Shown here: piece after piece, positions 1-44,793 of the stretch
How the letters are laid out: each line of letters begins with the position of its first letter
How positions within the stretch are numbered: the stretch's first letter is position 1
Origin: Oscillochloris sp. ZM17-4
Lineage (GTDB): Bacteria > Chloroflexota > Chloroflexia > Chloroflexales > Chloroflexaceae
Reading direction: 5' to 3'
Length of the DNA: 44,793 nucleotides
Assembly: GCF_019599295.1 (NCBI RefSeq)
Contig: NZ_JAIEWN010000009.1
Coordinates: forward strand, 101,337-146,129
The notes under the pieces: generated by a model
Told to the model about the DNA's origin: nothing
Databases searched by the model: none
The model's input: the letters and a program-made list of their open reading frames with translations, nothing else
Position numbers and translations under genes: made by a program

Positions 1-73
1 TCTGAAACATGCCTTAGACAAGGTTTCTGGTTGCTTTACAGTTTGATGCTATGAATGGCGTTCTACTGCACCA

Positions 74-99
74 AATCTGCAATCTGCAATCTGCAATCT
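74..99. repeat. Heptamer array 1 (AATCTGC units)
   Basis: About 3.7 exact copies of a 7-bp unit. The array ends four bases from the stop codon (104-106, minus strand) of the C25-like gene. Only one arm is visible; a partner arm could lie outside the window. Same unit family as the arrays at 7071, 18144, 25610, 28027 and 31338. Confidence 0.9.
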
Positions 100-103
100 T
101 GTC

Positions 104-2086
104 TTAGATCGCCAGCCGCACCGCCGGGTCGCCCAGGAGCACATAGTTGCGCGCGTCGTTGCGGGCCATCCAGAGCCGCGCGAGCCGCGCCGGGTTGGGC
201 TGTATGCCGTGGCGTATATCCTCAAGCTCCTTTGTCAGGGTGAGCGAGCGAGCGCCCTGGATGACATTGAACTGGTCGGTGGCGCTGCCCGCCGGCATGC
301 CCTTGAGCAGCCGGCCGATCACGTCCTGGAAGGGCTGGATCTGGCTGTCGGCGCCGCCCTCGACCCCGCTGAACGAGTAGGTCCAGGCCCGCTCGATGTG
401 GCCGAGCACCGCCAGCGCCCCGTGCGCCAGCAGACGCTGCGGCAGCTGGGACACAAAGGAGAAGGGGGCGATCTGTGCGCGTGGCTTGCCCGGCTCAAAG
501 GCAAACTCGTCATGCTGGGGGCAGCCGGCGCTGTAGCAGGCGAAGAGGCAGGCGATCATGCCCGCCACATTCAGGTTGCTCATGGCGTCCAGATCCTCGC
601 CGGCCAGCCAGTGCTCGCGCCTGATGCTGCCATACGCGAAATCTGCGGTTAGCAGGGCGCCCTGGTGCATCACCAGCCGGGCCGGGTCGTCGCTCGACCG
701 CAGGCCAATGCCGTGGGTGGCGCTGAAGAGGATCGCCGGCGGCGCGCTGGCGCTCAGCATCCGCGTCAGATTGTCGCGCGTGGCGTCATCGCCCAGGTAG
801 AGCCTGTGTCCGAACCCGAGCCGGGCGGGGGTCGTGTTCGGCGCGCCACTCCACGCGGCCAGCGGGGTGACCAAGTTCTTGGCGCTGCGCTCGGTCGAGG
901 TGTCGCCCTCGTGGCGTGTGCCGATGAAGGCGATCTCTTTGCGCAGGTGGCTGGCCGCGTCGGCGCGAGTCTCCCAGGCCACCACCTGCTCGGCATAGTC
1001 GCGGTAGGCGTCAAGGCGATGCCGCCCGCTCGCGTCCGTGAAGAGCAGCCGGCCCACCCCCCAGAAGACATCCAGCTCGTACTGGAAGCCCCACGGGATA
1101 AAGACATCGTCGTGGGGGTCGAGCGGGCCGGGCCGGCCGACGATCATCAGGTAGAAGGGCACCCCTTGCTTCGGGTCGACCGGGGCCTGGGAGACGCGGT
1201 GGCGCGTGAGCCAGTTGTTCACTGTCTCGCCGGTGCGCACGAGCAGCACCGGCGGCACCTCGCCCCAGTTGTCCCTGAGGCTCTTCTTGCCATCGTCGGT
1301 GTGGCGGCGGAGCCATGCGCCGCAGGAGCTGTCGCCGCTCTGGAAATCGAGGTTGAGCGGGCGGCAGCCCATCTGGCGCATGCGGTGCTGGATGAGCGGC
1401 GCGAGCGCTTTCAGCACCGCCACGTCCTCCTTCGCCCGCACCACCACCGCCCAGCGCGCCTCTGCGATAGTGTCCTGATCGACATCGGCGATTGTGCCAT
1501 AGGTGTGGATGCCGCCAATGAGTCCCCTGGCGATCGTAACCGCCTCTGGCATGGGCTCTCCGCTCGGCGCAAACTCCTCGCTGCGGCAGAAGGCAGCGAC
1601 CTTTGCCTTGTAGATGCTCTCTACGGCCGTGTCTGGCGGCTTGAACTGCCTGTTCTGGGCCATCGCCACAATGTCGCCAGCGGTGATATGGAGCAGGGGT
1701 TGTCCGGTGTGCGCGTCGATCCCGTTGGGGTAGAGCTCCTCGCCGCCCGCGCTCTGCACCAGATTGCGCTGAGGGGATGCCCCGGCCGGAGCCTGCTGGC
1801 GCGGATTGAGGTGCTGATCGAGAAGCTGGGTCAGCGTATCGTACTCGTTGTGAATATTGACAGGGGTGCTGGTCTGTCTGCCAGTGGAAGTCGTCTGCGC
1901 TATGAACTTGGGGAAATCCCGCCGATGGAACAGCTCGGCCAGCCGCTCGATCAGCGCCTGAATCTTCCGCAGCCTATCGCGCTCCTCCTCCTCCTGATGG
2001 CACCCTAGCTGCTCGACGTGCTGCCCCATGAGCTCAGTGGCCCGCTGAAGCGCCTCGTAGATCGTGTCGTAGGGGTCGGTTGCCAT
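104..2086 (-). CDS. C25-like (caspase/gingipain-fold) cysteine peptidase, paralogue 1
   Basis: A 660-residue protein with a probable catalytic His-Cys dyad. The histidine lies in FSATHGIG (about His458) and the cysteine in LFACYSAGCP (about Cys517), the spacing expected of clan CD peptidases. The C-terminus NDARNYVLLGDPAVRL matches the LLGDPA ending typical of gingipain (C25) relatives. The N-terminal 70 residues are charged and helical, probably a coiled coil, followed by a family-specific region starting near EELYPNGID. There is no signal peptide or membrane segment, so a cytoplasmic location is inferred. I chose ATG 2086, which follows AGGAAG at good spacing; an ATG at 2107 would overlap the upstream stop codon. 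It is last of three same-strand paralogues, probably one operon. Substrate and role are unknown. Confidence 0.75.
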   Translation of the reverse strand: MATDPYDTIYEALQRATELMGQHVEQLGCHQEEEERDRLRKIQALIERLAELFHRRDFPKFIAQTTSTGRQTSTPVNIHNEYDTLTQLLDQHLNPRQQAPAGASPQRNLVQSAGGEELYPNGIDAHTGQPLLHITAGDIVAMAQNRQFKPPDTAVESIYKAKVAAFCRSEEFAPSGEPMPEAVTIARGLIGGIHTYGTIADVDQDTIAEARWAVVVRAKEDVAVLKALAPLIQHRMRQMGCRPLNLDFQSGDSSCGAWLRRHTDDGKKSLRDNWGEVPPVLLVRTGETVNNWLTRHRVSQAPVDPKQGVPFYLMIVGRPGPLDPHDDVFIPWGFQYELDVFWGVGRLLFTDASGRHRLDAYRDYAEQVVAWETRADAASHLRKEIAFIGTRHEGDTSTERSAKNLVTPLAAWSGAPNTTPARLGFGHRLYLGDDATRDNLTRMLSASAPPAILFSATHGIGLRSSDDPARLVMHQGALLTADFAYGSIRREHWLAGEDLDAMSNLNVAGMIACLFACYSAGCPQHDEFAFEPGKPRAQIAPFSFVSQLPQRLLAHGALAVLGHIERAWTYSFSGVEGGADSQIQPFQDVIGRLLKGMPAGSATDQFNVIQGARSLTLTKELEDIRHGIQPNPARLARLWMARNDARNYVLLGDPAVRLAI

Positions 2087-2106
2087 AGGTCTTCCTTGCG
2101 CGATCA

Positions 2107-4002
2107 TCAGATCGCCAGCCGCACCGCCGGGTCGCCAAGGAGCAGATAGTTGCGCGCGTCGTTGCGGGCCATCCAGAGCCGCGCCAGCTGCGGCTTGGGC
2201 TTCGCATCGTACAGGAGGTACTCCAGCTCCTCGGTGAGGGTGAGCGAGCGGGCGCCCTGGATGACATTGAACTGGTCGGTGGCGCTGCCCGCCGGGATGC
2301 CGCGCATGAGCCGGCCGAGCACGTCCTGGAAGGGCTGGATCTGGCTGGTCGTCCCGGCTTCGGTGCCGCTGAACGAGTAGGTCCAGGCCCGCTCGACGTG
2401 GCCGAGCACCGCCAGCGCCCCGTTGACCAGCATGCGCTGCGGCAGCTGGGAGATGAAGGGGAAGGGCGCGATCTGCCGGCGCTGTTTGTTGGCGTCGAAG
2501 ATGAACTCATCCTGCTGGGGGCAGCCGATGCCGTAGCAGGCGAAGAGAACGGCGATCATGCCCTCCACGTTCAGGTCGCTCATGGCGCCCAGGTCCGCGC
2601 CGGACAGCCAGTGCTCGGGCCTGATGCTGCCGTACGCGAAGTCAGCGGTCAGCAGCGCGCCCTGGTTCATCACCAGGCGGCTGGGGTCGCTCATGGGCAG
2701 GCCGATGCCGTGAGTGGCGCTGAAGAGCAGGGCCGGCGGCGCGCTGGCGCTCAGCAATCGGGCCAGGTTGTCTTTGGTCGCGTCTGTGCCGAGCGAGACG
2801 GTGTGTTCAAATTGCCGCTCGACGGGGATCTTGCCGCCCTGGCTCCACGCAAGCAGCGGCTTGACCAGCTCCTCGGTGCTGCGCTCGGTCGAGATATCGC
2901 CCTCGTGGCGGGTGCCGAAGAAGGCGAGCTCTTTGCGTAGGCGGCTGGCGGCGTCGGGGCGCTGCTCCCAGGCCACCACCCGCTCGGCGTAGGCCCGGTA
3001 GTCGTCGATCCGGTGCCGGCCGCCCTCGTCGGTGAAGGCCAGCCGGCCCACCCCCCAGAACATGTCCAGCTCATACTGAAAGTTCAGCGGGATGAATGTC
3101 TGGTCGCTGAGGTCGAGCGGGCCGGGGCGGCCGACGATCATCAGGTAGAAGGGCACGCCCTGCGCGGGGTCCACCGGCGCCTGGGATGTGCCGTGGCGCT
3201 TCAGCCAGGCGTTCACCCGCTCGCCGGACTCCACCAGCAGCACGGGCGGCACTGTGATCTCGTCCCACCGGGGCGTCTGCCCGGGCTGCCAGTGGATCGC
3301 GTCTTTGAATGTCCGCGCGCCGCCATCGGTGTGGCGGCTGAGCCAGGCCCCGCAGGACGTGTCGCCGCTCTGGAAGTCAAAGTCGCGCTTGCCGAAGCCC
3401 ATCTGGATCATCCGGTGCTCGATCAGCGGCCAGAGCGCCTTGAGCACCGCCACATCCTCCTGGGCGTGGATCACCACCGCCCAGCCGGCCTCCTGGATCT
3501 TATTCTGATCGATGTCGGCGATGGTGCCGAGATGCTCGGTGACCAGCGACTTCTTGGCCTCGACCGCGACGTCGAGCGGCGGGTCTGTGCTGCTGCCCGG
3601 GTCGTAGCTGGCTATCTTCTTGCGATGAAGCTGTTTGATCTCCGGGTCGATCTGATACGCCTCATCTCTGGTCATCGCCACCACCGCCGCCGCGTTGATG
3701 CGCAGCAGCGGCATGCCGATAACGCCGTCGATCCCGTTCGGGTAGAGCTCCTCGGACTGCTCGCCGCCCCCGGCGTCGAGCAGGATCAGCGGCGCGCGGT
3801 ACTCGTTCTCCGCCGGTGCGGCTTCCGTAGTCGCCGGCGTATCGCCCGCCGGGGGCGTGGGCGCGAGGGTGGCGGTCGGCGCATCGCCGAGGGCCGCCGC
3901 AAAGCTTTGCTCGAGCTGACCAAGGCGCCTCCCGAGATCACCGTAGTCTTGCCTGATAGCGCGCAGCTGGTCATAGAGCGCGCGGGTCTGCTCATCCGCC
4001 AT
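2107..4002 (-). CDS. C25-like (caspase/gingipain-fold) cysteine peptidase, paralogue 2
   Basis: A 631-residue paralogue of the 104-2086 protein, collinear from the EELYPNGID region to the LLGDPAVRLAI end. The probable dyad is His431 (FSATHGIG) and Cys489 (LFACYGIGCP). The N-terminal 35 residues look like a coiled coil and are followed by an Ala/Pro/Thr-rich linker to about residue 65. The start at 4002 is preceded by GGAAAG with seven-base spacing. The stop codon TGA at 2107-2109 lies 20 bases before the chosen start of paralogue 1, so the two are tightly linked. A 23-residue insertion near DAIHWQPGQT distinguishes it from the other two copies. Function is inferred from the fold only. Confidence 0.75.
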   Translation of the reverse strand: MADEQTRALYDQLRAIRQDYGDLGRRLGQLEQSFAAALGDAPTATLAPTPPAGDTPATTEAAPAENEYRAPLILLDAGGGEQSEELYPNGIDGVIGMPLLRINAAAVVAMTRDEAYQIDPEIKQLHRKKIASYDPGSSTDPPLDVAVEAKKSLVTEHLGTIADIDQNKIQEAGWAVVIHAQEDVAVLKALWPLIEHRMIQMGFGKRDFDFQSGDTSCGAWLSRHTDGGARTFKDAIHWQPGQTPRWDEITVPPVLLVESGERVNAWLKRHGTSQAPVDPAQGVPFYLMIVGRPGPLDLSDQTFIPLNFQYELDMFWGVGRLAFTDEGGRHRIDDYRAYAERVVAWEQRPDAASRLRKELAFFGTRHEGDISTERSTEELVKPLLAWSQGGKIPVERQFEHTVSLGTDATKDNLARLLSASAPPALLFSATHGIGLPMSDPSRLVMNQGALLTADFAYGSIRPEHWLSGADLGAMSDLNVEGMIAVLFACYGIGCPQQDEFIFDANKQRRQIAPFPFISQLPQRMLVNGALAVLGHVERAWTYSFSGTEAGTTSQIQPFQDVLGRLMRGIPAGSATDQFNVIQGARSLTLTEELEYLLYDAKPKPQLARLWMARNDARNYLLLGDPAVRLAI

Positions 4003-4044
4003 GCCAGTTCTTTCCGATATCACGGGGGGCGCCGTCTCACGCGC

Positions 4045-4099
4045 GCGGGAGACGGGGGATAGGGGCGCGGCGATGCCGGCACGCGCCCCTGCCTCCCGC
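4045..4099. other. GC-rich hairpin between peptidase genes
   Basis: An inverted repeat with outer arms GCGGGAG/CTCCCGC and inner arms GGGGCGCG (4062-4069) and CGCGCCCC (4082-4089). It lies in the 123-bp gap between the C1A-C25 gene and paralogue 2. It could attenuate or process the operon transcript. There is no clear U-run, so it is not a classic terminator. Confidence 0.5.
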
Positions 4100-4125
4100 T
4101 CGCCTTCAGACTCCCGGCCGCGCAG

Positions 4126-7056
4126 TCAAATAGCCAACTTCACCGCCGGGTCGCCCAGGAGGGCGTAGTTGCGCGCGTCATTGCGGGCCATCCACAGCCG
4201 AGCCAGCAGCGATGGGTTGGGAATACTGCCACCGATCCCCTGCTCAAGCTCCTGAGTCAGGGTGAGCGAACGGGAGCCCTGGATGACATTAAACTGGTCG
4301 GTGGCGCTGCCGACCGGCATGCCTTGCATCAGCCGACTGACTACATCCTGGAATGGCTGGATCTGCGCCTTTACATTCTCGGTGCCGCTAAACGAGTAGG
4401 TCCAGGCCCGCTCGACATGGCCGAGCACTGCCAGTGCGCCCTTCAGCAGCATGCGCTGCGGCAGCTGAGCGATAAACGGGAAGGGCGCGATCTGCTGGCG
4501 CTTTTTGTTGGCATCGAAGATAAACTCGTCCTTGTCGGGGCATCCGGCACCGTAGCAGGCGAAGAGGAGGGCGATCATGCCGTCCAGGTTGGCGCTGCTC
4601 ATGGCGTCCAGATCCTCGCCGGCCATCCAGTGCTCGCGCTTGATGTTGCCGAACTCGAAGTCTGCGGTCACCAGCGATCCCTGGTTCATCACCAGACGAG
4701 CTGGATCGCTCATTGGTAGGCCGACGCCGTGGGAGGCGGTGAACAGCAGGGCCGGCGGGGTACTGGCGGTCAGCAGCGCCTCCAGATTATTCTTGGTGGC
4801 ATCGTCGCCCAGGTAGATGGTCGGATCCTGGTTGAAGCCGACGCGCTTGACGAACTTGCTTTCCTTGTTCCACTTGACCAGCGGCGCAACCAGCTCATCG
4901 GCGCTGCGCTGGGTGGAGTTATCATCCTCGTGGCGCGTGCCGAAGAAGGCGATCTCCTTGCGCAGGCGATTCGCCGCGTCGGCGCGGGTCTCCCATGCCA
5001 CCACCCGCTCGGCGTAGGTCTTGTAGTCATCGAGGCGGTGGTGGCCGCTCACATCGCTGAAGACCAGCCGTCCCACGCCCCAGAAGAAGTCGAGCTCATA
5101 CTGGAAGTGGAGCGAGATATAGATCTTATCATGAGAGTCGAGGGGGCCGGGGCGACCGACGAGCATCAGGTAATAGGGCACGCCGAGGGCAGGGTCGACA
5201 GGCCCCTGCGAGGTGCCGTGGCGCTTCAGCCAGGCGTTTACAGGTTCGTCGGGGCGCACGAGCAGCACCGGCGGCACCTTCCCCCAGGCGTTGGCCAGAG
5301 TCTTCTTGCCGCCATCGGTGTGGCGGCTCATCCATGCACCGCAGGTGGTGTCGCCGCTCTGGAAGTCGAAGTCGAGCTTGCTGAACTCCATCTGGCGCAT
5401 ACGGTGCTGGACGAGGGGCCAGAGCGCCTTGAGCACCGCGACATCCTCCTCGGCATGCACCACCACTGCCCAGCCGGCCTGCTGGATCTGGTTCTGATCG
5501 ACCTCGCCCGTCGTGGCGAAGGAGCCATGTTCCTTTTCTTTGGCAAGGTTTTGCTCATCCTCCCACGAGCGCTCGCCCTTGGCGAACTTCGCCGCCGTAT
5601 CGGTGTCGATCTTGAGCAGCAGCTGTCCAGTGACGCCGTCGACGCCATTGGCATCTAGCTCCTCGTTATCCTCACTCACTCCTTTGTTTAGGAAGACGAG
5701 CGGCCCCGTATAGGGGATGGTCTCCTCCGCAGGGGCGACGGCTGCCGGTTCCGGCGTAGCTGTGGGGGCGGGCCGGGGCAGCTGAGCAGGTGCAGGTGCC
5801 TCTATTGGCGCGGGGGCAGCCTCGTCCTCGTCCTCGTGCGAAGGCATCGGCACACCCAGGATGCGCTGGAGCCGCGTGGTCAGATCATCGACCTGATCCT
5901 TGAGCCCCAGCAGGTCGGCGTAGATCGCCATCAGGTTATCGCTGCCCTCGCCCGAACTGCCGAGGCGGGCCGATCCGGATTTGCCACGCGAGCCGACCTT
6001 CTTCGGCGGCGCGGCCACCTTCTCCTCGAGGACAATACCGTCGGCCACAAAGGCCACAAGGTTCTGGCGGGACACCAGCAGGAAGGGCATGTGGCAGTAG
6101 CCGGGGCCGTCGCTATTGTCCTTGCCCCAGTCGGGGCCCCAGCTGTTTCGCACAATAAAGTAGCCGCCGCCGGGGGCCGTCGCATCGGTGCGGTAGCCCA
6201 CGACACACATGGCATGGCCGCCCTTTGCTTGTTCGCTGGGCAGCGGGAAGCGCAGCCGGCCCAAGATCGTCGCCTGGGTCGCGCCCGTCCAATGCGAGTA
6301 GATCGGCATACCGATCATCACCGGCTTACCCTCAGCCAGCTGGGCCTGGATCTGGTTCACCCCTGTGCTGCCCTTGGGCTGTAGCTGGGTGAAGCCGCTG
6401 ATCCGGCGGCGTTTCGCCTCATCGTAGGCGGGCGCGGGCGGCGTCGGGCCACCGGGCTGGCTGGTATTAGGCTCAGCGTGGTAGGGCCAGGTTCGCTCGG
6501 TGCAGATTCCCACGTCGCGCAGCAGCTGGATGGCCAGGGCCGGATTCGTACCCACATCGCCGGGGATGCCGTCTCGCTCCTTGCAGAGGTAGTAGAGGAA
6601 CTGCTCCGAGAGGTCGGTCGGGTCGCCGCTGAGGATCTGCAGCATTGAGGCCAGGGTGAAGGCCACGCAGGTGTTGCGCTGGCCTTGGTTCTGCGGGTCG
6701 GGGATGCCCCTGGCCTTGGTCAGCGGCTCAACAGCCTCGGGCAGATCGACCACGGTGGCGAAGGACGCCTCAACCTCAGGCACGCCGGTCATATCCAGGC
6801 CCGCGCCGACCTCAAACTCAACCGCGATGTCGAAAGGCGTATCTTGGGGGAGGGCTGCGTTGACGGCGTCGGCGAGGCTCCCCAGCGTGGCATCATCGAC
6901 GCCCAGGACTGCCGCCAGCGTTTTCCGCCCGCTGAAGTTGATCGTGCTGCGGAACTCCTCGGCCGTCGTGATCCAGTATGGGTCTGCCAGCTTCTTACGG
7001 ATCGTCTCGTCAAACCCGGCGATCCCGTCGAGCGGCGTGAGCGTGCGTTCAGGCAT
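4126..7056 (-). CDS. Fusion of papain-like (C1A) and C25-like cysteine peptidases
   Basis: A 976-residue protein with two separate cysteine-peptidase modules. Residues 1-110 form a helical N-terminal region that may resemble helix-hairpin-helix domains. Residues about 112-340 look like papain: oxyanion Gln124 and nucleophile Cys130 in NQGQRNTC, His281 in GGHAMCVVGY, and Asn304 in VRNSWGPDWG. A coiled-coil segment (about 372-400) and an Ala/Pro-rich linker (about 410-448) follow. Residues about 460-976 are the C25-like module, with His776 in TASHGVG and Cys834 in LFACYGAGCP, ending ALLGDPAVKL. ATG 7056 has a strong AAGGAG five bases upstream; the frame extends further upstream only through heptamer repeats. 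No secretion signal is visible. It is first in a three-gene same-strand cluster and could process or activate the two downstream paralogues, which is inference. Confidence 0.8.
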   Translation of the reverse strand: MPERTLTPLDGIAGFDETIRKKLADPYWITTAEEFRSTINFSGRKTLAAVLGVDDATLGSLADAVNAALPQDTPFDIAVEFEVGAGLDMTGVPEVEASFATVVDLPEAVEPLTKARGIPDPQNQGQRNTCVAFTLASMLQILSGDPTDLSEQFLYYLCKERDGIPGDVGTNPALAIQLLRDVGICTERTWPYHAEPNTSQPGGPTPPAPAYDEAKRRRISGFTQLQPKGSTGVNQIQAQLAEGKPVMIGMPIYSHWTGATQATILGRLRFPLPSEQAKGGHAMCVVGYRTDATAPGGGYFIVRNSWGPDWGKDNSDGPGYCHMPFLLVSRQNLVAFVADGIVLEEKVAAPPKKVGSRGKSGSARLGSSGEGSDNLMAIYADLLGLKDQVDDLTTRLQRILGVPMPSHEDEDEAAPAPIEAPAPAQLPRPAPTATPEPAAVAPAEETIPYTGPLVFLNKGVSEDNEELDANGVDGVTGQLLLKIDTDTAAKFAKGERSWEDEQNLAKEKEHGSFATTGEVDQNQIQQAGWAVVVHAEEDVAVLKALWPLVQHRMRQMEFSKLDFDFQSGDTTCGAWMSRHTDGGKKTLANAWGKVPPVLLVRPDEPVNAWLKRHGTSQGPVDPALGVPYYLMLVGRPGPLDSHDKIYISLHFQYELDFFWGVGRLVFSDVSGHHRLDDYKTYAERVVAWETRADAANRLRKEIAFFGTRHEDDNSTQRSADELVAPLVKWNKESKFVKRVGFNQDPTIYLGDDATKNNLEALLTASTPPALLFTASHGVGLPMSDPARLVMNQGSLVTADFEFGNIKREHWMAGEDLDAMSSANLDGMIALLFACYGAGCPDKDEFIFDANKKRQQIAPFPFIAQLPQRMLLKGALAVLGHVERAWTYSFSGTENVKAQIQPFQDVVSRLMQGMPVGSATDQFNVIQGSRSLTLTQELEQGIGGSIPNPSLLARLWMARNDARNYALLGDPAVKLAI

Positions 7057-7070
7057 TCCAGCTCCTTCAA

Positions 7071-7156
7071 AGATTGCAGATTGCAGATTGCAGATTGCAG
7101 ATTGCAGCATCAGTGTACGATACTCATTTGCGATCAACAATCCGCAATCTGCAATC
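7071..7156. repeat. Heptamer array 2, inverted arms (ATTGCAG)
   Basis: The left arm (7071-7107) has about five AGATTGC units. The short right arm (7141-7156) carries the complementary CTGCAAT-type units. It lies directly upstream of the Shine-Dalgarno sequence of the C1A-C25 gene and so would form its 5' untranslated region. Confidence 0.85.
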
Positions 7157-7214
7157 ACATGCGACTGAGGATGCTCTAAGGTACGATAATCTGTAATTAC
7201 ATGCGGCTGAGGAT
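7155..7214. repeat. Short direct repeat copying the 3' end of punA
   Basis: ACATGCGACTGAGGAT (7157-7172) matches ACATGCGGCTGAGGAT (7199-7214) at 15 of 16 bases. The second copy is the genuine end of punA. On the minus strand both copies read ILSRM followed by a stop codon. The extra copy lies between punA and heptamer array 2. Confidence 0.7.
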
Positions 7215-8015
7215 ACCACGGATGAGCGCGGAGAAGCGGGGCTTGGCCTGCTCGCCGGCCTCCAGCACCTCGGCGTGGTTGGCCGGGGGGCCGTCGGGCA
7301 TGGCCAGGTTGGTGATCAGCGAGAAGCCGAGGACGCGCATGCCGCCGTGGATGGCGACGATCACCTCGGGGGCGGTGGACATGCCCACGGCGTCGGCGCC
7401 CCAGATCCGCAGCATACGGATCTCGGCGGCGCTCTCGAAGGCCGGCCCCGAGAGCATGCAGTAGACGCCCTCGCGCAGCGTCGTGCCCTGCGCTGCGGCC
7501 ACCTCGCGGGCCAGGGGCACCAGCTCGTTGTCGAAGGCGCCGACGACGCCGGGGAATCGCGGGCCGAGCCGGTCGTCGTTCTCGCCGCGCAGCGGGTGGT
7601 TGCCGACCATGCCGGGCAGGAAGATCTGGTCGCTGATCCGCATAATATCGCCCACCTGCCAGTCGGGGCGCAGACCGCCGGCGGCGTTGGTGACGATCAG
7701 TGTCTCGCAGCCGAGCGCCTTGAGCACGCGCACCGGGAAGGCCACCTCCTGCATCGAGTGGCCCTCGTAGAAGTGGAATCGACCGCGCATCGCGGCCACC
7801 GGCTTGCCCTCCATCAGCCCGATCGCCAGCTCGCCGCGGTGTCCATGCACCTTCGGCGCGTGGAAGCCGGGGATCTCGGCGTAGGGCACGACGGCGGCCT
7901 GCTCCAGGTCATCGGCCAGGCCGCCCAGGCCCGAGCCGAGGATCAGGCCGACCTTCGGCGTCACCAGCAGGCGCCCGGCGATGGCGGCGCGCGCCTGCTC
8001 GATTAGTTCGTACAT
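7197..8015 (-). CDS. punA: Purine nucleoside phosphorylase
   Basis: A 272-residue trimeric-type purine nucleoside phosphorylase. It cleaves inosine and guanosine-type nucleosides with phosphate to give base and ribose-1-phosphate (cytoplasmic purine salvage). Family signatures are GSGLGG near residue 27 (phosphate binding), GRFHFYEGHS, TNAAGGL, GPAFESAAE, GMSTAPEV and the base-binding ITNLA near residue 240. Length and motif order are complete. ATG 8015 is preceded by GAGG at short spacing. A long heptamer array lies immediately upstream. The gene is separate from the neighbouring PH/SHOCT gene by 218 bp and is probably transcribed alone or by read-through from it. Confidence 0.95.
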   Translation of the reverse strand: MYELIEQARAAIAGRLLVTPKVGLILGSGLGGLADDLEQAAVVPYAEIPGFHAPKVHGHRGELAIGLMEGKPVAAMRGRFHFYEGHSMQEVAFPVRVLKALGCETLIVTNAAGGLRPDWQVGDIMRISDQIFLPGMVGNHPLRGENDDRLGPRFPGVVGAFDNELVPLAREVAAAQGTTLREGVYCMLSGPAFESAAEIRMLRIWGADAVGMSTAPEVIVAIHGGMRVLGFSLITNLAMPDGPPANHAEVLEAGEQAKPRFSALIRGILSRM

Positions 8016-8022
8016 AATTCCT

Positions 8023-8106
8023 CAGGGTACAGGGTGCAGGGTGCAGGGTACAGGGTGCAGGGTGCAGGGTGCAGGGTGCAGGGTGTAGGGTGCAGGGTGC
8101 AGGGTG
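8023..8106. repeat. Heptamer array 3 (CAGGGTG/CAGGGTA, 12 units)
   Basis: Twelve consecutive 7-bp units, nearly all CAGGGTG with some CAGGGTA and one TAGGGTG. This is the longest single-arm array in the window. It lies just upstream of the punA start. A shorter CTGTCCC array 105 bp away (8212-8235) is a partial inverted partner. Confidence 0.95.
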
Positions 8107-8211
8107 CCTCTACGGTTTGACGTAACGTGCTTTGGGGCATAGGAACGTGACGGGTTGGTCTGCTCTCGGCTCTAGCGCCATCATACGATAGCCTACGAGC
8201 GCCTATCTAGC

Positions 8212-8235
8212 CCTGTCCCCTGTCCCCTGTCCCCT
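8212..8235. repeat. Heptamer array 3, partner arm (CTGTCCC)
   Basis: Just over three units of CTGTCCC, running into the stop codon (8234-8236, minus strand) of the PH/SHOCT gene. It can pair partly with the CAGGGTA array at 8023-8106. The 105 bp between the arms hold nothing I can recognise. Confidence 0.8.
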
Positions 8236-8926
8236 AAATCCGGCTCAATAATTCTTTCTTCTTCGCCTCGAACTCATCGGTCGAGAGGATGCCGCGCTCG
8301 CGGAGGGCGGCGAGCTCCTCCAGGGTGCGCTGGATATCGCCGGCGGACATTGAGGGGCGCTGCTGGGGGCTCTGGTAGCTCTGCGGGTCGAGGTAGCCGT
8401 AGCCGCGCTCGTGGTTATGCTTGGCGTCGAGCATAGCCTTCTTAAACTCCAGCGGCCCTTCGATCCGATCCATCACATTGATCGCATCATCTGAGGCGGT
8501 GAGGATCTCAACCGTGCCGAAGTTCATCATGCGGCCGATCAGGGTTTGGCGCAGCTCCACATCATTGATCTTCTCCAGCGACGAGTCGATCACCCGCTTG
8601 TTGACGATGCCGCGCACCTGGATGACCCGCCGGTCGGTGATCACATACTGCTCGGTCGTCCAGCGCAGATAGTCCATAAAGCCGCTGATCATGACGATCA
8701 CGCTGATCACCACGCAGAGCAGGAGGATGAGGCTGCTGGCGGTGAGGCTGCCGATGAGCGGGGTGGTGTTGGTGCTGAAGGCCCAGTTTGACGCGACCCC
8801 GGCGGCCACCAGGACGGCGATGAGCGTCAGTTCGGCGAGGATATTGGCGATGAGGACGAAGAGGTGCTGGCGGGCGATGTAGATAATCTGCTCCCCGCGC
8901 CCCAGCAGCTGGTCGATGTATGCCAT
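8234..8926 (-). CDS. Membrane protein with bacterial PH (YdbS/bPH2-like) and SHOCT domains
   Basis: A 230-residue protein. Two transmembrane helices lie at about residues 20-45 and 58-85. A bacterial PH-like domain follows (YVITDRRVIQVRGIVNKRVIDSSL, then FGTVEIL), and a C-terminal SHOCT motif (DIQRTLEELAALRERGILSTDEFEAKK) ends the protein. Such proteins sit in the membrane with the PH domain in the cytoplasm; a specific role is not known. ATG 8926 follows AAGGAG at seven-base spacing. The gene starts 11 bp after the recO stop codon, so it is probably co-transcribed with recO. Confidence 0.85.
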   Translation of the reverse strand: MAYIDQLLGRGEQIIYIARQHLFVLIANILAELTLIAVLVAAGVASNWAFSTNTTPLIGSLTASSLILLLCVVISVIVMISGFMDYLRWTTEQYVITDRRVIQVRGIVNKRVIDSSLEKINDVELRQTLIGRMMNFGTVEILTASDDAINVMDRIEGPLEFKKAMLDAKHNHERGYGYLDPQSYQSPQQRPSMSAGDIQRTLEELAALRERGILSTDEFEAKKKELLSRI

Positions 8927-8937
8927 GATGGAACTCC

Positions 8938-9693
8938 TTATTCGCCGCGCATCACGTCCTGGAGAAAGGCCACCGACTTCAGATCGCGCTCGAGCAAGTT
9001 GCGTAGGTAGCTCCGCATCAGCTCCTCGGCCTCGCCGCGCACCGCCGTTGAGAGGTGGAGCGCCTCGATGGCGCTCATGGGCTGGCTCTGGAGGTAGCGT
9101 AGCAACCGGAACGCCGGGCCGCTCATCGCCATCGCGCGCTGGTCGGCCTTGCGGTCGCGTGGGCAGATCACGCCGCCGAGCTGCGGGCTGAAGCGGTCGG
9201 CGTCCTCGGCGAGCAGATCACCGCACACCGCGCAGTTGTGGAGGTGCGGTCGGTAGCCGGCGATATGGAGCAGGCGTAGCTCGTAGGCGCGCAGCACGAG
9301 ATCGGGGTTCGCACTCTGATCGATGGCTGTGAACGAATCAACGAGCAGCTGGAAGAGCGGGCGATTCTCCTCGCCATCCTCAGTGAACTTGTCGTAGAGC
9401 TCTGCGATGTAGTAGGCGCGACTCAGGCGTGCGATCTCGGCGCGCATCTGGGGGAACGAGCTAATTATCTGGCTTTGGGTGATGATATCGAGGTTCCGCC
9501 CGACGGCGAGGAGCATGCTGGTGTGGGTGAAGAGCTCGATGTGGCCTGCGATACGGCTGGTGGTCTTGCGGACGCCCTTGGCCACCACGCGGCTCTTGCC
9601 GGCAGGCGTGGCGATGAGCAGCAGCCGGTCAGCCTCCGCGAAGTCGCTGCGCCGTAGGATCACCGCCTCTGTTCGATAAACGCGCTCGCGCAT
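8938..9693 (-). CDS. recO: DNA repair protein RecO
   Basis: A 251-residue RecO, which helps RecR load RecA onto SSB-coated single-stranded DNA in recombinational repair. The N-terminal OB fold starts RVYRTEAVILRRSDFAEADRLL and contains GVRKTTSRIAGHIELF. The C-terminal helical domain has the zinc-site remnant CAVC and a later CPRD, so the fourth cysteine of the usual CxxC...CxxC is replaced. I chose ATG 9693, with AGGAAAA upstream; the frame upstream is not RecO-like. The gene heads a two-gene unit with the PH/SHOCT gene and has a sigma-70-like promoter at 9813-9841. Confidence 0.93.
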   Translation of the reverse strand: MRERVYRTEAVILRRSDFAEADRLLLIATPAGKSRVVAKGVRKTTSRIAGHIELFTHTSMLLAVGRNLDIITQSQIISSFPQMRAEIARLSRAYYIAELYDKFTEDGEENRPLFQLLVDSFTAIDQSANPDLVLRAYELRLLHIAGYRPHLHNCAVCGDLLAEDADRFSPQLGGVICPRDRKADQRAMAMSGPAFRLLRYLQSQPMSAIEALHLSTAVRGEAEELMRSYLRNLLERDLKSVAFLQDVMRGE

Positions 9694-9812
9694 ACTATTT
9701 TCCTGCGCAGCCCGCGTATGCACGCGGGCGCGTGCGTGTGATGAGGCTGTGAGAGACCCCTTGGTGCATCGGCATTCGTTGTCCCGAAGTGCTCGCATCT
9801 CGCAATGGCCCT

Positions 9813-9841
9813 ATTATAGCCACTGCCATGGGCATGATCAA
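9813..9841 (-). promoter_or_regulatory. Sigma-70-like promoter for recO
   Basis: On the minus strand: TTGATC (9836-9841), a 17-bp spacer, then TATAAT (9813-9818) in a GGCTATAATAG context. The same GGCTATAATAG context recurs upstream of mreB. It would give a leader of about 110 bases before recO. Confidence 0.55.
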
Positions 9842-9894
9842 GGCGTCGCACCAGCTTCACGAGGGAGTGCGCGCGGCGCGCGCCGGATCGCCTG

Positions 9895-10668
9895 TCAGTG
9901 CGTGATCTCCTGGTACTCTCTGCCGATCTCGGCCTGCTGGGCGTAGCCCCCGGCCCGCACCTCGGCGATCGCCTGATCCTCGGGCATTGTCCAGCGCGGG
10001 CTGTAGTGGACGAGCAGCAGCCGGCTCGCACCTGCGGCGGCGGCCACGGCGCCGGCTTGCCGGGGCGTGGTGTGGCCGGGGAATGGCTGCGGCGTGGTCG
10101 CCTCGTGGATCAGGACGGTGGTGCCGTGGGCCAGATCGTCTACGGCTGGGCAGGGCTCGGTGTCGGCCGAGTAGGTGATCGCCCGCCCGCCCGCCGCATC
10201 CTCACATCGGAGGGCCAGGCAGGGGCGGCTATGCGCGGTCAGCGCCGTGCGGATGCGCCACCCGTCGGCGAGCGGGATCGTGTCGCCGGCCTGGATCTCC
10301 GTCCAGATGATCGGCGGGCACATGTCGTCGAGGGCGAAGGCGGCGAGGATGCCCTGCACGAGCGCCAGCGTCGGGGCCAGGCCGTAGATCGGCAGGGGCG
10401 CCGTGCGCCCGGACAGGCGCAGGCTGAACAGCAGCGCCGCTATGCCGTTGATGTGGTCGCAGTGGCTGTGGGTGAGCAGAACGCCCTGGAGGGGAGGGCC
10501 AGCGTGCCCGCCCAGCGAGTCGAGCCCAGCCTTGAGCAGGCGCTGGTAGGTGCTGCCGCCGGCGTCGATCAGCAGCGGGCCGCCCGGCCCGTCCCAGACC
10601 ATGTGGGTGTGCTCGCGGTCGGCGTCGGGCACGCCGGTGCCGGTGCCGAGCAGGATCATGCGGGGCAT
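9895..10668 (-). CDS. MBL-fold (ribonuclease Z-like) metallohydrolase
   Basis: A 257-residue metallo-beta-lactamase-fold protein of the RNase Z/arylsulfatase-like group. The zinc site is visible: THSHCDH near residue 67 (HxHxDH), the Asp in SADTEPCP and later histidines in LIHEATT and LLVHYSP. The N-terminal MILLGTGTGVPD is the usual first strand. RNase Z matures tRNA 3' ends, but this protein lacks the clear long exosite arm, so a tRNA role cannot be assumed. The start at 10668 has only a weak ribosome site; ATG 10659 is an alternative. Confidence 0.8.
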   Translation of the reverse strand: MPRMILLGTGTGVPDADREHTHMVWDGPGGPLLIDAGGSTYQRLLKAGLDSLGGHAGPPLQGVLLTHSHCDHINGIAALLFSLRLSGRTAPLPIYGLAPTLALVQGILAAFALDDMCPPIIWTEIQAGDTIPLADGWRIRTALTAHSRPCLALRCEDAAGGRAITYSADTEPCPAVDDLAHGTTVLIHEATTPQPFPGHTTPRQAGAVAAAAGASRLLLVHYSPRWTMPEDQAIAEVRAGGYAQQAEIGREYQEITH

Positions 10669-10704
10669 ATGGTTTCGTCCGTGGTTCGCTTATAGGCCTG
10701 CGGG

Positions 10705-11472
10705 CTATGCCGCTCTGCGCACATCATAGCACGGCCCGGCCTCGCGGAGGAGGCGCGGCTGCACGGCGGGGCCGAGCAACTCGGCGATGCGCTGGCGGCG
10801 GCGCGTGCCCATCAGCGGCTCGATGTCGGCCATGACGGCGCGGGCGGCGTCGCCATAGCAGGCGAGGTGATACTGGGGCTGGTAGCCCTCCTGGCGCGGC
10901 GGGCGGGTGTGCAGGTTCACGCTAATAGCATAGCGATCACGGAGGATGCCCTGGACGCGTAGGATGACGTCGTGGTCGACGGTATTTAGTTCGACAATGG
11001 GGGTCACATTATGCTTGCTGGTAGGATGCAAGCCAAAATACGCCTCGCCCTCAAGGAGGCCGGCGAGCCAGTAGCGCTCAAACTCCTCGGCGCCATCGGG
11101 CGCGACGTAGAAGCGCTTATGCTTGATGGATCGGAGCGGCTGGTAGGTTGCTACAGCCTCATCGATTTGCGTCTGGCGCCGGGAGCTCAGGTGCGGTTGA
11201 AGGATCTGCATCATCGCCACGGCGCTGCCGCCGACGAGCTCGGTACGATGGACGGGCTTATAGCGTGGATTCTTGAGCTTGAAGATCCATAGGCGTGTGC
11301 CCCAGAGCTCACAGACATGGTTGATCACATCTTCATCTGCCATGCCAATTGATGTTGTTGGCCGCCGTGGCTTCGCTGGCGAGCCGCATGCAAAGGAACC
11401 CTCTCCCTCCATCAGCCCGACAAGCCACGCTAGCTGGCGCGTATCGAAGTGTAGTTCACGCTTGATTATTAT
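10705..11472 (-). CDS. Free-standing LAGLIDADG homing-endonuclease-like protein
   Basis: There are two LAGLIDADG-type motifs: WLVGLMEGEGSF (encoded near 11395-11427) and YWLAGLLEGEAYF about 120 residues later, as expected of a monomeric two-motif enzyme or derived regulator. The open frame begins at a stop codon near 11503. It contains no ATG, GTG or TTG before the first motif; the first ATG (11412) lies inside the motif. A strong TGGAGG is followed six bases later by ATA (11470-11472), which I take as the probable start. The upstream DNA is AT-rich relative to its neighbours, and a good promoter precedes it. No intron or intein host is visible, so it is either a solo element or a domesticated DNA-binding protein. 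Confidence 0.6.
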   Translation of the reverse strand: MIIKRELHFDTRQLAWLVGLMEGEGSFACGSPAKPRRPTTSIGMADEDVINHVCELWGTRLWIFKLKNPRYKPVHRTELVGGSAVAMMQILQPHLSSRRQTQIDEAVATYQPLRSIKHKRFYVAPDGAEEFERYWLAGLLEGEAYFGLHPTSKHNVTPIVELNTVDHDVILRVQGILRDRYAISVNLHTRPPRQEGYQPQYHLACYGDAARAVMADIEPLMGTRRRQRIAELLGPAVQPRLLREAGPCYDVRRAA

Positions 11473-11508
11473 ACTAAACCTCCACGCTAGCGGATAATAA
11501 GCTCATGT

Positions 11509-11537
11509 ATTCTAGTGTGAGTGAGTTGACCTGTCAA
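11509..11537 (-). promoter_or_regulatory. Consensus promoter for the LAGLIDADG gene
   Basis: On the minus strand: TTGACA (11532-11537), a 17-bp spacer, then TAGAAT (11509-11514). This is one of the best sigma-70 matches in the window. The transcript would start near 11502 and include the TGGAGG ribosome site. Confidence 0.65.
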
Positions 11538-11540
11538 GCT

Positions 11541-11575
11541 CAAAAGAGAACGAGCTCTCCTCAGAGTGCTCGTTC
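11541..11575 (-). terminator. Intrinsic terminator after the response regulator
   Basis: Eight-base arms GAACGAGC (11548-11555) and GCTCGTTC (11568-11575) are followed on the minus strand by TCTTTTG. A second 8-bp inverted repeat, TTACACTT (11584-11591) with AAGTGTAA (11601-11608), lies between it and the stop codon. Confidence 0.6.
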
Positions 11576-11611
11576 AAAAGTATTTACACTTATAATTACA
11601 AAGTGTAAGCC

Positions 11612-12268
11612 TTAATTTTCGTCACTCATTGGTACGAGCCTTTTGCGAAGCGCATAAATTGCCACCTGAGTGCGATCTGCAAGGTGAAGCTTTGAAAGGA
11701 TATTGCTAATATGGGTCTTGGTCGTCTTCTCTGAAATGATCAGAGTGTCGGCAATTTCCTTGTTCGACATGCCCTTGGCCACCAGGCGCAGCACGTCCAT
11801 CTCACGCGGGGTGAGCTGGTCGACGGGGGCCTCGGAGGAGCGCGGCGCGCTGAACTCCTGCATGAGCTTGGCGGCCACCTCGGGGTGGAGCACCGCCTCG
11901 TTGCGCTGGGCGGCGCGGATGGCGTGTGCCAGCTCCTCGGGGGAGATGTCCTTGAGCAGGTAGGAGATCGCGCCGGCCTTGATCGCCGGGAAGACCTTGT
12001 TGTCGTCGCTGAAGCTGGTCAGCACGATCACCTTGCTGCTCGGGCTGACCGTCTTGACCTGGCGGGTGGTCTCGACGCCGTCGATGCCGGGCATCACCAG
12101 GTCCATCAGCACCACGTCGGGCAGCAGGTCGCGGGCGAGCTGCACGCCCTCGGCGCCGCTGCTGGCCTCACCCACAACCTCGATGTCGTCCTGGAGCTCC
12201 AGGAAGTCGCGCAGGCCCTGACGCACCACCCGGTGGTCATCGATCAGCATCACGGTAATGGCATCCAT
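11612..12268 (-). CDS. NarL/FixJ-type response regulator
   Basis: A 218-residue two-component regulator. The receiver has acidic residues Asp10/Asp11 (LIDDH), phospho-acceptor Asp56 (VLMDLVMPG) and the Lys of LLKDIS. The C-terminal LuxR-type helix-turn-helix begins LTPREMDVLRLVAKGMSNKEIAD. Its start at 12268 is clear: GAGGAGG lies eight bases before the ATG. The histidine kinase encoded just upstream (12436-14616) is HisKA_3-type, the class that normally pairs with NarL regulators, so they form a likely cognate pair. Targets are not visible. Confidence 0.93.
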   Translation of the reverse strand: MDAITVMLIDDHRVVRQGLRDFLELQDDIEVVGEASSGAEGVQLARDLLPDVVLMDLVMPGIDGVETTRQVKTVSPSSKVIVLTSFSDDNKVFPAIKAGAISYLLKDISPEELAHAIRAAQRNEAVLHPEVAAKLMQEFSAPRSSEAPVDQLTPREMDVLRLVAKGMSNKEIADTLIISEKTTKTHISNILSKLHLADRTQVAIYALRKRLVPMSDEN

Positions 12269-12319
12269 CTGGAACCTCCTCATTGTTTTAGGGACGCGAA
12301 TCTTCTTACGCATCTGATC

Positions 12320-12395
12320 GTGACGGGTGATCCGTGATCCGTGATCCGTGACCAAGCCACGGATCACGGATCACCCGTCACGGATCACGGATCAT
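12320..12395. repeat. Heptamer array 4, inverted arms (GATCCGT)
   Basis: The left arm is 12320-12350 and the right arm 12358-12395, each made of GATCCGT/ACGGATC units with one divergent CGGGTGA unit mirrored in both arms. The loop is about 7 bases. It occupies the gap between the kinase stop and the regulator start. Confidence 0.9.
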
Positions 12396-12435
12396 GCAAC
12401 TGCCTGGATGATCGCGCATTTCTGCTTCCCTTACC

Positions 12436-14616
12436 CTACGCCGCAGTACGTGGCACCGTCACCGTCACCTCGGTGCCGCCACCGATCATCGAGCGCAGAT
12501 CCATTGTGCCACCGATCTCGGCGGCCCGCTCGCGCATACTGATCATCCCCAGGTGTCGGCCCTGGCCCGAGGGGGTGGCCTGCGGGTCAAAGCCCTGTCC
12601 GTCGTCGGCGACCCGCACGAGCACCCGCTCGGCACCGAACTCCAGCGCCACCGTGACGTTGCGGGCGTCGGCGTGCTTGACCACATTGTTCAGCGCCTCC
12701 TGGACAATGCGGAAGAGCGGCTGCTCCAGCCCGCGGGCCAGGCGGTCGTCGCCGACGACGCTGAGGGCGATCGCCAGGCTCTCGCGGCGCGAGAGGGCCT
12801 GGGCGTGCTGCTGGAGCGCCGCGACGAGCCCCTGGTCGCGCAGGGCCGGCGGGCGCAGCTGGAAGATCAGGGCGCGCATCTCAGCCAGGGCGGCGGTGGC
12901 CGTCTCCTGGAGACGATCGAGCTGGGCGGCGGCCCGCTGCGGGTTCTTCTCAAGCTGGGCGCGGGCCGCCGGCGCGGTGAGGGTCATGCTAAACAGCTGC
13001 TGTGAGACGCTGTCGTGGAGCTCGCGGGCGAGCCGGTTGCGCTCCTCAAGGACGGCGGCGGCCTGGGCGCGCCGGTAGAGCCGCGCGTTCTCCAGGGCCC
13101 CCGCCAGCACATCGGCCACGGTCTCGAGGATCGCCACATCCTCATCGCTGAAGGCGGCCAGCTGTGGCGACTCGAGGTTGAGCAGGCCGAGGGTGCGCCC
13201 GTTGGCGATGATCGGCACGCAGAGCTCCGCGCGTGTCGCGCTGCGCTCGGCCACCACAAAGTAGCCTGGCTCGTCGCGCACATCGTCGACGCGGATGGTC
13301 TGCCCGCCGCGGGCGGCCCGCCCGATGAGCCCGAGGTTGAGGTGCTGGCGGTAGCCGGCGCCCATCGAGGGCAGTATGCCGAACGAGGCCGACAGAACGA
13401 GCTCGTTGGTCTCATCGTCGACCAGGAACAGGTCTACCTGATCATAGCCGAACCCGCTGCGGATCTGGGCCGTGACCTCGGGGAGGCTGTACTCCTGCTC
13501 CAGGGTGGCGCTGGCGGTGCGGGCGATGGTGTTGAGGACGGCGAGCTGGTCGGCGTGGCGCTGGATGTGGGCGGCCATGCGCTGCGACTCCTGGTAGAGC
13601 CGGGAGCTGGTGATCGGCCCGCCCACCTGGGCGGCGATCGCCTCCAGCAGATCCACATCTTCGTAGGCGAAGGCGCCCTCGTGGTGGCTGCCCACGTTCA
13701 GCGTGCCGATCACCCGGCCGCCGCTGCGCAGGGGCGCGATGATGCACGAGCGGTAGGTCGGGTCGATCGGGGCGAAGGATGGGCTGCTGCTCAGGTCGTT
13801 GGCGAAGAACGATCGTCCCTGCTGAGCCACCCATCCCACCATGCCCTCGCCGACACCAAAGCGTGCGCCCAGCAGGGCGGCCTCCTCGGGCGATGCGGCG
13901 ACCACGGCCAGCGCGCCGTCATCCTCCAGCAGGCAGAGCGATCCGCTGCCGAAGGCGGCCTCGAGTCGCTCGACCGTGCGGCTCAGGATGGCGTCTAGGT
14001 CGAGGGTCGCGCTGACATCGCGGCCCAGCTCGGCGAGCAGCTGCTCCTTGGCGAGCAGGCGGGCGCTGCGCTCGGCGAGGCGCACATTCTCGACCGCCAG
14101 GGCGGCCTGGCGGGCGATCGCCTCGATCACCTGGGCGGCGGTCGGGTCGAGGGCGGAGGGCGCTGAGAGCGCGATGTAGATCACGCCGATCAGGCGGTCG
14201 CCGCGCCCGCGCAGGGGCACCAGCAGGGTCGGTACATCGGGCGGCGCGGCGGCGGCGTCGGCCGCGTTGGGCGCGGCGCTCCCGGCGGGGATGAGGTAGG
14301 AGTCGCTCACCCGCAGCTCGGGGCGGAGCAGGGGCGTGTAGGTGCCGGGCTGCACCGGGTCGGCGCGCAGCCGCTCCTGGATCTCCGTGGCGATGCCGGC
14401 GAAGGCCGTCGCCTCGAAGGCGTCGCTGTCGATGTTGCGCAGACGCACATAGACTTGGGCGCTCGCCACCACGCTGCGCAGCGTCTCGGCGACCTCGTGC
14501 AGTAGGCTCTCGGGCGTGTCGTCGGCGCGGATCTGGCTGCCGAGGGCCAGCAGATCGCCGAGCGGCAGCTGGCGGCCTCCCTCCGAGCGGGGCTGCTCCT
14601 GGGGCTGATTCGTCAT
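12436..14616 (-). CDS. Three-GAF sensor histidine kinase (HisKA_3 type)
   Basis: A 726-residue soluble kinase with no transmembrane segments. Three GAF domains span roughly residues 35-165, 180-340 and 355-505. The dimerisation/phospho-acceptor motif ERNRLARELHDSVSQQL follows (His near residue 534), and a HATPase domain has EALNNVVKHA and the DDGQGFD box. It senses an unknown ligand or signal in the cytoplasm and most likely phosphorylates the NarL-type regulator next to it. Its start codon overlaps the scpA stop codon (ATGA, 14613-14616), implying translational coupling to a chromosome-segregation gene. Confidence 0.9.
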   Translation of the reverse strand: MTNQPQEQPRSEGGRQLPLGDLLALGSQIRADDTPESLLHEVAETLRSVVASAQVYVRLRNIDSDAFEATAFAGIATEIQERLRADPVQPGTYTPLLRPELRVSDSYLIPAGSAAPNAADAAAAPPDVPTLLVPLRGRGDRLIGVIYIALSAPSALDPTAAQVIEAIARQAALAVENVRLAERSARLLAKEQLLAELGRDVSATLDLDAILSRTVERLEAAFGSGSLCLLEDDGALAVVAASPEEAALLGARFGVGEGMVGWVAQQGRSFFANDLSSSPSFAPIDPTYRSCIIAPLRSGGRVIGTLNVGSHHEGAFAYEDVDLLEAIAAQVGGPITSSRLYQESQRMAAHIQRHADQLAVLNTIARTASATLEQEYSLPEVTAQIRSGFGYDQVDLFLVDDETNELVLSASFGILPSMGAGYRQHLNLGLIGRAARGGQTIRVDDVRDEPGYFVVAERSATRAELCVPIIANGRTLGLLNLESPQLAAFSDEDVAILETVADVLAGALENARLYRRAQAAAVLEERNRLARELHDSVSQQLFSMTLTAPAARAQLEKNPQRAAAQLDRLQETATAALAEMRALIFQLRPPALRDQGLVAALQQHAQALSRRESLAIALSVVGDDRLARGLEQPLFRIVQEALNNVVKHADARNVTVALEFGAERVLVRVADDGQGFDPQATPSGQGRHLGMISMRERAAEIGGTMDLRSMIGGGTEVTVTVPRTAA

Positions 14617-15371
14617 CCGAGCTCCTCTCCAGCTGTGGCCTCTGCCAGCGCCGCGCCCCGCCCGATGCTGATCATGCCGAAGAGCGCGTCCTGCTCCACG
14701 ACGACCGCCCGGCGCTTGAGCAGCTCCAGGATCGCCCAGAAGACCACGATCACATCCTGGCGGCTGGTGGCTTCGGCGAGCAGGTCGTCGAAGCTGAGCC
14801 AGCTCTGGCGGGCGAGCCGCTCGCGCACCATGGCGGACACCTGGGCCACCGTCATCCGCGGCGGCAGGCTCAGCACGGCGGCGGCGTCTTCGAGGGGCAG
14901 GGCCAGCTGGAGCCGCCGCTGGACGGCGGCGATCAGCTCGGCGACGGTGTGGCTCAGTGGGGATTGCTCAGGGGCCTCTGGGACGATCACCGGCGCGGTG
15001 CGCAGGAAGGTGCGCCGCTCCTCGTCCTGCCAGCCGCGCAGGACGGCGGCGAGCTGCTTGTAGCGCTGGTACTCGCGCAGCTGGCGGGTCAGGGCCTCGG
15101 CGTCGGTGTCGGCGTCAGATGCGCCGGCGCGCCCCTCGGCCGCCGGGCGCGGCAGCAGCGCCCGCGACTTGATCAGCAGCAGGCGTGCGGCCAGGCTCAC
15201 GAACTCGGCCAGGGCGTGGGGGTCGGGCTCGTCTATCGCCCGCACGTGGGCGAGGTACTGGTCGGCGACCCGCGCCAGGGCGATGGTCGTGATATCGAGC
15301 TCGGCCCGCTCGATCAGCCGCAGCAGCAGATCCAGCGGCCCCTCAAATGTCGGCAGGGTGATGGTATACAT
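14613..15371 (-). CDS. scpA: Segregation and condensation protein A
   Basis: A 252-residue ScpA kleisin, which bridges SMC heads in the bacterial condensin. The N-terminal signature FEGPLDLLLRLIERAELDIT, the motif ALAEFVSLAARLLLIKSRALLP and a C-terminal winged-helix (VIVVFWAILELLKRRAVVVEQ) are all present. The start is ATG 15371, placed by homology. No Shine-Dalgarno sequence is visible because a heptamer array abuts the start codon. scpB is not in the window; instead scpA overlaps the histidine kinase gene by four bases. Confidence 0.93.
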   Translation of the reverse strand: MYTITLPTFEGPLDLLLRLIERAELDITTIALARVADQYLAHVRAIDEPDPHALAEFVSLAARLLLIKSRALLPRPAAEGRAGASDADTDAEALTRQLREYQRYKQLAAVLRGWQDEERRTFLRTAPVIVPEAPEQSPLSHTVAELIAAVQRRLQLALPLEDAAAVLSLPPRMTVAQVSAMVRERLARQSWLSFDDLLAEATSRQDVIVVFWAILELLKRRAVVVEQDALFGMISIGRGAALAEATAGEELG

Positions 15372-15372
15372 T

Positions 15373-15446
15373 GAGTTGAGTGTTGAGTGTTGAGTGTTGA
15401 GTGTTGAGCTTTTGAACTCAACACTCAACACTCAGCACTCAGCACT
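15373..15446. repeat. Heptamer array 5, inverted arms (GTTGAGT)
   Basis: The left arm 15373-15408 (GTTGAGT units) and right arm 15415-15446 (ACTCAAC/ACTCAGC units) have a 6-base loop. The array fills the whole gap between the HD-protein stop codon (15445-15447) and the scpA start. Confidence 0.95.
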
Positions 15447-15987
15447 AATGCTGTTCGTCGGCCCATTTGAGGGTCGCCGCCATCCCCGTCGGCGCCGGGT
15501 CGTGGTAGTGGCGCAGGGCGTGTACGATCTCGGGCGGGCTGCCGGCCTCGGCGGCCATGCGCGCGCCGCGCCAGGCGTGCTCGGCGTAGACGTGCAGGGG
15601 CCGCAGGGGGCCGCGCCCGCCGCGGGCCAGGGCCAGGTAGAGCCCGGGCATATGCTTCAGGATGGTCGCTACAATATACCACCCCAGCCCCATAGTCTGC
15701 CCGTCGTCGTCCACCTTGCCGCAGTCGTGGACGATCGCCGCCCGCAGCAGCAGGGGGGCGCGCTGGCCGGCGTCCACCAGGGTCTGGTAGACATCCAGGC
15801 AGTGGCGCTGGTCGTAGGTCGGCATGCGCTCGAAGAGCCGCCGCTCCCCGGCCGAGAGCGTGCGGGCCACCATGGCGCGCTCCTCGGCGCTCACCTCCGC
15901 CCGCAGCGCGGCGAAGAACTGCCGGGCGCGGTAGGGTAATGTTGAATGCTGAATGTTGAGTGTTGAATGATCGGTGTTGTTCGACAT
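15445..15987 (-). CDS. HD-domain protein with a repeat-encoded N-terminus
   Basis: A 180-residue protein with an HD-type phosphohydrolase core: the H of DQRHCLDVYQTL, the HD pair in AAIVHDCGK and the D of LRHYHDP. Such domains hydrolyse phosphate esters of nucleotides; the substrate is unknown. ATG 15987 has AAGGTG seven bases upstream. Residues 6-17 (DHSTLNIQHSTL) are encoded by a heptamer array, so the repeat has entered the reading frame at the N-terminus. Homology-like sequence begins at about residue 19. Confidence 0.75.
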   Translation of the reverse strand: MSNNTDHSTLNIQHSTLPYRARQFFAALRAEVSAEERAMVARTLSAGERRLFERMPTYDQRHCLDVYQTLVDAGQRAPLLLRAAIVHDCGKVDDDGQTMGLGWYIVATILKHMPGLYLALARGGRGPLRPLHVYAEHAWRGARMAAEAGSPPEIVHALRHYHDPAPTGMAATLKWADEQH

Positions 15988-16069
15988 GAGGTGTCACCTT
16001 CGTAAGTGTGTGTATTAGGGAGGATGCCTACCATTCAACTCAACATTCACAATTCAACATTCAACATTA
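15939..16069. repeat. Heptamer array 6, inverted arms around a start codon (GTTGAAT)
   Basis: The left arm 15939-15969 lies inside the HD gene's first codons. The right arm 16031-16069 runs into the stop codon of the cyclase-like gene. The 61-bp loop contains the HD gene's start codon and ribosome site, so pairing could hide them. Confidence 0.85.
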
Positions 16070-16825
16070 TGGTATCAACGCGATCACCCGCGCCGGGCTG
16101 CTCTGGGCTGCCTGGAGCTTGAGGGCGCCGACGATGATCGTCGCCCCGGTGGCGGGGAGTTGCTCCAGGCTTGTCAGGTTCTCCAGGAGCAGCCGGTAGC
16201 CGCTGGAGGGGGCGTAGGCTGCCCCGGGCGCGTCGATGCCCAGCCCGATCACCTCGCGATCATCGAGCAGCGTGGCCGCCGCCGCCGCGCCGAAGGCCGG
16301 CGCGGTCATCTGCCCCGCCCCATCGTGATCGATGTAGGACGCCGGGTCGCCCCAGCGCAGATCCCACCCGGTCACCAGCAGCACGAGCGCGCCGCGCGGG
16401 ACGACGCCGTGGCGTCGCTCCCAGTCGTCCAGCTCAGCCGTGCTGAGCTGGTAGCCGGCGTGATCCTGGGCCCGGTCGCGCACGTCGATCACCACGGCGG
16501 GCAGCACCAGTTCGCGGGGCGAGAGCTGATCGACCGTGCGCAGGTCGGAGGCCGGGGCGGCGACGAGCCGTAATAAGGTGCCAGTGCGTGCGCCGATCTC
16601 GATCTGGCGCACGCTGCCATCGGCGTCCCTCCCGATCCGCATGGGCGGCTCGTCGGGCAGGTAGGGCACATCCTGGCGCACCACATGGCTCAGATCGACC
16701 GTGCGGGTGAACATCGGCTGCTGCGCTGTGGGCTGCTCCCGCGGTGCGCAGCCCGAGAGGAGCAGGGAGATCGCCAGCAGCGCGACGATCATCCGCCGGC
16801 TGCTGGCTGATCGCTGGCTGCGCAA
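16067..16825 (-). CDS. Cyclase/kynurenine-formamidase-family lipoprotein lacking metal ligands
   Basis: A 252-residue protein with a lipoprotein signal (arginine-rich start, hydrophobic MIVALLAISLLLSGC; lipobox Cys near residue 26). The body resembles the metal-dependent cyclase family (PF04199): DLSHVV, VVIDVRD, LVLLVTGWDLRWG and IGLGIDAPG. The family's HxGTHxDxPxH zinc motif is replaced by ARTGTLLRLVAAPAS, so the His and Asp ligands are missing and catalysis by the usual mechanism is unlikely. The start may be TTG 16825 or ATG 16792; neither has a strong ribosome site. Confidence 0.65.
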   Translation of the reverse strand: MRSQRSASSRRMIVALLAISLLLSGCAPREQPTAQQPMFTRTVDLSHVVRQDVPYLPDEPPMRIGRDADGSVRQIEIGARTGTLLRLVAAPASDLRTVDQLSPRELVLPAVVIDVRDRAQDHAGYQLSTAELDDWERRHGVVPRGALVLLVTGWDLRWGDPASYIDHDGAGQMTAPAFGAAAAATLLDDREVIGLGIDAPGAAYAPSSGYRLLLENLTSLEQLPATGATIIVGALKLQAAQSSPARVIALIP

Positions 16826-16898
16826 AGTTGTGGGGCGTGCTGTCAGATCGATGATACCTGATCATCCTCAAGAGGCAAGAACTATCGGCCTGATCATC

Positions 16899-16957
16899 AT
16901 TATAGCAGCGATATCGTCGCTGTAGCGTGGCCGCAAGCACAGCCGGTATGCTATAAT
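16899..16957. promoter_or_regulatory. Divergent extended -10 promoters
   Basis: TGCTATAAT occurs on both strands: minus with TATAAT at 16899-16904, facing the lipoprotein gene, and plus at 16949-16957, facing the 16995 gene. Neither has a clear -35, which fits the extended -10 class. Confidence 0.55.
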
Positions 16958-16994
16958 GCTATCCTATAGCGGTCAGAGCAGCGAGAGACACCCT

Positions 16995-18143
16995 ATGTCG
17001 CTGTATATCCCAGAGGGCATCCCGCCCGTTATCCCGAACGCAATGGCCCGGATCGAGCGGCGCCTCCCCTACCCCGGAGAGGTGCTTGTGCGCGAGGGCA
17101 GCCGCGTCGAGCCCGAGGATATTGTCGCCCAGACCCTCAAGCCCGAGCCCCCGCAGATCATCAACGTCGCCCGATCGCTCGGCATTCCGCCGAGCCAGGT
17201 CTACCGCGCGATGCGCCGCGAGGTGCATAATAAGGTGGAGGCCGGGCAGGTGCTCGCCCGCGCGGCGGGGATCGTCGGGCGCAGCTGCCTGGCACCGGTT
17301 ACCGGCATGATCGCCGATATCGATGATGAGACGGGCTATGTCACCATCGCCCCTGACCCCACCGAGTATGCCATGCAGTCCACGGTGCGCGGCATCGTGA
17401 TGGAGGTCATCCCTTACGAGGGCGTGGTGATCGAGACACCGTCGGCTCAGGTCTATGGCGCTTTCGGCATCGGCGAGGATCGTAGTGGCGTGCTGCGCCT
17501 GTTGGCCACTGACCCCGGCGACATCGTGCGCCCCGAGCAGATTGATGCCCGCAGCGCCTACGCCATCCTGATCTGTGGCGCCGGCATTAGCGCCGCCGCG
17601 CTGCGCCGCGCGGTGCAGGAGCAGGTGCGCGGCATTATTGTCGGCGGGATCGACGAGTCTGAGCTGCGTGACTTTCTCGGCTGGGCGGATGTTGGCAGCT
17701 GGCAGGTGGGGCGGCATACCTGGCAGTGGCCAGACCTCACCGCGACCCCCGATCCGAAGCTGACAATCCTTGTCACCGAGGGCTTTGGATCTCGCCCGAT
17801 GAATGCGGCCATGTTTGATCTGCTCAGCGCTCAGGATCGTCAGGAGGCGCTGATCGAGGGTGTGACGCGCCTGCGTCGCCCCCTGCGCCGTCCCCGCGTG
17901 GTGATCCCGCTCACCCGCAGCAGCAGCAGCGTGCAGGTCGAGGCTCCGCGCCCAACCTTGCGCCCAGGGGCGAGTGTGCGCCTGCTCGATAGCGACCACC
18001 TCGGGAAGATCGCTCAGGTGCGGAGCATTCCCTCCTCCCCGCGCCGGGTCGCCTCGCGCGTCAGCCTTGCTGCTGTAGAGGTTATCGATGCGGAAGGAGT
18101 GGCGTTCTGGCTGCCGCGGACCTGCGTTGAGGTGCTTTCCTAG
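16995..18143 (+). CDS. Conserved protein of unknown function with barrel-sandwich-like segments
   Basis: A 382-residue protein. The N-terminal part has glycine-spaced motifs resembling a biotinyl/lipoyl or RnfC-like barrel-sandwich fold (RRLPYPGEVLVREGSRVEPED; later EAGQVLARAAG and CLAPVTGMIADI). A middle alpha/beta part (YAILICGAGISAAALRRAV, GIIVGGI) could bind a nucleotide-like ligand. The C-terminal 60 residues resemble a small KOW/SH3-like barrel (GASVRLLDSDHLGKIAQV). There is no lysine in a standard biotin or lipoyl hairpin. ATG 16995 is chosen because the homology-like sequence begins there and a promoter lies 40 bp upstream. I do not recognise a named family. Confidence 0.7.
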   Translation: MSLYIPEGIPPVIPNAMARIERRLPYPGEVLVREGSRVEPEDIVAQTLKPEPPQIINVARSLGIPPSQVYRAMRREVHNKVEAGQVLARAAGIVGRSCLAPVTGMIADIDDETGYVTIAPDPTEYAMQSTVRGIVMEVIPYEGVVIETPSAQVYGAFGIGEDRSGVLRLLATDPGDIVRPEQIDARSAYAILICGAGISAAALRRAVQEQVRGIIVGGIDESELRDFLGWADVGSWQVGRHTWQWPDLTATPDPKLTILVTEGFGSRPMNAAMFDLLSAQDRQEALIEGVTRLRRPLRRPRVVIPLTRSSSSVQVEAPRPTLRPGASVRLLDSDHLGKIAQVRSIPSSPRRVASRVSLAAVEVIDAEGVAFWLPRTCVEVLS

Positions 18144-18206
18144 ATTGCAGATTGCAGACGCGGCCATAAAGCACGGCGGCACTCAACAAATGATCTACAA
18201 TCTGCA
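18144..18206. repeat. Heptamer array 7, inverted arms (ATTGCAG)
   Basis: The left arm begins at the base after the TAG stop of the 16995 gene (two ATTGCAG units). The right arm (ATCTACAATCTGCAAT, 18191-18206) ends at the next gene's ATG. About 30 unrelated bases form the loop. Confidence 0.8.
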
Positions 18207-19898
18207 ATGAGTATGAGCCAGGAACCTTCACCCACGCCACAACCTGCCAGCGCCGGCATCAGCTCTGCATCTATCCTCGTCGTCGACGACGATCCAACCA
18301 CCTGCACCTTCTGCGCTCGCGCCCTGAGTGTGTCGGGCTATACCGTCTCCTCTGCCACCGAGGTGGATGACGCCCTCGCGATCCTGCGCGGGCCTCAGCC
18401 GGTCGACCTCCTCCTCGCCGATATCCAGATGCCTGGCCTGAGCGGTCTGGAGCTCGCTCAGATCGCCCGCGAGGGCGATCCGGCGATCGCGATCATTATC
18501 ATGACCGGCCACGCGACGCTTGATGCCGTGCATCAGACGGCCCGCCGCGGGGTGGCCGATTTTCTGATCAAGCCGTTTGAGCTCGATGAGCTGCGAACTG
18601 CGGTCGACCAGGCGCTGCACAAACGGCAGCTGCTCCAGGAGCGGGTGCGCCTGCGCGCCATTGAGAAGATCCTCCTGAGCAGCCAGGCGATCAACGTAAT
18701 TCTCGACCTCGACCAGCTCTGCCGGGTGATCATTGATCGTGCCTGCGACCATGTGCCCTGCGATGCCGCGTTCCTGGTGCTCTCCGGTACGGCTGACCAG
18801 ATCGGCCAGGTGATCGCTACGCCGGACGGTGCCGAGCTGCTGCCTGCTGGTGAGTCCGCCGCCCGCGATGCGGGGCGTGCCAGCGGGCCGCTGACCCATG
18901 CGGGCGAGCGCCTTGCGCGCATCGGTGATCGCGCGATCTCCACCGGTGTTACGGTGCCCCTGCGCGCGCAGGGGCAGGCTGTGGGCGCGCTGATCCTGTG
19001 TAGCGAGCAGCCCGATCTGCTCGCCCCAAGCACGCAGGACACCCTCGCGCTCCTCGCCAATCAGGCTGGCACAGCCTTGCGCAACGCCCAGCTCTACGGT
19101 GAGCTCCAGGTCGCCTACCACTCGCTACGTGAGCTGGATCGGCTCAAGAGTGAGTTTCTCGCGATCGCCTCTCATGAGCTGCGCAGTCCGCTCTCGATCG
19201 TGCTGGGCTACACCAAAATGGTGCGTGATCGTGGCGATGGTGAGCAGCGCGAGTTTTCGCAGCGCGCGCTCGACAGCGCCGAGCAGATTAAGGCGATCGT
19301 CGACACGATGGTTCGCCTGCGCCACGCTGATCTCAATCAGTTGACCTTGAGCCCAGAGCCCTGGCCCATCGCTGCGCTGATCCGCCAGGCGGTTGAGCGT
19401 CTCACCCCTACGGCTGATCTGAAGCGGCAGCAGGTCGAGCTGCTGATCTCCGATGAGTCGCTGACGCTCCCCGTTGATCGTGAAAAAGTGCTGCTGGTGC
19501 TTGGTAATTTGATCGATAATGCGATCAAATTTAGTGCCGAGGGCGCGGTGATCCAGGTTGGCCTGGCGAGTTGGCACCATGAGCGGATCCTGGCGGCGGC
19601 GGGTGCCGCCGTGCCAAACGTGACGATTCGCGGGCTCGGCGCGCTCTCCGAGTCGCGCTGGGCGGTGATGCGGGTGGTTGATCCGGGCGTGGGGATCAGC
19701 CGCGAGCAGCAGCCGCAGATCTTTGATCGCTTCTATCAGATTGCGGGGTCGCTCACCCGCAGCCATGGCGGCCCCGGCCTTGGCCTTGCCCTCGTCGCTG
19801 ACCTTGCGACGCTTCAGGGCGGCATTGTCTGGGTTGAGAGCGCCGAAGGGAAGGGCAGCATCTTTAGCTTTGCTCTGCCATATCTGCAGTCGGCATAG
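18207..19898 (+). CDS. Receiver-GAF-histidine kinase hybrid
   Basis: A 563-residue cytoplasmic signalling protein. The N-terminal receiver has DDD near residue 27, phospho-acceptor Asp72 (LLLADIQMPG), Thr100 and Lys122 (LIKPFEL). A GAF-like domain spans about residues 155-300. The HisKA box has His323 (IASHELRSPLSIV), followed by HATPase motifs NLIDNAIKFS, DPGVGIS and GGPGLGLAL. A receiver placed before the kinase suggests that it is itself phosphorylated by another kinase. The ATG abuts a heptamer array, so no Shine-Dalgarno sequence is visible; ATG 18213 is an alternative start. Confidence 0.88.
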   Translation: MSMSQEPSPTPQPASAGISSASILVVDDDPTTCTFCARALSVSGYTVSSATEVDDALAILRGPQPVDLLLADIQMPGLSGLELAQIAREGDPAIAIIIMTGHATLDAVHQTARRGVADFLIKPFELDELRTAVDQALHKRQLLQERVRLRAIEKILLSSQAINVILDLDQLCRVIIDRACDHVPCDAAFLVLSGTADQIGQVIATPDGAELLPAGESAARDAGRASGPLTHAGERLARIGDRAISTGVTVPLRAQGQAVGALILCSEQPDLLAPSTQDTLALLANQAGTALRNAQLYGELQVAYHSLRELDRLKSEFLAIASHELRSPLSIVLGYTKMVRDRGDGEQREFSQRALDSAEQIKAIVDTMVRLRHADLNQLTLSPEPWPIAALIRQAVERLTPTADLKRQQVELLISDESLTLPVDREKVLLVLGNLIDNAIKFSAEGAVIQVGLASWHHERILAAAGAAVPNVTIRGLGALSESRWAVMRVVDPGVGISREQQPQIFDRFYQIAGSLTRSHGGPGLGLALVADLATLQGGIVWVESAEGKGSIFSFALPYLQSA

Positions 19899-19936
19899 CG
19901 GCGTGGGTGGATTTGAGGGCTTCGCCCCAGACCTGG

Positions 19937-19983
19937 TTTTTCATTGGGTTTGGGCGGCGAAGCCGCCCAAACCCAATGAAAAA
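19937..19983. other. Perfect 22-bp hairpin
   Basis: The arms 19937-19958 and 19962-19983 are perfectly complementary with a GAA triloop. The stem starts with T5 and ends with A5, so it could act as a terminator on the minus strand or as an RNA-stabilising stem on the plus strand. It lies in a 269-bp gap that otherwise holds GC-rich GGGCTTCGCCCC-like fragments and a possible -10 (TATACT, 20086-20091). Confidence 0.8.
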
Positions 19984-20167
19984 TACTGCGGGGGTGGCGT
20001 AGCCGCCCCGCCCCCCACTGGGATATGACGTTGTAGCAGCCGTGATCCCTCGCCTGCGCCCCGCACCACCGTAACCGCGATAGGGTATACTAGAGGGCAG
20101 ATTGTGCTGTGTAAATGCTATAGGGCGGGAATGCATTCCCTCCCACTCCGAGAAGCGAGAGCTGAAA

Positions 20168-21304
20168 ATGACCTATCGTCTTGTGGTCGTCACCGTCGAA
20201 AATGAGATCTTGCGCGCCTTGCCATCTGCGCTTGGTGATGATGTGAGCGTGCAGATCTTTGAGTCGGCGAACGACGCCCTGTGGGAGCTACGGGTGAACC
20301 CGCCGGAGGCGGTGATCGCTGAGGTGGAGCTACCTGGGATGACGGGCCTGGAGCTTGCGGAGATCATTCCGAACTTTGAGATCCAGACGAACGTGCTGCT
20401 CTATAGCCCGAGCCTGAACGATAGCGCGCGCAAGCAGGCCGAGGCGCTGGGGGTCTATACATTTCTGCATGGCCCGGGCGCGGCGGGCGAGCTCCATGCG
20501 GCGATACAAGCGGCGCTCCATGATGCGCACATGGCCGCCGAGGCGGCCGCCGCCGAGCCCGAAGAGGAAGACGTACCAGAGCCAGAGGCAGAGCCAGAGC
20601 CAGAGGCGAAGCCTCGCCGTATGGCGATGCGTCCCGTCTCCCCGGCCCCACCTGCCGCGAGGCCCAGTGCCGCGCAAGAGCCGAAGGCTGAGCGGCGTGA
20701 CTTCACGCCGGCCCGGGTCGTGCTGCCCTCGGCGCGTGAGCGCGAGCAGGCGGCGGCGGCACCGCCGCCGCCGCCGCCGCCTGCTCGCGGTGGGCTCGCC
20801 TCGCGGACGCGGGCTGCCGTTGATCGTAAGCCTGAGCCTAAGCCGCGAGCGGAGCCGACGCCCGAGCCGACCCTTGAGCTGCCTGGACGTCGTAGCTCTG
20901 GCACGCTGGTTGTCACCGCTGAGAATATTAACGCGGTCCGCAAGGACATGAGCCAGCTTGCTCAGGAGCTCGGGGCCCAGAGCGTGATGCTCACCGACCG
21001 TGCTGGCATGGTGCTCGTCGATGTAGGGACAACCGATGGCCTGCTTATGATGAGCGTCCTGCCGCTGCTCTCGATGAGCTTCTCTACGTCGGGTGAGGTG
21101 GCTCGCCAGCTCCAGGAGGAAGATGCCCTCACCGTATATATCCACGAAGGTATGAACTACGACCTGTACTGCTTCGATGTGGTGCAGCGATTCCTGCTCG
21201 TGCTCGTGTTCAACAAGAAGATTGCCAGCTCAAAGATTGGCTCGGTCTGGATTAATGCGAAGCGGGCTATCCGCGAGTTGCGTGATAACCTCGCGAAGAC
21301 ATAG
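20168..21304 (+). CDS. Pseudo-receiver plus Roadblock/LC7 domain protein
   Basis: A 378-residue protein. Residues 1-118 have a response-regulator fold, but the usual acidic pair is replaced (VVVTVENE) and the phospho-acceptor position is Glu (AVIAEVELPGMTG), so it probably cannot be phosphorylated. An acidic and proline-rich linker (about 125-255, with Pro-Glu-Ala repeats and a run of prolines) follows. The C-terminal 120 residues are a Roadblock/LC7 domain (MSQLAQELGAQSVMLTDRAGMVLVDVG). Roadblock proteins commonly bind small MglA-type GTPases; no GTPase is in the window. ATG 20168 is chosen where the receiver-like fold begins. Confidence 0.8.
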   Translation: MTYRLVVVTVENEILRALPSALGDDVSVQIFESANDALWELRVNPPEAVIAEVELPGMTGLELAEIIPNFEIQTNVLLYSPSLNDSARKQAEALGVYTFLHGPGAAGELHAAIQAALHDAHMAAEAAAAEPEEEDVPEPEAEPEPEAKPRRMAMRPVSPAPPAARPSAAQEPKAERRDFTPARVVLPSAREREQAAAAPPPPPPPARGGLASRTRAAVDRKPEPKPRAEPTPEPTLELPGRRSSGTLVVTAENINAVRKDMSQLAQELGAQSVMLTDRAGMVLVDVGTTDGLLMMSVLPLLSMSFSTSGEVARQLQEEDALTVYIHEGMNYDLYCFDVVQRFLLVLVFNKKIASSKIGSVWINAKRAIRELRDNLAKT

Positions 21305-21407
21305 CCTGTTTGCGCATCACAATGAGCTATGGTATACTCCGGGCGATTTCCAACCGGGTGCCCATAGGAATATCAACTGCTCAGCTCAACTCTTCAGTGG
21401 CGAACAG

Positions 21408-21437
21408 TTGACATTTTTTTGCCCTCTATGGTAAACT
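21408..21437 (+). promoter_or_regulatory. Promoter for the ATP synthase operon
   Basis: TTGACA (21408-21413), an 18-bp spacer that begins with a T-run, then TAAACT (21432-21437), about 45 bp before atpB. The flanking 21305-21485 gap is AT-richer than its surroundings and has no other feature I recognise. Confidence 0.6.
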
Positions 21438-21485
21438 GATTGTGAAAGAGTTCTCAATATAGTACAGGGAGAGGGGATCGCCACG

Positions 21486-22481
21486 ATGCGAAATCGGATC
21501 CTCACAGTTCTGGGGGCGCTAGCGGTGCTTGGCATCGTTATGTACTTCCTGGGCTTCCGGATGTCCAAAGACGACCTCCACATCTCCGCTGCCGCAGAGC
21601 CGCTCTTCTGCATCGGTGGCGCGCTGGATGCTTCGGGGGAATTGTGTGAATCGGGCCTGCCATTCACCAACTCGGTGCTGATGACTCTGTTGGTCGATGT
21701 GATCTTGGTTGGTATCGCCTTTGGGGTTGGGCAGCGGCTACAGCTCGTGCCGCGTGGGTTTCAGAACATCGTCGAGCTTACCATTGAGTTCTTCTATGAC
21801 TTCGCTCGCGGCGTTGACAAGAAGAATGTCGGAAAATTCTTCTCCCTGGCGGCGACGATTTTCATCTTCTTCCTCGTGGGTAACGTGCTAGCTCTGGTGC
21901 CGGGCTTCGGCAGCATCGGCACATGCCGCCCGAAGGTCGAGGCAGTGGTCGAGGGCGCGGCACCCGAGGCACACGCGGCAGAGAGCACCACGCTGGTGAA
22001 TCTGGCGGCCTTCCCCGGAGCCTGCGATCACAAGACGAGCCTGCTGGTTCCCTATATGCGGGCACCTGCAGCGGATCTCAACGTCACCTTCGCGATCGCT
22101 ATCGCGGCAGTGTTCATGGTGGAGTTCTGGGGCTTCCAGGCGCTGGGCATCGGTTATCTACGCAAGTTCTTCATCTTCAATGAAGGCCCGATCATGTTCT
22201 TTGTCGGACTGCTCGAGCTATTCTCGGAGATCATGCGTGTCGTCGCCTTCGCCTTTCGAATTTTTGGCAACATCTTTGGTGGAGAGGTGGTCCTGGCTGT
22301 GATGTCCTTCCTCTTCGCCTACCTGTTGCCGCTCCCCTTCTACGGCCTTGAGCTGTTCGTCGCCTTTATCCAGGCGGTCATCTTCGCGGTGCTCACCGTT
22401 GTGTTTGCGGCTCTTGCGGTGCAGGGGCACGGTGATCATGATGATCACGCGCATGCGGGAAATGAGGCTGCTGCCCACTAA
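21486..22481 (+). CDS. atpB: ATP synthase F0 subunit a
   Basis: A 331-residue membrane subunit that forms the proton half-channels next to the c-ring. The essential Arg is in SEIMRVVAFAFRIFGNIFGGE (near residue 255). Several hydrophobic helices are visible. Unusual points are a roughly 50-residue insertion after VPGFGSIG (about 140-193) with two cysteines (TCRPK and GACDHK), and a His/Asp-rich C-terminal tail (HGDHDDHAHAG). The start at 21486 has GGGAGAGGGG upstream. It is the first gene of the operon; no atpI precedes it. Confidence 0.95.
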   Translation: MRNRILTVLGALAVLGIVMYFLGFRMSKDDLHISAAAEPLFCIGGALDASGELCESGLPFTNSVLMTLLVDVILVGIAFGVGQRLQLVPRGFQNIVELTIEFFYDFARGVDKKNVGKFFSLAATIFIFFLVGNVLALVPGFGSIGTCRPKVEAVVEGAAPEAHAAESTTLVNLAAFPGACDHKTSLLVPYMRAPAADLNVTFAIAIAAVFMVEFWGFQALGIGYLRKFFIFNEGPIMFFVGLLELFSEIMRVVAFAFRIFGNIFGGEVVLAVMSFLFAYLLPLPFYGLELFVAFIQAVIFAVLTVVFAALAVQGHGDHDDHAHAGNEAAAH

Positions 22482-22532
22482 GTACGCCCGTTCGGACGCA
22501 TTTCGCTGACTTTTAGGAAGCGTTGCTTTTAG

Positions 22533-22778
<246 letters not shown>

Positions 22779-22794
22779 TTCATCCATCAGGTCT

Positions 22795-22826
22795 CCTCCG
22801 CCGCCAGAAAATTGGGCGGCGGTGGT
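22795..22826 (+). other. Intercistronic hairpin atpE-atpF
   Basis: The arms CCTCCGCCGCC and GGCGGCGGTGG (one mismatch) flank a 10-base A/T-rich loop. A stem here could protect the atpE message or reduce read-through, consistent with the need for more subunit c. Confidence 0.6.
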
Positions 22827-22845
22827 CAAGATGAGGAGTAGGACT

Positions 22846-23340
22846 GTGGAAAAGCTGGGCATCAATTGGGGCTTGCTGATAGCGCAGCTCTTCAATGTGA
22901 TCTTCCTGGTCTGGCTGCTTGGCCAGTTTCTGTACAAGCCGATCCTGAACATGCTCGGCGAGCGGACGCGGCGCGTGCAGGACAGCCTTGCCGAGGCGGA
23001 TCAAGTGAAGCAGCAGCTCGCCAACGCGAAGAAGGACTATGAGGCCGAGCTGGCGAAGGCGCGCCAGGAGGCGGCCGGGATCGTGGCGCAGGCCCAGGAT
23101 CGGGCCAAGGCTCAGGAGGCGGAGATCGTCGCCCAGGCCCGCCGCGACGCTGAGCGCATCCGCGATGAGGCTCGCTCCACCGCAGTTCAGGAGCGTGATA
23201 CGCTGCTGAGCGATGCGAAGGGCCAGATCGCTGATCTGGTTATGATGACGGCATCGCGGGTGCTTGGCGCTGAGCTACAGGCCAAGGGCCACGATCAGCT
23301 CATCTCTGAGTCGCTGGCCGCCCTGGATCGCCGAAACTAG
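22846..23340 (+). CDS. atpF: ATP synthase F0 subunit b
   Basis: A 164-residue peripheral-stalk subunit. One N-terminal transmembrane helix (about residues 8-28, [17 protein letters not shown]) is followed by the conserved FLYKPI-like segment and a long charged coiled coil rich in Ala, Glu, Lys and Arg. I chose GTG 22846, which has GAGGAG seven bases upstream; earlier in-frame starts (22822, 22831) lie before the ribosome site. Confidence 0.93.
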
Positions 23341-23424
23341 AGGGCGCTGCCCACGCTGCGGCAGGTAAAGGAGGGTGTCTCAGGCTCCCCCCTTTGCCCC
23401 CGGCAGCGGCTGGCTGCCCCTGAG

Positions 23425-23928
23425 ATGGATAACGATATGGCAACCAAAGTTGATCCCAAGGCGATCGCAGGGACGCTCTATGATGCGCTGATGGGTTCCG
23501 CTATGGAGCAGCTTCAGACGGCCGCTTCGAAGCTGGCCGGCGTCGGGGGCGATGATCTGTCCCAGCGTGTCAGTGCCGCGCTACCCGCTGATGCCATGCC
23601 GCAGGTTCGGAACTTTCTGCTCGGCCTGGCGAAAGAGGGCCTGCTCGATCAGGTTGGCGATGTCGCTGAGGCCTTCGGGCGCCTCACGACGAGCGCCTCC
23701 GCCCAGTCGCTTGATTCTGTCGTCACCAGCGCGGTCACGCTTAGCGCCGATCAGCAGGCGGCGATCGTCGCCGATCTGCGCCAGCGCTACGGCGCTGACC
23801 TGAGCGCCACCTTTGATGTCGATGCGTCGCTGATCGGCGGCCTGCTCATTCGCGTCGGCGACCGGGTGCTCGATAATAGCCTGCGCACGCGCCTCAGCGC
23901 CGTCCAGCGCAATATGCTCACCAGCTAG
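23425..23928 (+). CDS. atpH: ATP synthase F1 subunit delta
   Basis: A 167-residue subunit that ties the peripheral stalk to the top of F1. The N-terminal helical part contains [11 protein letters not shown] and the C-terminus has the family motif [22 protein letters not shown]. The start is uncertain: ATG 23425 or ATG 23437, neither with a clear ribosome site. The 84-bp gap before it is GC-rich without a clear signal. The stop codon is directly followed by heptamer array 8. Confidence 0.92.
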
Positions 23929-23929
23929 G

Positions 23930-24026
23930 GAACAGGGTACAGTGTACAGGGCACAGGGTTCGATGGGGCGCGGCGTTCGATGCCTGGAGCAGCTCGCTCT
24001 CCCCTGTACCCTTTCCCCTGTACCCT
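23930..24026. repeat. Heptamer array 8, inverted arms (CAGGGTA) between atpH and atpA
   Basis: The left arm (23930-23958, ACAGGGT-type units, some diverged) starts right after the atpH stop. The right arm (23999-24026) carries CCTGTAC-type units and ends near the atpA ribosome site. The loop is about 40 bases. Confidence 0.8.
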
Positions 24027-24044
24027 CACTCAGGAGCACTCACT

Positions 24045-25609
<1,565 letters not shown>

Positions 25610-25610
<1 letters not shown>

Positions 25611-25683
25611 TTGCAGATTGCAGATTGCAGATTGCAGATTGGATTACAAAGTAATCTGCAATCTGCAATCTACAATCTGCAAT
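25610..25683. repeat. Heptamer array 9, inverted arms (ATTGCAG) between atpA and atpG
   Basis: The left arm 25610-25647 and right arm 25651-25683 fold around an AAA loop. The left arm has four to five ATTGCAG units; the right arm has the complements with one substitution. It starts at the atpA stop codon and ends just before the atpG ribosome site. Confidence 0.95.
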
Positions 25684-25693
25684 GGAGTGCGAT

Positions 25694-26566
25694 ATGGCGA
25701 GCAGCCGAGAGATTAAGCGGCGCATCAAATCCGTCAAGAATGTGGCCCAGATCACCCGCGCGATGGAGATGGTCGCCGCATCGAAGATGCGCCGGGCCCA
25801 GCGCAATGTGCTGGCGGCCCGCCCCTACGCTGACCGCATGCGCGATATGATCGGCGAGTTGACGGCGCGCGCGGTGGGCGGCGCCCGCAAAGGCACGCTC
25901 CTTGAGAAGCGTGAGAATGTGCGGCGCGTCGGCCTGATCATCGTCACCCCCGACCGCGGCCTGTGCGGCAGCCTGATAACGAACGTGCTGCGGCGCTCCG
26001 CGCGCTTCATCCTCGACCAGCGCGCCCTGGGCCGTGAGGTCGATGTCTTTACGTACGGGAAGAAGGGCCGCGACTTCGTCTCGCGCACCGGCTACACGCT
26101 GGCCGGCGAGATGGTCAAGATCGGCGACGCGCCGAAGATAGAGGATATTCTCGGCGTGGCGATCGATGCGGTCTCGGGCTTTGAGTCGGGGCGCTACGAT
26201 GAGCTCTACCTGATCTACAGCGAGTTTATCAACACCCTGGTCCAGCGGGCGGCGCTCAAGCAGCTCGCGCCGGTGGAGTCGGCGGAGCCGGCGAGCTCCA
26301 GCCGCTCGGACTTCACCTATGAGCCGAGCCAGGAGGATGTGCTCCAGGAGCTCCTGCCGCGCTATGTGGAGTCGCAGATCTACCAGGCGATCCTGGAGTC
26401 GATCGCGAGCTTCTACTCGGCCCAGATGGTGGCGATGCGCAACGCCACGAAGAGCGCGAAGGATCTGGTGCAGGATCTGACCCTGAGCTTTAACAAGGCG
26501 CGCCAGGCCGCGATCACGAAAGAGGTCAGCGAGATCGCGTCCGGCGCGGCCGCCCTCGCAGAGTAG
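25694..26566 (+). CDS. atpG: ATP synthase F1 subunit gamma
   Basis: A 290-residue central rotor shaft. The N-terminal helix begins [33 protein letters not shown], the middle has [14 protein letters not shown], and the C-terminal helix ends [28 protein letters not shown] chose ATG 25694, seven bases after GGAG; an in-frame ATG 25682 sits at the edge of the repeat array. Confidence 0.96.
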
Positions 26567-26569
26567 TAA

Positions 26570-28026
<1,457 letters not shown>

Positions 28027-28027
<1 letters not shown>

Positions 28028-28094
28028 TTGCAGATTGCAGATTGCAGATTGCAGATTTTCACAATCTGCAATCTGCAATCTGCAATCTGCAATC
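28027..28094. repeat. Heptamer array 10, inverted arms (ATTGCAG) between atpD and atpC
   Basis: The left arm 28027-28056 and right arm 28062-28094 have four exact units each and a five-base loop. It starts at the atpD stop codon and ends at the atpC ribosome site, filling the whole gap. Confidence 0.95.
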
Positions 28095-28104
28095 GAGGTG
28101 ATCT

Positions 28105-28518
28105 ATGCCGATGCATCTTGAGATAGTCACCGCCGAGCGGGTCGTCCTCTCTGAGGAGGTCGATCAGGTGAACGCGCCCACCCGCGACGGTCGGGTCGGC
28201 ATTCTGCCGCGCCATGAGCCACTGATGACGATCCTCCAGCCCGGCGAGCTGACGATCATCAAGGGCGGGGAGCGGATGCCCTTCGCAGTCTCCGGCGGCT
28301 TCATGGAGGTGCTGTCGAGCCGGGTGACGATCCTGGCCGACACGGTCGAGCGTGCCGACGAGATCGATGAGGATCGCGCCATGCGCTCGCGGGTCGCGGC
28401 CGAGGAGCGGGTGAAGAGCGCCCAGACCGAGCGCGACATGGCCATGGCCGAGGCGAAGCTGCGCAAAGAGATGGTGCGTCTGCGCGTGGCCCAGATGAAG
28501 AATATCCGGCGCCAGTAG
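28105..28518 (+). CDS. atpC: ATP synthase F1 subunit epsilon
   Basis: A 137-residue regulatory subunit of the rotor. The N-terminal beta-sandwich has HLEIVTAERVVLSEEVDQV, GRVGILPRHEPLMTIL and FAVSGGFMEVLSSRVTILAD. The C-terminal helical hairpin follows from about residue 88. GAGGTGATCT before ATG 28105 is a near-perfect ribosome site. It is the last gene of the operon; its TAG stop is the first triplet of a 27-bp hairpin. Confidence 0.96.
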   Translation: MPMHLEIVTAERVVLSEEVDQVNAPTRDGRVGILPRHEPLMTILQPGELTIIKGGERMPFAVSGGFMEVLSSRVTILADTVERADEIDEDRAMRSRVAAEERVKSAQTERDMAMAEAKLRKEMVRLRVAQMKNIRRQ

Positions 28519-28572
28519 GGCCGAAGCATTCGGGATCGGCGCTTCGCGCCGATCCCGAATGCTTCGGCCCTA
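28516..28572. terminator. 27-bp perfect hairpin starting at the atpC stop codon
   Basis: The arms 28516-28542 and 28546-28572 are fully complementary with a TTC triloop. There is no U-run, so it may stabilise the 3' end rather than terminate. Its right end (CCCTACGGCGAT) is shared with the hairpin at 35922-35986. Confidence 0.8.
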
Positions 28573-28590
28573 CGGCGATTATCCGTGATC

Positions 28591-28618
28591 ACGGGCGGGA
28601 GGGCAACCTCCCGCCCGT
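28591..28618 (+). terminator. Candidate terminator of the ATP synthase operon
   Basis: A 12-bp stem ACGGGCGGGAGG / CCTCCCGCCCGT closes a GCAA tetraloop and is followed by TCTAT. The U-run is weak. Confidence 0.6.
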
Positions 28619-28653
28619 TCTATGTGCGCGCCGACGGGGTGGGCAAGATCGGC

Positions 28654-28659
28654 TATAAT
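28654..28659 (+). promoter_or_regulatory. -10 element for mreB
   Basis: TATAAT in a GGCTATAATAG context like that upstream of recO, 77 bp before the mreB start. No clear -35 is seen. Confidence 0.45.
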
Positions 28660-28735
28660 AGCGCCGGTTATGCCGCAGCGCGGCAGGCCTGATCACGCAC
28701 AGCGGGCGCGGCGCGCCTGGATGATAGAGGGATGT

Positions 28736-29746
28736 ATGGCTCGCAAGATCGGCATCGACCTGGGCACGGCCAATGTGCTTGTCTATGTGAAGGGTAGGGG
28801 CATCGTGCTCTCCGAGCCGTCTGTCGTGGCGCTCTCGAAGCGCGATGGCAAGGTGAAGGCGGTAGGCGCGGATGCGCTGGCGATGCTCGGGCGCGAGCCT
28901 GAAAGCATCGAGGTGATCCGGCCAATGCGCAATGGTGTGATCGCCGACTATGAGGTGACGGAGGCAATGCTGACATACTTCATCACGCGGGCGACGGGGC
29001 GCATCCGCCTCTCGAAGCCTGAGGTGATGATCTGCATCCCCGCCGGCGTCACCAGCGTGGAGATGCGCGCGGTGCGCGACGCGGCCCTACACGCCGGTGC
29101 CTCGCGGGCTTGGCTCATCCGTGAGCCGCTAGCCGCCGCCATCGGCGCGAATATCCCGGTGGCACAGCCCTCGGGCAACCTGATCATCGATATCGGTGGC
29201 GGGACGACTGAGGTGGCCGTGATCTCGCTCAACGATATTGTGGTCAGCACCTCGGTGCGGGTGGGCGGCAATAAGTTCGATGAGGCGATCGCCGCCTATA
29301 TCAAGCGTAAGTACAACGTGCTGATCGGCGAGCGCACCGCCGAGAGTATCAAGATCGAGATTGGCTCGGCGCTTCCCCTGGAGCGCCCGCTGACCACCCA
29401 AGTGCGCGGGCGGGATCAGGTGGCTGGCCTGCCGCGCACGATCGAGGTCGATAGCAACGAGATCACTGAGGCCATCCAGGAGCCCCTGGAGGCGATCGTC
29501 AACGCGGTGCGCGCCGTGCTGGTGGAGACGCCACCTGAGCTCTCGTCGGACATCATCGACAAGGGCATGGTGATGACCGGCGGCGGCTCAATGCTGCGCC
29601 GGATCAATGAGTTGCTCACCGAGGTGACGGCGGTGCCCTGCTATGTCGCCGACCAGCCGGCTTCCTGTGTGGCGATCGGCACCGGCCTGGCCCTGGAGAA
29701 TATCGATATTCTGCGCGATAGCCTCAGCGGGGACGATCTGAACTAG
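28736..29746 (+). CDS. mreB: Rod-shape-determining protein MreB
   Basis: A 336-residue actin-like ATPase that forms membrane-associated filaments and directs side-wall synthesis. ATP-binding motifs are the phosphate 1 loop [18 protein letters not shown], phosphate 2 [16 protein letters not shown], and adenosine-loop [10 protein letters not shown]. Length is normal. I chose ATG 28736, preceded by GAGGG; upstream in-frame sequence is not MreB-like. mreC and mreD do not follow, so it stands alone after the ATP synthase operon. Confidence 0.95.
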
Positions 29747-29755
29747 CGGAGGCGG

Positions 29756-29790
29756 CCCATGGAGAAGCGTACCTTCTGCTTCTGCATGGG
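29756..29790. terminator. Hairpin between convergent mreB and the DinB-like gene
   Basis: The arms CCCATG-G-AGAAGC and GCTTCT-G-CATGGG have one mismatch and a nine-base loop. Its position between two stop codons suggests a bidirectional terminator. Confidence 0.55.
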
Positions 29791-29792
29791 CG

Positions 29793-30791
29793 CTACTCTC
29801 CCTCAAGGATCTCGGGGATCAGGCTGCTGGGCAGCGTGAGCGGGCCGAGGCCATTGTCTTCCTGGAGCAGGTTGTGGCGGATCTGGGCCATCTCGATCAG
29901 GTGGCCGCGCTCGTGGTCGACCACCCAGTTCCCCTGGTGGGTGAGCGGGATGGTGCCGAAGATCTCGTGATAGCCGGTGCGGTGCCAGGCCGCCGGGGTG
30001 AGCCCGCGCAGGAGGCCCAGCGTCTGCTGCCGGCTGTTCTGGAATCCGTCGAGCAGGTCGCCGATCTTCTTGTTGTTGTAGGCGGCGGCGCTGCCCAGGG
30101 TCGGCGGGTGGCCGCTGGGTAGTCGCGGGCTCTGGGTTTCGAGGATGAGCCATGCCCGCTCGCGGAAGACCACGTCCATATCGATGAGGTGGCCGACCAG
30201 CTCCTTGAGCGAGTGGCCGCCGAGCCGCCGCTGGAGCTGGTCATCGCTGAGATCCTCGACGATGGCGCGCAGGGTCGCCGGAGTCTGCTCGATCTTCCTG
30301 ACAATGCTGTAGGGGCCGAGGGTGCCCATCGACTCGGCGGCACGGAAGAGGATGAAGCCCTCGCGCACGGTGCCGCAGCTGGGGCAGACACTGGGCGGCG
30401 GGCCCTCGAAGAGATTGCCGCAGCTTCCACAGACCGCCAGGTCGCCGATCTCCTTGGCGGTGAGGTCGCGGCCCTCGGATAGTGCGTGGGCCGCGCGGCT
30501 CATCAGATCGCGCGAGAGCGGCGTGGTTCCGGTGACGGGGCCGGTGGCGATGGCGTTTGGCTCCAGACCCGCGAGGGCGCGCGCGATATTCTCGGTGGTG
30601 GCGCCAACCTCGCCGAGGGACTGGAGCGCGAGCTCGGAGCGCACCCGCTTGACGGCGCTGGAGGCCTCGAAGATGCGGGCGATATTGTAGCGTCGCTCGC
30701 GGCGGGCCCGCAGCGCCCAGACGTGGTAGGCTGTGTAGCCCAGGCTCATGCTGCAGAGCAGGCGGCGGTTCTCATCCTGGTCGATGCTCAT
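29793..30791 (-). CDS. Helical N-domain, zinc ribbon and DinB-domain protein
   Basis: A 332-residue protein. The N-terminal 120 residues are helical and rubrerythrin-like in arrangement but lack a complete set of di-iron Glu/His ligands. A rubredoxin-like zinc ribbon (CGSC...CPSC, about 122-140) follows. The C-terminal 170 residues look like a DinB four-helix bundle with metal-ligand histidines in GHLIDMD and DHERGHLIEMAQIRHNLL. DinB-family proteins are often thiol-dependent transferases; the substrate here is unknown. Its start overlaps the epimerase stop by four bases (ATGA), so the two are coupled. Confidence 0.7.
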   Translation of the reverse strand: MSIDQDENRRLLCSMSLGYTAYHVWALRARRERRYNIARIFEASSAVKRVRSELALQSLGEVGATTENIARALAGLEPNAIATGPVTGTTPLSRDLMSRAAHALSEGRDLTAKEIGDLAVCGSCGNLFEGPPPSVCPSCGTVREGFILFRAAESMGTLGPYSIVRKIEQTPATLRAIVEDLSDDQLQRRLGGHSLKELVGHLIDMDVVFRERAWLILETQSPRLPSGHPPTLGSAAAYNNKKIGDLLDGFQNSRQQTLGLLRGLTPAAWHRTGYHEIFGTIPLTHQGNWVVDHERGHLIEMAQIRHNLLQEDNGLGPLTLPSSLIPEILEGE

Positions 30792-31219
30792 GAATGCTCG
30801 CCCCCCTCATCGGAGCGCTGATGCTGCACGAGCTCGATCAGCACCCCCTGGGCACCGGCCTTCGGGTGGACGAACGCCACGAGCGTGTTGTGGATGCCGG
30901 GCCGGGCCACCTTGTCGATCAGGGGCACCCCGCGGGCGCGCAGCTCGTCGAGCGCGGCGGCGACATCGTCGACGCGGTAGGCGATGTGGTGAATCCCCGG
31001 CCCCTTCTCGCGGAGGAAGCGGGCGAAGCTGGCATCGTCCGACGTCGGGGCGATCAGCTCAAGGAGGGTGTCGCCCAGGCGGGCGACGCCAATGTCGGCG
31101 TGGCGTTCGGGCAGGGCGATGCGCTCCCAGGACTCGATGCCGAATGCCTGGCGGTAGTGATCGATGGCGGCGTCCACGTCGGCGACGACGAAGCCAATAT
31201 GGTCAACAAGCGTAAACAT
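30788..31219 (-). CDS. mce: Methylmalonyl-CoA epimerase (VOC family)
   Basis: A 143-residue VOC-fold enzyme that interconverts (R)- and (S)-methylmalonyl-CoA. It has VDHIGFVVADVDAAIDHY at the N-terminus, LLELIAPTSDDASFARFLREKGPGIHHIAY, and GVLIELVQ at the end; the metal-ligand His and Glu residues lie in these motifs. In phototrophic Chloroflexales this step belongs to the 3-hydroxypropionate bi-cycle, and in others to propionate metabolism. ATG 31219 has GGAGG nine bases upstream; ATG 31228 lies too near the ribosome site. Confidence 0.88.
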   Translation of the reverse strand: MFTLVDHIGFVVADVDAAIDHYRQAFGIESWERIALPERHADIGVARLGDTLLELIAPTSDDASFARFLREKGPGIHHIAYRVDDVAAALDELRARGVPLIDKVARPGIHNTLVAFVHPKAGAQGVLIELVQHQRSDEGGEHS

Positions 31220-31243
31220 GGGGGGCATCCTCCAGGGTTTCTG

Positions 31244-31260
31244 ATACCACTGGTATTATA
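31244..31260 (-). promoter_or_regulatory. -10 element and overlapping palindrome upstream of mce
   Basis: TATAAT on the minus strand (31255-31260) overlaps the perfect inverted repeat ATACCA-C-TGGTAT (31244-31256), a candidate operator. Confidence 0.45.
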
Positions 31261-31295
31261 CCGCTCCTACGTAACGCTCTTGCAAGGTTGTGCCT

Positions 31296-31323
31296 TTGAC
31301 ACGTTTGCGCAACACGCTACAAT
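31296..31323 (+). promoter_or_regulatory. Consensus promoter upstream of the PAS/GAF kinase
   Basis: TTGACA (31296-31301), a 16-bp spacer, then TACAAT (31318-31323). It is followed by heptamer array 11 in the leader. Confidence 0.65.
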
Positions 31324-31337
31324 GAGGGCCGTACCAA

Positions 31338-31370
31338 GATTGTAGATTGTAGATTGCAGATTGCAGATTG
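31338..31370. repeat. Heptamer array 11, single arm (AGATTGC/AGATTGT)
   Basis: Nearly five 7-bp units in the leader of the 31413 kinase gene, with no inverted partner. This is the one array not close to a stop codon. Confidence 0.9.
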
Positions 31371-31412
31371 GGTGCGATTTGTCCTGATGCGATCTATAGG
31401 TGCTGACTCTGT

Positions 31413-33575
31413 ATGATGACATCACCTCCCGATCAAGTAGCGCAGGAGCTCGCCGCCCTCGGCGCGGCGGCGCGCCTGCTCCACGACGATGATCCGCTGC
31501 ATGTGCGCCTGCACCGGCTCTTCGATCTGCTCCGCGAGGCCGTCGATCACCGCGATGCGCGGATCACCTGCTGGCCTCAGTCGGCGAGGCCGGGGGGCGC
31601 TCGCCAGCAGTTCTACTCGGCCGATGCCTGGCCCTACCCCTGGGACGATGGCCTGACTCGCACGGTGGCCCGCGAGGGCGTGATCGCGCGGCGGGTGATC
31701 GCCCTGGGCGGCGGCGGCGCGGGCGGTGGCCGGCTCCCTGCGGCGCGGGCGGCCTACTTGGGCGCCCCGATCCGCTGGGGTGGCCGGCTCTGGGGCGTCC
31801 TTGAGCTGCGGGCCGAGCACGCCGATGGCCTGCGGTCGGCCTCCGACGATCTGATCGGCGGCATGCTGCCCCTGCTGGCGGCCGCCATCGCCGAGGAGGG
31901 CCGCCGCCGGTCGGATCTGCCGACGGGGGAGCGGGCGAGCGACACCCCGACCGGGCTGACCCTCCGCGCCCCTGATAAGCAGCGGCTTGTGGCGCTGAAC
32001 AGCAGCCTCGACGCGCCCATCGATCTGCACGACCTGCTCAGCCTGCTGCTGCGCCGCGCCCTTGAGGCGAGCGGCGCAGAGGCGGGCGCGGTGGCCTTAG
32101 TCGATCATGACCAGGGCGAGCTTGTGCTGCACACCTTCGAGGGCTTCGCCGATGATGTCGGTGTGGGCATGCCGAGCGGCCCGCGCCAGCGCTGGAGCCT
32201 GAAGACGGGCCTGGCCGGACAGGCCGCCCTGGGCGGGCGGGCGCTGCTTGTGCGCGATGTGACGCTTGAGCCGGGCATCCCCGGCGCGGGCGCCGGGCTA
32301 CGGGCCGAGCTGGCCGCGCCGATCATGATCGGCGACCGCGCCGCCGCCGTGATCATCCTCAGCAGCCCGCGCTCGGACGCGTTCGGCGAGGATGAGCTGT
32401 CCTTTGTGCGGGCGCTGTGCGCGCGGGTCGCTCAGCCGCTCAGCCGCGCCATGCACTACCAGGAGGCGATCGAGAGCGCCCTCTACCTCGGCCAGGTGTT
32501 CAGCAGCCTGCCCACCGGCCTGGCCCTGATCGATATCAACGGCAAGGTGCTGCGCTCGAACCCCGCGTGGGATCTCCTCTGGGGCCTGCACGGCCACGCC
32601 CGCCACGAGAGCTTCCACGTCTCCCTCGACCTGATCGCGCACCTGCTGCCGCGCCTGCACGAGCCCCTGGGCCTGACGGAGTTCTGCGACCGCATGCAGC
32701 GCTCGCCCGCGCAGGATCTGATGGTGACGGTGCGCCTGCAGCACCCGACCCAGGAGCTGGAGGTGCGCGCCGTGCCCACCCGCGATAGCAAGGATCAGAT
32801 CACTGGGCGGCTCTGGGCGGTGAGCGATGTGACCCGCGAGCGCGAGTCGGACCGGGTGAAGGGCGAGTTTGTGTCGATCGTCTCACACGAGCTGCGGACG
32901 CCGCTGACCTCGATCCTTGGCTACACCGAGCTGCTGCTGAGCCGCGACTTCTCGCCGGAGGAGCGCCAGCAGTTCATCGGCACGGTCTACACCGAGGCGG
33001 AGCGGCTCTCGCAGCTGGTCGAGGACCTGCTCGGCATGTCGCGCATCGAGGCCGGCAAGGTGAAGCTGAACCGCTGGGTGGTCTCGCTGACGAACATCGT
33101 CTATGAGCTGACCACGCAGCTCAACACGTCGCTGATGAACCACCGCCTGCTGATCGACATTCAGGGCGAGATCCCGCCGGTCTACGCGGATCGCGACAAG
33201 CTGAAGCAGATCATCTTCAACCTGCTGACTAACGCGATCAAGTACAGCCCGGGGGGCGGCGAGATCCAGCTGCGCATCCACGAGGCCCAGGCGTCTACGC
33301 TGCCGGAGGATCACCCGGAGGGGCGCTGGGTGGTGGTGTCGGTGCGCGACCAGGGCATCGGCATCGCCCCGGAGGATCTGGCGCGGATATGGGAGCGGTT
33401 CTACCGGGTGGATAACACGAACACGCGGCGGATCGGCGGCACGGGCCTGGGGTTGAGCATTACCCGGGCGCTGGTGGAGCTTCACGGTGGCCGGATCGAT
33501 GTGGAGAGCGAGCTGGGCCGGGGCAGCCGGTTCTTCTTCACCCTGCCGGTGTCGAATGATCTGGCGCGGAGGTAG
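31413..33575 (+). CDS. GAF/PAS sensor histidine kinase
   Basis: A 720-residue cytoplasmic kinase. A divergent GAF-like region (about 20-170), a clearer GAF domain (about 190-350) and a PAS domain (about 360-475, [22 protein letters not shown]) precede the HisKA box with His492 ([16 protein letters not shown]). HATPase motifs are [22 protein letters not shown] and GTGLGLSI. No regulator is adjacent, so it is an orphan kinase here. ATG 31413 or 31416 starts it; AGGTG lies upstream. Confidence 0.9.
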
Positions 33576-33578
33576 GTT

Positions 33579-33621
33579 TTTTGCTGCGGTGTGACGGCGA
33601 AGCCGTCACACCGCAGCAAAA
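33579..33621. terminator. 20-bp perfect bidirectional hairpin
   Basis: The arms 33579-33598 and 33602-33621 are perfectly complementary with a GAA triloop, T-run first and A-run last. It lies between convergent genes, three bases after the kinase stop. It would work best as a terminator for both strands. Confidence 0.75.
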
Positions 33622-33641
33622 GAAAAGAGCGCCGGTGGCGG

Positions 33642-34580
33642 TTACACGCCCCAGGTTGGCTGGACGCCCTCGACCTGGTAGGCGTAGGCCATGCGGCGGG
33701 TGTTCCAGGAGAGGCCGATCTGGCCGCCGGGGGTGAGCACGATGCAGCCGCCGCTGCCGCCGGAGACCTGGTGGGAGAGGACGCGGATGGCGGCCTCGGC
33801 GGCCGTCTGGGGGGATGCGCCGCGTTCAAGCATCTCGATGGCCCGGCGGGCCAGGGCGACGCGGACGATCGACTCGCCCCAGCCGGTGCAGACGACGGCG
33901 CCGACCCGGGCGTCGGCGTAGAGCCCGCAGCCGACCATGGGCGTGTCGCCGATGCGGCCGGGGAGCTTGAAGGGGGTGCCGCCGGTGGAGTTGGCGGCCA
34001 CTAGGTTGCCGCTCTGGTCGAGGGCGATCGCGCCGACGGTGTCGTGGCCGCCGACGGTGGTGGCGACGGGCGGGGACTCGGCGGGCGGCGGGCTGGTATG
34101 GCTCTCGGGGCTCGGGGCGATCCGCCCGGCCTTCCACTCCTCCCAGAGGGCGCGCTCGCGCTCGACGATCAGCTCGCTGTTCTCGATCAGTGGGATGCCG
34201 TGGGCCACGGCGAACTGCTCGGCGCCCTCGGCCACCAGCATGGTGGCGGGGCCGACGAGCAGCTTGCGGGCCAGGGAGATCGGGTTGCGGATGTGCCGGA
34301 GGTTTGCGGCGGCGCCGTAGCGCAGGCTGCGCCCATCCATCAGGGCGGCGTCGAGCTCGACGGTGCCGTCCGAGGTGAGCACCGAGCCGGTGCCGGCGTC
34401 GAAGATCGGGTCGTCCTCCATCAGGCGGACCGCCGCCTCGCAGGCGTCGAGCGCGGATGCGCCGCGGCTTAGCAGATCCCAGCCGGCCGCTAGGGCGGCG
34501 CGGCAGCCGGCCTGGTGCGGCTCAACCTGATCGTCAGGGATGGCCCATGCGCCACCGTGAACAATGAGCGCAATTGGCAT
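33642..34580 (-). CDS. Isoaspartyl peptidase/L-asparaginase (Ntn hydrolase)
   Basis: A 312-residue plant-type asparaginase. The precursor is cleaved before the nucleophile Thr181 (GGHD-TVGAIALD) to give alpha and beta subunits. N-terminal IVHGGAW, FDAGTGSVLTSDGTVELDAALMDG, and the beta-subunit PGRIGDTPMVGCGLYAD and CTGWGE motifs are present. It removes isoaspartyl residues from dipeptides and hydrolyses asparagine. It is transcribed alone toward the kinase, divergent from the 34668 gene across an 87-bp gap. Confidence 0.93.
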   Translation of the reverse strand: MPIALIVHGGAWAIPDDQVEPHQAGCRAALAAGWDLLSRGASALDACEAAVRLMEDDPIFDAGTGSVLTSDGTVELDAALMDGRSLRYGAAANLRHIRNPISLARKLLVGPATMLVAEGAEQFAVAHGIPLIENSELIVERERALWEEWKAGRIAPSPESHTSPPPAESPPVATTVGGHDTVGAIALDQSGNLVAANSTGGTPFKLPGRIGDTPMVGCGLYADARVGAVVCTGWGESIVRVALARRAIEMLERGASPQTAAEAAIRVLSHQVSGGSGGCIVLTPGGQIGLSWNTRRMAYAYQVEGVQPTWGV

Positions 34581-34667
34581 GGGTCGTGGCTCCGTGGATA
34601 GTTCAGTATAATCAATGAAAGATGCTCAACTCTACCACAATCGGTAGTTGCTCGCAAGGATAGTGAC

Positions 34668-35609
34668 ATGCTTGTCATCATCACGCCGAACCCGGCCCTG
34701 GATCGCACGATGGTCTTCCCTGGCCTGCGCCTGGGGGCGGTGCAGCGCACCGATGATGTTGTAGTGGCGGCCGGGGGCAAGGGGCTGAACGTGGCCCGCG
34801 CGGCGCTCACGCTCGGCCAGCCGGCGCTGCTCTGCGCGCCGATCGGCGGGCTCACCGGCGATCTGGTGGCCCGCCTAGCTGAGGCCGAGGGGCTCGCGGG
34901 GCGCTGGAGCCGCCACGCCGCCGGCGAGACCCGCACCTGCGTGCTGCTGGTGGACCCGCAGGGCGGCGACGCGACGGCGCTGAATGAGTCGGGGCCGGTG
35001 TTCGCCGACTCTGACTGGGCGGCGTTCGCGGATGCGGCCATGGCCGCATCGGCCGACGCGCGGCTCTGCCTCATCTCGGGGAGCCTGCCGCGCGGGGTGG
35101 GCGCGGTGCGGCTGGGCGATCTGGTCGGGCGGCTGGGGGCGGCGGGGCGTCGGGTGATCGTGGACACGAGCGGTGCGCCGCTGGAGGCGGCCCTGGCGGC
35201 GCGGCCCTACGGGGTGAAGGTGAACGGCGCGGAGCTGGGGGCGGCCCTCGGGCGGGCCGAGCTGGCCGACGTGGCCGGGGCGGCGTCGGCCCTGGCCGAG
35301 CTGCGGGCCGGCGGCCTGGGGCTGGCGGCCGTCTCTCTGGGCGCGCTGGGGGTGGTGGCCGTCGATGACACCGGCGCCTGGTGGGCATGCCCGCCGCCGA
35401 TCGACCTCGTGAGCACGGTGGGCAGCGGCGACTCGCTGCTAGCCGGGCTCTCTACAGGCCTGCTGCGCGGGCTGCCGCTGCCCGAGGCCCTGCGCCTGGG
35501 GGTGGCCTGCGGCAGCGCCGACGCGCTCACCATCGGCGGCGGGCGGATCGAGCTGGCGGAGGTGGAGCGGCTGGCGGCGGGGGCGCGGGTGTTGAGTGTT
35601 GAGTGTTGA
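34668..35609 (+). CDS. 1-phosphofructokinase-family sugar kinase (PfkB superfamily)
   Basis: A 313-residue kinase of the FruK/LacC group. It has ITPNPALDRTM at the N-terminus, the sugar-binding GGKGLNVARAALTLG motif, ISGSLPRGV, and the C-terminal GSGDSLLAGL with the catalytic-base Asp. The likely reaction is ATP-dependent phosphorylation of fructose-1-phosphate or tagatose-6-phosphate; the genes around it do not decide between them. ATG 34668 has AAGGA seven bases upstream. The last residues (VLSVEC and stop) are encoded by a heptamer array. Confidence 0.85.
   Translation: MLVIITPNPALDRTMVFPGLRLGAVQRTDDVVVAAGGKGLNVARAALTLGQPALLCAPIGGLTGDLVARLAEAEGLAGRWSRHAAGETRTCVLLVDPQGGDATALNESGPVFADSDWAAFADAAMAASADARLCLISGSLPRGVGAVRLGDLVGRLGAAGRRVIVDTSGAPLEAALAARPYGVKVNGAELGAALGRAELADVAGAASALAELRAGGLGLAAVSLGALGVVAVDDTGAWWACPPPIDLVSTVGSGDSLLAGLSTGLLRGLPLPEALRLGVACGSADALTIGGGRIELAEVERLAAGARVLSVEC
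35588..35609. repeat. Heptamer array 12 (GTTGAGT) containing a stop codon
   Basis: About three GTTGAGT units encode the C-terminal residues of the PfkB-family protein and supply its TGA stop. No inverted partner is visible. Confidence 0.9.
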
Positions 35610-35906
35610 TCACCCCGCGCCGATCAGGCGGGCCAGCTGCTGGGCCTGGTCGGGGTTGAGGTAGCAGGCGCGCTGGCCGGAGGCCGCGTAGAGGCTGAGG
35701 TCGCCGCCTGCGCCGAGGATGAGCTGGCCGCCGCCGATGGGGCGGATGCGCTTCTGGGTGACGGCGAGCAGCTCGCGCAGCTCGGCGACCTCGGCGGCGG
35801 ACATGCGGGCCACCTCGCGGCCGCGCACCACGTGGAAGAAGGAGATGGCCGGCTCGCCCTCGGGGCGGTAGGTGACCTCGTACTCGGCGATCTGCGCGAT
35901 CTGCAT
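35610..35906 (-). CDS. Small protein of unknown function
   Basis: A 98-residue cytoplasmic protein beginning MQIAQIAEYEVTYRPEGEP. It contains a mixed alpha/beta pattern (ISFFHVVRGREVARMSAAEV, then GGGQLILGAGGDLSLYAASG). I recognise no family. ATG 35906 has AGGAG eight bases upstream, which supports it as a real gene. It lies 79 bp downstream of the methyltransferase on the same strand, separated by a long hairpin. Confidence 0.7.
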   Translation of the reverse strand: MQIAQIAEYEVTYRPEGEPAISFFHVVRGREVARMSAAEVAELRELLAVTQKRIRPIGGGQLILGAGGDLSLYAASGQRACYLNPDQAQQLARLIGAG

Positions 35907-35921
35907 AATGTGTCTCCTGTT

Positions 35922-35986
35922 GGGGCGCAGCAGCGCGATGCATGTATGTCGCAAAGCGACATGCACGTATCGCGCTGCTGCGCCCC
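35922..35986. other. 31-bp near-perfect hairpin starting at a stop codon
   Basis: The arms 35922-35952 and 35956-35986 pair with two G-U pairs and one mismatch and have an AAA loop. On the minus strand it starts at the methyltransferase TAG stop. Its outer sequence CCCCTACGGCGAT resembles that of the atpC hairpin at 28516. Confidence 0.8.
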
Positions 35987-36768
35987 TACGGCGATGCGGG
36001 CGGGTCGCGGACGGCGACGACCACCTGCCAGAGGCTCTGCTCGCCGAAGGGCACCGGCGGCAGGACGGCGTCGCCGAAGACGCTGAGCGGGCGCAGGCCA
36101 GCCTCGGCGAGCAGGGCGGCGAGCTCGGGGAAGCCGTAGAGGCGGATGCGGTCGCCGGGGTGAGCCACGTCGAGGCTCTGGGCGGCGTCGAGGTAGCGGT
36201 AGCCGATGTGCAGGGCGGCCTCGCGCGGCTCGAAGCGGGCATCGCGCAGCACGTAGCCGGCGCCGATCTGGTACCAGCCGCTGCGAAACTCGCGCAGGTA
36301 GGCCTCGATCTGGTAGGGGTTGATGCACTGCAGCAGCAGCCGACCGCCGGGGGCGAGGGCGCGGGCGGCTCCGGCGAGCACCGCCTTGTTCGTGGCGTCG
36401 TCGAAGAAGCCGAGGCTGCTGTTCATGATCAGCACCACGTCGAAGCGGGCCTCGTAGGTCAGCGCACGCATGTCGCCTTGCACAAAGCTGACGCTCAGGT
36501 CGCGCTCGGCGGCGCGCGCGCGGGCGTGGGCCAGCACGGGCGCCGCCGCGTCTAGGCCGACCACGGTCAGCCCCCGCCCGGCCAGCTCGATGCTGTGCCG
36601 CCCGCCGCCGCAGGCCAGGTCGAGGATCGTCTCGACGCCGCGCAGGCTGAGCGCCTCGGCCAGGAAGTCCGCCTCGCGGCGGGTCAGGTCCTCGGCGTAG
36701 TCGCGGTAGTGGGCAAACTCGTGGACCTGGAGCAGCTCCTCCCACCAGTCGCGTATCGCTTCGCTCAT
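35986..36768 (-). CDS. Class I SAM-dependent methyltransferase
   Basis: A 260-residue methyltransferase. The SAM-binding motif I is LDLACGGGRHSIELA (near residue 55), the motif II acidic residue is in VVGLDAA, and FVQGDMRAL and LLLQCINPYQI follow. The N-terminal ELLQVHEFAHYRDYAEDLT and the GYRYLD region are typical of small-molecule methyltransferases; the substrate is unknown. ATG 36768 is chosen because the in-frame extension upstream is entirely heptamer-repeat-encoded. No Shine-Dalgarno sequence is visible. Confidence 0.85.
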   Translation of the reverse strand: MSEAIRDWWEELLQVHEFAHYRDYAEDLTRREADFLAEALSLRGVETILDLACGGGRHSIELAGRGLTVVGLDAAAPVLAHARARAAERDLSVSFVQGDMRALTYEARFDVVLIMNSSLGFFDDATNKAVLAGAARALAPGGRLLLQCINPYQIEAYLREFRSGWYQIGAGYVLRDARFEPREAALHIGYRYLDAAQSLDVAHPGDRIRLYGFPELAALLAEAGLRPLSVFGDAVLPPVPFGEQSLWQVVVAVRDPPASP

Positions 36769-36771
36769 AGT

Positions 36772-36844
36772 ATTGAATGTTGAATGTTGAATGTTGAATG
36801 TTGAATGCCGCACATTCAGCATTCAACATTCAACATTCAACATT
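36772..36844. repeat. Heptamer array 13, inverted arms (GTTGAAT)
   Basis: The left arm 36772-36808 has five units, the right arm 36813-36844 more than four, with a short loop. It fills the gap between the SDR stop codon and the methyltransferase start. Confidence 0.95.
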
Positions 36845-37278
36845 TATAGATCGACCTGCCTGGGCATGATCGGCAGTTCGTCGACGCGCAGGCTGGGCGG
36901 GAGCGTGCAGACCCAGAGCAGGGACTGGGCGACGTCGTCGGTGGTGATCAGCTGGCGGCGGAAGGCCTCGTCCGGGTTGAGTGGGTGGATGTCGGCGTTG
37001 ATCAGCCCGGCGTAGACGGTGGTGACGAAGACGTTGTGGGGCCTCAGCTCCTGGGCCATCGACTGGGAGAGGCCGGCGAGGGCGAACTTGGCGGCGCAGA
37101 GGGGGCCGATGTTGGCCACGCCCACCTTGCCCACCCGCGAGCCGAGGTTGATGATCGTGCCGCTGCGCTGGCGTTTCATGACCGGCACCACGGCCCGCGC
37201 CGTGTAGAACACCCCGCTGAGGTTGGTGTCGATCGCGCCGCGCCACTCGGCGTCGCTGAAGGACTCGATCGGCGACAC
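36844..37278 (-). pseudogene. 5'-truncated short-chain dehydrogenase/reductase
   Basis: A 144-residue remnant covering only the C-terminal 60 percent of an SDR. It has TNLSGVFYTARAVVP and INLGSRVGKVG (catalytic Asn and Ser regions). The Rossmann TGxxxGxG cofactor motif, which should lie about 90 residues upstream, is absent. The catalytic Tyr of YxxxK is Leu (LCAAK). The frame can start at GTG 37278 but has no ribosome site. It is probably non-functional. The upstream break (near 37280) lies close to heptamer array 14. Confidence 0.75.
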
Positions 37279-37333
37279 TCTTCTGAAACCTTGTCATACG
37301 CCGAAACCTTAACTTGTGACCAATGGTGTAAGG

Positions 37334-37389
37334 AGTGTTGAGTGTTGAGTGTTGAGTGTTGGAGCCAACACTCAACACTCAACACTCAA
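37334..37389. repeat. Heptamer array 14, inverted arms (GTTGAGT)
   Basis: The left arm 37334-37361 and right arm 37365-37389 have three to four exact units each and a very short loop. It lies between the truncated SDR and the tRNA-like element. Confidence 0.95.
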
Positions 37390-37423
37390 GCATAGGCCGG
37401 CGCGGGGGTAGCGCGGGCGGGCG

Positions 37424-37508
37424 GGCGTGTGCCACGCGCAGCGCAAGCTGCAAAGGTCTCGAAAACCTTACTGGATCCACGGGTTCGAATCCCGGCACGG
37501 CACAGGCC
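37424..37508 (+). ncRNA. tRNA-like structured RNA; possible bacterial Y RNA or degenerate tRNA-Ser(CGA)
   Basis: A T-arm with loop TTCGAAT (GGGTTCGAATCCC, 37481-37493) and an anticodon-like arm AAGGT-CTCGAAA-ACCTT (37453-37469, anticodon CGA) are clear. A shortened D-arm-like hairpin CAGC-GCAA-GCTG is at 37439-37450. The acceptor-like ends pair better as an extended stem (37424-37433 with 37499-37508, one mismatch) than as a seven-base acceptor, and no CCA is encoded. It lies about 160 bp upstream of an rsr remnant. Bacterial Y RNAs are tRNA mimics usually encoded next to rsr, so this is a candidate. A decayed tRNA gene is the main alternative. Confidence 0.45.
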
Positions 37509-37664
37509 GTACAGGGCACACGAGCACCGGGCAGTGGGCATCGGGCACATACCAGGCACAGACGACCGACCGCGTGAGGGTGGGTCTGGGGCGACGCGCC
37601 GGAACGAGCAAGACCATACAACCGCTGGGATCGTGATCGTCGGGCCGGACGTGGGAGGGTTATC

Positions 37665-38299
37665 ATGAACAGAGCCCCACCGCCGCCACGCCGCAGTCCG
37701 CGCCGCTGGCGGGCCAGGTGCGGAACAGCGCCGGCGGCTACAGCTACCCGGTGGACGACTGGACGCGCCTGGGCCGCTTCCTGGTGCTGGGCAGCGAGGG
37801 CGGCAGCTACTACGCCGCCGAGCGCGCCCTGACCCTGGAGGGCGCCCACGCCGTCGCCCGCTGCCTCGCCGAGGACGGCGGCCGGGCGGGCGCGGAGATC
37901 GTGGCGGTCAGCGCGGCCGGCCGGGCGCCGAAGAACGACCCGGCCCTGTTCGCCCTGGCCATGGCCGCCACCGCCGAGGCCGGCGAGACCCGCCGCGCCG
38001 CCCTGGCGGCCCTGCCTCAGGTCGCGCGCACCGGCACCCACCTGCTGCACTTCGCCGGCTACGTCCAGGCCCTGCGCGGCTGGGGCCGCGGCCTGCGCCG
38101 CGCGGTCGGGGCCTGGTTCCTCGAGCAGCCCGCCGAGCGGCTGGTGCTCCAGGCGATCAAGTACCGCCAGCGCGACGGGGTAGGCGCGGAACGCCAGGGA
38201 GCGCGCGATCACTCCTTAGCCTGGCGCGCAGATCCGCTTACTCCTCTGACGCGTCGCCGGCCACCGGCCGACTGGCACCGCAGTTCCAGCAGTCGGTGA
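37665..38299 (+). pseudogene. rsr: Frameshifted, truncated Ro60/Rsr (TROVE domain)
   Basis: The protein from about 37694 reads TPQSAPLAGQVRNSAGGYSY, then the TROVE signature RFLVLGSEGGSYYAAE, RTGTHLLHF and the GWGRGLRRAV segment. These match the N-terminal part of Ro60, a ring-shaped protein that binds misfolded RNA and Y RNA. Homology stops at IKYRQRDG (about 38180); the rest of TROVE and the vWA domain are missing. The best start, ATG 37665 with GGGAGGG seven bases upstream, is one base out of frame with the TROVE sequence. A missing C in the CCCC run (37675-37678) would explain this. A GTG at 37718 is in frame but has no ribosome site. Confidence 0.75.
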
Positions 38300-38576
38300 A
38301 CTGCGGATCAAGCTGCTCGCCGCACCTCGGACAGCGCCACGGCGTCGCGCCCGTGGTGGCAGGCTGACTCTGCAGGAACTCCTGGATCAGCGCCTCCGCC
38401 CGCGCCTGGTCATCGTCGGCGACCCAGAGCGATGGGCGGGATTCCTGCATGGGCAGGGCGCCCTGGAGCCCGGTGAGATCATCGCCCTGGATCATCGCCG
38501 CAATCCCTGCGGCCTCCAGGTAGCCCTTGATCAGATGGGCCTCAGCCGGCAGGGTGGTGGTATGCACCAGCTTCAT
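38238..38576 (-). CDS. DUF2007-like protein with zinc ribbon
   Basis: A 112-residue protein. The N-terminal part (KLVHTTTLPAEAHLIKGYLEAAGI, then SLWVADDDQARAEALI) resembles the DUF2007/putative-signal-transducer fold. The C-terminus is a zinc ribbon, CPRC...CWNC. ATG 38576 has GAGGAG six bases upstream, which fixes the start. It converges on the truncated rsr frame and overlaps its tail. The role is unknown. Confidence 0.75.
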   Translation of the reverse strand: MKLVHTTTLPAEAHLIKGYLEAAGIAAMIQGDDLTGLQGALPMQESRPSLWVADDDQARAEALIQEFLQSQPATTGATPWRCPRCGEQLDPQFTDCWNCGASRPVAGDASEE

Positions 38577-38719
38577 CGTGGTCTCCTCGCCCGTTACCAA
38601 TGTGCGCCGCGCCGTGCGGCGATGGAGCTTCCACCATACCACGGATGCGGGCAGGCACACGACGGGCATGGAATCTCCACGATGGCTGATGCATCGTCGG
38701 CTCGCTCCACTGAGCGCGC

Positions 38720-40033
38720 CTATCTCATCGGCCTCTGTTCACGCTGCTGGCCCGCACCGATCAGGCGCAGATCGTACTGCCCAGCGCTCCGCTGGCGGAG
38801 CTCGAAGAGATCCGGGTGCGCCTGGAGCAGCAGGCCGAGGCGCGCATAGCCGTGCCGCTTCGGCGTAAAGGCCGGGTCGAGCTGCTTGAGCTGCTGGCCG
38901 AGCGCGGTCATCGGTAGCCAGCCATCCTGCTTGGCGGCCTGCTGCCAGGCGGATTCCAGCAGCGCCCGCACCGCGCTCTGCTGCGGCGCGACCGGCGAGC
39001 GCAGTGCCCGCAGCACAATCTGGTGGGCCGGATTGTCGGCATCCGGCTGGACACTGAACAGATCGTCGCGCTGCTTAATCAGCTGCGCCAGCCGGGTATG
39101 GCCGTAGGTCTGTGGCTGAAGCTCGGGGTGGCGCCGCTGCAGCTCGTTCACAAAGTTCGAGAGCGAGACCGCGCCACGCGCCTGGCGCACGCCCTCCCAC
39201 ACCGCGATCAGCAGCGGCCCGACATCAGCGATACCAGCCGAGGCTTTCGTGGGCTTCGGCGCGGGCGCGGGGGCTTTCGCGGGCTTCGGCGCGGGCGCGG
39301 GGGCTTTCGCGGGCTTCGGTGTGGGCGCGGGGGCTTTCGCAGGCTTCGGTGTGGGTGCAGCGGAGGGGGGCGCTGCTGCGGACGTATGGGGCACCACCCT
39401 GGGTGGCGGGGAAGGCAGAGCCGGCGATCCGGTCAGCTCCTCCAAGGTCAGAAAGACGCTGCTCACCTGCACCAGCGAGGGCAGCGTCTGGGCGCGACCG
39501 ATCACCACCACGGTGCGCTGGGCCGCGCGGAGGCGGGCGACCAGCGGGGTGTAGTCGCTATCGCTGGCGACGATGCAGAAACAGTCGATAGCCCCGCCGT
39601 GCAGCAGATCCATCGCATCAATCGTCAACAGGATGTCGGTGGCGTTCTTGCCGGTCGTGGTGGGCTCGTGATGGATCGGCTGGATGGCGTGGCGTGCGAC
39701 CGGCTCAAGCCAGCCGCGCGTGCTCGCCGCCGCCCAGTTAGCGTAAACCCGGCGCACGCGAACGGTGCCAAACTCACCCGCCTTGGCCAGCACATGGGCC
39801 GCGACGCCGGGCGCGCAATTCTCCCCGTCGATGAGCAGGGCCACCGATGGCGCTGCCGCACGCGCCGTTGCCGACCCAGGTGTCACACCTTCCGGCGCGC
39901 AACGCTCCGCGCGGTCGAGCAGATCAGCCGACGGCTCGCCCGGCGCGAGATCAGGTGCCTGACCGAGCGTCCGCAGCATGACTTGATACGGCGTCGCAAC
40001 CCAGCGTGTAAACCAGCTCTCGTTTGGATTCAT
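38720..40033 (-). CDS. NYN-domain (PIN-like) nuclease with two LOTUS/OST-HTH domains
   Basis: A 437-residue protein. The NYN domain (about 62-205) has the acidic metal-site residues Asp69 (LLIDGENC), Asp133 (NATDILLTIDAMDLL) and Asp158/Asp160 (VASDSDYTPLV), which suggests RNase activity. A linker of four 10-residue Ala/Pro/Lys repeats follows (about 225-263). Two OST-HTH/LOTUS domains come next (about 270-345 and 365-425; each with a GHTRL/GYARL...DDLF/PDLF pattern), which in other proteins bind RNA. The arrangement resembles LabA/MARF1-type proteins. The N-terminal 60 residues are not recognised. The ribosome site before ATG 40033 is weak. Confidence 0.82.
   Translation of the reverse strand: MNPNESWFTRWVATPYQVMLRTLGQAPDLAPGEPSADLLDRAERCAPEGVTPGSATARAAAPSVALLIDGENCAPGVAAHVLAKAGEFGTVRVRRVYANWAAASTRGWLEPVARHAIQPIHHEPTTTGKNATDILLTIDAMDLLHGGAIDCFCIVASDSDYTPLVARLRAAQRTVVVIGRAQTLPSLVQVSSVFLTLEELTGSPALPSPPPRVVPHTSAAAPPSAAPTPKPAKAPAPTPKPAKAPAPAPKPAKAPAPAPKPTKASAGIADVGPLLIAVWEGVRQARGAVSLSNFVNELQRRHPELQPQTYGHTRLAQLIKQRDDLFSVQPDADNPAHQIVLRALRSPVAPQQSAVRALLESAWQQAAKQDGWLPMTALGQQLKQLDPAFTPKRHGYARLGLLLQAHPDLFELRQRSAGQYDLRLIGAGQQREQRPMR
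39242..39361. repeat. 30-bp minisatellite inside the NYN-LOTUS gene
   Basis: Four tandem 30-bp copies encode the APxPKPAKAP repeats of the linker. Copy number could vary without frameshift because the unit is a multiple of three. Confidence 0.9.
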
Positions 40034-40137
40034 AGGTGAAGATGTGAGGGAGCATGAACATAGATGTCGTACACATGCTACGCGAAGACCCGGCTTGAGG
40101 TTTCATGGGCGATCGCAGAGGGAACCCTGCCCAGGGC

Positions 40138-40575
40138 TCAGCGGTGCGCCAGCTCGGCCCGCACCTCCATCAGGATCTTCCCGAGCATGTTCTTGCCACT
40201 GCCGTCGGCCCCGCAGCCCCAGTAGTAGTCGCCCGGCGCGTTCTCGACCAATGCCGCATCGCCGGTGGCCAGCAGCTCGGCCCGCAGGTCGGCGTGGGCG
40301 CAAAACTTGGCCCGCACCGCCGCGCGCATCACGTCATCCTTCACCTGCTCCCAGTCGGCGCGCAGCGGGCGGCGCCGGTCGCGCCCCATATCCGCCGCGG
40401 CGCGCGGCGTCGGCGCGCTGCGGATGGCGTCCTCATGCTCCGTGCCGGCGAACTTCTGGGCCTGGAAATAGTGCTCGCTGGTCGGCCACCAGACATCCTT
40501 GAGGGTGAAGCCGTGGCGCGAGAAGTTCGAGAACCCACCATAGGCGTCGCGGGTGCTGTAGAAGAAGATGGTCAT
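40138..40575 (-). CDS. NADAR-domain protein (YbiA-like N-glycosidase family)
   Basis: A 145-residue NADAR protein. Its conserved motifs are FSNFSRHGF, WWPTSEHYFQAQKF (with the conserved Glu), and the C-terminal PGDYYWGCGADGSGKNMLGKILMEVR. Characterised relatives cleave N-glycosidic bonds in riboflavin-biosynthesis intermediates; other members act in NAD- and ADP-ribose-related reactions. Which applies here is not known. It lies 104 bp downstream of the 40033 start of the NYN-LOTUS gene, on the same strand but upstream in transcription. Confidence 0.88.
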   Translation of the reverse strand: MTIFFYSTRDAYGGFSNFSRHGFTLKDVWWPTSEHYFQAQKFAGTEHEDAIRSAPTPRAAADMGRDRRRPLRADWEQVKDDVMRAAVRAKFCAHADLRAELLATGDAALVENAPGDYYWGCGADGSGKNMLGKILMEVRAELAHR

Positions 40576-40617
40576 AGGAGCCTCGCTCTGGGCAGATCGA
40601 CAGGTGTGTTACGTCAA

Positions 40618-40646
40618 AGTATAGCCACACTGCCCCGCATTTGCCA
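40618..40646 (-). promoter_or_regulatory. Candidate promoter for the NADAR gene
   Basis: TGGCAA (about 40641-40646), a 17-bp spacer and TATACT (40618-40623) on the minus strand. The rest of the 40576-40773 gap shows nothing I recognise. Confidence 0.4.
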
Positions 40647-40773
40647 CCGACCTTGGGACGACCGTCGGCAGTGACGGCGGGTGTGCGTACTGTCTACGGC
40701 TGAAGGGGCGCTGCCCGATCTCCTGCTGGCGACCGATGCTCAAGATGAACATACGTACTATGGTGGCGCTGCC

Positions 40774-40802
40774 TTGTACGGTGGTCGGGATGCTGCTACG
40801 AT
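40774..40802 (+). promoter_or_regulatory. Candidate promoter for the DUF1905 gene
   Basis: TTGTAC (40774-40779), a 17-bp spacer and TGC-TACGAT (TACGAT 40797-40802) with an extended -10. Confidence 0.4.
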
Positions 40803-40883
40803 AGCTCTATCAATGTAGCGCACCGCAGCGCGCCTGGGATGCGGCGAGCGATGGATATGAGCGGGACGGGAGAGGGAACGCGT

Positions 40884-41150
40884 ATGCAGTTTCACGCCAT
40901 CATCGAGCTGCACGGCAAGACAGCCACGGGAATGCAGGTGCCCGCAGAGGTCGTGACCGCCCTCGGCGCGGGGAAGCGGCCGGCGGTGCGGGTCACGATC
41001 AACGGCTACACCTACCGCAGCACCGTCGCGGCCTATCGCGAGGCGTTCATGCTGCCGCTCAGCGCGGAGCACCGGGCGGCGGCGGGCGGCCAGATAGCGA
41101 GTGATGCTCGGCTCGCTGGCGCAGGCCACCTCCGCCGCGCGCAGGGCTAG
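40884..41150 (+). pseudogene. 3'-clipped DUF1905 protein
   Basis: Residues 1-70 match the DUF1905 beta-barrel (MQFHAIIELHGKTATGMQVP, RVTINGYTYRSTVAAYREAFMLPLS). Homology stops at HRAAAGG (about 41090), where the usual DEVEVTLELD-like end is expected. The following residues come from reading antisense through the remnant of the gene on the other strand. Start ATG 40884 has a GAGAGGG-type site. It may be non-functional. Confidence 0.6.
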
Positions 41151-42206
41151 GTCCGCCCGGCCAATGCCGGGCGCAAGCGCGGCCAGCCAGCGCGGCCAGC
41201 CAGTCGCCCAGGGCGCCCCGCAGCCCGCCCAGGCCCAGGCCGTGCTCGGCGACCTGGAGCGCCCCGTCGAGCTGGCCGCCCGCGCGCAGGGCGGTGGACA
41301 GGGCCAGCGCGTCGGCGGCGCTCGCGAGGGTCTCGATGCCTGCCGCGACGGCCTCCTCCACCCGGCCCAGGCGGGCCAGCATCAGGGCGCGCTCGCGGTG
41401 CAGCCCGTAGGCCGCAGCGAGGTTGAGATACTCGTCCAGCCGCTCCTGGCGCTCCAGGATGCGTAGCCGGATCAGGGCTAGCCTGGGCGGCGGGCCGACC
41501 GCCGGCGCTGCGGTTGTGCCAGGCGGCTCCTCGTCTCGCTCGTCAGCGTTACCTCCCTCGACCGCGCTCGGCGCAGGGGCGAGCACCGGCTCGCCGCGCA
41601 GGGCGCGGACGATCTGCGGGTCGTGCCAGCCCTCCTGGGCGGCCCGCATCGCCAGCCGCATGCCCGAGTCGCTCCCGTAGTCGGCCGCATCGCCGGCCCA
41701 CTCCGCGAGCTGGTCGTCCCACTCCTCCAGCTCGTCGGGGCGCAGATCCGCTGAGAGCAACGCCTCGGCCCACAGCGCCCCCAAGTCATCGAAGACATCG
41801 CCAAGTGCCGTAGGAGTCGTCGAAGTCGTGCTGACCCTCGCTATACTCCTCGGTGATCACCTCAAGCAGGCTCAGCGCGTTGGCGCTGTCGCCGCCCTCG
41901 ACAAAGCCGCGCACCTGGTCGAGGATCGCACGTATCCCCGCAGCGATCGCGCTGGAGGTATCGTAGCTATCATAGCTGCGGTACGAGGTATGCATGAGCG
42001 CGCGCACCTGGCGCTGGATCGGCCCGACATCGACGGGCGGGTGGGTCGGGGCAGCGCGGGGCGTGGCGCGGACCTGCGTCACCGCGACCTCGACCGCAAT
42101 CACGTCGGCGAGGTCGGGCTGGCGCACGGCCAGACGCAGCAGCAGATCCTGGAGCTGATCGCGGTCGAGGGGCTCCAGCAACGTCTCAAGCGTGATACTT
42201 ACTCAT
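41090..42206 (-). pseudogene. Multiply frameshifted gene (possible SWIM-zinc-finger-associated protein)
   Basis: The coding sequence spreads over several frames. It begins at ATG 42206, overlapping the upstream stop (ATGA), but is out of frame after two codons; one extra A would explain this. It continues as LLEPLDRDQLQDLLLRLAVR to DDSYGT (about 41805), where one extra T shifts frame to GDVFDDLGALWAEALLSADL. It shifts again at a 13-bp tandem duplication (41177-41202) to GRADLALRAAEVACASEPSITRYLAA, and stops abruptly near 41090. The helical, TPR-like pattern resembles the C-terminal parts of SWIM-zinc-finger-associated proteins in Chloroflexota, but the SWIM motif itself is absent. Confidence 0.6.
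41177..41202. repeat. 13-bp tandem duplication
   Basis: GCGCGGCCAGCCA occurs twice back to back (41177-41189 and 41190-41202). Removing one copy restores the reading frame of the surrounding pseudogene. Confidence 0.9.
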
Positions 42207-43374
42207 GCCTCACTATCCTCCCAGACCTCATCGTCCGCATCGCCATCATACTGGGGCGGCGCCTTGCCCTCCGACTCGACCAGCCGCGGGTAATCGCCCG
42301 GCTCAGCCTGTGGCTGGATAGCCACAAGAGTGACATCGAATAGGTGGTCGTCGCCGTAGTCGAAATAGTAGAGCACTGTGTGCCCGACGCGCAGACCCAG
42401 CTGGCCGAGCGCCACGGTGCTGGTGTCCAGCGGCTCGACATCCTCAGTGTCATCCCCCTCGTCAGCGATCACCTCGCCTTCCGCCCCCTCAGACTCCTCA
42501 TCGGTGAATAGCTGCATCGCCTCATCAAACATCGCGCCAAAGAAGGGGGTGCCCTCTGGGCCGGAGATTTCGTAGCCATCGTCGCGAGCCTTGCCGCGCA
42601 GAAAGAAGCTGTAGAGGTGGTCGGCATCCCACGCGAACGCGTCCTGGATGGCGATGTGCAGCGCCGCGAGGGTCTGCTCGGGGCGCAGGGCGAGGGTGCG
42701 CGTGGCGCCCGAGCGGTCACCCCTGAGCCGAACCTTGAACAGGTAGACCCCGCCGGGGCTATCGAGCGGGGCCGGTGTCCCAACGTAGCGCAGGGTCATG
42801 CGGGCCTGGTAGCGCGCCTCGAAGACGGGGTCAGTGGTCGCGCAGGCGTTCAGGGCGACCAGGACGTGCTGCGGGAGCGGGCGCTCGGGATGGCGTAGGC
42901 GCTGCCGAGGTAGTACGCGGCCAGGATGCGCACGGGCGGGTTCGCGTGCTGGAGCGCGGCATCGAGGGCCGCGTAGGCGGCAGAATCCCCTTGCTTGATC
43001 GCAAGCAGGGTCAGTGCGCTGAGGGCGAAGGACTGCCTGCGCGAGGCGAAGCTGTCGCGCGCGCGCTTCAGGTCGAGCAGCGACTGCCAGAAGGGGATGG
43101 CCTCAGGGGCCTGGGTATAGCCGAGCCAATTGAGCAGAAACGCCTCGACCTTCGCCGCATCCTTGGTGTTGCGCTTCGCCAGTGAGACGACAAGCTGCTG
43201 GGCGTACTCACGATCCGAGGGTGGCAGGGTGATCGGGGCCAGCTCCGGGACAGGCGGGAGTAGCCCGCTGAGGCGCTGTTTGGTGCCCGGCGGGCCAGCC
43301 AGGGCCTTAGCCAGCTGCGCGAACGACGTGCGGATCGCGCGCATGATGCGCTGGTTGGGGGCACCTGGAGGCAT
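42203..43374 (-). pseudogene. HEAT-like plus pRiA4b ORF-3-like fusion, split by a frameshift
   Basis: The 5' part (43374 to about 42890) encodes a helical, HEAT-like region (SDREYAQQLVVSLAKRNTKD, FLLNWLGYTQAPEAIPFWQSLLDL, SAYAALDAALQHANPPVRILAAYYLG). The 3' part (to 42203) encodes a plasmid pRiA4b ORF-3-like domain (GGVYLFKVRLRG, AWDADHLYSFFLRG, VLYYFDYGDDHLFDV, acidic YPRLVESEGKAPPQYD). The join reads AYAIP-ERPLPQHVLVALNA if one C is restored in the CCC run near 42890. The two open frames could also be two proteins, but the continuous homology-like text across the break favours one broken gene. The function of the pRiA4b-ORF-3 fold is not established. Confidence 0.65.
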
Positions 43375-43384
43375 CTGCTCGCTA

Positions 43385-43757
43385 TCAGGACGAAGACCGC
43401 CAGCACCGCCGCCCAGGCCGGCGTCCCGCGCAGCGTGTCGAGCAGGAATCCGGGCTTGCCCCCCGAGACGTAGACCAGGCTGTCCGCCGCGATCCGCTGG
43501 GCCACCTGCGGGTCGTCGGCGCGCGCGCCCGCGCCGATCGGGATGACATCGACGCTGACGCCGAGGGCGGCGAAGTGGGCGCGGCCCAGCGTGGCCCAGC
43601 GTTCCACCACCTGCGGGCCGTCGGGGACGGCGGCGGTGGGGATGACGGCCACGTGGGCGCGACCCGTCTGGCGCGCCCGCGCCAGCAGCCCGGCGTCAAT
43701 CGGCCGCATCACTTCAAGAAACTCGCCCGAGCCGACCAGGGCCAGCGTTCCCGCCAC
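43385..43757 (-). pseudogene. 3'-truncated S51/cyanophycinase-like (class I glutamine amidotransferase fold) gene
   Basis: GTG 43757 has GGAGG six bases upstream. The protein MAGTLALVGSGEFLEVMRPID, VAVIPTAAVPDG, DSLVYVSGGKPGFLLDTLRGTPAWAAV matches peptidase S51-like proteins up to the strand just before the nucleophile elbow. The GxSAG serine motif and the rest of the domain are missing. From about 43385 the DNA continues as the HEAT-like gene in another frame. The open frame runs on to 43068 with unrelated residues. Confidence 0.65.
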
Positions 43758-43783
43758 AGTCATCCTCCCATCCGCAATCGAAA

Positions 43784-44524
43784 TCAGGCGGAGGGCACAA
43801 TGCGCCACTGGTGGATGGTGAGGATGTCGTCGAGGAGCAGGGGGCAGGCGGCGGTCGAGAGGAGCGGGGCGAGGAAGCGGTGCAGGCGGAGCAGGGTGGG
43901 GATCGATCCGGTACTCGTGCGTCGGCTGGTCGTGCTGGCGGGCTCATCGGTGAAGCGCTGGATACGGTCGAGGATGGTGTGCAGGGTTTTGGCCTGCTCC
44001 GGCATCTGCTCGGCGTCGGCGATGCGCTCAGCGAGGCTTTTGAGATTCCAGGTGTGGGCGGTGGTCGTATTGAGCCGGTCGAGGATGCTGTCGAGGTGCC
44101 AGGCGAAGGGCGGGTCGGGGGGGGCTATCGGGGGCAAGCAGGAGGCGTGATCGGGGGTGGCTTCGGGGTGATTGCTGGCGGGGGATCTTCGGGATCGTGG
44201 CTGGCAGGCCGGGAAGATGGTGTGCAGCGGGTAGGACTTGCCGCTATACCACGAGAGCGTCCCCAGCAGCCCGCCGGCGACGCGGGCGAAGGTCGGCAGC
44301 GTCCAGGCGCTTTTCCCCTGTTCGAGCCGCGAGAGCTGGGCGAAGTCGAAGCGGGCGGCGGCGGCGACCATCCGTAGCGATGCCTGGGGCTGGTAGCGCT
44401 CCAGATCGGCGCGCAGGGCGCGCATGCGGCCCTCGTGATCGACCCAGCCCGGCGCCCATGAGTCGGCATCAGTGCTGCTGACGCCGCTCGGCGTCCCTAT
44501 CGTCCTATTTGTCCAGGCCGTCAC
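43784..44524 (-). CDS. XRE-type helix-turn-helix protein with unknown C-terminal region
   Basis: A 246-residue protein. An HTH of the XRE type lies at about residues 35-85 (LRMVAAAARFDFAQLSRLEQGKSAWTLPTFARVAGGL). A Ser/Pro-rich stretch (about 105-140) and a helical C-terminal half not recognised follow. GTG 44524 has GAGGAG seven bases upstream. It is probably a transcription regulator. Its gene is followed closely by the truncated S51 gene. Confidence 0.75.
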   Translation of the reverse strand: MTAWTNRTIGTPSGVSSTDADSWAPGWVDHEGRMRALRADLERYQPQASLRMVAAAARFDFAQLSRLEQGKSAWTLPTFARVAGGLLGTLSWYSGKSYPLHTIFPACQPRSRRSPASNHPEATPDHASCLPPIAPPDPPFAWHLDSILDRLNTTTAHTWNLKSLAERIADAEQMPEQAKTLHTILDRIQRFTDEPASTTSRRTSTGSIPTLLRLHRFLAPLLSTAACPLLLDDILTIHQWRIVPSA

Positions 44525-44557
44525 GCATCACTCCTCTGTTGGAAAGCTATCTCTCGT

Positions 44558-44585
44558 ACTATACCATCTCTTCGGCTGATCGCAA
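44558..44585 (-). promoter_or_regulatory. Promoter for the HTH gene
   Basis: TTGCGA (44580-44585), a 16-bp spacer and TATAGT (44558-44563) on the minus strand, about 35 bp before the GTG. Confidence 0.5.
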
Positions 44586-44603
44586 GCGACTTCGGTCGGA
44601 GAT

Positions 44604-44778
44604 CAGGGCATGTGCAACGTCCTGAGCGCCCCACAGCTGGCGACTGATGTCGCGCCAGCGGGGCGCTCCGCGTCGGACGTCGGCGCAGGCCGACGCCGGA
44701 ACCGCCCGCGCAGGCGGGCGGCCGGCCGCAGGCCACCGCGACGCGGCTTCAGCCGCCAGCGACGTTGCACATGCCCTG
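44604..44778. repeat. 175-bp multi-branched inverted-repeat element
   Basis: The ends are a perfect 18-bp inverted repeat (44604-44621 with 44761-44778). The interior contains successive hairpins: GAGCGCCCC/GGGGCGCTC (44624-44632 with 44660-44668, itself branched), then GTCGGC-GCAG-GCCGAC, CCGCCCGC/GCGGGCGG, GGCCGCAGGCC and CCGCGACGCGG. It could be a structured RNA, a REP/BIME-like cluster or a MITE with terminal repeats. No coding sequence is apparent inside it. Confidence 0.75.
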
Positions 44779-44793
44779 GGCCGGAGAGATGTT

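Follow-up and report, generated by a model that had tools for sequence, protein, structure and literature searches.

Enzymes with the gingipain fold are familiar chiefly as virulence proteases secreted in gum disease. They belong to family C25 of clan CD, a clan whose fold is also found in TPR-CHAT (Csx29/Craspase) and SAVED-CHAT, cytosolic proteases that are switched on by an immune sensor. In the gingipain RgpB, the catalytic His and Cys follow strands β3 and β4 (PMC4357240). In the NTP-dependent conflict systems of multicellular prokaryotes, caspase-fold peptidases are accompanied by α/β-hydrolases, STAND NTPases and adaptors, and the caspase domains of VMAP systems always have an α/β-hydrolase neighbor; neither C25 nor gingipain appears in the text of that work (Kaur et al., 2020; PMC7159879). 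NCBI already names some cytosolic members of the family described below 'C25 family cysteine peptidase', and a literature search found no description of cytosolic C25 proteins or of papain-C25 fusions, which is not proof of their absence.

The array and its surroundings

The stretch of DNA analyzed here (the window) comprises 44,793 nucleotides of Oscillochloris sp. ZM17-4. As the initial annotation had it, three adjacent paralogous ORFs on the minus strand, here called g1, g2 and g3, are intact (Table 1), with 58-62% identity to the first of the three over the aligned length. Each carries the dyad motifs ATHG/ASHG...FACYxxGCP and terminates in ...LLGDPAV(R/K)LAI, so that the LLGDPA ending noticed at the outset is indeed common to g1, g2 and g3. 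The cluster was then counted as three genes, but the array has four: a further paralogue, g4 (L012:13136-15196, minus strand), lies just outside the window, directly downstream of g1 on the far side of a scaffold gap of 100 N. LLGDPA and both dyad residues are preserved in it, but its last residues are different and reach into the end of a gene resembling MurJ by sequence appearance. The genome (6.7 Mb) holds two more family members elsewhere, a second papain-C25 fusion of 996 aa at C123 and a protein of 670 aa at C107, and the copy number within the genus ranges from one to four, these numbers being lower bounds since the contigs are draft.

Table 1. Features of the array and of its conserved neighbors in the window (positions count from the first nucleotide of the window)
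Feature	Position	Strand	Details	Basis
g1, C25-like protease	104..2086	-	660 aa; dyad H458 (713-715) and C517 (536-538)	ORF list, alignment
g2, C25-like protease	2107..4002	-	631 aa; dyad H431 (2710-2712) and C489 (2536-2538)	ORF list, model
g3, papain (C1A) - coiled-coil linker - C25/gingipain-like fusion protease	4126..7056	-	976 aa	ORF, Pfam, AlphaFold2, VIA-align
g3, C25/gingipain-like domain	4129..5724	-	dyad H776 (codon 4729-4731) and C834 (codon 4555-4557)	
g3, linker of low confidence	5725..6009	-	one long helix (residues 372-400)	pLDDT <50 at 350-373 and 403-444
g3, papain domain	6028..6825	-	residues 78-343; catalytic Q124, C130, H281, N304	
g3, N-terminal helical module	6847..7056	-	residues 1-70	model helices 17-68
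Purine nucleoside phosphorylase (PNP), conserved upstream neighbor of the fusion	7197..8015	-		Pfam 2.3e-52; synteny
bPH_2-SHOCT protein, conserved neighbor	8234..8926	-		Pfam; synteny
RecO, conserved neighbor	8938..9723	-		Pfam; synteny

The ATG at 7056 is the better start of g3, because the GTG at 7158 is merely an in-frame start upstream and only extends the frame through an intergenic GATTGCA repeat. This tandem heptamer, often in facing pairs, lies between genes of the window at 74-98, 7072-7156, 25609-25684, 28026-28094 and 31338-31369; perfect 25-mers of it number 430 genome-wide against 0 for a reversed control, and we take it to resemble the heptameric STRR repeats of cyanobacteria. 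Duplication of the protease genes by recombination at the flanking heptamer was considered and rejected, as the repeat occurs everywhere in the genome and is absent between g1, g2 and g3.

The surroundings of the array are a housekeeping locus. Neither Pfam nor reading of the neighbors revealed a STAND, adaptor or toxin gene adjoining it, no NTPase switch of the kind that would mark a STAND-NTPase conflict system was seen in its neighborhood, and no CRISPR genes were noted beside it. Farther away in the window, an NYN nuclease with OST-HTH/LOTUS domains is encoded at 38720-40033.

The C25-like module

Structure prediction lends good support to a peptidase module of the gingipain fold (clan CD, family C25) in the window proteins. 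AlphaFold2 models of g3 and g2 had pLDDT values of 86.3 and 85.5. Residues 511-976 of the g3 model matched RgpB with a Z of 22.8, and the g2 model, which is without a papain half, aligned by its residues 156-631 with RgpB 1-348 (Z 22.1, 315 aa, 3.6 A) and matched Kgp with a Z of 20.5, the RgpB matches of the models extending over some 310 residues; the C25/caspase fold predicted in the initial annotation is borne out by these best matches. After the gingipains, the g2 matches were TPR-CHAT/Craspase, separase, SAVED-CHAT, metacaspase, MALT1 and legumain, the two CHAT forms being next best (Z 13-16). The gingipain match covers both subdomains of the catalytic fold, includes the GDP-containing C-terminal strand, and ends where the gingipain Ig-like domain starts; g2 itself stops where residue 348 of the 432 of RgpB aligns.

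The match to gingipains comes from fold comparison only: a PDB sequence search with the family profile found no gingipain. PADLOC and NCBIfam were uninformative on the window proteins. For Pfam PF01364 (C25), these proteins scored 17.3, 13.2 and 17.8 bits, below the cut-off of 23 bits, and relatives within the same tree family scored 27-32 bits; the window proteins therefore form a distant C25-like subfamily rather than typical C25. They do not qualify as CHAT by Pfam PF12770 either (cut-off 24 bits), g1 reaching 21.5 bits and g2 and g3 not being listed, and they have neither the TPR nor the SAVED domain of the CHAT proteases.

The catalytic dyad proposed for these proteins is kept: both His and Cys occur in all window copies and in 114 of 115 relatives. 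The single exception, which has V and A in their place, is a protein of 1786 aa from a sister genome (L063:5485-10845), a natural pseudo-protease whose C25-like N-terminus has no dyad and which resembles CHAT in a stretch close to its C-terminus. A profile alignment was made with 23 bona fide C25 domains of the phylum, since hhalign of a single sequence with a single C25 protein gave too weak a signal; in it (global probability 97.7, E 9e-12; local 61, E 8e-5) the dyad pairs with the GHG His and the C25 Cys. In the g2 model, H431 comes right after core strand 423-429 and C489 right after core strand 483-487, like the residues after β3 and β4 in C25; as far as strand placement and alignment show, the two residues may well lie near each other, as the dyad of the initial annotation requires.

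Unlike gingipains, the window proteins have no Ig-like domain and no secretion tail, and a hydropathy scan showed no signal peptide and no TM-like segment in them (within the first 45 aa, no 19-residue Kyte-Doolittle mean exceeded 0.24), which agrees with the original reading that secretion signals are lacking. They are presumably cytosolic. A cytoplasmic set had been expected to be unusual; it departs from the secreted C25 enzymes, but it is not unique, for it belongs to a large cytosolic subfamily that extends across several phyla.

The papain half of g3

The N-termini were formerly taken for different targeting parts on one catalytic design, but that of g3 is a whole papain protease and those of the others are the short coiled-coil linker that stayed on when the C25 half was duplicated. 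In alignment, the N-termini of g1, g2 and g4 prove to be homologues of the g3 linker. Pfam Peptidase_C1 recognizes g3 at 56.6 bits (cut-off 20.7; 5e-15), model residues 78-343 match xylellain (3ois) with a Z of 27.6, and the Q-C-H-N tetrad is complete, features which among the window proteins place g3 alone in the papain family C1A. The tetrad is likewise complete in every one of the 19 fusion loci that were checked, among which L064 repeats the window copy. In contrast to xylellain and other papain-family enzymes, g3 is fused to a C25-like domain and carries an extra N-terminal helical module. The latter is present in all fusions and also in a protein of another Chloroflexota family (L184:497-2347), which shares the papain domain of g3 but has a different C-terminus.

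Relatives and their neighborhoods

One scan of 84,980 species gave 293 relatives, 80 of which were kept; these come from Chloroflexota, Cyanobacteria, Acidobacteria, Planctomycetes, Desulfobacteria and a few other groups. Among the relatives, seven plasmid records and no phage members were found. Most of the 80 are 460-700 aa long, and they often carry at the C-terminus an extra domain of some 100 aa whose counterpart is encoded on its own by a small adaptor-like neighbor gene (hhalign 99.1%, E 1e-18). The STAND-linked forms have this domain and the window proteins lack it.

In Cyanobacteria, Acidobacteria and other Chloroflexota, the single-domain relatives adjoin nSTAND1-WD40, CHAT/SIR2, α/β-hydrolase and adaptor genes. 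A STAND/CHAT-cluster gene is close by in 44 of the 80 loci, and such genes account for 72 of 361 near genes against 7 of 296 distant genes of the same loci (OR 10; p 2e-13, an optimistic value, as the loci were picked by similarity and hold many close Nostoc sequences). When 26 neighbors were scanned, nSTAND1 with WD40 was present in 16 and CHAT in 15, with CHAT and SIR2 together in L115. The gene order at STAND-linked loci is typically CHAT-SIR2, nSTAND1-WD40, C25-like, c15 and c16, and in cyanobacteria usually α/β-hydrolase, C25-like and STAND, where the hydrolase label depends on sequence motifs (GHSFG elbow) in genes that Pfam does not match. Four STAND-C25 operons have upstream a C39-like gene (cluster n8), a papain-fold type judged by sequence appearance. 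These partners and the kinds of host are those of the NTP-dependent conflict systems (Kaur et al., 2020; PMC7159879), in which the constant α/β-hydrolase neighbor of the VMAP caspase domains is a close parallel, and the link to regulatory or cell-death systems suggested earlier is plausible from the STAND neighbors of the relatives, whereas the window array has no adjoining NTPase partner.

Other arrangements also occur. A Nostoc gene (L123:9971-13192) joins C25-like, CHAT and AAA_35 domains in one chain, and L079:9646-12183, next to a gene that resembles a metalloprotease, is a fusion of a C25-like domain with a carbon-nitrogen hydrolase. In the ZM17-4 genome, a single-domain C25-like gene (L058:5920-9591) is followed by c15, c16 and a SufE-looking gene and is preceded by a pair that looks like a response regulator and a histidine kinase, an arrangement conserved in the genus.

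The fusions themselves differ in their neighbors. The main fusion locus has no STAND-type partners; a second fusion lineage stands beside two NACHT-FGE genes, in divergent orientation, in one sister genome (L056), and the second fusion of the ZM17-4 genome is near HEPN_Swt1-TPR and CHAT genes. A scan of this genome for nSTAND1 gave matches that most control genomes also show at weak scores, and therefore only strong matches are meaningful.

Evolutionary history

In a tree of 75 C25-like domains, all sequences of the papain-fusion lineage fall into a single clade (SH-aLRT 97), separate from the single-domain family. Within the tree, g1, g2 and g4 group together (SH-aLRT 99); closest to them are the C25-only copies from two sister genomes, followed by the fusions of the genus. 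From this placement, the fusion is the older form in the lineage, and the downstream copies of its C25 half are later additions. The papain half was found in 21 and the C25-like half in 22 of the 23 genomes sampled from the same family, and RecO, PH-SHOCT and/or PNP lie beside the fusion in most loci of Chloroflexaceae-like genomes long enough to show them. It is thus well supported that the fusion is ancestral, an old gene passed on vertically in the Chloroflexaceae-like family, and that its C25 half gave rise to the C25-only copies within the genus Oscillochloris. Codon-model omega is 0.13 for g1/g2/g4 and 0.085 for the fusions; therefore, all of them are under purifying selection. Simple dN/dS counts (0.4-0.7 for the copies of ZM17-4) had suggested relaxed or diversifying selection, an interpretation rejected because a GC3 of about 0.9 biases such counts and the codon model gives 0.13.

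Possible mechanism and alternatives

The reading tentatively preferred here, at a little short of an even chance, is that the array encodes cytosolic caspase-like processing proteases of a STAND-type conflict lineage, which were fused to papain, domesticated and tandemly duplicated. From the fold, the dyads, the missing export signal, the history and the relatives' neighborhoods we infer a catalytic activity, an activation step, targets and a biological outcome as follows. The founding gene encodes a protease with two heads, of which the N-terminal one is papain (C1A) and is connected through a flexible coiled-coil linker with a C25-like domain; duplication of its C25 half downstream gave three C25-only copies that retain the dyad and are under purifying selection. 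A held-back processing protease is proposed because the C25-like family is at home in STAND-NTPase conflict operons, which combine an nSTAND1-WD40 sensor, a CHAT-SIR2 effector, an α/β-hydrolase and a small adaptor. Under stress or infection, a signal passed on by an NTPase or adaptor would release the C25 head to make specific cuts in target proteins, and these cuts may free or activate the papain head of the same chain (in cis) or the C25-only copies (in trans).

Against this conflict-derived reading, the position of the array in a housekeeping locus fits an ordinary physiological role equally well, and the window proteins are without the adaptor-like C-terminal domain. Such a plain housekeeping role, nearly as likely as the conflict-derived processing protease and a possibility to be taken seriously, would make the proteins intracellular processing or turnover proteases, the fusion a housekeeping gene of the family, and the copies duplicates for dosage or substrate range, with no link to immunity or cell death. 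First, the fusion is a single-copy gene with synteny to PNP, PH-SHOCT and RecO conserved across genera. Second, it is present in nearly all genomes of the family and under strong purifying selection. Third, no conflict genes adjoin the array. However, the strong tie of the single-domain family to STAND/CHAT/SIR2 genes, and the position of the second fusion lineage beside NACHT-FGE or near CHAT and HEPN_Swt1-TPR genes, speak for the conflict-derived processing protease.

It is rather improbable that the two heads are a zymogen pair, in which the papain head would mature its own C25 head and the neighboring C25-only proteins in a two-step protease cascade. The intact papain tetrad of all fusions checked, the flexible low-confidence linker between the heads, the start of the C25-only copies in a homologous linker and the C39-like gene (by sequence appearance) upstream in four STAND-C25 operons are consistent with it, but no cleavage site was identified, and C25-only members outside the Chloroflexaceae-like family have no papain partner; a papain-first cascade, which only the fusion suggests, is put forward as a testable idea only. 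Least probable by far are pseudo-enzymes or scaffolds that bind partners instead of cutting proteins, since the dyad of all window copies and of 114 of 115 sequences and the papain tetrad are intact, even if the L063 protein indicates that a non-catalytic role exists in the wider family.

Implications

The more interesting facts are those that the initial annotation could not show: the fusion to papain, a fourth copy, vertical inheritance and a cytosolic C25 family linked to STAND genes. In the boldest reading, whose probability must be called low, filamentous bacteria would possess an intracellular executioner of immunity or cell death that forms a new class, a protease with a papain and a gingipain head derived from a widespread STAND-linked cytosolic C25 family, which would run a proteolytic cascade with tandem C25-only copies. 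The four-gene array and the single-copy relatives make the question testable, and the papain-gingipain fusion offers a compact model of a protease cascade in a filamentous phototroph. If a cytosolic C25 branch is truly tied to NLR-like STAND switches, it would be a third type of caspase-fold executioner, beside caspases/metacaspases and CHAT.

Follow-up and report, generated by a model that had tools for sequence, protein, structure and literature searches.

Papain-like and C25-like cysteine peptidase modules in one predicted protein of Oscillochloris and its family

The tandem cluster and its setting

The window, by which we mean the whole 44,793-nucleotide stretch of Oscillochloris sp. ZM17-4 DNA analysed here, carries a tandem cluster of peptidase genes on the minus strand. 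The first gene of the cluster (4126..7056) encodes a 976-residue protein in which a C1A papain is fused to a C25-like peptidase. Its open frame starts with the ATG at position 7056; the frame could be extended to a GTG at 7158, and the orthologues back the ATG. Upstream lies a gene recognised by sequence inspection as a purine nucleoside phosphorylase (7197..8015, minus strand), which serves as a syntenic anchor, since a nucleoside phosphorylase gene also precedes the fusion in seven relatives. Throughout the host's family the fusion usually occupies this one conserved locus, with housekeeping genes as neighbours; the host genome itself measures 6.7 Mb.

Downstream of the fusion, the second gene (2107..4002, minus strand) encodes a coiled coil and a C25-like module without a papain domain. 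It keeps the active-site pair and is 72% identical to fusion residues 513-976, and its start matches the coiled-coil segment of the fusion at residues 372-495 (35% identity, E = 9e-8). The third gene (104..2086, minus strand) is C25-like only, also retains the active-site pair, and is 68% identical. Immediately beyond the edge of the window there is a fourth copy (G000:C172:99246-100676), giving the host genome three downstream C25-only copies. One such copy is found at each of two other loci (L038 and L047), and none at four fusion loci (L043, L046, L048 and L049). Because the tree nests the C25-only paralogues inside the fusion clade, they are late tandem duplicates that lost the N-terminal domain and the papain domain.

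Domains of the fusion protein

From its N-terminus, the fusion protein comprises a helical domain of about 78 residues, a xylellain-type C1A papain, a fast-evolving coiled-coil linker and a two-subdomain clan CD peptidase. The AlphaFold2 model, built on a 34-sequence alignment, has a mean pLDDT of 84.5 and contains two confident modules with disordered stretches between them (pLDDT below 50 at residues 347-372 and 406-450), in agreement with the sequence-only reading that the modules are separate; with an overall pTM of 0.60, it carries no information on their relative placement. In a simple hydropathy scan, as opposed to a dedicated predictor, we saw no hydrophobic N-terminus, signal peptide or membrane segment, and the maximum (1.55 in a 19-residue window) is not N-terminal. 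As a hydrophobic N-terminus and membrane segment are lacking, the protein is likely cytoplasmic.

The papain domain spans residues 106-343 (6028..6741). Pfam Peptidase_C1 (PF00112) matches residues 106-313 with E = 4.7e-15 and 56.7 bits, against a curated cut-off of 20.7. The best sequence relative in the PDB is xylellain (3ois, E = 1.4e-18), on which modelled residues 82-343 superpose with a Z of 27.2 and an rmsd of 2.6 over 241 residues at 27% identity (3ois_B, VIA-align). The catalytic set follows in order: Gln124 of the oxyanion hole (6685..6687), the nucleophile Cys130 (6667..6669) and His281 (6214..6216), each present in 32 of the 32 fusions that cover the site, and Asn304 (6145..6147), present in 33 of 33. 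By both sequence and fold this is a C1A domain, which confirms the proposal of a papain-like N-terminal fold and removes the doubt raised over it. Xylellain shares the papain fold, the triad and the short bacterial type, but it is a standalone enzyme that lacks the C25 module and the N-terminal helical domain.

The C-terminal module, residues 509-976 (4129..5532), matches gingipains on the full model (1cvr, Z 21.8; 4ief, Z 22.1). When folded alone, from an alignment without the plasmid rows, it reaches a pTM of 0.89 and its nearest structures are gingipains R and K, with Z of 20.6-22.8 over 307-326 residues (1cvr, Z 22.8 over 307). The next folds are Craspase Csx29 (Z at most 15.3), separase (about 14) and metacaspases (about 11), and the SAVED-CHAT filament is also among those nearest after the gingipains. 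The modelled fold is therefore closest to family C25, a match that rests on the model because a sequence profile of the module found no credible relative in the PDB. Pfam Peptidase_C25 (PF01364) matches residues 872-974 of the fusion at 18.0 bits, below the cut-off of 23; its relatives exceed that cut-off (best E = 3.6e-9; 38.9 bits for a Nostoc relative), and we accordingly call the module C25-like. Assignment to CHAT instead of C25 was ruled out, as the gingipains score clearly higher in the fold comparison; the CHAT profile (PF12770) does not match the fusion and gives the third gene of the cluster 21.5 bits, with a cut-off of 24.

His776 (4729..4731) and Cys834 (4555..4557) are present in all 33 fusions and invariant in an 18-sequence alignment of C25-like proteins from three phyla, among them relatives encoded on plasmids of Nostoc, Planktothrix and Sinorhizobium, and we predict that they form the catalytic dyad of a clan CD peptidase, with Cys834 as the nucleophile. 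Gingipains R and K (1cvr, 4ief, 4rbm) have the same two-subdomain catalytic module and His/Cys pair, but their identity to the C25-like module is only about 11-15%. Gingipains are secreted Bacteroidota enzymes with a propeptide and an Ig-like domain, and they cut after Arg or Lys; the fusion differs in the papain domain in front and in the lack of a visible signal peptide. At Z of about 13-15, Csx29 (TPR-CHAT) and separase, which are also two-subdomain clan CD peptidases, score clearly below the gingipains, and they carry different regulatory parts. The modelled matches to xylellain and to gingipains together bear out the earlier claim that two unrelated cysteine-peptidase folds share one chain. 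The open-frame coordinates and the six active-site residue numbers given in that reading are likewise correct.

The N-terminal helical domain (residues 1-78; 6823..7056) is modelled with helices at residues 17-27, 32-42, 44-51 and 55-68. It has no clear Pfam or PDB relative, with weak likeness only to DUF4332/helix-hairpin-helix, and its profile retrieved only fusions, one papain protein (G184) and, weakly, a membrane protein. An I29-type propeptide was ruled out, as no such Pfam match was obtained.

Between the two peptidase modules, the linker (residues 344-456; 5689..6027) varies among fusions in both length and sequence and includes a modelled coiled-coil helix at residues 371-400 (5857..5946). 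In pairwise Nei-Gojobori counts, some with synonymous distances near saturation, dN/dS ranges over 0.04-0.25 in the papain module and 0.04-0.34 in the C25-like one, against 0.25-0.78 in the linker, which is thus under far weaker constraint than either module. Given these values and the invariant catalytic residues, which rule out degenerate active sites, both modules are under purifying selection that keeps them as enzymes or, failing that, as folds with their active sites intact. Across the 33 fusions the linker has no strictly conserved cleavage motif and no invariant basic residue. The best candidate is R395 within the coiled coil, kept in 27 of 33, which could be a cut site or, equally, a coiled-coil or structural residue.

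Distribution, history and relatives

Full-length fusions in one open frame occur in at least 28 of the 41 genomes of the host's family, which rules out an assembly artefact or the chance merging of two genes. One further genome (G405) has a fusion broken near its C-terminus. No relative could be detected in four of the 41, some of which are incomplete, and several others hold C25 pieces only, indicating that the fusion is not essential. In a survey of 400 Chloroflexota genomes that scored a capped number of candidates per genome, the fusion was found only in the host's family, and the remaining lineages gave separate papain or separate C25-like matches. It was not seen in 299 Pseudomonadota genomes, nor was it found on plasmids or in phages. 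A peptide-pattern scan of contigs returned one close fusion and one papain, the patterns being too specific to gauge distribution. Full-text searches of open-licence papers returned no description of a C1A and C25 combination, and C25 goes unmentioned in a survey of papain evolution (PMC10380794). The concern that such a fusion might be commonplace and already described is thereby answered: known folds are brought together in a new stable pairing that is common only inside one family.

The papain halves of the fusions form one clade (34 rows, SH-aLRT 89), and the C25-like halves together with the C25-only paralogues form another (45 rows, SH-aLRT 100). Since each half forms a single clade, the two were, most simply, joined once and then inherited together. 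Some family genomes hold a second, divergent fusion; the host's copy, on contig C123, is 43% identical. Genome G401 provides a natural two-gene version, in which the papain half and the C25-like half have a gene each and the two genes share an ATGA overlap (contig C547, L099:1858-1861), so that co-expression would persist when the chain is split. In G417, papain and C25 occupy different, overlapping frames, with the break at a stretch of ten A (contig C51, L098:2237-2279), which reflects either an error in the assembly or programmed slippage.

Standalone relatives of the C25-like module, which NCBI names 'C25 family cysteine peptidase', are carried on Nostoc, Planktothrix and Sinorhizobium plasmids. 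They belong to the same subfamily, being about 36% identical to fusion residues 459-976 with the same invariant His/Cys, but they lack a papain domain and differ in their neighbourhoods. In Nostoc and Sinorhizobium the peptidase gene is immediately preceded by one that encodes a conserved protein of some 440 residues, and the Planktothrix homologue of that gene is found about 8 kb upstream. The three proteins are mutually 45-58% identical, and that of Sinorhizobium is recognised as an alpha/beta-hydrolase (E = 0.0013). Nearby, the cyanobacteria also carry nSTAND1 genes annotated as CHAT, and Sinorhizobium carries a CHAT-ATPase gene. One Chloroflexota relative adjoins subtilase and patatin genes. 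On the papain side, sequence inspection of five Pseudomonadota proteins indicates a xylellain-like papain joined to a second hydrolase in one chain, as in the fusion, but the partner is an alpha/beta-hydrolase-like region and not C25. Caspase-superfamily peptidases paired with alpha/beta-hydrolases have been described in ternary conflict systems (PMC7159879). Taken with the neighbours and fusions of the standalone relatives, this pairing makes a conflict-system or cell-death ancestry plausible for the C25-like branch.

Two further arrangements of C25-like modules were observed. In G323, the module is fused to a nitrilase-type carbon-nitrogen hydrolase (L058:9649-12183), and the gene immediately upstream shows a weak astacin/matrixin-like match. 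A further C25-like protein of the host genome (L042:5920-9112, contig G000:C107), syntenic at a second locus (L044), bears a C-terminal domain that recurs, at 37% identity, as a small gene product two genes downstream.

Candidate functions and intergenic repeats

A conserved pairing that remains under selection is likely to be used together, and to this extent the idea of a functional link within the chain, put forward in the sequence-only reading, stands. The specific form proposed there, a built-in activation cascade, is not supported. Under that explanation one module would cut the chain and so free or activate the other, or would activate the downstream paralogues, the cutter most likely being the C25-like module, acting on R395 or on another linker site, or else the papain module. 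The flexible linker, the sharing of the tandem cluster with the paralogues and the frequent retention of R395, an arginine such as gingipains cut after, fit such a cascade. However, the linker is conserved in neither sequence nor length and lacks an invariant basic residue, R395 itself lies within a predicted helix, and the separate genes of G401 indicate that an obligatory linker cut is not universal. An obligate cascade from the fusion to the paralogues is likewise disfavoured, because these are absent from several fusion-bearing genomes and derive from the fusion. We therefore regard the cascade as unlikely.

Our preferred reading, to which we lend about as much belief as doubt, is an intracellular two-headed cysteine protease, in which predicted-active papain and gingipain-fold sites on a flexible coiled-coil linker act on shared or successive substrates. 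The coiled coil would assemble the fusion with itself or, where they are present, with the C25-only paralogues; co-assembly with the latter is plausible, and it is consistent with a two-headed protease that these paralogues keep the active-site pair and that the second gene of the cluster keeps the coiled coil. The two sites would act in concert, the C25-like site perhaps making a narrow cut and the papain trimming more broadly, and activity would be restrained by the N-terminal segment, by assembly or by both until a trigger arrives. Activation within the chain through linker cleavage is possible under this scheme but would be secondary. We thus favour concerted action of two tethered sites under assembly-dependent control over an obligatory self-cleavage cascade, while noting that the predicted sites might turn out to be silent or to serve regulation.

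The company kept by the relatives suggests another use, in which the fusion serves as a conflict or cell-death effector, a caspase-like peptidase of a partner-hydrolase system that cuts host or viral proteins upon infection or stress. The alpha/beta-hydrolase-like and CHAT genes beside the plasmid relatives, the subtilase, patatin and nitrilase associations in Chloroflexota, the Pseudomonadota papain fusions, the published caspase and hydrolase pairs, and the presence of Csx29 and the SAVED-CHAT filament among the next-nearest folds all argue for it. Against it, the neighbours at fusion loci are housekeeping genes, among which no sensor NTPase, CHAT or hydrolase gene was recognised, and PADLOC gave no match. 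Moreover, most defence genes differ from the fusion, which is inherited vertically and stays at a fixed locus, and we judge an effector role to be somewhat improbable. As for the VMAP/iSTAND ternary systems (PMC7159879), inspection of gene products at the fusion loci, with part of the neighbours also profile-scanned, recognised no vWA, MoxR, VMAP or STAND component. That same housekeeping locus, together with the predicted cytoplasmic location and presence in most family genomes, would suit ordinary protein turnover by a general-degradation protease whose two sites merely widen its specificity. Yet the protein has no ATPase or chaperone module, the closest relatives of both modules lie outside known turnover machines, and losses across the family are patchy, leaving turnover an improbable explanation as well. 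Most doubtful, in our estimation, is a single-chain relay, in which the gingipain-fold module, on sensing or being triggered by some event in the cell, would cut within the coiled-coil linker, perhaps at R395, and release active papain for regulated cell death or antiviral use; if true, it would give a multicellular phototroph a bacterial counterpart of paired initiator and executioner proteases within a single polypeptide.

Two unrelated cysteine-peptidase folds kept in one chain by selection across a bacterial family constitute an unusual architecture. It occurs in filamentous anoxygenic phototrophs, whose regulated proteolysis is poorly known, and it would connect the caspase-like peptidases of bacterial conflict systems with a gingipain-family branch that is cytoplasmic and not secreted.

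Separately from the peptidases, the window contains intergenic arrays of 7-base tandem repeats, with different heptamers at each site, at 7071-7156, 12316-12413, 15375-15446 and 25603-25683, and further heptamer arrays at 28027-28094, 36773-36844 and 37333-37389. One array lies just upstream of the fusion gene start. Many are arranged as inverted pairs with 2-25 bases between them, which would fold into long hairpins, and the arrays resemble the heptamer STRR repeats of cyanobacteria.
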